Part shown: in pieces, positions 1 through 38,448 of the stretch
Layout: the number at the start of each line of letters is the position of its first letter
How positions within the stretch are numbered: position 1 is the first letter of the stretch
DNA from: a virus
Length of the DNA stretch: 38,448 bases
Virus record (IMG/VR): IMGVR_UViG_3300001450_000030
Coordinates: 30,115-68,562 of that record
Reading direction: 5' to 3' (one strand)
Program-made: the position numbers and the translations under genes
Notes under the pieces: generated by a model
The model's input: only the letters and a program-made list of their open reading frames with translations
Databases searched by the model: none
What the model was told of the DNA's origin: nothing

Positions 1-2
1 TT

Positions 3-938
3 GTTGTGGAGAAGGTGACTCACGTAATGAGCCACGAGTACGGTTTTATTACCTCTATCAAACCAGCTGCTTTCGTTATTGCAAATGAGCTCTCTTCATG
101 GCCCCTTCTTGAGGCCATGAAGATGTACGGAATGGCTATGAAAGATATTCACGCCTCCGGAATAGATGGTAGAGTGAAAGAAAAGGTAGATAGAAGTAAA
201 AAAGAAGTAGCAGCAATAGAATCTGGACTAACCGCATTCTACGAAGGCAACAAAAGCGCAATGGACTTCATGGCAGAGTTTGGTGACAAGAATAGTGATG
301 ACTACTTCAAGTCCAAGTATGAAGCCATATTTGAAGGAAGTGCAAGTGCCAAAAACCTTTATGGTGGCAATGATCAGATTCCAAACAGTCCATTCATTGA
401 TGATGCCCTGCAGGATGCTACTTGGTACTCAGCTTTTGCTGGAGGGGCAGGCTTAACCGCTGCAGGAATTGCAACAATAGGAGGCATGGCTGGCGGTCTG
501 AAGTGGCTTAATGGAAGCGAAAAACTTGCAGCCACGATTGCAAGTACTATGTCTGGAGGAAAAGCCAAGGCCGCTATTGGCTTAGCAGCAGGAACTCCAG
601 TCGTCGCAGGGCTTGTTTCTACTGCGGCAATAGAGGCCCCTTCTGGAGCTGCACTGATTGGCTCGTATGTTCTTATGGCCCAGTGTCTCCACCAGGAAGC
701 TGTTCAGATTGTCCCACTGTTGAAGAACGGAAACCCAATGGTTGGTGGTCTTACCAACAGAGATCCCATTTTGGTATGGAAGTCCTTTGCTGGAGACATT
801 AGAAACCTTGCCGATGATATGATCAACGGAACCTCTGATGCTCTTGATCTCTTTAAGAGATATGGAGACTCCTTATGGAGAGAGCTTCCAAATGCAATTG
901 ATCAGGCGAAAGACAGCAGTATCAACCTAGGCATGTAG
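3..938 (+). CDS. Gly/Ala-rich phage structural protein, 5'-truncated (possible tape-measure C-terminus)
   Basis: The frame is open to the left edge. The first possible start, GTG at 6, has no Shine-Dalgarno, so this is probably the C-terminal part of a longer protein. About 310 residues are visible. Residues 1-130 are helical and charged. About 138-232 is a Gly/Ala-rich hydrophobic stretch with several segments that could insert in a membrane. The tail is again charged and helical. It sits just before small tail proteins and the gp25/J baseplate pair, where contractile-tailed phages often carry the tape measure, and tape measures often have such hydrophobic segments. That assignment is positional inference; no family motif is seen. 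The TAG stop overlaps the Shine-Dalgarno of the next gene (TAGGAAAAGAC-ATG). Confidence 0.7.
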   Translation, partial: VVEKVTHVMSHEYGFITSIKPAAFVIANELSSWPLLEAMKMYGMAMKDIHASGIDGRVKEKVDRSKKEVAAIESGLTAFYEGNKSAMDFMAEFGDKNSDDYFKSKYEAIFEGSASAKNLYGGNDQIPNSPFIDDALQDATWYSAFAGGAGLTAAGIATIGGMAGGLKWLNGSEKLAATIASTMSGGKAKAAIGLAAGTPVVAGLVSTAAIEAPSGAALIGSYVLMAQCLHQEAVQIVPLLKNGNPMVGGLTNRDPILVWKSFAGDIRNLADDMINGTSDALDLFKRYGDSLWRELPNAIDQAKDSSINLGM

Positions 939-946
939 GAAAAGAC

Positions 947-1336
947 ATGAAGACAGTTGCAACAAATGCACTTCAAAGGTTCTTTAACAAGAGCCACAAA
1001 GACTCAGTTCGAAGTTCAACCTGGGCGGTGCAAGAGAAAGCCTGTGTCATCCTCAATGTCTCCGGGGACGAAAACCCCGGAGACAGTCAAGTGCTCATGG
1101 CCCATGTCAGGACAGATGCTGGAGAGTTTATGCTCCCCTTCAAAGATGACTCCAGCCATATACTTTCTGTATTTGGTAACGGCGAATCCCTAAAGGGTAA
1201 GAGGGCTTATATTAGCTACACAGATGGTAGGCTGACAGGCGGCAAGATCTGCTTCAGGGGCAACAGCAGTTCGTCAGTTGCACCAGTTAGCGAGAGCACA
1301 TTGGGTTATTCAATAGGAGGGCTCCTCAGTGGCTGA
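947..1336 (+). CDS. Small tail/baseplate-region protein, unknown
   Basis: This encodes 129 residues from an ATG preceded by AGGAAAAGAC. I do not recognise the family. The middle (about 28-105) alternates polar and hydrophobic residues as in a small beta barrel, including a run around VILNVSGDENPGD. The C-terminus is Ser/Gly-rich. Position between the possible tape measure and the gp25-like gene suggests a hub, spike or tail-completion role, by context only. Its 3' end overlaps the next gene by 8 bases, so the two are probably translationally coupled. Confidence 0.8.
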   Translation: MKTVATNALQRFFNKSHKDSVRSSTWAVQEKACVILNVSGDENPGDSQVLMAHVRTDAGEFMLPFKDDSSHILSVFGNGESLKGKRAYISYTDGRLTGGKICFRGNSSSSVAPVSESTLGYSIGGLLSG

Positions 1337-1688
1337 CAAGATCAAAACAATACAGGTTGACCCAGGTGTCAGCAGTGGCGCACATGTCACGGCTCGTCAG
1401 AGCAACGTAGGAGGCTCTGCCGAACTGGGAGCGTCTAATGATGTGTTTGTGCATGCATCTGAAAGAAACGGAATTGGAATCTCCCCAGGGAAGTCAGGAA
1501 AGGTAAGCATCCAGTCTATGCCACAGAATGTAGTCTATGGAGGGCTCCTTGCTCAGCAAAGAGGCCTCAGGGGCATGATCCCATCTACAGCTGCAACGCC
1601 AACTCCCCAGTACACTTTCTCACCTCCAATTGAAAACATGATGTCCACTCTTAGAGAGATCATGATTATTTCAAGCTCCTTCCTGTAG
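1329..1688 (+). CDS. Small tail/baseplate-region protein, unknown (GTG start)
   Basis: This encodes 119 residues. The start is GTG at 1329, chosen because AGGAGG lies 8 bases upstream and the frame then runs cleanly. It overlaps the preceding gene by 8 bases. The protein is rich in Gly, Ser and Val, with a short beta-type core (about residues 35-75) and a hydrophobic helix at the C-terminus (about 100-119). No family is recognised. Small beta proteins just before gp25 and J in contractile tails are often spike or hub components, but nothing in the sequence proves this. Confidence 0.78.
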   Translation: MADKIKTIQVDPGVSSGAHVTARQSNVGGSAELGASNDVFVHASERNGIGISPGKSGKVSIQSMPQNVVYGGLLAQQRGLRGMIPSTAATPTPQYTFSPPIENMMSTLREIMIISSSFL

Positions 1689-1696
1689 AGGTTGAC

Positions 1697-2128
1697 ATGG
1701 CTTATCGAATAGAGGGCGTAGATCTCACATGGTCTTCCGAAGGAGACTTCTTCTTTGACGCCAATCAAAAAGACTTAGAAGACACAAAGCATCTAGCTGG
1801 AAGAGACATTCTGCAAAGGGTGGACGCTCGACTGTCTAGTGCTTCTGGTGACTACTACTATATGAAAGACTCTGAGATTGCAGATGTTGGTTCGTACATG
1901 GGAAGGATCAACAATGCTTCTACAGCATCAGAGATCTTGAACTCAATCACATATGCTCTGACCTCTGGTGGTTTCCTAGATCAGTCTGAGTTTCAAGTAG
2001 ACATTGCCCCAGACTCTCCAAACTCTATTATAGTGTTGTTGATTATCACACCATCTGGACAGAGAAGATCTCAAATGATTGCGTACTCTTTTGACTTGCG
2101 CCAGAGATTTCTAACACGTAGAGCCTAA
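1697..2128 (+). CDS. gp25/W-like baseplate wedge protein
   Basis: This encodes 143 residues from an ATG with GAGG upstream. It is a small protein directly before a baseplate J-like gene, the usual order (W/gp25 then J/gp6-like) in contractile-tail phages and related injection systems. The N-terminus has an LTWSSEGDFFFD segment followed by a helix with 'AGRDILQRVDARLSS', consistent with gp25-like proteins in which a long helix sits against a beta sheet. The C-terminal part has strands 'FQVDIAPDSPNSIIVLLIIT' followed by a polar tail. gp25-like proteins normally help join baseplate wedges to the sheath. The family call rests on length, order and fold pattern rather than on a diagnostic motif. 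Confidence 0.62.
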   Translation: MAYRIEGVDLTWSSEGDFFFDANQKDLEDTKHLAGRDILQRVDARLSSASGDYYYMKDSEIADVGSYMGRINNASTASEILNSITYALTSGGFLDQSEFQVDIAPDSPNSIIVLLIITPSGQRRSQMIAYSFDLRQRFLTRRA

Positions 2129-2151
2129 CAGTTTAGATACGAGAGTTACCA

Positions 2152-3363
2152 ATGCCTCTTCTTCCTTCCTTTGTCAATCCTTCTACAAAGCTAAAGCTGC
2201 TTCGTAACAACATTCAAACTGATACTGCTGTCACAAACTTCCAGTCTGACAGCAAGATGAATGCAATTATTGCTCCTGTCGCTGATGAAATCTCAGATGC
2301 ATACAGAGCAGTAAGATTGGCATTCGATGCGAACTCTGTTTCGTCAGCAAAGAGAGAAGACCTTGATGCAGTGGCTGCAAGGATGGGCATTCAGCGAAGA
2401 ACGTCAAGCTTCGCCAGCGCTGACAGTTCCGAGCGCATCGTGGCCTTCTACACTGCTACAACATTTGGAGCAATTAACGGTGGCGCAGATATCAATCTAC
2501 AGAACGTCGTTATTAGCACCCAGCCCATTCAGGGGGCTGGGGCTAACTCAATTGAGTATGTTGTGGGCTCTGCAACTCTGCCTCTCGGCTCAAGCTTGGC
2601 ATATGTAACAGTTAGAGCCAAGTACTCTGGTGGTCAAAGCAATGTTGGCAAGGGCGCTTTGGTCAACCACGACTTCACAGGCTACACAGATTCTTCAGCT
2701 GGATCTCTCAAGGTCGTCAACCTGCACCCCATCCTAAATGGAAGTTATGCAGAAGATGACCAACAGCTTAGGTTTAGGCTTTCAAGACTCAATGCATCAA
2801 GAAAGCAAATATCAGATGATCGAATCTTTCTCAACTCAATCGGAGTTCCTGGGGTCAATGACGTAAGAGTGGAGCATGCTTACTACGGCATTGGAACAGT
2901 TGGAGTGTTTGTACTTGGAGCAGAGAACCAGACGAATGCCACAATGGTTGCACAGGTTCAGTCTCAACTATCAAACATTACAGCTCCAGGAATGCAGCTT
3001 CGTGCTACTGCTGCAACAGAAGTAGCAGTCGACCTAGAGATGGACGTCTTTTTCAACAGGCCAGTTAATCAGAACATCAAAGACAGAGTGTCTATTAGAG
3101 TCCGCTCCTACATTCGAAACCTTGTTAGGAACATTGGGCTTGGAGGATCATTGGACTTCTCGTCTCTTGCTGTCATGTTGAGAAATGAATTTTCAGACAT
3201 CATTACTATTGGAAGTAATGGAAATGCATTCAAGAAGGTCTTTGTAAGAAGAGGCGTCTCGAATGGATTGATGTCGCAAAGAGAGAAAGTCATTGCAAGC
3301 TCTATGTCTCTTGAGAATTATGAGTATGCAAATATTGGGCTCATCACAATTAACTTCGTCTGA
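2152..3363 (+). CDS. Baseplate J-like protein (P2 gpJ / Mu gp47 / T4 gp6 type)
   Basis: This encodes 403 residues from an ATG with a weak GAGAG upstream. Several features of the J-like family are visible. The N-terminal helical part includes 'SSAKREDLDAVAARMGIQRR', the usual 'x-LD-x-hA-x-xG-h-xR' region. A beta-rich middle has a 'GGQSNVGKGALV' turn, and 'EDDQQLRFRLSRLN' matches the conserved E-[ST]D-x-x-hR-x-R segment. Next come 'VPGVNDVRVE' and 'GTVGVFVLGAE', then a C-terminal region with helices and a final beta hairpin. J-like proteins form the wedge ring of contractile baseplates. The next gene starts 8 bases after its TGA, with GAGG at the stop. Confidence 0.85.
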   Translation: MPLLPSFVNPSTKLKLLRNNIQTDTAVTNFQSDSKMNAIIAPVADEISDAYRAVRLAFDANSVSSAKREDLDAVAARMGIQRRTSSFASADSSERIVAFYTATTFGAINGGADINLQNVVISTQPIQGAGANSIEYVVGSATLPLGSSLAYVTVRAKYSGGQSNVGKGALVNHDFTGYTDSSAGSLKVVNLHPILNGSYAEDDQQLRFRLSRLNASRKQISDDRIFLNSIGVPGVNDVRVEHAYYGIGTVGVFVLGAENQTNATMVAQVQSQLSNITAPGMQLRATAATEVAVDLEMDVFFNRPVNQNIKDRVSIRVRSYIRNLVRNIGLGGSLDFSSLAVMLRNEFSDIITIGSNGNAFKKVFVRRGVSNGLMSQREKVIASSMSLENYEYANIGLITINFV

Positions 3364-3371
3364 GGCCTGCA

Positions 3372-5807
3372 ATGAAGACCCAAGAAATCGCAAACAAGTT
3401 CCCCTCTTACGCAAAGATGAGAAGGGACCCATCTTCGATGGGCCAAAGAATGTTCTACAGAGTCGGAGAGATTCTGGATGACTTTCATGCTTCTGCTGCT
3501 CAGATCAAAGACTCAATGCGCCTGTTTAGCAGGTCCATGGGAGTCGATGCTGCCTACATGACAGGTCTGGCGACAGCCGACTACATTACGCACACTGTGA
3601 CCGCAGGCGGTGGGATTCTGCCCACCTATCCCACAACGGTCACTGGAGATGCTGTCGCTCTTGAAAGGGTTGAAACTTTTGAAGAGCTATTCTATGGAGC
3701 TGCAAACCAGTTCAACTTGGTAAGCACCCTTTCCTACACAAACAGAATTGTGTGGGACTCTGGGTCTCCAAACACGTACAACAACATTGAGAACCCCGAA
3801 AGAATCGCCATCGATATTAGGAATGGAAAGAACTATAAGTCAGTTGGAAACTACGGCCCATCGAATGAAGCTTTCTTTGATGGGTACCACTGCGTAAGCG
3901 TGGAGGGTTACGACTACAATAACAACTTCTTTTCAGAGAAGATCTCTGTCATTGATGATGGAGTCTACTACTGCACCAAACCAGTCTCAGCAATTACGAA
4001 GGTTCTGATCAATGGGTTCGAAGCGAACATAACCCTCTACTGTCTACCCGGTGGCCTGACCAGAGAAACAGACGAATTCAGAAGTGCTACTACCTCAGAG
4101 AACAGTGGGCCTCTTGAGTACTACCTTGAGTCTGATGCGACTTACTCGTATTTGGTCTACAGCACAAAGGCTTCGTTGAGAGGAGACAGGTACCGAAACC
4201 AAGAAGAGCCCATTGACGACAACGAGAGAATCATTGCCAAGCAGGCGCTGCTTAATGAAGCTGGCTCTGCAATTGTTGCAGTGGACTTTTCAGTAAGTCC
4301 ACACAACACTTTGATTCACGTGCTTGATAGCTCTGGCGACGTACATGTTTACTACCCTGCTGTTACTCCTTTTACCCCTCCTGCCAACGTAAGCAGAGAC
4401 TCACACTTGGAGCTTCGTCCGCTGCAGCACAGGGTGCAGTATGGCTCTACTGAGCGTATTGCTACATTCTTTGCCAGACCAAAGTTCCCAATTGTGTCTG
4501 CGCAGATCAAGAGAGTTTCCCCTGCAGGAGTAACCAACTATCTTCAGTCCAATAAGACTTGGAGTGCTTCTAGTCACTTTTTCTCTGGCAACACCGGGCG
4601 TTTGGTGACAACAATTCTGAAGAGCTGGGATGACTTTGCATTCAGCAACGAATACAACGAGCTGGGTGAGTGGAAGTTTTATGCTCTTGTCAAGACTAGT
4701 ACTGACCTTACAACTTACGCAACAGCAGTGATGGTCGAATCAAACCAGGCTTTGGAAAGCATTGCCGTTGGAAAGGTCGGAGTCGGTTGTTACTTCTCAG
4801 AGAACGGAATGTTCTCCATCTACGATAGCTCAAACATCTATCAGTATGACCTGTGGAAGGCTGCTTATGTGGCTCACTTCGGGCAGCAGCAGCTTTGGTT
4901 CAATCACGCTTGGACTTCTATTACGACAGATGGAAGTCCCTACTCTTTGACTTGGATTGACCTGCCAAACATCTTGGACGACATTGGCGTTGAGCTAAGC
5001 CTGCCTCGCAACACCCAAGAGTCACTTGCCAACTACAGACGCAGACTTGCGGGGGAAGCATTTGGTCCAGATCGGACTCTCAGTGATGGGCTGTATCGCT
5101 CCCTGACTCGCCACATCGGCGAGAGGGAGCTAAGAGTGTTTGACATTGATATCATTAGAGATGCAAACAACAATCCAATTGCTGCAGATCCATACATTGA
5201 GATTACAAGTACAAGGTTGAAGGCCTACAACGACCATGCGAACAACACTGTCAGTGTGGAAGTTGACTTCACCAACAACACAAATGGTCAGTTCTTGGCA
5301 GATGTAGTTGCAGCTTTCAGTGGCAATGCATACTTTACTGTCGACACCAAGGTTGACTACAATCAGTATCTTGTCTCCACTAAGCTACTTGTGTGCAACA
5401 GCTCTAAGTATGCTGAAGAGCTTATTAGAAAAGCAACTGTTTACAAGACTGCAGAGTCTCTGATTGACGACATCTGGTTCAGCAATGCGCAAGTGTTTGT
5501 GACAGAGGAAGCAGATGTTAACGATGTTGATGCAGATGGGAAGTTTAACGTCAATAAGACAGAAGGCGTCATCACAGCATACAACAACATCAACTCTATC
5601 GTGTCATACACGTACAGAAAGTTCCCCTTCGACGTGTACTATGTTCCTGTCAGAGGGTTTGAGTGGGACTCTGATGTCAAGTACCTTGCATACGATCAGC
5701 AGATAAGTGACGCAACTGGGACTTTAGAAAACACACTTCTGAACCCAGAAGGTGCTAGTTTGCTAGCTAAGGTATGCGAACTTAATCCGCTTCAGTGGGG
5801 TGAATGA
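3372..5807 (+). CDS. Large virion structural protein, probable baseplate/tail
   Basis: This encodes 811 residues; ATG with GAGG upstream. The N-terminal 65 residues are helical and charged ('RRDPSSMGQRMFYRVGEIL'). A long beta-rich region rich in Tyr, Asn, Ser and Thr follows. Around residues 540-590 a helical segment reads 'SLPRNTQESLANYRRRLAGE' and then 'GLYRSLTRHIG', which looks like an assembly or docking element inside a mostly beta protein. It lies directly after J, in the position of the P2 gpI or T4 gp7/gp8 type proteins, but is much longer than gpI and no homology to those is evident. The stop overlaps the next start (ATGA). Confidence 0.8.
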   Translation: MKTQEIANKFPSYAKMRRDPSSMGQRMFYRVGEILDDFHASAAQIKDSMRLFSRSMGVDAAYMTGLATADYITHTVTAGGGILPTYPTTVTGDAVALERVETFEELFYGAANQFNLVSTLSYTNRIVWDSGSPNTYNNIENPERIAIDIRNGKNYKSVGNYGPSNEAFFDGYHCVSVEGYDYNNNFFSEKISVIDDGVYYCTKPVSAITKVLINGFEANITLYCLPGGLTRETDEFRSATTSENSGPLEYYLESDATYSYLVYSTKASLRGDRYRNQEEPIDDNERIIAKQALLNEAGSAIVAVDFSVSPHNTLIHVLDSSGDVHVYYPAVTPFTPPANVSRDSHLELRPLQHRVQYGSTERIATFFARPKFPIVSAQIKRVSPAGVTNYLQSNKTWSASSHFFSGNTGRLVTTILKSWDDFAFSNEYNELGEWKFYALVKTSTDLTTYATAVMVESNQALESIAVGKVGVGCYFSENGMFSIYDSSNIYQYDLWKAAYVAHFGQQQLWFNHAWTSITTDGSPYSLTWIDLPNILDDIGVELSLPRNTQESLANYRRRLAGEAFGPDRTLSDGLYRSLTRHIGERELRVFDIDIIRDANNNPIAADPYIEITSTRLKAYNDHANNTVSVEVDFTNNTNGQFLADVVAAFSGNAYFTVDTKVDYNQYLVSTKLLVCNSSKYAEELIRKATVYKTAESLIDDIWFSNAQVFVTEEADVNDVDADGKFNVNKTEGVITAYNNINSIVSYTYRKFPFDVYYVPVRGFEWDSDVKYLAYDQQISDATGTLENTLLNPEGASLLAKVCELNPLQWGE

Positions 5808-8305
5808 TGGCTTGGCGAACAATCAGTCTTAGTTACAACTTGACCCTTCTCAGGGACGAAAGATCTCCTGCAGTCATCGGTTCATTTAGGGACAATGAAG
5901 GATTCATCTGGGATAGGAGAAAGATGATTGACGAGGACGAAGAAAGTACTCGTCACATGGGTCGCGTAACTCCCCAAGAGTACAACCTGTCAGAGGGCAC
6001 CGTGTTCTCCGACTGGGAATCTGGAACCCCTGGTAGAGGAATTAGATTCGAAGATGACACCATCCAGAGGCAGAACCAGTATCTAACTGCAACTCCCCGG
6101 TACAACGTGGACTCATTCCAGGTGTACAACGAAGACAGATATCTGTTTAGTGATTACTCATACTCCGATATTGCCAAGTCTTCAGGAAACTATTCTACTG
6201 GGTCTGGGGGTGTTAGTGCATTGAATCTGCATGCTGACGCAATGTTCGCAAGCATTGACGCAAGAATCTTCACCAGAAGTGCAGACCTGGTAAACCTTAC
6301 ATGGAAGAAGTTTGAGTATGTGGACGCCTTTACGGGCGTCCTGAGTTCTGGATCAAGAGTTGTCATTGACCCACTGCTTGCAAGCGTTGCTTGGCCTAAC
6401 GTTAGTGATAGGCACAATGAGTTTATTCTGGACGAAGTTCCAGCTACAAAAAGAATTGTGTTCAATCAGGACACTGGATACCAGGTTGGACAGGACAGCA
6501 CTGCAAGTCCCACGCCTGTTGTTGCAGAGTTAACCAATCTCTGGGAGTCAGTTGGCGAAGGCATTACTTCTGGAAGAAGAATCTATGCCAAGTACTTTCC
6601 CTTCGACACAGGAAGTGCGAGAGTAATTTCTGTTGACGGAGCTGGTGCCATTACTCAGTGGACAGAGACTTCCTCACTGGCAACCTCTTTGGTAAGCGAT
6701 AGTCACTTTGAAGTCAACCACGATCTTGGAATCATTCAGATGGGAGGATACAAGGCTGGTGATGTTTACCTTTCTTCTGCTTCTGCTCTCGTCGATACAA
6801 CCATCCAAGTCTTTGATACAGAAGCATTTAGATCCTATCCAGAAAGAGGAGTCTTGAATCTTGGAGCAGAGAAAATTTTCTACACAGAAAAAGGAGATGG
6901 AAAGTTTCTCAATTGCACAAGAGAGTATGATGGGACCTCTGGTCTTTCAAGCAGGCCAAGAGGCTCAACTGTCTCAATGGAGCAACAGGGCGCATCAACC
7001 ACGGACTCCCTGTATATCGCATATAAAGCAGTACCAAGAGTTGAGTATGAGATTACAGACCACAAGCTTAGAACTGCGAATGAAACTCCGTTCCTAGATG
7101 TGCATCCACTAAATCAGTCTGACGATCACAAGATTGTTCAGATCCAGTCTGTCAACAAAGACCTTGCTAGCATTACGCTAGAGGTAGACAGGGCTGCTCT
7201 GGGTGGCAATGTATATGGGCCAGTCTTCTATGGCCGTGACACAGCGATGCTCACGGCCACTGCATACGACTCCCACGGAAATGAGGTTCCAAACCAGCTT
7301 CTAAACATCAAGCTAATTGACGGGCCTGGGGCTCTGGGCTCGGGTGGTGCCACTTACTCTGCAAAGACAAACTCCAATGGCCAGATTCAAACTGTTTATT
7401 CAGCTGGCTTAGACGGGTCAGATGCCTTGAAGAAGACACTTATTGTAAACCACAATGGTGCTGATACAGATATTACCTCTTCTAATATTCCAGCAGGAAC
7501 TTCTGTCAATGACATCTGGGTCTATCACATTCTCAAGCAAGATCCATTTTATGGAGATGCAGGACTAGAAAGGCAGACAACCGCTGTGGTTCAGCAGACT
7601 TCTGGGTTCGGGATGGAGTATTTCGTAGAAGTTCTTGGTCATCTTTCTGAGGAATACGAAGGAGGGTATTTCACTTGGGTCAGAGGTGGGCTTCCAGGTA
7701 TCGCCTATATTCAAGCAGTTGAGCATCTGACAGTTCCAAATAGAAGCAGAGTGTTCACTAGCACCAACCTGACCAGCGGATCTCCTGTCCTTCTTCCGAT
7801 GGATAACATCTATATGAGGAAGCAAGAGGCTGTGCAGTGGGACGCTGCCCTCCTCAATGGTGTCCCAGTTATTGTTCACGAGTATGACGCAACTGCAGAC
7901 CACCCAATAAACGGGGCTGCTTCCGGAGCATATGTTCCAGTTCACCCCGACTCTATATCTGGAAATGTTCTAACTTTTTCAAGCAAGACTCTTCCTCTCC
8001 CCACAGCCGTAGGGGCAACAAACAATATCGGAGCGTATGGTATTGTCTCCCCAGGTCAAGCAAGACTCGTTGCAACAGGTGTGGATCCAGTGACTGGAAA
8101 GACTGTTACAAGCAATGCGATACGTGTTAATCTGGAGTTGCCTGGATATCTAACTGGAGTTACCGCACTGGGGGTGCCGACTGGATACACCATCGGCACT
8201 GGTGAGACTTCTGGATCTGGACTTGGTGGTGCTAACTTTATCACTGTTAACTACCAATCAGGCAGCAGCCTATATGGCTTGACAATTACTTCTATCTTCC
8301 CTTGA
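5804..8305 (+). CDS. Large virion protein with a Big_1/invasin-like Ig domain
   Basis: This encodes 833 residues and overlaps the previous gene by 4 bases. ATG at 5804 or 5807 could serve as the start. Most of the protein is beta-rich. At about residues 475-565 there is a bacterial Ig-like domain of the Big_1 (invasin/intimin) kind: 'TAMLTATAYDSHGNEVPNQL' and then 'KTNSNGQIQTVYSAG', the typical 'T-A-x-x-x-D-x-x-G-x-x-V' opening with a later 'T-x-x-x-G' strand. A second related segment, 'ARLVATGVDPVTGKTV', lies near residues 750-790. Such domains in phage tails usually act as stalk or carbohydrate-binding modules. This is likely a baseplate-attached fibre or spike; the exact role is inferred. 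Confidence 0.8.
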   Translation: MMAWRTISLSYNLTLLRDERSPAVIGSFRDNEGFIWDRRKMIDEDEESTRHMGRVTPQEYNLSEGTVFSDWESGTPGRGIRFEDDTIQRQNQYLTATPRYNVDSFQVYNEDRYLFSDYSYSDIAKSSGNYSTGSGGVSALNLHADAMFASIDARIFTRSADLVNLTWKKFEYVDAFTGVLSSGSRVVIDPLLASVAWPNVSDRHNEFILDEVPATKRIVFNQDTGYQVGQDSTASPTPVVAELTNLWESVGEGITSGRRIYAKYFPFDTGSARVISVDGAGAITQWTETSSLATSLVSDSHFEVNHDLGIIQMGGYKAGDVYLSSASALVDTTIQVFDTEAFRSYPERGVLNLGAEKIFYTEKGDGKFLNCTREYDGTSGLSSRPRGSTVSMEQQGASTTDSLYIAYKAVPRVEYEITDHKLRTANETPFLDVHPLNQSDDHKIVQIQSVNKDLASITLEVDRAALGGNVYGPVFYGRDTAMLTATAYDSHGNEVPNQLLNIKLIDGPGALGSGGATYSAKTNSNGQIQTVYSAGLDGSDALKKTLIVNHNGADTDITSSNIPAGTSVNDIWVYHILKQDPFYGDAGLERQTTAVVQQTSGFGMEYFVEVLGHLSEEYEGGYFTWVRGGLPGIAYIQAVEHLTVPNRSRVFTSTNLTSGSPVLLPMDNIYMRKQEAVQWDAALLNGVPVIVHEYDATADHPINGAASGAYVPVHPDSISGNVLTFSSKTLPLPTAVGATNNIGAYGIVSPGQARLVATGVDPVTGKTVTSNAIRVNLELPGYLTGVTALGVPTGYTIGTGETSGSGLGGANFITVNYQSGSSLYGLTITSIFP

Positions 8306-8312
8306 GGCGATA

Positions 8313-10466
8313 ATGGCTGACAAGACAAGCACCACACTGGTACCCATTACTTTTGCAGCTGGAGAGCAGCCACCTGCAGACAAGCTGACAGCAATCACTG
8401 CTCAGCTTCGTGCAGGTGTGGGCAAGATGGAGTCTCTTTTGGGAGACCCACATGGGGAAGGATTCCCATATGCTTCTGCACTCTCCACTCAGCTGAGTCC
8501 TGCCTGGGGGAGGGCGGTGTCTCCTAATGCCATATTGACAGACAACAGTCTAGCACCTGCATCAGAGAAGAGACTTGACATTGCCAATGTTGCAAGACTG
8601 ATTGGACCTGCATCTAATCTCAGCCCCAAGATGCAGAGTGGAGCTTCTCAGATTACAGAATCAATCCCAAGTGGCACAAGGTCATACCAGCTCAAGTACA
8701 AGCCAGAAGATCCAAATGGAGCCAACACTCCTACTATTACTGGAAGCGACTGGACAACTTACAAGACGACCGGACTGCTTACTGCTTCAACAGACTGGCA
8801 TGTAAGTGACAGGGGCTATGTGACATCAAGAACAGCCCTGACTGGAACCAGAAGCATCACATACACCACTGATCCGAGCAAGTATGGCAATGGGTCTGCA
8901 TACCAGAATGCCAACTTCAATGTCATTCCAACTCCGAACCAGATTAACTCAACTGGAACCGGAGTCACGGTTGCAGCAATATCCGGTGGGAAGCATCGAG
9001 TTACTTTTCCCACAATCAGTCATCAGCAGTCAAACAAGGCTCTTGACCTAACAGAGCTTGGCCATCCTGATTTCAACTATGGCTTGACCTATACTCTTCC
9101 TCAAATCATTCAGACTCTGAGTGCTGGAGATGTAATCCCCAGTGGGTTTGTCGTGCTCTACAACCACACAACCAGCGTGTCATACACTGATGCGCAGTGT
9201 GAGTACGTGAGTCCAAACGAGATCGATGTGTCTGGCATCGATCTAACTACAGAGCTTGGTGCAGGCAATGTGTTCTATGTAATTACAGTTGGAACTGACA
9301 TTACTACAAGCATTGATGATCTGAGAAACAAGTGGAGTGAGCACACTCACGATGGCACTTTTGGAGAGCAGCCAATTAAAGCCTACGACATTGTTGGCTG
9401 GAATGAAACAGCTGGAGAGTTCCTGCCATCTAGTATTAGTGATAACCCTGCTCCTCAGTACTTGAGACGAACAGGGTACCAGTCTGACAGCCAGAGCTAC
9501 AATGACCACAACTTGATGGTTGGCAGCATTGGCTTTGGAGGGAGTGGCGCTGCCAGAGGCTCTGGTCTTGCCTCGACTGGAGAAACTTATAAGGTGTTTT
9601 TCGGTAATGGTGATTGGAACTTTTACAGAAACAGCAATGACCATCTTGAAAGCAATACTAGTGGGACTGCCAAGTATTGGCTAATGAATCATGCATTGAA
9701 TGTGTCAGAAGACACAAGCACTGATGCGGACTTGGCAAACACATCTGTGTTTGCCGATGCGGCAAGTGGTGGTCATGTTGGATCTAAATATGGATCTTTT
9801 TATGGTCAGTCTATTATTGCTGGACCTTATAATGGAAGCGTTACCGACAACACCAAGAAACTTGCCAAGTGGGAGATTGATGCCGATGGCATAACCTCAA
9901 GCGGCTCTGGAGCTACATTTGAAACAAATGGAGCCTCAAATTACTGGGTTACCCCCAGGCATCAAGTGATTTACTTTGCTAGACGATTGGACAACGCAGA
10001 TTCGAATGTCACCATTTCAACTGGAATTGCAATTGCTGGATCTAGTGGGACAAGTGGATCTACAACTTATTCTGAGATTCTTATTGAGCTTCCAGAGTAT
10101 CTTAAGTTTACAGCATCTGGTGCCGACGCTGCCGACGATTGGTCATTTACAGGTGTAAATGCAAATGTTCAGAACGCAATCATGGCTTCATCAATTTTGA
10201 TTAGATCAGAATCAGGATCAAGTTCAACTCGTTGGCATGCAGCTGGATGGGATGCTGAATCTCTTATTGCTTCTTCCGGAACCAATGCCCATGCGCATGT
10301 AACGGCAAGCTCTGAGGTTGTTAGCTATTCTATTGGAAGTAATGGAATAAAAATTAGAATTGTTGAAGCAGGGGATTTTGTAACTTCAAATTGGGGTCCT
10401 ACTGCTAATGATCTTGCGGTAAAGATTACTCTTTGGGTTGCTGCACCTGGAACATACCTAGCGTAA
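8313..10466 (+). CDS. Tail fibre-like structural protein with an HTHDG motif
   Basis: This encodes 717 residues; GAGGCGATA-ATG gives a clear start. The N-terminal 110 residues are helical ('ADKLTAITAQLRAGVGKMES'), probably for attachment. The rest is Ser/Thr/Gly-rich and beta-rich. Around residue 346 lies 'SEHTHDGTFGEQPIKAYDI', an HxH-type motif. HxH motifs in trimeric phage fibres and spikes such as T4 gp12 and P2 gpV can bind a central metal ion. Whether it does so here is unproven. Repeated small Gly/Ser motifs follow ('GSIGFGGSGAARGSG'), and then a large C-terminal beta domain. Role inferred: a host-binding fibre. Confidence 0.8.
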   Translation: MADKTSTTLVPITFAAGEQPPADKLTAITAQLRAGVGKMESLLGDPHGEGFPYASALSTQLSPAWGRAVSPNAILTDNSLAPASEKRLDIANVARLIGPASNLSPKMQSGASQITESIPSGTRSYQLKYKPEDPNGANTPTITGSDWTTYKTTGLLTASTDWHVSDRGYVTSRTALTGTRSITYTTDPSKYGNGSAYQNANFNVIPTPNQINSTGTGVTVAAISGGKHRVTFPTISHQQSNKALDLTELGHPDFNYGLTYTLPQIIQTLSAGDVIPSGFVVLYNHTTSVSYTDAQCEYVSPNEIDVSGIDLTTELGAGNVFYVITVGTDITTSIDDLRNKWSEHTHDGTFGEQPIKAYDIVGWNETAGEFLPSSISDNPAPQYLRRTGYQSDSQSYNDHNLMVGSIGFGGSGAARGSGLASTGETYKVFFGNGDWNFYRNSNDHLESNTSGTAKYWLMNHALNVSEDTSTDADLANTSVFADAASGGHVGSKYGSFYGQSIIAGPYNGSVTDNTKKLAKWEIDADGITSSGSGATFETNGASNYWVTPRHQVIYFARRLDNADSNVTISTGIAIAGSSGTSGSTTYSEILIELPEYLKFTASGADAADDWSFTGVNANVQNAIMASSILIRSESGSSSTRWHAAGWDAESLIASSGTNAHAHVTASSEVVSYSIGSNGIKIRIVEAGDFVTSNWGPTANDLAVKITLWVAAPGTYLA

Positions 10467-10478
10467 TAGGAGCCTACA

Positions 10479-12506
10479 ATGTCTGCTATTACTATTCTTG
10501 GAACGCTGGGTGGCAACACCCGAACCACGTCACTTGGTTGTAAGATCCACATCCACAACAGGGTGGAGACATTCCTTTATGAAAGAAACGTGGGTCCAGA
10601 GTCTATTCCTCTTGACTTCCTAAAGCTCAAAGAGCTTGACTCAAGAAAGAATGTGAAGATTGTTGACAAGAGATATCTGTTTCCAGACAACGACGAAGAG
10701 GCACGATATGGTGCCGACAAGACATCAAGTCGAACATACAGTTCCATGTACAAGGATCTTCTTGCAACCAACTGCAGCTACATTGACAACAACGGTGTAA
10801 GAATCCCGATCTACTACGCTCACAGACTAGACGAAGGAGTCACAAGTGCTTCCGTAAGACATATGCTTGAAGGCAATGTCTACAACAAGGAAGACGTAAA
10901 GGTGATTGTAGATCTTGAAAAGAGCATGGTCTTTGTAAGTGCCCCTAATAGACTAGATATCGAAAGGAATGCATATCACATCATGTGGGTTCGCTCTAGC
11001 AACAGTGATGGCACTGTGAAGAATGAACTGCTTGACGCAAAGCCTGTTGCTCAAGAGGCAACATGGCAAGACATTGACCTGACTACTGGCCTGCTGAAAG
11101 ATGTGTACCCACTGTTTACAAGAGAGTACATTGGTGGAGAGTACAAGCACACCTTCTCGCAGGATGGACCATGGTGGATCAAGCCCCTCGATACGGGCTT
11201 GATCAAGTGCCTGAAGCCGACTCAGTTCGAGCCAGACAATCCTTGGTATATGAGGTTTACAGCAGGAGACGTAAATGGCTCTGGCACCTCTGGATCGCTA
11301 CGCTACTATCTGCCAGAGCATGCAGCGCTTCCATTCATGCCAAGCTATCCGCACCTCTATGTGCCAGATGAGCCATTGAATTATCTCAGCAGAAACTATA
11401 TGGTTACTGCTAACAAGAAGATCTACATTGACACAGATACAAGTGTTCACATGGAGATCAGAGTCTATGACGTGGGTGGAAACCTAGTTGCTGTGTACAC
11501 AACAAACACCTCACTTGATGGCACAAACTACTCTTCCACAACAGTCAAGTATGACGCAACCAAGATTGACTCTTGGTCTTCAGAGAGTGGACTGGTTCAC
11601 ATCAAGGGCAGCATTGACCCATCGTGGACTCTCAGAGCATCGTACTACTATGAGTCTGTAGACTATCAGTATACTGATCTAGATGTAAACCCAGTTTTAA
11701 ACCCTGCAAGTAGAAACCACTTTTATGCTTTCTATGTAATTCCCAACGAAGCAAGCCGCTCCGTCCACCACTTAAAGGTGGACGAAAGCGGTGTCATCAA
11801 GGAAGTTTCGAACCCAGCTGAAGACATTATTGTTGGTGGCTCGTTCAATACAAGTACATCAGTAGGGATGACCTACAGGGATGCGACAAACTCAAGCACC
11901 TGGTATGGGACAAACATCCTAAACGGAGACTATCTTCTTCTTGCAGAGGTTTTTGTAGACATGGACAATGTGTCCCTGATCCAGAACAGAATAGATGTCA
12001 GAAGAGAGCCGTCCTTTATTGACCCAGAAGCAGTCTTCAAGAAGCAGCCAAAGCTTATCAACTCCAAGTTTGGTTACTCGGAAGAGGGCGCACCTGTCGC
12101 AACAGATGGTAGCGTCTTCGTAGAGGTACCTCTAAGCGTTCTTGAGACTCACGGAGGGTACCTAACCGAGAAGGAAGTTCAAGACCGTCTAAGTGCCCTT
12201 GTGAGAGCTGGAACAGTAGCAGTGATTAAGTGGTCATATCCAAAAGTCACACTTACTGCTGACAACAACAACACTGCAGGTCAAGTTGATCTCAGCTTTA
12301 CATGGCAAGGACTGTTCGACTACAAGACTTACAAGATGGACAGCACAGGCGGGTGGGTTCTTGTAGACACAAAGACAAGCCCAAGTCGAGCCACGTTGAC
12401 CTACAGCGAAACAGGACTGACAGCAGGTATCGCAAGATACTCTGTTAGAGTAGTTGAAAATGGTATTGAGTACCCTGGCTCAGAAGTATCCATTAGGGTT
12501 CTATAA
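10479..12506 (+). CDS. Virion structural protein with a C-terminal fibronectin-III-like domain
   Basis: This encodes 675 residues; the start is supported by AGGAGCCTACA-ATG. The N-terminal third is mixed alpha/beta with many charged residues ('SIPLDFLKLKELDSRKNVKI'). Beta-rich segments follow, including 'WWIKPLDTGLIKCLKPTQFE'. The last 95 residues look like a fibronectin-III-type sandwich: 'KVTLTADNNNTAGQVDLSFT', then W and Y core strands, and 'GIARYSVRVVENGIEYPGSE' near the end. FN3-like domains are common on phage tail and baseplate surfaces. The protein lies in the run of large structural genes after J. Its precise position in the particle cannot be read from the sequence. Confidence 0.78.
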   Translation: MSAITILGTLGGNTRTTSLGCKIHIHNRVETFLYERNVGPESIPLDFLKLKELDSRKNVKIVDKRYLFPDNDEEARYGADKTSSRTYSSMYKDLLATNCSYIDNNGVRIPIYYAHRLDEGVTSASVRHMLEGNVYNKEDVKVIVDLEKSMVFVSAPNRLDIERNAYHIMWVRSSNSDGTVKNELLDAKPVAQEATWQDIDLTTGLLKDVYPLFTREYIGGEYKHTFSQDGPWWIKPLDTGLIKCLKPTQFEPDNPWYMRFTAGDVNGSGTSGSLRYYLPEHAALPFMPSYPHLYVPDEPLNYLSRNYMVTANKKIYIDTDTSVHMEIRVYDVGGNLVAVYTTNTSLDGTNYSSTTVKYDATKIDSWSSESGLVHIKGSIDPSWTLRASYYYESVDYQYTDLDVNPVLNPASRNHFYAFYVIPNEASRSVHHLKVDESGVIKEVSNPAEDIIVGGSFNTSTSVGMTYRDATNSSTWYGTNILNGDYLLLAEVFVDMDNVSLIQNRIDVRREPSFIDPEAVFKKQPKLINSKFGYSEEGAPVATDGSVFVEVPLSVLETHGGYLTEKEVQDRLSALVRAGTVAVIKWSYPKVTLTADNNNTAGQVDLSFTWQGLFDYKTYKMDSTGGWVLVDTKTSPSRATLTYSETGLTAGIARYSVRVVENGIEYPGSEVSIRVL

Positions 12507-12520
12507 TAGGAAGGTTTGTT

Positions 12521-12967
12521 ATGGGTGTCGAAGATTTGACTTTCTCTCAGTCTAGCGCTGCGATTAATGACCCCCTGGTAGTGGGTGGAACCAATGTGGT
12601 GATTACCATTACCAATAGTGGAGACGACTCTCTCACTGGTCTTGGTATCTATATTTCTCCATCTACGTTTAGTGGGCCATTCTCTTCGCTTCCTGATGGG
12701 ACACCAGAAAACGACTACATGCATGTGCTTTCGCTTGGCGACAGTGGCGTGACTGGCGGTCTTTACATTGTTGAGACTAGCCTGAATGGTGCTCCCACGG
12801 TTGCGGTTAATCAGTATATTAGGTCTGGGTATGGCGACAGGCTGGCTAGCAAGGCAGCTGTCATCCCCAACCTCAATGCAGCTGACTACGTCACTGTGTC
12901 AATCAGAGTTGAGACTCCCACGTCGGCTCCAGCTAGAGTTCTTTACTTTGACTTCAGGGTTGAGTAA
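12521..12967 (+). CDS. Small beta-sandwich structural protein
   Basis: This encodes 148 residues; AGGAAGGTTTGTT-ATG gives the start. It is an all-beta protein with a short Ig-like or CARDB-like pattern: 'TNVVITITNSGDDSLTGLGI', then a loop, and strands near 'ADYVTVSIRVETPTSAPARV'. It is the smallest member of the run of large structural proteins and may be a decoration or linker subunit. The stop TAA shares its last base with the next ATG (TAATG), so translation is likely coupled. Confidence 0.75.
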   Translation: MGVEDLTFSQSSAAINDPLVVGGTNVVITITNSGDDSLTGLGIYISPSTFSGPFSSLPDGTPENDYMHVLSLGDSGVTGGLYIVETSLNGAPTVAVNQYIRSGYGDRLASKAAVIPNLNAADYVTVSIRVETPTSAPARVLYFDFRVE

Positions 12968-14910
12968 TGTACAGAATCAGACAAGGCATTTCTTTAGGAA
13001 ACATTTCCGAAGCGCTTGAAGATAGGTACCCAGACTCAGAAGAGTCAATCAAGCAGTTTCAGATAAAAGAACTTCTTCGAACCCCAGTTGACCTCAGCCC
13101 TCCCTTGGGAGATGGAGAGGTCATGCTTGGCAATCTTACAGGTGAGTATCTTAGAGACTTGCGCATGTACACCCACTCTATGAACATTCAAGCAGAGGAG
13201 CTTGAGTACGCAGTCAACAGAATCCAACATGAACAAAGCTCATATTTGGATGACATCCTGTTTGCTGTAGAGTCAGGAGAAGACCTAATCTTTGAGACAA
13301 AGGTTCAGGCAAGTCAGAACTATAGTGATGTAAGAAAGAATGGATTTGTACTACCAGAAGACTTGGCCCTTGGGCTCTCCCTGGATGCAGACCCCAAGAC
13401 TGGGGTTGCATTCCATGTGCACAAGAATTCAAAGCCAATGGCTGGCGTTGGAGTTCGCCAAGCCGAGCTTTCGTCACACCTCGTTGCAATTGAAGACGCC
13501 TACATCGAAACGTCCTTGAGCGATAGAGAGTATGTGTTTGAGAATGATTCTCCCTACAACTTGCTAGATTCGAACCTTGTGTTCAACCAAGTCATTGGAA
13601 TCTCAGAAGAAACCTCTGGGTTCATGGCTGTAAGGAACAAGTGTGAGCTGGTCGTTGGGTTCAAGCTTGAGCACGTTCAAGACTTGAACATGATGTCAAT
13701 TGATGGCATTGCTGCAGTGGCATGTAGGCTGACGAAGCTTGAGTACAAAAACCTCAATGACGTGTGGACCGAGATTCCCATCGAAGACACAACGCTTCTA
13801 AATAAGACAAACATCTCTTTTGATGTTGTTACCGCAAAGTCTATGAGGGTGACACTGGAGCAGAGCCCAACGGAGAGAGGGCTGTTCGTTCTTGGCAAGG
13901 ACCCTGTCAATGAGGTCCTTGCAGAAAGGGAGTTCAGTTATCTTCTTGAAGAAACTGTTACGGAGTTCAAGGGGTCGATCTATGACTTCTCGCTTAGGTC
14001 TGTGAGTTTCTTTCTTTCTTCATACTACCCTGACAGCTACTACCAGGGCAGTCCAATTAGCCTGGAAAACTGTTATGGTGTTTCTCTTGTTGATCGCCAT
14101 CAAGGCTCAGGGTATGTCGAAAGATGGATGTACATTTATCTCGAAGACCAGGAGTCTGTGGTCTACGATGGGTATGTTCCTCTTCCTGACTATAACTATC
14201 TCCAGAAAGAGCTTCTCTTCCCAGAGGACGGCATTTGTAAAGTCAAGCTATTTCCCCAGTTCGATACAGCAATTCAGTCCCCTCTTAAGGTCCTGTCAAT
14301 CAAGACAGCCATCTTCACTTCGACTACTACTGTGGTTACAGAAAAGAACCACGGTCTGGTTACCAGTGACGAAGTTAAGTTCCTTGGGGAAAGCAACCTT
14401 GCAAGCACATACACGGTGACAGTGGTTGACTCAACCAGCTTTACAATCTCTGCAGGATCGACCTTCTTTAACCAAGAAGGAATGTCTCCGTATGTTTACG
14501 CATACAAAACAAACGGAGTGTCTATTCCCAATGCGTTTGACGTCTACAAAGATGGAGTCTTGCTGACAATTGGAACCGACTATGAGTACTCTGTTGACAG
14601 CTCAGACTCTTGGTCTTCCTCATACTCTTATGAGCTTTCTGACTACAACTCCACTAGGATTGCAGGTCAGTTTATGATTAAGATTCTGTTTCCTGACATC
14701 AAGTCTAGGTACCACGTTCAGTACGTCTTTCACCCCAGGCAGCAACTGGACGCTGCAGGCAATGTAATGCTGAGGAACAGGGTTGTGGAGCTACCTCAGA
14801 ACACAAAGGGACATGCTCGACCGGTGTTTGTTTTCCGTTCTTCCGACACCAACATATATAATACTCTCATTCTTAAGTCTTATTGGACGAAGACAAAGGC
14901 CAGAGAATGA
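12967..14910 (+). CDS. Large virion structural protein with an FCCH-like motif
   Basis: This encodes 647 residues and overlaps its upstream neighbour by one base. The N-terminal 100 residues are helical with acidic/basic repeats. The rest is largely beta. Around residues 448-495 lies 'TTTVVTEKNHGLVTSDEVKF' followed by 'TYTVTVVDSTSFTISAG'. This recalls the small beta module with conserved 'HGL-x-x-GD-x-V' and 'Y-x-V-x-x-hD-x-T-x-F' seen in many phage baseplate proteins and named FCCH in E1 enzymes. The final 100 residues resemble a beta domain with 'YHVQYVFHPRQ'. The role is probably baseplate or fibre connector, inferred from context. Confidence 0.78.
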   Translation: MYRIRQGISLGNISEALEDRYPDSEESIKQFQIKELLRTPVDLSPPLGDGEVMLGNLTGEYLRDLRMYTHSMNIQAEELEYAVNRIQHEQSSYLDDILFAVESGEDLIFETKVQASQNYSDVRKNGFVLPEDLALGLSLDADPKTGVAFHVHKNSKPMAGVGVRQAELSSHLVAIEDAYIETSLSDREYVFENDSPYNLLDSNLVFNQVIGISEETSGFMAVRNKCELVVGFKLEHVQDLNMMSIDGIAAVACRLTKLEYKNLNDVWTEIPIEDTTLLNKTNISFDVVTAKSMRVTLEQSPTERGLFVLGKDPVNEVLAEREFSYLLEETVTEFKGSIYDFSLRSVSFFLSSYYPDSYYQGSPISLENCYGVSLVDRHQGSGYVERWMYIYLEDQESVVYDGYVPLPDYNYLQKELLFPEDGICKVKLFPQFDTAIQSPLKVLSIKTAIFTSTTTVVTEKNHGLVTSDEVKFLGESNLASTYTVTVVDSTSFTISAGSTFFNQEGMSPYVYAYKTNGVSIPNAFDVYKDGVLLTIGTDYEYSVDSSDSWSSSYSYELSDYNSTRIAGQFMIKILFPDIKSRYHVQYVFHPRQQLDAAGNVMLRNRVVELPQNTKGHARPVFVFRSSDTNIYNTLILKSYWTKTKARE

Positions 14911-17801
14911 GTTTTAACAGTTCACACCATACTGATTTGTATCGGCTGTCTCTTGCAGCTGATTTGTTAAACAGCGAAATGGGACGATGGAAGAGCGCTA
15001 TTACCGTTGCTGACAGAATGCTTGCCGAGTCAGACATTGTCGAGAAGTTGGAAGCGCTTCTTGATGAATACGTTACTGAGTTCGTAGACAGAAGAGATCT
15101 TCCCACTGTGCAGAACTCCAAAGAGTTTTACACTTGGACTGCGCACCAGTTGAGATCACTCACAAGGTACTACTCAGCGCTGAGAACAAGTGCTGTAGAG
15201 CAGGACAACCTATTCCAGTCTTGGAAGACCCATCTTGGTGGAAAGTATTTCGACCTCCAGTCAAAGCTTTCAGCTTTCAAAATCTGGAATGGAGAGTATG
15301 CATTTTCTCACATTGAGAAGTTTGGTCGCAGGTCGCTATTCCAAGACAGCAAGATGTCTGTCTTCTCGGCAGAGAAGATTGCTACCCTGCCAGTAATCAG
15401 AGAGAAGGAAGTAACAGTTTCCAAGATTCAGATTTCTTCATCCTCGAATGGGTTCCCTGGGAACTCTGATGAGTCAGTAACCACAAACAACATTAATGTT
15501 GAAAATCTAATTAGCAACAATGAGTCTCTTTGGTTTGAGTATGAAAGACTGGACAGTGGTCCTGTCAACTTGCATATCAAGATGGTCGTAGACAACTCAA
15601 GCTATCTGAACAAGATCCAAATTGATCCAGTATCAGACCTGGGTTCTTCTGGCTTCGAGGTGGTTTCAATTACCACAGACGGCCAGCCTGTAGAGGCACC
15701 GTATGAAGTCTCCTCAGTTCGAGCCAGCAGTGCTAACGGGGTGTGGACATCACGCTTCCTGCCAGTCAAAACAGGAAGCGTGTCACTGCACCTTCGAAGC
15801 TCTTCCTCTAGCGATGTCGAGGTAGCTGGGATTGTGAGAAAGAGATACTCAATCTCTGCCAAGAACATCAAGCTCCTTTCTGTGACATACGACAAAGAGG
15901 GGTCTCTGCTCTCAGAGGACATTCCCTTTCCTCCAGCTGTTTACAGAATGGAATCATCTTCTAATGTATTCCCTGCAAACAAACTGTACAATTACGAAAT
16001 TGTGTCTGGAACAGACGACGCACTTACCCCCGCAGAGGAAAACATTCTCGATGGCAGGGGCGGGACATTTCGATATCAGTACAAGATCAAGATTGATCAA
16101 GAGGCACTTGTTAATGCTGCAGACTTTTCTGGAACTGTGAAGACGGTGTACAGCCCGTCTCTGTTCGGAGCCTCTGCCAGTAGGCAGATTCCGAATGTGA
16201 AGATGGAGATCCCAAACGATAGTGACCCATCCAGCTTCTATGTCTACCAGCCAGGTCTTCTTCCTCTCGGATACGAAGAAGACTCCAAGGAAGTGGACAC
16301 AGGTGGAAGGTTCGTTACAGGCTTCAGAGTCCCATACAACATTGTTGAGCATGGGTTTGAGCCAGATGACATGAATGTATTTATCAATGGAGAGAAGGCA
16401 ACTCGTGTGGAGTATTACGATACGAGTGTCAATGCGGGTGAGTGGGCTTTTGACAACACTTACCAAAGAATTTTGATTCGCAACACAGTCGCAACTGGAG
16501 ACCTTACTGGTGTAGTGGCCATTAAGACAACGCCAGACAGCATCTCAATGGTACTAAGCCCAGAGAAAATGATGCTGGAGCAGAAGTCAGATGGGTTCTA
16601 CCATTACCCAAAGCTTCCGTTTGACCCTGATGTGGAAACAATTTCGATGAAGCAGCTACCAGCGGAAGCGATAGCAAAGGCTATGAAGCTAAGCGAGGGC
16701 AGAACCGTCTACAACCTAGGCGTAGAGTTTATTGAATCCATTACAGTACTGCCCAGCACTTATCAGTCTGTTGCGACAAAGGCCGACTTGGATGGTGCTT
16801 CATCTACCTCCTACTACTTGGAGCCAGCCAGTGGGATGCTATTCTTCGCATCTGCTGTGTCAGACAATGATGTTACAGTGTTTTTCAAGCACAGATCCCC
16901 AACGGATATTAGCAACGAGGACTTCTCAATTTCATGGAAGAATGGATCCCCAGAAGCTATTAGAATCTCCAATGGAGTTCTATCCATGGAAGAGATCTCT
17001 GAAACAGTTGGGGACGCTCTGCGAGTAAAGATGAATGCAGTCAAAGGGAAGACAGAAGCAAGATCGTCAATGTTCACTTCCACAAGCAAGAAGAGGCAGC
17101 TAAGTTACGACTATGTAGTCAAAGGAAGTGTAAGTGTTTCTGCAGACTTCCTGAGTGGCGCATCAAGTGCACCAAATGAGATTGAGTTCAAGGATGGTGT
17201 CACTGAGTTCTATGGGCTTGTGACCGTTGACAATGAAAAGACCACTGCAATTGCAGGCTCGTCCAATGTAGCAGTCTTTAACTTGGCTGCAGGATTTTTG
17301 TGGTACTCAGATGTTGACCCTGTGTTTGACGATGCAACTGTGTTCAGCCCGAGCTTGAAGAAGACATCTGCTTCGCTTGTTTCTTCGGGTGGAGCTGGCT
17401 CCTGGCACATCTCGGACACTGGAGAAGTAACGGTATACGTTGGAACCGGAACGCTGAAGGCTGGTATTGGGATCTTGTATCTGTACAAAGATCCCAACTT
17501 CGACCCAACGGACAAGTTCTCTGTTGATTACGTCAACGGGATTGTGTACTCCAGCTCCAACCAGGACTCAGCTGGGGTGATCACATACAAGGTGGCAGAA
17601 GGAATTGTAAGCTATCAGGCTGTAAAGCCTATTCTTAGATGGTCTGCGTCTTCCTCAACCATTACTGTTCCGTCTCCAAGGCTGCTCTCGAACAGCCCAT
17701 ACGTTAAGGTGTCTTACAGAAAGTCTGTCGATGCGCCCCTGGTTGAAGCTCGTCAGTACTTCACACCTTTCGTCAAAGACATTGTCCATAGGTTTGCATA
17801 A
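14907..17801 (+). CDS. Very large virion structural protein (964 residues)
   Basis: The start chosen is ATG at 14907, which overlaps the preceding TGA (ATGA). A TTG eight codons upstream is in frame but has no advantage. The protein has 964 residues. About 1-110 is helical ('LSLAADLLNSEMGRWKSAI'), probably an oligomerisation or docking part. Then come many beta segments with Ser-rich turns and repeated 'VDYVNGIVYSSSNQDSAG'-type strands. No enzymatic motif is seen. It is the largest protein in the window and belongs to the series of fibre or baseplate proteins. The next gene begins in its stop codon (TAATG). Confidence 0.8.
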   Translation: MSFNSSHHTDLYRLSLAADLLNSEMGRWKSAITVADRMLAESDIVEKLEALLDEYVTEFVDRRDLPTVQNSKEFYTWTAHQLRSLTRYYSALRTSAVEQDNLFQSWKTHLGGKYFDLQSKLSAFKIWNGEYAFSHIEKFGRRSLFQDSKMSVFSAEKIATLPVIREKEVTVSKIQISSSSNGFPGNSDESVTTNNINVENLISNNESLWFEYERLDSGPVNLHIKMVVDNSSYLNKIQIDPVSDLGSSGFEVVSITTDGQPVEAPYEVSSVRASSANGVWTSRFLPVKTGSVSLHLRSSSSSDVEVAGIVRKRYSISAKNIKLLSVTYDKEGSLLSEDIPFPPAVYRMESSSNVFPANKLYNYEIVSGTDDALTPAEENILDGRGGTFRYQYKIKIDQEALVNAADFSGTVKTVYSPSLFGASASRQIPNVKMEIPNDSDPSSFYVYQPGLLPLGYEEDSKEVDTGGRFVTGFRVPYNIVEHGFEPDDMNVFINGEKATRVEYYDTSVNAGEWAFDNTYQRILIRNTVATGDLTGVVAIKTTPDSISMVLSPEKMMLEQKSDGFYHYPKLPFDPDVETISMKQLPAEAIAKAMKLSEGRTVYNLGVEFIESITVLPSTYQSVATKADLDGASSTSYYLEPASGMLFFASAVSDNDVTVFFKHRSPTDISNEDFSISWKNGSPEAIRISNGVLSMEEISETVGDALRVKMNAVKGKTEARSSMFTSTSKKRQLSYDYVVKGSVSVSADFLSGASSAPNEIEFKDGVTEFYGLVTVDNEKTTAIAGSSNVAVFNLAAGFLWYSDVDPVFDDATVFSPSLKKTSASLVSSGGAGSWHISDTGEVTVYVGTGTLKAGIGILYLYKDPNFDPTDKFSVDYVNGIVYSSSNQDSAGVITYKVAEGIVSYQAVKPILRWSASSSTITVPSPRLLSNSPYVKVSYRKSVDAPLVEARQYFTPFVKDIVHRFA

Positions 17802-19756
17802 TGAAAGCTTATTCAAAAGAGGTAGAGCTGTATATCGTGCAGCAGTTTGTCGTATCAAACAAACGAGCTCCCACTGAGGAGGAGCTCGTTGAGGCAAAGA
17901 AGGCTTTCAATTACAAGAATCCCAATGTTGCTAGAAGAGGCATCTTCAATGCCTCCATGCAGGTCCCAGGCTTCAGAGAGGAAAGTAGTTCTCAAGAGGA
18001 GAACTCAAACAGAAGGGCAATCTTTGCTGATGTTGTGGCTTTGACAAGAAGGCTGAACGGTGTCGAGAAGTCTATCAACACAATGACCAAGCACATCAAC
18101 TCAGGAATGAATAGGGCGTCACTGGCGATGAACAGAATTCTGCTGCAGGCAGAGGCCCTGGGCAGCTTGTTGAACTCAAAGTCTAGCCCCATTATCTCCA
18201 TCTCAGAAAGCTTTGACCGGGCAGTCAAGATCCAATCTGGAGATCTTGACGTAGCTGCAGGCAGGGTAATGCTCCAGAAGACGTCCGACGACAAAGTTCT
18301 ATTGGAGTCTTCTGAGTTTCGTGTGTTCTCAGAAAGCGGTCCTGGATTCATTGGCTCGTACCAGATCAATAGAGTTGCCGACATGTACAAGGACAATGGA
18401 AAGTACTGGCAAAGAATTGGAATGAGCAACACAGAAAATACGTACACCATGCTTGGTCTTGAGTGGAAGTTTTCAAGTGAAGAGTATGTGTCTGAAGTCA
18501 AGTGGAATGGTATGGCTGGAGTCTCTGGTCGCTGGACCGTCATGTACAGCACAGACGGCATTTCGTGGAGCGTAGCAGGTAGTGCAGGGCACAAGCTCAG
18601 AGAGACCAACGTGGCTACTGTGGGCCTTACATTGCTGGGTATCAGAATCATTCTTGAGAAGGACAAGGCAGACATCGAGATGAACAATGGTGCATGGGGT
18701 CACATCTATGCTTTCGACAAGCTAGAGGTCAACAGTAGCTACTACAGCACATCTGGGTCCACGGTGCTTGGCCCATACCCTGTCAAAGACATGTTTGGTG
18801 ACAGCTATGCTTTTGGAAGCGTGTCGTTGAGCGCATGTACGATTGATGGAGATGACACGCAGATTTCAATGTTTGTCAGCAAGGATGGAACCAACTGGAC
18901 TTCTGTAGATCATGAAGGTGGTGATGATGACTTTGTCATCTTGGACAACACCGCTTCGATTACCTTCGCACTCCATGACTCTCTGTACGGAGTGTCTGCT
19001 GTAATCAGCGAAGCATATGGTATTGACTCTTTCAGTTTCCAGAACGAAGGATTGATCAACATGTATGCTGACGGCATCAGCGTCAAGCCGAATCTAGTTG
19101 TCCTAAAAAGGAACATCAAGAATACTGCCGACCCAAGCAAAGAAGTCAATGGAGCCCCTGCTGGGTGGAGGTACAGTGAAGGTGAGTGGCACTCAACCAT
19201 CTACACTGCGAATGATAGAAAGCTTGATGTGGGTCCAAACTCTGTAAAAGTAAATGGCTCCAATCTGTCAGGCATCATCTTCATTCCTGCAGGCATTCAT
19301 AAGATCTCTGTTCAGGATGCCAACTGGCATGAGCTTGAGTTCACATCAGTGAGTAAAGAGTCAACGCTTATCGACAGCGATCCTCTGTACCCCTACAATC
19401 ATCGATATCTATTTGATGGATTGAGCTTCTCTTCTGAATACAATGCACCTCGCATCTACCAAGGCATGGATGAGCTTTATGAGTCAAGAATGATGTATCT
19501 TCCAATGGAGGCTTTCGTCCAAATGGAGGATGACAATCCTTTGTACTATGACTACTTTTCTATCTTGTTTGAAGATGGAAACAGTTACTTCGTAGTTAAG
19601 GTGAACAAAAGCCATGGAACCTGGAATGAGGAAGAGTATAGCCTCAGTTGGACACAGCCAAGTGGGAACACCAATCTGTTTGTTAAAGTAGATATGGAAA
19701 CAGTAGACGACTCTATGTCCCCAGTACTTATCGATTTTGTAGCAAAGGTAGTTTAA
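17801..19756 (+). CDS. Virion protein with coiled coil and discoidin-like domain
   Basis: This encodes 651 residues, overlapping the previous gene by one base. Residues 1-50 are helical and charged. About 65-125 is a probable coiled coil ('RRLNGVEKSINTMTKHINSG' and further helices). Around residues 165-290 there is a galactose-binding/discoidin (F5/8 C)-like pattern: 'KYWQRIGMSNT', then 'GRWTVMYSTDGISWSVAG', the typical 'W-x-V-x-Y-S-x-D-G-x-x-W' strand pair. A related 'TQISMFVSKDGTNWTSVDHE' strand appears near residue 355. Such domains bind sugars. A host-surface recognition role is inferred. Confidence 0.8.
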   Translation: MKAYSKEVELYIVQQFVVSNKRAPTEEELVEAKKAFNYKNPNVARRGIFNASMQVPGFREESSSQEENSNRRAIFADVVALTRRLNGVEKSINTMTKHINSGMNRASLAMNRILLQAEALGSLLNSKSSPIISISESFDRAVKIQSGDLDVAAGRVMLQKTSDDKVLLESSEFRVFSESGPGFIGSYQINRVADMYKDNGKYWQRIGMSNTENTYTMLGLEWKFSSEEYVSEVKWNGMAGVSGRWTVMYSTDGISWSVAGSAGHKLRETNVATVGLTLLGIRIILEKDKADIEMNNGAWGHIYAFDKLEVNSSYYSTSGSTVLGPYPVKDMFGDSYAFGSVSLSACTIDGDDTQISMFVSKDGTNWTSVDHEGGDDDFVILDNTASITFALHDSLYGVSAVISEAYGIDSFSFQNEGLINMYADGISVKPNLVVLKRNIKNTADPSKEVNGAPAGWRYSEGEWHSTIYTANDRKLDVGPNSVKVNGSNLSGIIFIPAGIHKISVQDANWHELEFTSVSKESTLIDSDPLYPYNHRYLFDGLSFSSEYNAPRIYQGMDELYESRMMYLPMEAFVQMEDDNPLYYDYFSILFEDGNSYFVVKVNKSHGTWNEEEYSLSWTQPSGNTNLFVKVDMETVDDSMSPVLIDFVAKVV

Positions 19757-19757
19757 A

Positions 19758-21623
19758 ATGTCACTATCAACAAAGCTTGATACCCTAACTCAGCGCACAT
19801 CTTCTGCTGCTGGTAGCTTGAACACCAGCAGCCAGAGGCAGCAGTTGCTCCGTTCTATCAGATCGGATATCTCTGCATTGATGGCTCAGCACAACGATGT
19901 GAGCCATCCACTATATGATCATCTGGTAGATGGTCAGGCGCTGAACGGCCTGGATGGGAGGTCTGTGTACAGCAACTGGGAGGCTACCTCGGCTTCGGGT
20001 GACCTGTACTGGAGCTCAGGCTTGTCTCGTGCGCTGACAGTGCAAGAAAGCATGAACGTGCTTAATGGATACATTGTGTCTATTGAGAACCAGCTTGCTG
20101 CTATTTCCTCTAGCAGCTTTGACGGAACAAGTATTTATGCCTTTACAGGAATGGCTGGCAACTCTGACGGCACCCCTGACTATACTGCGCATGGAGCTGT
20201 AACCATCGTAAGCGATGGCGACTCACTTGAAGTCGCCATTCAGAAGCTAGATGTTGCAGCATCTGGAGCGAGCACTGCTTCAATCCAGACATTTGTGGGC
20301 ATGGACAGCGCAGGTGACACCACTCCTGACTACACAGCTCACGGTGCAATCAGTACTGTCTCAGATGGTGACTCACTTGAGTTGGGCATTCAGAAGCTAG
20401 ACGCTGCAGTAGCAGCAATTACTCCTGTCTTTACAATTGTTTCAAATGTTACATACAACAACGCTCATGCCACAGATGACTTTGTCATTGGCTCGACACA
20501 GTTGGACGATGACGGCGGTGCGGGAACTGCGAAAGACAGAAGAATGTTTTTCGAGAAGAGCACAGGAACGTTTAGAGCTGGACTGGTTACTGGAACACAG
20601 TGGGACTCGGCTAACAGAGGAACAGGATCTGTTGCTTTTGGCCGCAACAACACTGCCGCACAGAACTACTCTGGAGTCTTTGCTGGAAATAACAACACTG
20701 TAAGCGTGTCTAACAGTGCTCTTCAGTCTGTGATCTTGGGCGGCTTAAGCAATGAGATTGGAAACAGCTCTGCATCAGACAACTCTTTGATCATTGGAGG
20801 CGAGAGTGGAACTGTAAACTCTCCAAATGCATTCATGATTGGTGGGTACTCCGGAAACATTACCGCAAGCGGCGCTCTCGACTCCACCAACAGCGGAACT
20901 CTCGGTGGCAACAATCCCACCATCACTGCTTGTAAGGATTCTGTTTCCATTGGTGGAGACAATTTGATTCTGGGTGCTTCGATGAAAGATGCTGCCAATG
21001 CAGCAGCGCAGGGGCTCGGCCACGTGATGATTGGTGGCTTCAAGAACAGAAGCACATTCCAGGGCCACTACGGCATCGTACATGGCAGCTATGCAGACGC
21101 CGGCACATACAATGCTCAGACACACGGTGGAGGCTCCTTTAATGCCTCCACTCGTGGTGACGCACAGTATGAGAGAGCAGTTTACTTTGGCCAGACTGGT
21201 GGCACAGCCACAACCAACTATCTTTATCTGAACTCTGATGTTGCAGGTGCTGCAAACACTGCATTCAATGCAGCAGGATACAGCATCAATGTACAGGCTG
21301 AGGCCACTGCAATGGTTGAGTGGTCGCTTGTGGGACGCAAAAACAATGGTGGAACTCCATCAAATGTGTTTGCAACAGGGTCACTGCTTCTGAGTCGGAA
21401 TGGAACTGCTGCTGTGACCATTATCCAGAGCAATGTAACTTACGGGACCAACACCGACAGTGCTACTTGGACAGGTGGTGGAGGTCAAGTTACCTGGAGT
21501 CTAGACGGCTCTAAGACCTGGACAGTAATTCCAGGTGTAGTCACTGGAAGCACAAGTGCAATCACAGAGGGCGTTATCTGCCTGACAGCCAAGGTAACTA
21601 TTGTCGGAATGGCAACACCATAG
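19758..21623 (+). CDS. Tail fibre with YadA-head-like repeats
   Basis: This encodes 621 residues; AAAGGTAGTTTAAA-ATG precedes the frame. Residues 1-120 are helical. About 128-219 contains two copies of a 40-residue module, 'TPDYTAHGAVTIVSDGDSLE' and 'TPDYTAHGAISTVSDGDSLE', each ending near 'IQKLD'. Residues 280-430 show short Gly/Asn/Ser repeats ('GSVAFGRNNTAAQNYSGVFA', 'SLIIGGESGTVNSPNAFMIG') like the left-handed beta-roll head of trimeric autotransporters (YadA). The C-terminus (about 525-621) is a separate beta domain. All this fits a trimeric host-binding fibre placed last in the structural block. Confidence 0.82.
   Translation: MSLSTKLDTLTQRTSSAAGSLNTSSQRQQLLRSIRSDISALMAQHNDVSHPLYDHLVDGQALNGLDGRSVYSNWEATSASGDLYWSSGLSRALTVQESMNVLNGYIVSIENQLAAISSSSFDGTSIYAFTGMAGNSDGTPDYTAHGAVTIVSDGDSLEVAIQKLDVAASGASTASIQTFVGMDSAGDTTPDYTAHGAISTVSDGDSLELGIQKLDAAVAAITPVFTIVSNVTYNNAHATDDFVIGSTQLDDDGGAGTAKDRRMFFEKSTGTFRAGLVTGTQWDSANRGTGSVAFGRNNTAAQNYSGVFAGNNNTVSVSNSALQSVILGGLSNEIGNSSASDNSLIIGGESGTVNSPNAFMIGGYSGNITASGALDSTNSGTLGGNNPTITACKDSVSIGGDNLILGASMKDAANAAAQGLGHVMIGGFKNRSTFQGHYGIVHGSYADAGTYNAQTHGGGSFNASTRGDAQYERAVYFGQTGGTATTNYLYLNSDVAGAANTAFNAAGYSINVQAEATAMVEWSLVGRKNNGGTPSNVFATGSLLLSRNGTAAVTIIQSNVTYGTNTDSATWTGGGGQVTWSLDGSKTWTVIPGVVTGSTSAITEGVICLTAKVTIVGMATP
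20140..20412 (+). repeat. Two-copy coding repeat inside the fibre gene
   Basis: Two adjacent copies of about 120 bases (about 20140-20262 and 20293-20412), with a period near 153 bases, encode the duplicated TPDYTAHGA...DGDSLE...IQKLD module. They are similar but clearly diverged at the DNA level, so the duplication is not recent. Confidence 0.8.
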
Positions 21624-21632
21624 GAGTAGAAA

Positions 21633-21854
21633 ATGGCACTAACAGATAGTGAAAAGATTAAGATTTGGAATCGTCTAACCAGACTGGAGAACGCATACAA
21701 TGCGTTGCTTGAAGCAATTGACAGTGCTATTAGTACTGAATCTTTCAATGAGCTGTCAACAGTTCTGCAAACGAGCATTGACAGTGTTGATGTAAAGATT
21801 GACGATCTCAGTGCAAGAGTTGACTCGCTTGAAGACATTCCCCTGAGTAGCTAA
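21633..21854 (+). CDS. Small coiled-coil protein
   Basis: This encodes 73 residues; AGGAGTAGAAA-ATG is a good start. The whole protein is predicted helical: 'IWNRLTRLENAYNALLEAID' and then a second heptad-like stretch 'SIDSVDVKIDDLSARVDSLE'. This suggests a trimeric or dimeric coiled coil. Placed after the fibre gene and before the block's terminator, it could be a fibre chaperone, a connector or a small fibre tip protein. The function is not known. Confidence 0.78.
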   Translation: MALTDSEKIKIWNRLTRLENAYNALLEAIDSAISTESFNELSTVLQTSIDSVDVKIDDLSARVDSLEDIPLSS

Positions 21855-21855
21855 A

Positions 21856-21881
21856 AACAAGCCCCCGCATGGGGGCTTGTT
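21856..21881. terminator. Bidirectional terminator between convergent blocks
   Basis: An 11-bp perfect stem (AACAAGCCCCC / GGGGGCTTGTT) has a GCAT loop. It begins two bases after the last + strand stop. On the - strand the stem is followed by five T residues (from AAAAA at 21853-21857); on the + strand there is only a short TT. It should stop leftward transcription well and may also stop the structural operon. Confidence 0.85.
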
Positions 21882-22001
21882 CACGATATGTAGCATCTTA
21901 AGGGTAGCAAGATTATACTTGCTATTGCTATTTCCAATCCCATCAGATGCGGGAAAATGCAGTGAGTAGAGAAAAAGAAGAGGACCAAAAAAGAGTCCCA
22001 T

Positions 22002-22033
22002 AGATATCCATGTGGTGATCTAGATATCTTTTT
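22002..22033 (+). terminator. Weak AT-rich hairpin with T-run
   Basis: AGATATC at 22002-22008 can pair with GATATCT at 22023-22029, with a 14-base loop, and TTTTT follows on the + strand. The stem is only 7 bp and AT-rich. It may be a back-up terminator for rightward transcription. The rest of 21882-22038 holds a small TAGCAAG/CTTGCTA hairpin (21905-21924) and no gene. Confidence 0.3.
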
Positions 22034-22038
22034 CCAAA

Positions 22039-22308
22039 TCATTTCTTGTCGCTAAGCCTGTACAGGTTTGACTTCCAAAAGACGTCAAACGGGGTTTGTT
22101 GCTTTGGCTCGACTAGCCTCTCAAGCTTCTTGATTCTTTTCAGCTGCTGCTTTGTGACCTCTAGATTGTCAATCTTTTCTTGAAGTACCCCGGCATGATG
22201 TTCAAGCTTGGCCCAGCTTTTGTAAAGCAGTACAGAGAGAACAAAATTAAAGCATACCAAGATAGTACTGATAGTAACTCCAGTATCAAATAGTTCACTA
22301 TAAAACAT
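22039..22308 (-). CDS. Small membrane protein with coiled-coil tail
   Basis: This encodes 89 residues. The start chosen is ATG at 22308 with TAGGG seven bases upstream. An upstream in-frame GTG lies inside a terminator hairpin and is unlikely. One N-terminal membrane segment ('TISTILVCFNFVLSVLLY') is followed by a long charged helix ('VLQEKIDNLEVTKQQLKRIK'). The topology resembles small inner-membrane proteins such as spanins or superinfection proteins, but nothing more specific can be said. It is the last gene of the leftward block and is separated from it by a strong terminator immediately upstream, so its expression may depend on read-through. Confidence 0.7.
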   Translation of the reverse strand: MFYSELFDTGVTISTILVCFNFVLSVLLYKSWAKLEHHAGVLQEKIDNLEVTKQQLKRIKKLERLVEPKQQTPFDVFWKSNLYRLSDKK

Positions 22309-22320
22309 ATATTGCCCTAT

Positions 22321-22354
22321 AAAAAGTAACACCCGGTGTAAAACCGGGTGTTAC
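22321..22354 (-). terminator. Strong leftward rho-independent terminator
   Basis: A perfect 12-bp stem, GTAACACCCGGT / ACCGGGTGTTAC (22326-22337 with 22343-22354), has a 5-base loop. On the - strand it is followed by TTTTT (22321-22325). It lies after the 183-residue gene and only about 13 bases before the ATG of the small membrane protein. Confidence 0.9.
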
Positions 22355-22464
22355 AAGTTTACTATAGCTTTTGGCCTACCTGACTGTTCGTGCACAAGGC
22401 CCACGATGCCACCAGGTTGTACGATTTAAGACTGTCGAACTGACCACCGTAGAAGCCTATAGCT
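22355..22464 (-). promoter_or_regulatory. Structured leader upstream of terminator (possible attenuator)
   Basis: This 110-base non-coding stretch has no tRNA cloverleaf. CTATAG occurs near both ends (22360-22365 and 22448-22453) and can pair with itself to close the segment. On the - strand GGCCT and AGGCC can form an inner stem near its 3' end. ACCTGGTG (- strand, 22410-22417) could pair with CACCCGGT in the 5' arm of the adjacent terminator (7 of 8 positions), a possible antiterminator. The pattern is suggestive only; it could equally be an ordinary 3' untranslated end. Confidence 0.3.
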
Positions 22465-23016
22465 TTAGAAGGTGTTGCTGTTAAGCTCGTCGTAGGCGTT
22501 GTAGTCGTTCTTGGCTCTCACCGAACGTCGCCACGACATAGTGGGCTTGAAGTTTGTATTTTCTTCATTGAACTTTCTCTTCTGATCACGAATAGCCAAG
22601 ATGCCCTCTGGGGAAATCTTGAAACATAGAGTCTCGTGGTTGTTGAAGAGGACTGCACCAATCATCTTTGCAACATCTCGTAGAGAAGATGTTGTGACCT
22701 CCCAAGGCATCTGCTTGGGGTTCTGGAGTGGGGGAAACTCCTTGATGTATGCAGTCTGATGCTTGAATGCATCAAGCTTGTCTGGGTCAACCATGTAGAG
22801 GGTAGCCTCTCGGAATCGACCACAGCCCTTAAGCTGGTTGTGGATGACCCGAACTAGGTCTTCCTGAGTGCGATCTGAAGTGATCTCGCCAGTCTCGTCG
22901 GGCTTCTTAAAGAAGTCCTTGCCACCGGGAACTACACGAATAGGTCGGTCTGCTGTAGACTTGGTGACGATAGAACCGATTGGCTTGCTTTCTGCACTGT
23001 TTTCAAACTTGGACAT
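22465..23016 (-). CDS. Unknown protein of the replication block (183 residues)
   Basis: The start is ATG at 23016 with AGAAGGTATTAAGAT upstream, a usable Shine-Dalgarno. The N-terminal 40 residues are polar and probably disordered. A folded core of about residues 50-150 follows, with 'TQEDLVRVIHNQLKGCGRF' and 'SLRDVAKMIGAVLFNNHETL'. The C-terminus is basic and Asn-rich. No family is recognised. It may be a small nucleic-acid-associated protein. Its 5' end overlaps the preceding gene by 85 bases, more than any other pair here. Confidence 0.7.
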   Translation of the reverse strand: MSKFENSAESKPIGSIVTKSTADRPIRVVPGGKDFFKKPDETGEITSDRTQEDLVRVIHNQLKGCGRFREATLYMVDPDKLDAFKHQTAYIKEFPPLQNPKQMPWEVTTSSLRDVAKMIGAVLFNNHETLCFKISPEGILAIRDQKRKFNEENTNFKPTMSWRRSVRAKNDYNAYDELNSNTF

Positions 23017-23705
23017 ATCTTAATACCTTCTTGTTTTGGTATGTGTATATTACTAAGCACCTTATTGTGTTCGTCAAGGTTGCCAGAGGATAAATACAAT
23101 GATATTTTTCCTGCTTCCATCATTGAATATGAGGGGCTATTGAGGAGGGTAATATCCCTCATGGGGTCGAACACAGCAAGGTCTGGTGGAGACGAGCAGA
23201 ATACAATGTTCTTTGACTTGCGTTTCTTGATCCACTTGGTCACCTCATTGGCGCACCAAGAGATCCAAAACTTATAGCACTCATTGACAGCATCAAGTTT
23301 GCAGCCTTGATACTTGTCGCTTCTCAAAAGATCAAACAGCCACATAATGGTGTTTTGCTCTGAGTCTTCGTGAGAGAAGAATTGCTTTAGCATGTCATTA
23401 GAGTTATTGCATTCCAGATATCTCATGGAGTAGCACATGTAAGCTTGATACTTCCAGTGGAAGCCAACTCCAGGAGATAGGAATTCACTCTTGAGCACAG
23501 CAGAAGCCCTGTAGAACTCTGCTGTGAAAAGAGAAAGGTCGTGTTCGCCTACAGGCTCTCTTGAGAAGAGCCTGTTCATGGTGTGGACCATAAAGGAATC
23601 TGACTCTTTTGCCTCAACAAGTCTTTCGAAGTTGAGGTCGTTCCTGAGCAGATACTTTAGAAACCTATTCCTCTGATACTCTTTTCCCGTGTAGAATGTA
23701 GACAT
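22932..23705 (-). CDS. Unknown protein (257 residues)
   Basis: The ATG at 23705 has GGAG eight bases upstream and overlaps the preceding nuclease gene by 41 bases. The protein is largely helical and rich in aromatic residues and Cys: 'GFHWKYQAYMCYSMRYLECN' and 'ECYKFWISWCANEVTKWIKK'. No known motif is seen. The last 28 residues are Ser- and Lys-rich and lie in the overlap with the next gene. They may be an ordinary tail or a sign of a frameshift near 23016. No function can be assigned. Confidence 0.65.
   Translation of the reverse strand: MSTFYTGKEYQRNRFLKYLLRNDLNFERLVEAKESDSFMVHTMNRLFSREPVGEHDLSLFTAEFYRASAVLKSEFLSPGVGFHWKYQAYMCYSMRYLECNNSNDMLKQFFSHEDSEQNTIMWLFDLLRSDKYQGCKLDAVNECYKFWISWCANEVTKWIKKRKSKNIVFCSSPPDLAVFDPMRDITLLNSPSYSMMEAGKISLYLSSGNLDEHNKVLSNIHIPKQEGIKICPSLKTVQKASQSVLSSPSLQQTDLFV
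23047..23077 (-). promoter_or_regulatory. Possible sigma70-type promoter
   Basis: On the - strand TTGACG (23072-23077) is followed after 19 bases by TAATAT (23047-23052), about 30 bases before the ATG at 23016. The -35 matches 5 of 6 consensus bases and the -10 matches 4 of 6; the spacer is long. It lies in the 3' part of the upstream frame. Confidence 0.3.
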
Positions 23706-24060
23706 TCATAATCTCCATCCAGTCATCAAGACTCATGGTTACAAGGGGCTTTTCTCTATCGCTTTTCGTAATACACACAGGTGTTCTTCCCGAAATCTTG
23801 CAGTCTGCTTCTGCCTGTCTCCAGGCTGCGGGGATGGACGCTCTCTTGTGGTGCTTGCACTCAAGATGAAGCCTGTCAATGTGCGGGTACTTTTGCTTTG
23901 CTCCATCAACATCCTGAAGGCAGACATCAGCGATCTCTGCCCCTCCCCCTCTTGTCTGAATAATTCCTCTTGCGAAAGGCAAGTTCCATTTCTCAGATAG
24001 AGTATTTGCAATCTCTCGTTCAAAACGAGCACCCTTGTCTCGGCTTCTTTTGCCAGACAT
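23665..24060 (-). CDS. Small PD-(D/E)XK resolvase-like nuclease
   Basis: This encodes 131 residues, starting in the upstream stop (TAATG). The pattern is that of small phage Holliday-junction-resolvase-like endonucleases: 'RDKGARFEREIANTL' with Glu15, 'GGGAEIADV' with Asp45, and 'RLHLECKHHKR' with Glu67 and Lys69, followed by a helix with 'AWRQAEAD' and 'PVCITKSDREKPLVTMSLDD'. Together these make an E-D-ExK active site on the core fold. Such enzymes cut branched DNA during phage recombination and packaging. The substrate cannot be told from sequence. It sits among other nuclease genes. Confidence 0.8.
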   Translation of the reverse strand: MSGKRSRDKGARFEREIANTLSEKWNLPFARGIIQTRGGGAEIADVCLQDVDGAKQKYPHIDRLHLECKHHKRASIPAAWRQAEADCKISGRTPVCITKSDREKPLVTMSLDDWMEIMNVYILHGKRVSEE

Positions 24061-24395
24061 TAGAATGCTCCTTCGAGCTTTGCGAACTTATACTCTCGCC
24101 CCTTGGTGTGAGACAAGAGGCCAGCTGCTTCGCAGAAGAGCTTAAGTTCCTTCCATTCATTTTCATCAGAGATGTCGAACAACATCTTGCCCTCGTTTCT
24201 AAACTCAACAAGATGATATCCAGTTTCTCCAGCCTCAATTAGCAAGTAGTTGATAATAGAGTTCTTCTCTGAAGAATGACGACTAATGACTGCATGCCTC
24301 ATGACATCGTTGCGATTGAGTGGCTCGCCTGCTAGTGAGAAAATCTTTGACAGGTTTGCAATCTCATCGTTCGCAATTTGAAAATCAAAATGCAT
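24060..24395 (-). CDS. Unknown small protein (111 residues)
   Basis: The ATG at 24395 has AAAGGAATGTT upstream. It overlaps the preceding nuclease-like gene by 11 bases and shares its stop with the next ATG. The sequence is mixed helix and strand ('IANDEIANLSKIFSLAGEPL', 'NEWKELKLFCEAAGLLSHTK'), possibly a small winged-helix-like fold, but no family signature is seen. Tight coupling between two nuclease genes suggests a partner or accessory protein. Confidence 0.72.
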   Translation of the reverse strand: MHFDFQIANDEIANLSKIFSLAGEPLNRNDVMRHAVISRHSSEKNSIINYLLIEAGETGYHLVEFRNEGKMLFDISDENEWKELKLFCEAAGLLSHTKGREYKFAKLEGAF

Positions 24396-25170
24396 AACAT
24401 TCCTTTCTGTATTTACAGTTTCTTATAGGGCATGGATAAGCAGGAAAGTTTCCATCCTGCTCATAAGTCTTTACAATGCTTTCAATGTGCAGACTTTTGT
24501 GCTCGTCCAGAGATCCAAGAGGAATCCTGTACGAGTACAATTTGAAGTACAGGGGATTCTTCGGGAATGTCTTTAGCTTGGTTTGCAGCCCAAGATAATA
24601 CAAGCAGCTGTCAGGGTGAACTGAATCACCAGAGACAGTGTGCTTCAGCAGTGACGATGCAGCCTCTGCTGCTTTGAACATCAGTGGGTCTCTCCGGGCG
24701 TGAGACGATGTTATAGCCTCTGAGACCTTGACGAAAGTGTACCTGTCCCTCTGCCCTCCCCTGAAGGGAGCAGAGGTAGCTATAGCCCCCTGTATCTCTA
24801 GGTCAACAGGGGTCTTACTCAACCTGACTCTCAGTTTGGTGGGTCCAAGAACTGTCTTTGATTTGTACATTTCCAACTCTCTATACAGATTTGAGAACTG
24901 GGTAACCAAAGCATGATGAAACTGTGTTCTTGCAAAGTGCGTAGAAAAGACCCTTCTTTCCTTGTCTATCTCTGTCAGGAGCTTCTTGCTTTGCTTGTAC
25001 AAAGGAGAAGACACAGAGGTAATCTCCTTGAGAGAAACAGATGGATCAAGGATTGGGTGGGTGACAATGTGGCTTAGCATTGGCGTCCACCAATTGTTTT
25101 TCAACTCCCCACCAAGGGAGTAATATTCAGAACAAGACAGAAGCGCTCTCAGCTGGGATTCTGAGAGCAC
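24385..25170 (-). CDS. Cas4/AddB-like protein with Fe-S cysteine pattern, degenerate nuclease core
   Basis: The start chosen is GTG at 25170, because AAGGA lies just upstream, after the previous stop. A TTG at 25197 is also possible. From the GTG the protein has 261 residues. The N-terminus 'LSESQLRALLSCSEYYSLGG' (Cys13) and the C-terminus 'CPIRNCKYRKECYAF' (Cys247, Cys252, Cys258) give the one-plus-three Cys arrangement of Fe-S RecB-type nucleases such as AddB, Cas4 and Exo5. The core strands ('VDLEIQGAIATSA' and 'RYTFVKVSEAI') are in the right order but lack a clear D...ExK, so it may be catalytically weak or inactive. It is one of two such proteins in the block. Confidence 0.6.
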   Translation of the reverse strand: MLSESQLRALLSCSEYYSLGGELKNNWWTPMLSHIVTHPILDPSVSLKEITSVSSPLYKQSKKLLTEIDKERRVFSTHFARTQFHHALVTQFSNLYRELEMYKSKTVLGPTKLRVRLSKTPVDLEIQGAIATSAPFRGGQRDRYTFVKVSEAITSSHARRDPLMFKAAEAASSLLKHTVSGDSVHPDSCLYYLGLQTKLKTFPKNPLYFKLYSYRIPLGSLDEHKSLHIESIVKTYEQDGNFPAYPCPIRNCKYRKECYAF

Positions 25171-25187
25171 ACTGCCTGCTGTCCTTA

Positions 25188-25496
25188 CTATGCCCAAGGA
25201 TCTACATAGCCCTGCTCGGCCTGGGCTTCTGAGCGCTTCTTGATATTCTGGGTCAAGTAAAGAGTTTCGATTTCCTTTCCATCCTTAATTGCATCTCCAA
25301 ACTCCATAATCACATACTGGGGTGTACGTGGGGAATGAGAGTCATCGATGCGACCACGAGCAGTCATGATACTGATGATCCGCGAGGGAGGATTCATCAC
25401 ACGTTGAGTGCCACAGTCAAGCATGTAAAGCTTTCTATCTTCGAAAAGGTAGATGCCCTTCTCTCGATTCTTAAACTTGTTTTTTAGAGCTTCCAT
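25188..25496 (-). CDS. Unknown small protein (102 residues)
   Basis: The ATG at 25496 has GAGGAACAA upstream, overlapping the end of the thyX region. The protein has a basic N-terminus ('KNKFKNREKGIYLFEDRKLY'), a strand-rich middle and an acidic/Gln tail. It lies in the same leftward transcription unit as thyX and the Fe-S nuclease gene. No family is recognised. Confidence 0.72.
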   Translation of the reverse strand: MEALKNKFKNREKGIYLFEDRKLYMLDCGTQRVMNPPSRIISIMTARGRIDDSHSPRTPQYVIMEFGDAIKDGKEIETLYLTQNIKKRSEAQAEQGYVDPWA

Positions 25497-25503
25497 TTGT
25501 TCC

Positions 25504-26445
25504 TCAAATTAGATGATAGATGTCCAGCTTCTTCATGAGTGCAACTCTGTCAGACTTGGAATTAATTTCATGGTCTGAAAAAACTTGCTGTCTCAACTGT
25601 CGGGGCATATTCGCTAGACACCTTGGGTCTTTCCCACTTCCAAAGAATGAGTTAAGAAGGTTCCACTCTTGACGAGAAAACTTTCTTGCCTCTAATTGGT
25701 AATCACGGAATGCTTCAAAGGCAACAGGGTAAAGATCTTTTAGGATCTTTAGTGTCGCTTCTGCATATTCCCTGATCTCAGCTTGAGCATGGGGGTGCAA
25801 CCTCTGCAAGAGAAGACGCATCATGTCACCAAGGTTTATTGTCATGATGAGCTCTGTATACTGGCCTACTGGCAAGACGAAACGAGCCTGCTCTTTGGGA
25901 GCTCCCATCTCAAGCATCTTGTTATAGATGGCTCTTGAATGTTCATAGGCTTGAATCTGCAAGTGGGCAAGCTCCACCTGCATGGCTTCGTCTACGGAGC
26001 CCTCTGACACCTGCTTGTTGTGCTTTGAAGGGATGCGCCAATTGTCTACAATGATGCACTCGTCAGGCATGACACTATAGCGGGCAGACATCTCGCTCCT
26101 GTGGTGCCCACGAATGCGGCACCACTGAGCTACGATAGCAAGAGGCATCTTGTAATGCATCTTGATCTGCACACTAGCGAAGGGGGAGAAGTGCTCCTGG
26201 CTCATAAGGAACCTAAGAAGTTTGTAATCCTTTTCCGCATCTGCATTGCTAGATGCATTGCTGATATAGGAAACACGAGCCTGCTGAGAGATAGACCTGT
26301 CGTCTCCCATGCAATCATTGAGCCTTGCGAATCCATGACTGCCAACAGGTAGCTTTCTCTTCTTGATGTCTTGAATCTGGATAACTCTCTGGATGCCGTC
26401 AAGTGCATCCAGAGGGATCTTTAAGACAATCATGTCATCAGTCAT
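25504..26445 (-). CDS. thyX: Flavin-dependent thymidylate synthase ThyX
   Basis: This encodes 313 residues, overlapping the exonuclease stop by 8 bases. ThyX makes dTMP from dUMP with methylene-tetrahydrofolate and reduced FAD. Family features: 'HFSPFASVQIKMHYKMPLAI', the signature region at 110-123 (R-I-R-G-H-H-R-S-E-M-S-A-R-Y), 'EQARFVLPVGQYTELIMTIN', and 'HPHAQAEIREYAEATL'. The usual signature is RHRxxSxNExSxRY. Here the first His is Ile, the Ser is His and the Asn is Ser, while both Arg, the Glu, the last Ser and the RY are kept. It is longer than many ThyX proteins because of an N-terminal extension and a C-terminal tail. It supplies dTMP for phage DNA. Confidence 0.93.
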   Translation of the reverse strand: MTDDMIVLKIPLDALDGIQRVIQIQDIKKRKLPVGSHGFARLNDCMGDDRSISQQARVSYISNASSNADAEKDYKLLRFLMSQEHFSPFASVQIKMHYKMPLAIVAQWCRIRGHHRSEMSARYSVMPDECIIVDNWRIPSKHNKQVSEGSVDEAMQVELAHLQIQAYEHSRAIYNKMLEMGAPKEQARFVLPVGQYTELIMTINLGDMMRLLLQRLHPHAQAEIREYAEATLKILKDLYPVAFEAFRDYQLEARKFSRQEWNLLNSFFGSGKDPRCLANMPRQLRQQVFSDHEINSKSDRVALMKKLDIYHLI

Positions 26446-27046
26446 ATCTTAGTGCCTTCATCTTGCGAACCATGAGGATCTCATAGATCTGCGCGTAGCA
26501 GTCATGTAGAGCATCATGTGCGTTCATCCAGGTCAAAGACTTTCGGCTTACTCTTGAGCCCAGATTGACAACTGTTCTCTGGTCTCTTGAGTTCCAAAAG
26601 TTCCATGGCATCTCATCAGAGGTCATGCCTGCGCGAAGATATGCAGACTTAAGAATCGGAAGGTCGAAGTCAATTCCCCTAGACCAAACGGTTCTGTTCT
26701 TCCTGAGAAGAGGCTTTTCGTTTAGGCTAACAGACATAAACTCATCAAGCTTTTCAATTACTTCTGATTCAGAGATTCCATTTGAATTACATACGGAATC
26801 TCTTGCAGCCTGGCTCTGCTTAAGCCACCACTGGATGGTGGAGAAGTCATATGTGGCATCTCTGTGCGGCACAATGTCAAGTGACAGGGATCTCATCGCA
26901 CTGAAGTTTCCCTTCTCAATCATGCCAATGAGGTCAAGATTGATAGGGAACTGAACAATTGCAAGAGTGATAAATGCAGAATCTGGATTCTTTCCAAAGG
27001 TCTCTAGGTCCAACATGAAGTTGCTATTGCGACCATAATCTTTCAT
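26438..27046 (-). CDS. DEDDh-type 3'-5' exonuclease
   Basis: The start is ATG at 27046, which overlaps the small upstream gene (ATGA) and has GGGAG upstream; a GTG 15 codons earlier is in frame but would overlap that gene fully. The protein has 202 residues. Motifs of the DnaQ-like superfamily are present: 'MLDLETFGKNPDSAFITLAI' (Asp13, Glu15), 'VWSRGIDFDLPILKSAY' (Asp126 and Asp128), and 'NAHDALHDCYAQI' with His177 and Asp182. The pattern resembles the phage and bacterial exonucleases related to DexA and Rv2179c. A likely role is trimming or degradation of DNA or RNA ends. Confidence 0.85.
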   Translation of the reverse strand: MKDYGRNSNFMLDLETFGKNPDSAFITLAIVQFPINLDLIGMIEKGNFSAMRSLSLDIVPHRDATYDFSTIQWWLKQSQAARDSVCNSNGISESEVIEKLDEFMSVSLNEKPLLRKNRTVWSRGIDFDLPILKSAYLRAGMTSDEMPWNFWNSRDQRTVVNLGSRVSRKSLTWMNAHDALHDCYAQIYEILMVRKMKALRYD

Positions 27047-27204
27047 TTCTCGCTCCCGCTCTTTTCTTCGTCGATCAGTTCGGGTTCCCACTCGCCCTCG
27101 GTATAGCTATCGGTGGCCTTAATAAGGTCCACCAGCCATTGTGAAGTGAGGTTTTCTGAAAGATTTTCTCCTGAAACTTTTACTTGGAGAACTTTAGTTT
27201 TCAT
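27043..27204 (-). CDS. 53-residue small protein upstream of the exonuclease
   Basis: An ATG at 27204 opens a frame of 53 codons that ends in the ATGA overlap with the exonuclease start. The protein starts 'MKTKVLQVKVSGENLSENLT' and ends with an acidic tail ('EWEPELIDEEKSGSEK'). The coupling at both ends, the phage-like codon use, and the way it fixes the exonuclease start support it as real. The Shine-Dalgarno is weak. The function is unknown. Confidence 0.72.
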   Translation of the reverse strand: MKTKVLQVKVSGENLSENLTSQWLVDLIKATDSYTEGEWEPELIDEEKSGSEK

Positions 27205-27210
27205 GATTTC

Positions 27211-27795
27211 TTACTCACTAGTTTCGGTATCCTCGTTGGCCTTCTGCAAGACCTGTGCAATCTCTGGATCTGGATACCAGGTTTCAATAACTGCATCCCA
27301 GTTAATGGATTCTTTTCTCTTCCACAAAGTGGGGTGCAGCCAAATGTTTTGATCTTCTTTGCCAAGTAGCCTATTGAAAGGCTCCCATGTCTGAGACGCT
27401 TCTAGGAAGCGTTGCCACCCCAGAACAGGATGCTTTCTTGTAAGGCAGATATTGTGTCGACCATTATCGTCAACATCCCAAATACAAAACTCGTTTGAAT
27501 TCGGGAACAGTGTAGAAACTTCTGCAAGTGTAAGCTTTCGAAGGAATGGGATGCTTTCAATTGCAGCACCCTCCTTGTCCAGCATAATCTTGGAACTGTA
27601 CAAAGACTCAAGCTCTACACGAATTGGCTCAGATTTGTAAGCAGCCCAAGTTAGTACAGCTGCATTTACATCTTCTGGGTTGTCAATAGAAATGTATTGA
27701 ACGTCATTCAGATTGATGCAGGCGCGATCATGCATCCGTAGAACTTCTACGTCTCCATGAATTGTAATTTGAGTCGAGCTGATTTTGATACTCAA
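27211..27795 (-). CDS. Unknown protein (TTG start, 194 residues)
   Basis: The start chosen is TTG at 27795. A perfect AAGGAGG lies 5 bases upstream, immediately after the methyltransferase stop; the longer open frame would overlap that gene. The protein has a beta-rich N-terminal half ('SIKISSTQITIHGDVEVL') and a helical C-terminal half with many Trp ('PVLGWQRFLEASQTWEPFNR', 'ESINWDAVIETWYPDPEI'). It is not recognised. Its position after the methyltransferase-like gene gives no certain role. Confidence 0.75.
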   Translation of the reverse strand: MSIKISSTQITIHGDVEVLRMHDRACINLNDVQYISIDNPEDVNAAVLTWAAYKSEPIRVELESLYSSKIMLDKEGAAIESIPFLRKLTLAEVSTLFPNSNEFCIWDVDDNGRHNICLTRKHPVLGWQRFLEASQTWEPFNRLLGKEDQNIWLHPTLWKRKESINWDAVIETWYPDPEIAQVLQKANEDTETSE

Positions 27796-27805
27796 CTGAA
27801 CCTCC

Positions 27806-28591
27806 TTATGAATTTGCCTCAAAGAATGCTTTTGCAAACATCTTTGGGGTTTTGCTTCTTAGTCTTTTGTTTTTGCCTCCAAGCCATTGAATCCGACCAT
27901 GGCCTTTGTACTTGGAGTTGTCTGGCTTGCTCATTTTTTCGTTTGCTTTTGGAGCATTAAACTTCCCCCACAAGTGGGTATGCTTTGTGTATTGCTCTTC
28001 GTGGTCGGGCTGGTCAAGTCCTGGCACAAAGTGCCAGGGGTGGAAAGAGTATGGCGGTCTGCCAAGAGTGTCCTGTCTAAGACCAGTACCCGATTTGTTT
28101 GCAAGTCTACCAGGAGGATTTTCCAAAGCCCAGTTCTCTGGATCTAGTGCTTTGATAATTGCCCACTGGTGGTCAAACAAGTTCAGGTGAGCCTTTGTTG
28201 TGCCATCTCCATTCCACTTTCTCCAGTGGCGCACTCCAGCTTTTGTAAAGGCGGTACATGGGGTTGCTGAAAGCACCATGTGAGGTGTGAGCTCGGTTAA
28301 GATTTCGATTGAGCTCATAAAACTTGAAGCAACATGGTAGGCGTCAAGTGCTTCTCTTATGGAGAGCACTCCCCTGTGCTGAAGCTTTTCAGCCATAAAA
28401 ATCGCACCAAGGATTGCAAGAGAAGAGCATTTCATAATGTCGCCCTGGATTCCCAGACAGTTGGAAACACTGTCTGGGTCAATAAGGCTGTCAACTCTGA
28501 CTACGGTCCAGCCTGCATCAGTATATGGCTGAGACCAAGTTCCACTGTGGTCAAATAGGCTTACCAGAATCTTTCTTTTCACTTGCGTCAT
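27806..28591 (-). CDS. DNA (cytosine-5)-methyltransferase-like protein
   Basis: The ATG at 28591 has AAGGAAAAAGAAA upstream; a TTG nine codons earlier is in frame. The protein has 261 residues. Motif I: 'ILVSLFDHSGTWSQPYTDAG', with Asp34 later in 'VVRVDS'. Motif IV: 'SATPCTAFTKAGVRHWRKW', with the catalytic-type Cys112. Motif VI: 'WALENPPGRLAN' (Glu157). Many phage Dcm-like proteins have this 'PCT-x-F-x-x-AG' and 'ENP-x-GR' form. It is short and lacks a clear target-recognition domain, so specificity is unknown. It may protect phage DNA from host nucleases. The 5' end overlaps the resolvase-like gene by 41 bases. Confidence 0.8.
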   Translation of the reverse strand: MTQVKRKILVSLFDHSGTWSQPYTDAGWTVVRVDSLIDPDSVSNCLGIQGDIMKCSSLAILGAIFMAEKLQHRGVLSIREALDAYHVASSFMSSIEILTELTPHMVLSATPCTAFTKAGVRHWRKWNGDGTTKAHLNLFDHQWAIIKALDPENWALENPPGRLANKSGTGLRQDTLGRPPYSFHPWHFVPGLDQPDHEEQYTKHTHLWGKFNAPKANEKMSKPDNSKYKGHGRIQWLGGKNKRLRSKTPKMFAKAFFEANS

Positions 28592-29318
28592 TTTCTTTTT
28601 CCTTTTTGTAATTGCCAAAGTGTCTAGAGGGGCTGTCTGAAGAGTAGGTTCTTACTTGAAACTCTTCTGTATTTGAGTCTGCCATCCACAGCTGGTAAGA
28701 GATGTCGCCTCTTTCAATAGCCTGGGCTACCCTGGTCTGGTCAATGCTAAAGAATGTATAAGCTGGGTCATACTTCTTGTACTTGCCAACCTTGTCCTTC
28801 GAGTTGATAATGTTACTGATGCGGACGCTTGTCTTGGCGTCCGCAAAGATGATCTCCACTGGGACATCTTCAGATCTATGAAGGTTCTTGAAGACTACAA
28901 AGTCGAACACACCACCAAGCCATCTGATGTCACGAGGGTCAATCCCTTCTTCCTGCGCAGCAAGAAGAGGGAGCAAGGAGTGCTGTGCAGCGTTTCCAAA
29001 GCGAACAGCCTTGGTCTGACGCCTTGAAGACTTGCGAGCCTCCTCAATGGCCTTATGGTGCTTCTGAGACAGAGCTTTAATTGCATTGTCTCTTTCTTCT
29101 CTCATTACAGATGCCTGTCTTAGCAGATTGGATGAGTTCAGATTGACAAGGTTTTCAATTCTTTCTGAACTCTTCTCATTGATTTCCTTGATTTTGTTTT
29201 GCCAAAACTCACTAGTTGATTTAATTGCGGCTGCAATTCTGACTGTTCTAATTGAAATGTGATACGCAGTTAATGCAATAATCGCAAGGATTAGCAGATA
29301 GGTATGTAGCTCAATCAT
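28551..29318 (-). CDS. Membrane-anchored Holliday-junction-resolvase-like endonuclease
   Basis: This encodes 255 residues. Residues 1-22 form one membrane helix ('LLILAIIALTAYH'), about 35-95 a coiled coil, and about 100-180 the nuclease-like domain: 'SLLPLLAAQEEGIDPRDIRW', 'LGGVFDFVVFKNLH' (Asp139), and 'VEIIFADAKTSVRISNI' with Asp160 and Lys162. This matches the family 'endonuclease related to archaeal Holliday junction resolvase' (PF10107), which also has an N-terminal membrane segment and coil. The usual ExK is DxK here. The C-terminus is Lys/Ser-rich. Activity is inferred. Confidence 0.78.
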   Translation of the reverse strand: MIELHTYLLILAIIALTAYHISIRTVRIAAAIKSTSEFWQNKIKEINEKSSERIENLVNLNSSNLLRQASVMREERDNAIKALSQKHHKAIEEARKSSRRQTKAVRFGNAAQHSLLPLLAAQEEGIDPRDIRWLGGVFDFVVFKNLHRSEDVPVEIIFADAKTSVRISNIINSKDKVGKYKKYDPAYTFFSIDQTRVAQAIERGDISYQLWMADSNTEEFQVRTYSSDSPSRHFGNYKKEKENDASEKKDSGKPI

Positions 29319-29319
29319 T

Positions 29320-29631
29320 TCAATGAACCTTTCTGAAAGAGAAGCATCTTACTTTTACAGTAGCCTGTTCGGGAGCAATTCGAAACTGGAAGTCTACACG
29401 AATGCCAGTCTTTTCCTCAATCAAAGCAGTGGCATGAGCGTACACTTGAGAAACCACTTCCGACCAATCTTCATCAGACATGTCTGATGTGAGCTCTCCT
29501 ATGTACTGAGCGCTTTCTGAAGAGATCGTTTTAATACAAAGGACTTCGTCGTCGGTGAGGTCTGTTGCAGAAACAATGACCTCACCTGGTAGGGGCTCTG
29601 AAGTAGATGGCCATTCTGTTGGGTCAACCAT
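29320..29631 (-). CDS. Unknown acidic small protein (103 residues)
   Basis: The ATG at 29631 overlaps the previous stop by 8 bases and has GGGTGAAGAAA upstream; an upstream in-frame start 15 codons earlier would overlap that gene further. The protein is acidic with a helical middle ('SDEDWSEVVSQVYAHATALI') and a beta C-terminus ('GIRVDFQFRIAPEQATVKVR'). No family is known. Confidence 0.7.
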   Translation of the reverse strand: MVDPTEWPSTSEPLPGEVIVSATDLTDDEVLCIKTISSESAQYIGELTSDMSDEDWSEVVSQVYAHATALIEEKTGIRVDFQFRIAPEQATVKVRCFSFRKVH

Positions 29632-29860
29632 TTTCTTCACCCAAAGACTTGAACACAACAGTCTGAACGTATGCATTTTCTGTATTTGGAATCAAATTAG
29701 AATTGTGAATGGAGTAGTCATACTTTTGAGTAAAGAAGTCCCATCCAAAATGTTCAAAGATATCAAGCACCTGCTCTGCTTCTAGGTCTGTGTCTAGGGT
29801 AAACACTGCATGAGGCCTGTCCATTGGCACAAATAGCTTTACCTTGTTTTTGTTCTTCAT
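29624..29860 (-). CDS. Unknown small protein (78 residues)
   Basis: The ATG at 29860 has AGGAGAATTTAA upstream, with the Shine-Dalgarno on the stop of the Gp88-like gene. The protein has a basic N-terminus and a short alpha/beta core ('AVFTLDTDLEAEQVLDIFEH'). It overlaps the next gene by 8 bases. The function is unknown. Confidence 0.7.
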   Translation of the reverse strand: MKNKNKVKLFVPMDRPHAVFTLDTDLEAEQVLDIFEHFGWDFFTQKYDYSIHNSNLIPNTENAYVQTVVFKSLGEENG

Positions 29861-29870
29861 TTAAATTCTC

Positions 29871-30557
29871 CTAGTGAATGTGGAATACAACCCCACTCTT
29901 TCGCTTTCCAGGTGGCTTGAAGCAGTAAGTGCAGCCACTGCAAGACACTGTCTTCTTGGACGCCTCTCCTGCAGACATGCCCTTTTCTACAAGCTTGTCC
30001 TTAATCTTTTGATTCGCACACTTAATGTAGGAGCTATAGTCGCCATCTTCAAACTCCTGCCAAGTGTTAACAATGTCAGCCACTCTCATCCAAGACGGTG
30101 GCACTTCATTTAGGCCACGAATCTCTTCGTCAACAGATGCAAAGATCTCCGCATTGGGAAGACCGTCAATGTACTGGATAAATGGCATGAAGCTTTGATC
30201 ACGCCACTGTCGGGTGAACATGAAAAACTTGTGATTTTGATTGCGCTCAATAATCTGAGCCCACTTTGCAATGTAGTCCAGGCTGTAGAAGTCTCCTTCA
30301 ACATGGATGCGAACAACTACATTGCCTCTCTTGCGAGATAGCTCTCCGCAGATTTCCTCAACAAATGTGTCTTGCTTTGATGCGTCGTAAGACACATCTC
30401 TTGAGGTGCGAACATTTCTAAACATGGAAGGACCCTTCATTGTATAGCAGGCCTTCTCGCACATCTTGCTTCTGTTGGGGCAGGTTTCAATTGCAGGAAT
30501 GGAGAATGTCCAAATGCCATTGCCCAACTTCGAGTTTCCCTTTTTCAATAATCCCAT
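29871..30557 (-). CDS. Gp88-family Cys-rich protein
   Basis: This encodes 228 residues; AGGAAACTAAT-ATG precedes it. The N-terminus resembles the phage Gp88 family (first named in mycobacteriophages): 'NGIWTFSIPAIETCPNRSKM' then 'CEKACYTMKG', with Cys26, Cys33 and Cys37. A core 'VVVRIHVEGDFYSLDYIAKW' and 'HKFFMFTRQWRD' follow. Near the C-terminus 'CSGCTYCFKPPG' adds three more Cys (206, 209, 212). The Cys groups suggest a metal or Fe-S cluster. The biochemical role of the family is not settled. Confidence 0.85.
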   Translation of the reverse strand: MGLLKKGNSKLGNGIWTFSIPAIETCPNRSKMCEKACYTMKGPSMFRNVRTSRDVSYDASKQDTFVEEICGELSRKRGNVVVRIHVEGDFYSLDYIAKWAQIIERNQNHKFFMFTRQWRDQSFMPFIQYIDGLPNAEIFASVDEEIRGLNEVPPSWMRVADIVNTWQEFEDGDYSSYIKCANQKIKDKLVEKGMSAGEASKKTVSCSGCTYCFKPPGKRKSGVVFHIH

Positions 30558-30578
30558 ATTAGTTTCCTATTAATTTGT

Positions 30579-30606
30579 TAGCCGGGGCAATGCCCCCTTG
30601 CGGCTA
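30579..30606 (-). promoter_or_regulatory. Intergenic hairpin over the primase-helicase stop
   Basis: TAGCC pairs with GGCTA (outer) and GGGGC with GCCCC (inner); a bulge separates them. On the - strand the TAG stop of the primase-helicase gene is part of the stem. No T-run follows, so it may be a weak terminator or an mRNA-stabilising element rather than a strong stop. Confidence 0.5.
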
Positions 30607-33063
30607 GTAGTCTTCGTAAGAGATGCCAAGCGAACCCTCTTGATCAACAGGAGCATTCATTTGCTCCATGATTGCAGGGGACATTAGAGTGAGATCTCTT
30701 GGATTCAGATTAAGTTTAAGAATACCGACCTTGTCAGAATTGACACCAGTAAGCTTGTTCTTTTCCATCTTGATTGCAAGTTGTGGTCTTGTTTGACCAT
30801 GCTCGTCTCGCCAAGTAAACTGGGCGCCAGCTCCCCTGACCACGACGTCATTGATGACATGAGCAATAATGTGAGGTCTATACTGGACCTCGCGAGCATC
30901 AGCAAGCTCGTCCATTGTTGGCCACTTGAGCTGGTTCATGTCATCCACTAGCTGCACCTTGCGATACTCTGCGGTACACATGAAAGCGCACTTGTAGTTG
31001 ACGCTAAAGTCTGTCAGAATGTCTGTATGTTCTGTTAGCTTGTCATTGCGACTTGTTGAGTTTGAGCTGGCAAGTGCAGAGTTATACATGTTGTCCTGAA
31101 TGACCATTAGCTTCTTGTCTGGGTATCTATTTCTTACGTACTCAAGCATCTGCTGGAGAACTGCAATCTTTTTTCCCTCTACTCTGTCCAGCATGATTAG
31201 TCTTTCATTGCGAACGTAGTCTCGGAAAAGCTTTCTTGTTCTTTCGTACTCATTTCTAATGAGTTCATTTCGGATCTTATGAGGCTGAGAGAAGTGAGCC
31301 AGCATCATACTTGGTGATGTGTGGACATCTCTTGTCATGAAGCTCATCATGGACTGGAACATAGGGACGACGCTAGTATAGGCGTCGTCTGTAAGGTGAA
31401 AGATTACAATGGAGTCAGGGTCGTTGACAACAATATCGCAACCCATGCTTCTCAAGACAGCAGATTTTCCATGGTGTGCCTTCCCACCGAGTAGACCAAG
31501 GACTCCTTCTGTCCAGTTGCAGTTGTTAAAGCATGCCTTGAACTCTGGCCAGAACTTCATATTGAATTCAGAACCACCATCCATTTCAGAAAGCTGCTGC
31601 TGTCTGAGTTCGTGAGAGTCAAACTTTTCCAACTGATAGTCTCTTCCATAGGTAACTTTGCCATAGTCATTGCTGATCTTGTTTAGGTCAGACTGATGCT
31701 GAATTAGCAAAGTGTCAATCTGCGATGGATCTTGCTTTGCACCCTGAACGTACTCGTCCAAGGTAGCAAGGAACCTCCCATTCTTTTCGTCTTCAACAGA
31801 GTTCAGAATTCTATTAACGTCCTGAAGCAGACTGAAATATGAGATTCCAGTCTTCAGCTCAAGAGACCGAAGCATTACCTCTCGTCTTGACGACATGGTT
31901 TCAAGTGCGATAGCGGGGATCATCTTGTCGACAATCTCCAAAGGATCTGTTCCGTCTTCAACCCGAGAAAGAGACCATTCGAATGCACTAACTCTTTTGA
32001 GCTGGTTAAAGGAGTCTGCATCAGCAGCGTCAATCAAATACTCGTCAAGATCTTTTGCTTCGCAATCTGTTGGAGGCATCAGGACCTTTAGCTCCAAGCT
32101 GGTCCCAGCGTGCTTGTCAATGGCACGCTGGATGCCTTCCTGGCCGGCATTATCCCAGTCAAACGCAATGCATACTCTTCGGATTCCAATCTTCTTGATC
32201 AGTCTAAGCTGCTCGGAAGAAAGGTTGGCAGAGCCAACAGCGGCAACGTTGGTAATTCCAATTCTGTTAAGCTGCAAGACCTCGCCCATGCCCTCGACCA
32301 AGTACAAGCCCTTTGTCCTTGCAGTCTTCGCTGCAACATCAATGCCCATAAGAGCATTTTTCTTTGTGAAGATTGTAGTGTTTGGAGTGTTAATCCACTT
32401 ACGACTACCTTCGTAAGACTTTTCCTGTCTTGAGTTGAACGCAATTGGGTTGCCATTGTAGTCCCTAATGACAAAGGTTGTCATTGTCTGCCCGATATAC
32501 TGAACAGGAGACCCAGAGGGAAGCAGCCCTCTTCTGGAGGAAACAATTTGTGGATCCCAACCCTTTGAAATTAGGTTGGATCTGATTTCGTCAGGATCTG
32601 CAGAGCCATATGTAAGAAGTGAATTGCCTTCATCATCAAGCCAGTTGCGAGACTCCATGTAATCCTTGCATGGGTCTGGGTCAAGCATGTCTGCAATATC
32701 AGAAACAAGCTGTCGGTCAAGACGTCGAGCCTTGTCGACTTCTGTTTCCAGCCCATACCTAATAGCAAGATTAAATCGCTTTGCTAGATCTTCAACAGCA
32801 TGGATGAATCCATCGCCCTCGATGTTCTTTCCCTCCAAGATAGAGTATGCATCAAAAGTACTAAAAGCCCTCTTGCAAGATCCCTGGCAATACATCTTTG
32901 GTACAAGATCACGATCAAGAAGATACATTGATGGAGTGTTTTCATTGTGTGCGAAACACGAAACTGGCTTTCCTGGGGATGGAAAGATGTTCTGGGTAGA
33001 CAAGTAGTCTACTAGTCTTCTTTTGATTTCTGGAACGAGTTCTTCTACGTTCTTGATATTCAT
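30604..33063 (-). CDS. Fused DNA primase-helicase
   Basis: The start chosen is ATG at 33063, in the upstream stop (TAATG) with CAGGAGCGAATA upstream; a TTG 24 codons earlier is unlikely. The protein has 819 residues. It starts with a CHC2-type zinc site (Cys36, His39, Cys59, Cys63). A TOPRIM domain follows with 'GLYLVEGMGEVLQL' (Glu257) and 'VCIAFDWDNAGQEG' (Asp302, Asp304). The C-terminal part has a RecA-like ATPase with Walker A 'GGKAHHGKS' (526-534) and a weak Walker B-like 'KKLMVIQDN' (about 651-658). The order is that of T7 gp4-type bifunctional enzymes: it primes and unwinds DNA at the fork. Confidence 0.9.
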   Translation of the reverse strand: MNIKNVEELVPEIKRRLVDYLSTQNIFPSPGKPVSCFAHNENTPSMYLLDRDLVPKMYCQGSCKRAFSTFDAYSILEGKNIEGDGFIHAVEDLAKRFNLAIRYGLETEVDKARRLDRQLVSDIADMLDPDPCKDYMESRNWLDDEGNSLLTYGSADPDEIRSNLISKGWDPQIVSSRRGLLPSGSPVQYIGQTMTTFVIRDYNGNPIAFNSRQEKSYEGSRKWINTPNTTIFTKKNALMGIDVAAKTARTKGLYLVEGMGEVLQLNRIGITNVAAVGSANLSSEQLRLIKKIGIRRVCIAFDWDNAGQEGIQRAIDKHAGTSLELKVLMPPTDCEAKDLDEYLIDAADADSFNQLKRVSAFEWSLSRVEDGTDPLEIVDKMIPAIALETMSSRREVMLRSLELKTGISYFSLLQDVNRILNSVEDEKNGRFLATLDEYVQGAKQDPSQIDTLLIQHQSDLNKISNDYGKVTYGRDYQLEKFDSHELRQQQLSEMDGGSEFNMKFWPEFKACFNNCNWTEGVLGLLGGKAHHGKSAVLRSMGCDIVVNDPDSIVIFHLTDDAYTSVVPMFQSMMSFMTRDVHTSPSMMLAHFSQPHKIRNELIRNEYERTRKLFRDYVRNERLIMLDRVEGKKIAVLQQMLEYVRNRYPDKKLMVIQDNMYNSALASSNSTSRNDKLTEHTDILTDFSVNYKCAFMCTAEYRKVQLVDDMNQLKWPTMDELADAREVQYRPHIIAHVINDVVVRGAGAQFTWRDEHGQTRPQLAIKMEKNKLTGVNSDKVGILKLNLNPRDLTLMSPAIMEQMNAPVDQEGSLGISYEDY

Positions 33064-33320
33064 TATTCGCTCCTGATAAATGCAATCTTTGTATCGTGAA
33101 TCTGAACTTGCAAACAACCTTCTGAGGAATTGCAAAGTTCAACGATTTCATAAAACAACTTGCCATGCCTGTGTGGAAGAAGAAACTGACTCAGGTCCAT
33201 GTCAATCATTACCTGGGTCGCATGCATCTTCTGCAAGTAGGGGCCAAACCTTTTGGAGAAGTAATGCTTTCTCCCAGATGAGTTCTGTCGATAGACCCTA
33301 ATCATAAAATACGTTGTCAT
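33063..33320 (-). CDS. Unknown small protein (85 residues)
   Basis: ATG at 33320 is preferred because AAAGGA lies 6 bases upstream; ATG at 33326 immediately abuts that Shine-Dalgarno. The protein is basic and mixed: 'MIRVYRQNSSGRKHYFSKRF' and then a helical part with 'FYEIVELCNSSEGCLQVQIH'. It is coupled to the primase-helicase by a TAATG overlap, so a replication accessory role is plausible but unproven. Confidence 0.72.
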   Translation of the reverse strand: MTTYFMIRVYRQNSSGRKHYFSKRFGPYLQKMHATQVMIDMDLSQFLLPHRHGKLFYEIVELCNSSEGCLQVQIHDTKIAFIRSE

Positions 33321-33370
33321 TCGCATTCCTTTGCTGGCATTATTTGTGTGATGTTTATATTACATTGAGG

Positions 33371-33397
33371 CGCCCGCCCCCGTTAAAGGGGCGGGCG
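33371..33397. terminator. GC-rich intergenic hairpin
   Basis: A 10-bp stem, CGCCCGCCCC / GGGGCGGGCG, has a 7-base loop. The + strand is followed by TTTGTTCT, the - strand by CCTCAATG. It lies just after the stop of the Fe-S nuclease gene (leftward). It could slow or end leftward transcription or protect mRNA; without a T-run on that strand the call is uncertain. The remaining 33321-33370 bases are AT-rich with no gene. Confidence 0.55.
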
Positions 33398-33403
33398 TTT
33401 GTT

Positions 33404-34564
33404 CTAGTCTGCTAGGGGCTCGCCCTTCTCGTCAAAACAAAATGTTTGATAGTCGCACAAGGAGCAAACCTTGTTAAACCTTTCAATTCTCTTGTTGACT
33501 CTTTTGGGCTTAAGCATAGTGGGTTTCTTGGGACGAGGATTATTAAACGGATCGCCATTGTAGGCCTCGATAGCCTTCTCGTACTCTTTGGTTCTCAAAG
33601 CATTTGTGGGCTCAACTGAATTGTTATACTCAATTTGCCCCTTTCTTTTTTCATGCTTTGTAGCCTGACCTGCTGGAAGCTCGCCGTTCTTGTACATCTT
33701 TTCGATGGTGTCTTCAGTCAGGATCCAATCGTAGTCGCGAGGAGGCAGTCCACCGTCTTTGACAGTGGAGAGAATCATTCTAGCGCTATCCATCATGGAG
33801 TCCATGGTGTAGCCTGAGTTTCTCCAGGGGAACGTATTGGGGCAGACTTGCTGATACCAAATGTACTCCTTGCCATCCTCCCCCAGCCTGACGTCTACAT
33901 TGTACTCGCCCATTTCTCCATGAGCCCGACCTGCATAAATCAGCTTGGAGTACTCATATGCGTCGGGGTCAGCAGAAGTTTTATGCCAGTGATAGAAAGC
34001 AATCTGCAATAGATGCTTGATGCGTGGCTTGGCTTCTCTGTGGTTGTTGATCATCCAGTTGGTACCAATACACTGGTCAACCCAGTAGGGGGAGATACTC
34101 TTAACCTCTACAAGTACATACTTCTGGGTTTCTTGCCTGAATAGACAGATGTCTATCTTTCCGGAAAACCTTGTTTCATGGTAGTAAACAGGACACTGAT
34201 CGTCGTAATACATCCCTGATCGCTTTGCGTCATTAATGATGTAGTCCTCAAATACGTTTCCAAACTCACCCATTCTCTTCAATTCATCTGATCTTTCAAT
34301 TGGAATTTGATCAATGTCTTTTAGAATAATGTGATGAAAGTCTGAAAGCTTGTCAGGCATGAAGCCTCTCAGTCTCTTGATGTAAGAGATTGCAGTAGCA
34401 CGCCTGCATGCTCCCCCTACAACTTCCTCCCCGTTGTCTGCAACTCTAGTTGCAGTTGCCGATGACGGCCAAAGAGTTGGAGGCTTTGGCTCCCTCAGAC
34501 TTGGGTACCCAAGAACAGATTGAAGTGTTTTTGCAAAAGACCAAGTCTGGTTTTCGCTACTCAA
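33404..34564 (-). CDS. Cas4/RecB-like PD-(D/E)XK nuclease with Fe-S cysteines
   Basis: The start is TTG at 34564, supported by GGAG six bases upstream inside the previous gene's end. The protein has 386 residues. Core motifs are 'GEFGNVFEDYIIN' (Glu106), 'RFSGKIDICLF' (Asp138), 'YVLVEVKSISPYW' (Glu153, Lys155) and 'HLLQIAFYHWH' (Gln187), an intact RecB-type active site. Cys53 near the N-terminus and 'CSLCDYQTFC' near the C-terminus (Cys367, Cys370, Cys376) give the typical Fe-S one-plus-three pattern of Cas4, Exo5 and AddB. There are no CRISPR or Cas genes around it, so it is probably a phage replication or recombination exonuclease. It lies between the polymerase and primase-helicase genes. 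Confidence 0.85.
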   Translation of the reverse strand: MSSENQTWSFAKTLQSVLGYPSLREPKPPTLWPSSATATRVADNGEEVVGGACRRATAISYIKRLRGFMPDKLSDFHHIILKDIDQIPIERSDELKRMGEFGNVFEDYIINDAKRSGMYYDDQCPVYYHETRFSGKIDICLFRQETQKYVLVEVKSISPYWVDQCIGTNWMINNHREAKPRIKHLLQIAFYHWHKTSADPDAYEYSKLIYAGRAHGEMGEYNVDVRLGEDGKEYIWYQQVCPNTFPWRNSGYTMDSMMDSARMILSTVKDGGLPPRDYDWILTEDTIEKMYKNGELPAGQATKHEKRKGQIEYNNSVEPTNALRTKEYEKAIEAYNGDPFNNPRPKKPTMLKPKRVNKRIERFNKVCSLCDYQTFCFDEKGEPLAD

Positions 34565-34919
34565 AATTCACTCCAGCACTTTCCAAGTCCGAAGACTTAG
34601 TCTCTGCCTGAGCCTGCTGAGCCTTGCGAGCTTCCTTCTCAAGAGCATCAATGTATGTTTCGATAAACTTCTTGTAAGACTCCGGAGTAAGATCAAAGAT
34701 CTTAGCCTTGGAAGCCCTGCGAATAAGCTCAGCCTGCTCTGCATCTAGATTCAATGCGATGATCAGTCCTTCGCAGAAAGGAACCAGAGAAGCCTGGGTG
34801 AGCTGCATAAACAGCCACTCAAGATCTGCACTGAGCTTTGTGGTTGCAGTTGAAAGCTCCATTAGGTGCTGTGTCTGCGTCTTGAGGTAGTTCTTAAGGT
34901 CGTTACCTGCGTCTTCCAT
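34557..34919 (-). CDS. Unknown helical protein (120 residues)
   Basis: The ATG at 34919 has AAAAGGAAAAATT upstream and overlaps the polymerase's 3' end by 17 bases. An upstream in-frame start 18 codons earlier is unlikely. Helices dominate: 'LKNYLKTQTQHLMELSTATT', 'LTPESYKKFIETYIDALEKE' and a Gln/Ala-rich tail. It is coupled to both the polymerase and the Fe-S nuclease, so an accessory or bridging role is possible. No family is recognised. Confidence 0.75.
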   Translation of the reverse strand: MEDAGNDLKNYLKTQTQHLMELSTATTKLSADLEWLFMQLTQASLVPFCEGLIIALNLDAEQAELIRRASKAKIFDLTPESYKKFIETYIDALEKEARKAQQAQAETKSSDLESAGVNFE

Positions 34920-37512
34920 AATTTTTCCTTTTGTATTGACTTGTGCAAAAAGGTTTTTCTGCACCATACACATGTAGGTGGTTGATGCTTAGAGAGACCT
35001 TGAGCTCTCCATCATTGGTTTCGATTGTCTTGCCTCTGTACTTGATGAATACGATTTCACCAGGTGACGGAAGGTCGCCCTTCTTGGTGTGATCTTTCTT
35101 GTTGACATAGGCATTGACAATGGTTTCTCCATGTGCAAGCGTGGCACGAATGCTCTGTCTTCCATTGCTTTGCTTTTTCAACTCTACAGAAATTACAGAT
35201 GCAGATGCAGAGCCATATGCATTCCCATTCATGATGTGTTTCTTTGCGAAGGTGAGGTGGGGGACACTTGGAAAACACTCGTCACAGAGATCTCTATCTG
35301 TGAGATAGCAGCCAATATATGTTGCCTGCTTAATCATGTCAGGGATTGAGATCCTAGATGGAGCCCTCAAGAGCTTGGGTCTTACTGGCTCTTTCTTTGG
35401 TCTCAAAGCTGGCATCTTCTTGAATGGCCTTTCCTCTCCCAAGAAGTCAATTGTTTCGACTTCAAGTTCTTGCAGCCTTTTCCATTCTGGAAGGCAAGAT
35501 TTTGTAGCAAAGTCCATGGCTTCGTATTTCTTTCGCTTGAACATTGCTCTGAGTTTTTTTCTTTCGTCAATCAGTGGAGTGACAAATTCTCTAAACTCAA
35601 GTCTTTCCCGAGTTGCAACTAAGTGATCTTGGTATGCAATTCTATCTCTCCAGTATTTGTAAAGGTCTCCCATCTTGTTCCCAAGATCAACACCATAGTA
35701 TCCCAGCTGAGAAAATGCCCCAGAGCAAGCAAGTGCCTCTGCAGTTCCCTTGTTTACCTTAGAGATGCATCTGACAACAAAGTCATCAATGTCCTTGAAG
35801 GGCCTATCGCCTCTCAGCTTCTCAATAGTCTGAGAGGCTGAGGACCCAACGTCCTTGATTCCAGAGAAACCAAAGTAGATATTGTTTCCAACAATGTTAA
35901 AGCTTTCACCAGAATGGTTTACTGATGGTTCTTTTACCTGAACATCAAAGATGTTTGCTTCCTGAATATACTTACCAGCTTTGGTTTGCCAAGCAGCAGA
36001 TCCATCAAGAGTGGATCTGATTGTCATTAGCGCACAGAAGAACTCTTCTGGGTAGAATGTCTTAAGCCACATGGTTACATATGTCAAACGAGCATAGGCA
36101 ATGGAGTGTGACTTGTTGAAAGCATATGCAGCGAATCCAATAATGTCATCCCACAAAGATGTAGCCTGTCCTTTAGTAAGCCCATTTGAAATGGAACCAC
36201 TTACAAACTGGGGCTTGAGCTTTGCCATCTTGTCTTCTTTCTTCTTCGCACAATGTCTCATTGCCATTAGTGCATCATCAGAATTGAAACCACCAATCTT
36301 CTCAAAGATCTGCATCAGGGTTTCCTGATAGATGATTGTATAGTGAGTGGAGCTCAAAACTTCTGCAACCAAAGGGTGCATATCTGCAGGAGGCTTGCCG
36401 CTAATGCGGTTTCTTTGGTACTGGTCGGGCATGCCTGCAGACAGTGGTCCCGGCCTATAGAGGGCCAGGACAACTGCAAGATGCTCAATGCAGGTTGGGT
36501 CAATCTTCTGGATGACATCGGCCATTCCATCTGATGTCTCAATCTGAAACCCACCAGACAGAAGGCCAGCCATCATGTTGTCGTATACAGCCTTCTCACC
36601 GTCAGGCATGTCTTCATGAAGATCAAGATCCTCTCCATGGTTTTCCTTGATTAGCCTAAAGCATTCAAACACAATGTCAAGGTTCTTGATTGACAGTGCA
36701 TCATACTTCAGCAGAGAAACACGTGGGTCTTCTAGCTCATCCTTGTCCCACTCTGTAACCATCTTCTTGACTTCTACATTCTTTCCATCAACCTTCTTCT
36801 TCTCTTTCTTGATTCGGATTGGGCACCTGTTGATGATGGGCTCATTGCTGATAACCACACCACCTGCATGGATGCCTGCACCGATTGTCAGCCCCTCCAA
36901 GACGGGGGCATCGTGTATGAGGTCTGCATTGACTTCAGAAAGCTCAGGATTGGCGTCTAGGGCCTTCTGCCATGTGGGCTCAGCACCCTGCACTGCATCT
37001 GGAATCAAAGACTTGACCTGGGTCTTTTGCTTGTTCCAAGACATCTTCTTCTTGAACCATGCATCCTTCTGAGCGTCAGTAAGACCAGCCTCCATAGGGG
37101 CTGGCTCGTTGACGCTGTACCACCTGTCCACAATACCCTTGGGCTTAAGAGTGTTGTATGTGCCAATGTAGGCACTCCTGTCTTCACCCCAGATCTCCTT
37201 GAGAACATTGATTGCATCATGCCTCTGGGCTGCAAGGAAGTCTACGTCAATGTCCGGAGGTGCGCCACCACTAACATCGCATCTCTCTCTGTCAAAGTCA
37301 AACTCGTCAGAGAGGCCAACAATGTAGAGGATAATGCTGTTGTGTGGATTTGGAAGTGCCTTGTCAAAGTCTAGGTCTAGGAGCCCAAGAACCCTGTCTA
37401 GGTCTGACTCGTCAATCTTCTTTTCCTCAAAGTGCAGATAGTCTGGATCAATCTCGTCCAGCCTGTCCTGCAAGTAGTAATCTTGCAGTCTGTTTAGCTT
37501 ATCCTCTGCCAT
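34903..37512 (-). CDS. DNA polymerase III alpha-like protein lacking the N-terminal third
   Basis: This encodes 869 residues; AAGGATTAACA-ATG gives a clear start. C-family polymerase motifs: 'PPDIDVDF' (Asp87, Asp89), 'GIHAGGVVIS' (213-222), 'LLKYDALSIKNLDI' (Asp271, the third catalytic Asp), 'YRPGPLSAGM' (352-361), 'YQETLMQIFEKIGG', 'FAAYAFNKSHSIAYARLTYV', and a C-terminal OB-like part with 'GEIVFIKYRGKTIETNDGEL'. In bacterial DnaE the PDxDxDF motif comes near residue 400, after the PHP domain and a GRGSAAGS-type loop; here it comes at 86. So about 310 N-terminal residues, including PHP and part of the palm, are missing. They may lie elsewhere as a separate gene. Confidence 0.92.
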   Translation of the reverse strand: MAEDKLNRLQDYYLQDRLDEIDPDYLHFEEKKIDESDLDRVLGLLDLDFDKALPNPHNSIILYIVGLSDEFDFDRERCDVSGGAPPDIDVDFLAAQRHDAINVLKEIWGEDRSAYIGTYNTLKPKGIVDRWYSVNEPAPMEAGLTDAQKDAWFKKKMSWNKQKTQVKSLIPDAVQGAEPTWQKALDANPELSEVNADLIHDAPVLEGLTIGAGIHAGGVVISNEPIINRCPIRIKKEKKKVDGKNVEVKKMVTEWDKDELEDPRVSLLKYDALSIKNLDIVFECFRLIKENHGEDLDLHEDMPDGEKAVYDNMMAGLLSGGFQIETSDGMADVIQKIDPTCIEHLAVVLALYRPGPLSAGMPDQYQRNRISGKPPADMHPLVAEVLSSTHYTIIYQETLMQIFEKIGGFNSDDALMAMRHCAKKKEDKMAKLKPQFVSGSISNGLTKGQATSLWDDIIGFAAYAFNKSHSIAYARLTYVTMWLKTFYPEEFFCALMTIRSTLDGSAAWQTKAGKYIQEANIFDVQVKEPSVNHSGESFNIVGNNIYFGFSGIKDVGSSASQTIEKLRGDRPFKDIDDFVVRCISKVNKGTAEALACSGAFSQLGYYGVDLGNKMGDLYKYWRDRIAYQDHLVATRERLEFREFVTPLIDERKKLRAMFKRKKYEAMDFATKSCLPEWKRLQELEVETIDFLGEERPFKKMPALRPKKEPVRPKLLRAPSRISIPDMIKQATYIGCYLTDRDLCDECFPSVPHLTFAKKHIMNGNAYGSASASVISVELKKQSNGRQSIRATLAHGETIVNAYVNKKDHTKKGDLPSPGEIVFIKYRGKTIETNDGELKVSLSINHLHVYGAEKPFCTSQYKRKNYGRRR

Positions 37513-37593
37513 TGTTAATCCTTACTCTATTAGCAAATAGAAGGTTAAAAGCTTTGTTTTAGCTGCTATTAGTACATTACGATAGCAATTTGT
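37513..37593 (-). promoter_or_regulatory. AT-rich leader upstream of the polymerase gene
   Basis: This 80-base gap contains TGCTAT/ATAGCA and AGCT/AGCT inverted pairs and a few AT-rich hexamers, but no convincing -35/-10 pair. The Shine-Dalgarno of the polymerase gene is at its left end. It is the only sizeable non-coding gap to the right of the primase-helicase apart from the region near 33350. Confidence 0.3.
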
Positions 37594-37980
37594 TTACCTA
37601 TAGTATCTAGGATGATGAACTACTCTGTCGCTCCAATCGCTGAAACAAAAGTCCCAACCAGCTACAATCATCTTTCTGATTGAGCTATAGTCGGAAGCTT
37701 CTGGATACACACGCTTAAAGAAAACATGTCCTGGTTCAATAGTGTCAAGCTTCTGAATTGATTGGAACTCATCGCCATCTATGAATCTATATTTGTATAT
37801 ACAGATCTTGTCAATGGTGTGATCATAGTAAATGTGACAACTAAGTCGGGAGTAGGCCTCGTGTCCAAATACCATAGTAAAGGATTCGTTTCTTCGAATC
37901 ATGTCAACAGACAAATCCTTTACTAGTAAACTATATTCTTGTTCTGTCATTTCAACTTCGCTGTGGTTGTCGGTGTTCAT
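37594..37980 (-). CDS. Unknown protein (128 residues)
   Basis: The ATG at 37980 has AAGGA nine bases upstream, inside the end of the pentapeptide gene; a second in-frame ATG ten codons on is possible. The protein is mixed alpha/beta and rich in Tyr, His and Asp ('CHIYYDHTIDKICIYKYRFI', 'VHHPRYYR' at the C-terminus). No family is recognised. It lies between the pentapeptide and polymerase genes. Confidence 0.72.
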   Translation of the reverse strand: MNTDNHSEVEMTEQEYSLLVKDLSVDMIRRNESFTMVFGHEAYSRLSCHIYYDHTIDKICIYKYRFIDGDEFQSIQKLDTIEPGHVFFKRVYPEASDYSSIRKMIVAGWDFCFSDWSDRVVHHPRYYR

Positions 37981-37982
37981 GG

Positions 37983-38447
37983 TTAGTGTTCCTTTTCATC
38001 GGCGTCGGCAGCGCGGAGGACGGCACCGCTGAGGTCGGCACCGGTGAGCTTGGCACCCCACAGGTTGGCACCACGGAGGACGGCACCGGTGAGCTGGGCA
38101 CCACTGAGGTCGGCATTGATGAAATGGGCACCACTGAGGTCGGCATTGATGAGGTTGGCACCGGTGAGGTCTGCACCCCAGAGGTCGGCACGGCTGAGGT
38201 CGGCACCGGTGAGGTCTGCACCCCAGAGGTCGGCACGGCTGAGGTCGGCACCGGTGAGCTGGGCACCACTGAGGTCGGCATTGATGAAATGGGCACCACT
38301 GAGGTCGGCACGGGTGAGGTTGGCACCGTTCAGGTCTGCGCCGCTCAGGTCCAGCGGCATACCCAGAGCCTCCGACAGCGTCCTGGCCTGATCGACGCGC
38401 CCTGCCCTGACCAGTTCGATGAGCTTCTTTTTGTTGTCGTCGGTCAT
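37983..38447 (-). CDS. Pentapeptide-repeat protein
   Basis: This encodes 154 residues starting at the right edge (ATG at 38447). After a 31-residue helical N-terminus ('KKKLIELVRAGRVDQARTLS') come about 22 repeats of the A(D/N)LxG kind, for example 'ADLSGAQLTGADLSRADLWG'. Such proteins form a right-handed square beta helix. In some cases they mimic DNA and block gyrase, but most have no known role. The gene is clearly richer in G and C than its neighbours and contains long exact repeats, both signs of recent transfer or expansion. A two-base gap separates it from the next gene. Confidence 0.88.
   Translation of the reverse strand: MTDDNKKKLIELVRAGRVDQARTLSEALGMPLDLSGADLNGANLTRADLSGAHFINADLSGAQLTGADLSRADLWGADLTGADLSRADLWGADLTGANLINADLSGAHFINADLSGAQLTGAVLRGANLWGAKLTGADLSGAVLRAADADEKEH
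38081..38310. repeat. Exact internal repeats in the pentapeptide gene
   Basis: A 65-base segment (38081-38145) is repeated exactly at 38246-38310, and a 45-base unit is tandemly repeated (38157-38201 and 38202-38246). The 45-base unit equals three pentapeptides, so the frame is kept. Exact identity at the DNA level indicates recent duplication or ongoing slippage. Confidence 0.88.
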
Positions 38448-38448
38448 G

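What the first reader, a model, noticed from the sequence alone, without database searches (positions are those of the whole stretch)
34903..37512. DNA polymerase III alpha without PHP domain and first third
All three catalytic Asp and the downstream C-family motifs are present, but PDIDVDF is at residue 86 instead of near 400. The PHP domain and the GRGSAAGS-type loop are missing, and the two genes just upstream do not supply them. The phage may have a split polymerase with the N-terminal half in trans, or a shortened enzyme.
Basis: partly seen in the sequence, partly recalled or inferred. Interest (0 to 1): 0.75.

Follow-up and report, generated by a model that had tools for sequence, protein, structure and literature searches.

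The report
Phage replicative polymerase split mid-palm
This phage gene encodes only the back part of a bacterial-type replicative DNA polymerase, and in about twenty related viruses the missing front part is a separate gene, so the enzyme seems to be built from two proteins that must meet across its own active site.

Summary
On the minus strand, 37512..34903 encodes an 869-aa Pol III alpha (family C) with DxD (D87, D89), third Asp D271, fingers, HHH and an OB fold, but no PHP and no GRGS loop. Start, ribosome-binding site and upstream stop are clean.

It is not a frameshift. Residues 1-85 are a conserved coding domain. Relatives found by profile search carry the same domain in front of the same motif, and the missing part (PHP, palm-N, GPGRGSAAGS; about 420-440 aa) is a separate gene 0.25-9 kb away, often with opposite-strand genes between. 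22 viral contigs carry both halves. Pfam PF07733 breaks at the same point: N-halves match about 2-104, split-clade C-halves about 98-260.

Our phage branches at the base of this split clade. Its own N-half was not found, but the contig ends 936 bp upstream of the gene.

Two other lineages (L014, L508) have the same split and a homologous extension, yet nest among unsplit polymerases. The fracture therefore arose or moved more than once.

Best reading: a two-subunit Pol III alpha, completed in trans without splicing. Split phage polymerases have precedents, so this is a new variant of a known kind. Assembly and activity are inferred, not shown.

The parts
34903..37512 (-). C-terminal half of a split DNA polymerase III alpha (869 aa)
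   Evidence: the best NCBIfam DnaE models begin at residue 84-86; AlphaFold2 pLDDT 85.3, best PDB matches are Pol III alpha
37258..37512 (-). Conserved N-terminal extension (residues 1-85) that replaces PHP/palm-N in this chain; helical, candidate docking domain
   Evidence: profile of 13 other split C-halves hits it with E 1e-30 leave-one-out; coding-type substitution pattern; residues 1-70 pLDDT about 82-95
37237..37257 (-). PDIDVDF motif, catalytic Asp87 and Asp89; split point lies immediately before it
36700..36702 (-). third catalytic Asp (D271, LLKYDAL)
   Evidence: invariant
36694..37266 (-). second part of palm (PF07733 positions 99-259)
36181..36684 (-). fingers domain (PF17657)
35701..35943 (-). 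HHH domain (PF14579)
34969..35220 (-). C-terminal OB-like beta barrel (residues 765-848)
   Evidence: AlphaFold2 strands and weak SSB/OB matches; OB Pfam match in homologue L418
37519..37523 (-). AAGGA ribosome-binding site upstream of the ATG; supports a real gene start
34557..34973 (-). small 138-aa gene after the polymerase; relatives have small ORFs at the same place (position only, no sequence match)
33404..34564 (-). Cas4-like exonuclease gene, syntenic with split-polymerase relatives
   Evidence: PHROG 1990; homologues in 17 of the 22 loci compared
30604..33135 (-). primase/helicase gene, syntenic with split-polymerase relatives

Best explanation
The ORF is the catalytic C-terminal subunit of a two-gene DNA polymerase III alpha. 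The partner subunit, lying beyond this contig's end, carries PHP, the start of the palm and the nucleotide-binding GRGS (hG[GS]) loop. The two proteins associate without splicing, so the palm is completed in trans: GRGS from one chain, the three Asp from the other. The 85-aa N-terminal extension is a helical module kept for this assembly. Shown: the two-gene arrangement in relatives, conservation of both halves, and homology of the extension. Inferred: that this phage has the partner, and that the proteins assemble and are active without splicing.
For: Relatives L105, L106, L109, L259, L268, L273 and others have N-half and C-half genes. 16 of 17 N-half records also hold a C-half; 6 further records hold both. 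PF07733 breaks at the same place: N-halves match about 2-104 and C-halves about 98-260. The extension evolves as protein (codon positions 0.46/0.33/0.61 differing) and belongs to one family with ours. GPGRGSxxGS is essentially invariant in detached N-halves, and the catalytic Asp in C-halves, so both stay under selection. Tree: P0001 groups with 13 split C-halves, 100/95 support. Opposite-strand genes between the halves in many contigs make cis-splicing unlikely. The extension has no intein signature, whereas neighbouring true inteins are recognised.
Against: This phage's own N-half is not seen. G026 (98.6 kb) holds a C-half 6 kb from a contig end without an N-half. No complex was modelled. 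N-half and C-half overlap in content (see report), so the geometry of the assembled palm is unclear.
Confidence: 0.8

Rival explanations
1. The halves are joined after synthesis: a split intein or a (trans-)splicing intron sits at the palm site and a full-length enzyme results.
For: The active-site motifs are intron/intein hot spots here: true split inteins at FADY|CFNK in L105/L106 and at GRG|S in L063, HEG-type interruptions at LLFER|FLNP in L082 and before DIDVDF in L014.
Against: No intein family matches the extension or the N-half tails although the same search finds the real inteins. N-half tails can be as short as ..TPLIFTEEMLQS. The extension is conserved protein. No Rfam intron reached threshold (no positive control). 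Gaps hold opposite-strand genes.
Confidence: 0.08
2. The C-half works alone as a shortened polymerase; the extension stands in for palm-N and the separate N-half is only a PHP nuclease.
For: The extension is predicted helical with good confidence and ends next to the DxD strand; its last part weakly resembles the palm helix after GRGS (hhalign P 0.0017; Pfam aligns L508 from that point).
Against: The extension lacks the hG[GS]/GRGS loop needed in polymerase-beta-like palms (from knowledge of the fold), while the loop stays essentially invariant in the detached N-halves.
Confidence: 0.09
3. Artefact or decay: frameshift, misassembly or dead gene.
For: Contig end is close; some annotated 'split' phage polymerases look like frameshifts (KKP 3709, WP1).
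Against: Clean start and stop context; same architecture in about 20 distinct contigs; all motifs intact; conserved extension.
Confidence: 0.02

Closest known systems
Split minimal DNA polymerase III alpha of group 2.2 jumbo phages (Iyer et al. 2021, PMC7824862)
   Same: Family C catalytic core encoded as an N-terminal NTP-binding protein and a C-terminal Mg/template-binding protein by distant genes
   Different: Those are minimal versions without the other Pol III domains, beside a family B polymerase (one C-family fragment is 172 aa in phage CBB, PMC5259590). Here PHP, fingers, HHH and OB are kept and a specific 85-aa extension is present. No direct sequence comparison was run.
Split gene 43 (family B polymerase) of T4-like Aeromonas phages 25 and 44RR, and split nrdA of Aeh1 (PMC2988022; Crona 2011 cited in PMC3267527)
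   Same: Phage replication enzyme split in two genes, in part by a homing endonuclease; subunits assemble and are active (43A/43B of phage 25 co-purify) without splicing
   Different: Different enzyme families and split sites; here the split separates the two parts of a polymerase-beta-type active site
Cyanobacterial DnaE with split intein (Caspi 2003, cited in PMC3919608)
   Same: DnaE encoded by two genes
   Different: Joined by trans-splicing; no intein signature at the split studied here
Rhodococcus phage Trina gp101/gp102 (NC_042040)
   Same: Isolated phage with DnaE annotated as two adjacent genes (303 and 956 aa)
   Different: From the lengths, split near the PHP/palm border, not within the palm; genes overlap by 4 bp; not aligned here

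Membership tests
Bacterial DNA polymerase III alpha (family C, DnaE-like) | Three catalytic Asp, fingers domain, HHH | tested here: met
Bacterial DNA polymerase III alpha (family C, DnaE-like) | Fold like solved Pol III alpha | tested here: met
   Foldseek best matches 7pu7, 4iqj, 2hpi, E<=3e-33
Bacterial DNA polymerase III alpha (family C, DnaE-like) | PHP domain and GRGS loop in the same chain | tested here: not met
   absent from the ORF and from the record; on a separate gene in relatives
Two-gene split Pol III alpha (this report's clade) | C-half with the 85-aa extension directly before PDIDxDF | tested here: met
   profile E 1e-30 leave-one-out; tree 100/95
Two-gene split Pol III alpha (this report's clade) | Separate N-half gene in the same genome | tested here: inconclusive
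   not in the 68.6-kb record, which ends 936 bp upstream; present in 22 related contigs
Split-intein DnaE (cyanobacterial type) | N- and C-intein splicing domains flanking the break | tested here: not met
   no intein family on P0001, the L106 N-half or L418, while real inteins in L105, L106 and L063 are detected
Jumbo-phage minimal split Pol III (Iyer 2021) | Only palm and template-binding parts, other Pol III domains absent | tested here: not met
   fingers, HHH and OB present; PHP present in N-halves
Non-covalently reconstituted split enzyme | Subunits bind and are active together without splicing | not testable with these tools
   needs protein work; single-chain prediction only

The most novel reading that the evidence does not exclude
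The extension is a portable docking module of a 'fracture cassette' (stop plus tail, intervening genes, new start plus extension) that has been inserted at the PDIDxDF motif of unrelated phage Pol III alpha genes, in at least one case with a LAGLIDADG endonuclease (L014), so that an essential enzyme becomes dependent on two separately encoded parts completing its active site.
Probability: 0.35. Interest if true: 0.75.

Novelty: new variant of a known kind. Interest (0 to 1): 0.62.

Why it matters
A conserved split through the nucleotide-binding core of a replicative polymerase would be a natural test of how a polymerase-beta-type active site can be assembled from two chains. The recurrence in three polymerase lineages, in a gene also riddled with inteins and homing endonucleases, makes the origin of split enzymes from mobile elements testable by sequence alone. 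Annotation pipelines will call these C-halves 'truncated' and miss the partner.

Tried and rejected
Single-protein search for close relatives gave nothing. Extension versus canonical palm-N in ours alone: not significant (985 of 5000 shuffles score as high); profile-profile P 0.0017 at only 15% probability, so descent from palm-N is left as suggestive. First guess that the HN|S at residues 57-59 marks a C-intein: rejected, no intein profile match and no conserved splicing pattern across relatives. Rfam introns: none at threshold, no positive control. N-ext in isolated phages: no match covers 80% of a 135-aa query. The genome-collection scan returned matches that mostly start at residue 58-86, as ordinary DnaE would (not examined further).

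Full report
Observation. The gene lies on the minus strand, 37512 to 34903, 869 aa. Pfam sees the fingers and HHH domains in full but PF07733 only from position 99; the best DnaE models of NCBIfam begin to align at residue 84-86. D87, D89 and D271 are invariant in an alignment with 44 other polymerases. There is a stop before the ATG and an AAGGA site. No PHP and no N-half profile match exists in the 68,562-base record, but the record ends 936 bp upstream of the gene, after a 128-aa ORF and a pentapeptide-repeat gene.

Relatives. A profile of this protein with L014 and three unsplit relatives found L105, L106 and L109, whose C-halves match from residue 5-6 of ours. Each has an upstream gene of 429-443 aa with PHP, palm-N and GPGRGSAAGSLVAYALxITxVDPIKYGLIFERFLNxGR..P.IF. 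and a short tail. A profile of these N-halves brought in about a dozen more. In 16 of 17 such records a C-half is also present; the exception is a 44-kb fragment. A search by the neighbouring primase gave further records, six with both halves. Total 22 contigs, one pair of which looks identical. Gaps run from 251 bp to about 9 kb; in many contigs one or more opposite-strand ORFs fill the gap.

Where the break is. In the three N-halves tested PF07733 matches up to about position 105; in C-halves of the main clade and L014 it matches from about 96-100 to 260. So the split lies between the GRGS loop with its helix and the DxD strand. From knowledge of the polymerase-beta fold, GRGS is the hG[GS] nucleotide-binding motif; thus the active site is divided. 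In the detached N-halves GPGRGS is invariant in all 16 aligned, and the PHP metal-ligand positions are kept, apart from rows with a shortened start.

The extension. Fourteen main-clade sequences share an 80-90-aa N-terminus..YxxxRlxxvDxDFLxfEe...NPhNSilLYxtGltDeFdFxkaRsdtxGGsPPDIDIDF. Leave-one-out, the profile hits ours at E 1e-30. Codon-position differences (0.46, 0.33, 0.61) show coding selection. AlphaFold2 folds residues 1-70 as helices with pLDDT about 82-95, then a loop, then the DxD strand. L014 (18.1 bits, 0 of about 10,000 shuffles) and L508 (22 bits) carry divergent copies.

Phylogeny. On the palm-C/fingers region our protein is the first branch of the split clade (100/95), with unsplit L176 and L269 nearest. 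L014 sits with unsplit L099/L101 (97/83), and its N-half is 66% identical to L099 but 39% to L106. L508 groups with unsplit L283/L289 (FastTree 0.92). So the same split with a homologous extension occurs in three places of the tree. In L014 the gap is a LAGLIDADG endonuclease gene, and the extension has the low G+C of that gene (0.30 against 0.38). This resembles the Aeh1 split reductase, whose interaction domains were reported to derive from a mobile element (title cited in PMC3267527; not read here).

An overlap. The last third of the extension aligns weakly with the palm helix after GRGS (hhalign P 0.0017; Pfam aligns L508 from position 70 of PF07733), while N-halves still hold that helix and a remnant (..TPLIF) of the next strand without the Asp. 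Duplication with complementary decay is possible but not established.

Mechanism. Two chains that complete one palm in trans fit best; splicing is disfavoured (no intein or intron signature, opposite-strand genes in the gaps). None of the relatives comes from an isolated phage, and no protein evidence exists. Known parallels are split gene 43 and nrdA in T4-like phages and the minimal split Pol III of jumbo phages, so the kind is known; the split within full-domain Pol III alpha, the conserved extension and its spread look new within the papers I could search.

Noticed in passing
L105 11276-15634, L106 about 6650-9210 (also L433, L434): A second fracture of the same polymerase: split intein at FADY|CFNKSH with several genes, some structural-like, between N- and C-intein halves (TIGR01445/TIGR01443).
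   Followed up: partly
L063 9902-12097 and 5903-7387: Split intein exactly inside the GRG|S loop of a phage Pol III alpha (C-intein ..VHN|SVVGSL), with intervening genes.
   Followed up: partly
L438/L439 (G011, G012): The extension itself is on a small ORF separate from the rest of the C-half, i.e. a further break just before PPDIDIDF.
   Followed up: no
L082 7547-12397; L013 2687-7049: Pol III alpha interrupted by endonuclease-bearing inserts at other points, e.g. LLFER|FLNP.
   Followed up: no
window 37983-38447: Pentapeptide-repeat protein starting at the very end of the contig.
   Followed up: no
window 2152-3363, 25504-26445; L002 6753-9098: Baseplate wedge, ThyX and tail sheath: the phage is a myovirus; most large structural ORFs of the window match no PHROG family.
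   Followed up: no
L003 2173-11052: 2959-aa tail-region ORF with ambiguous bases (X residues) in this assembly.
   Followed up: no
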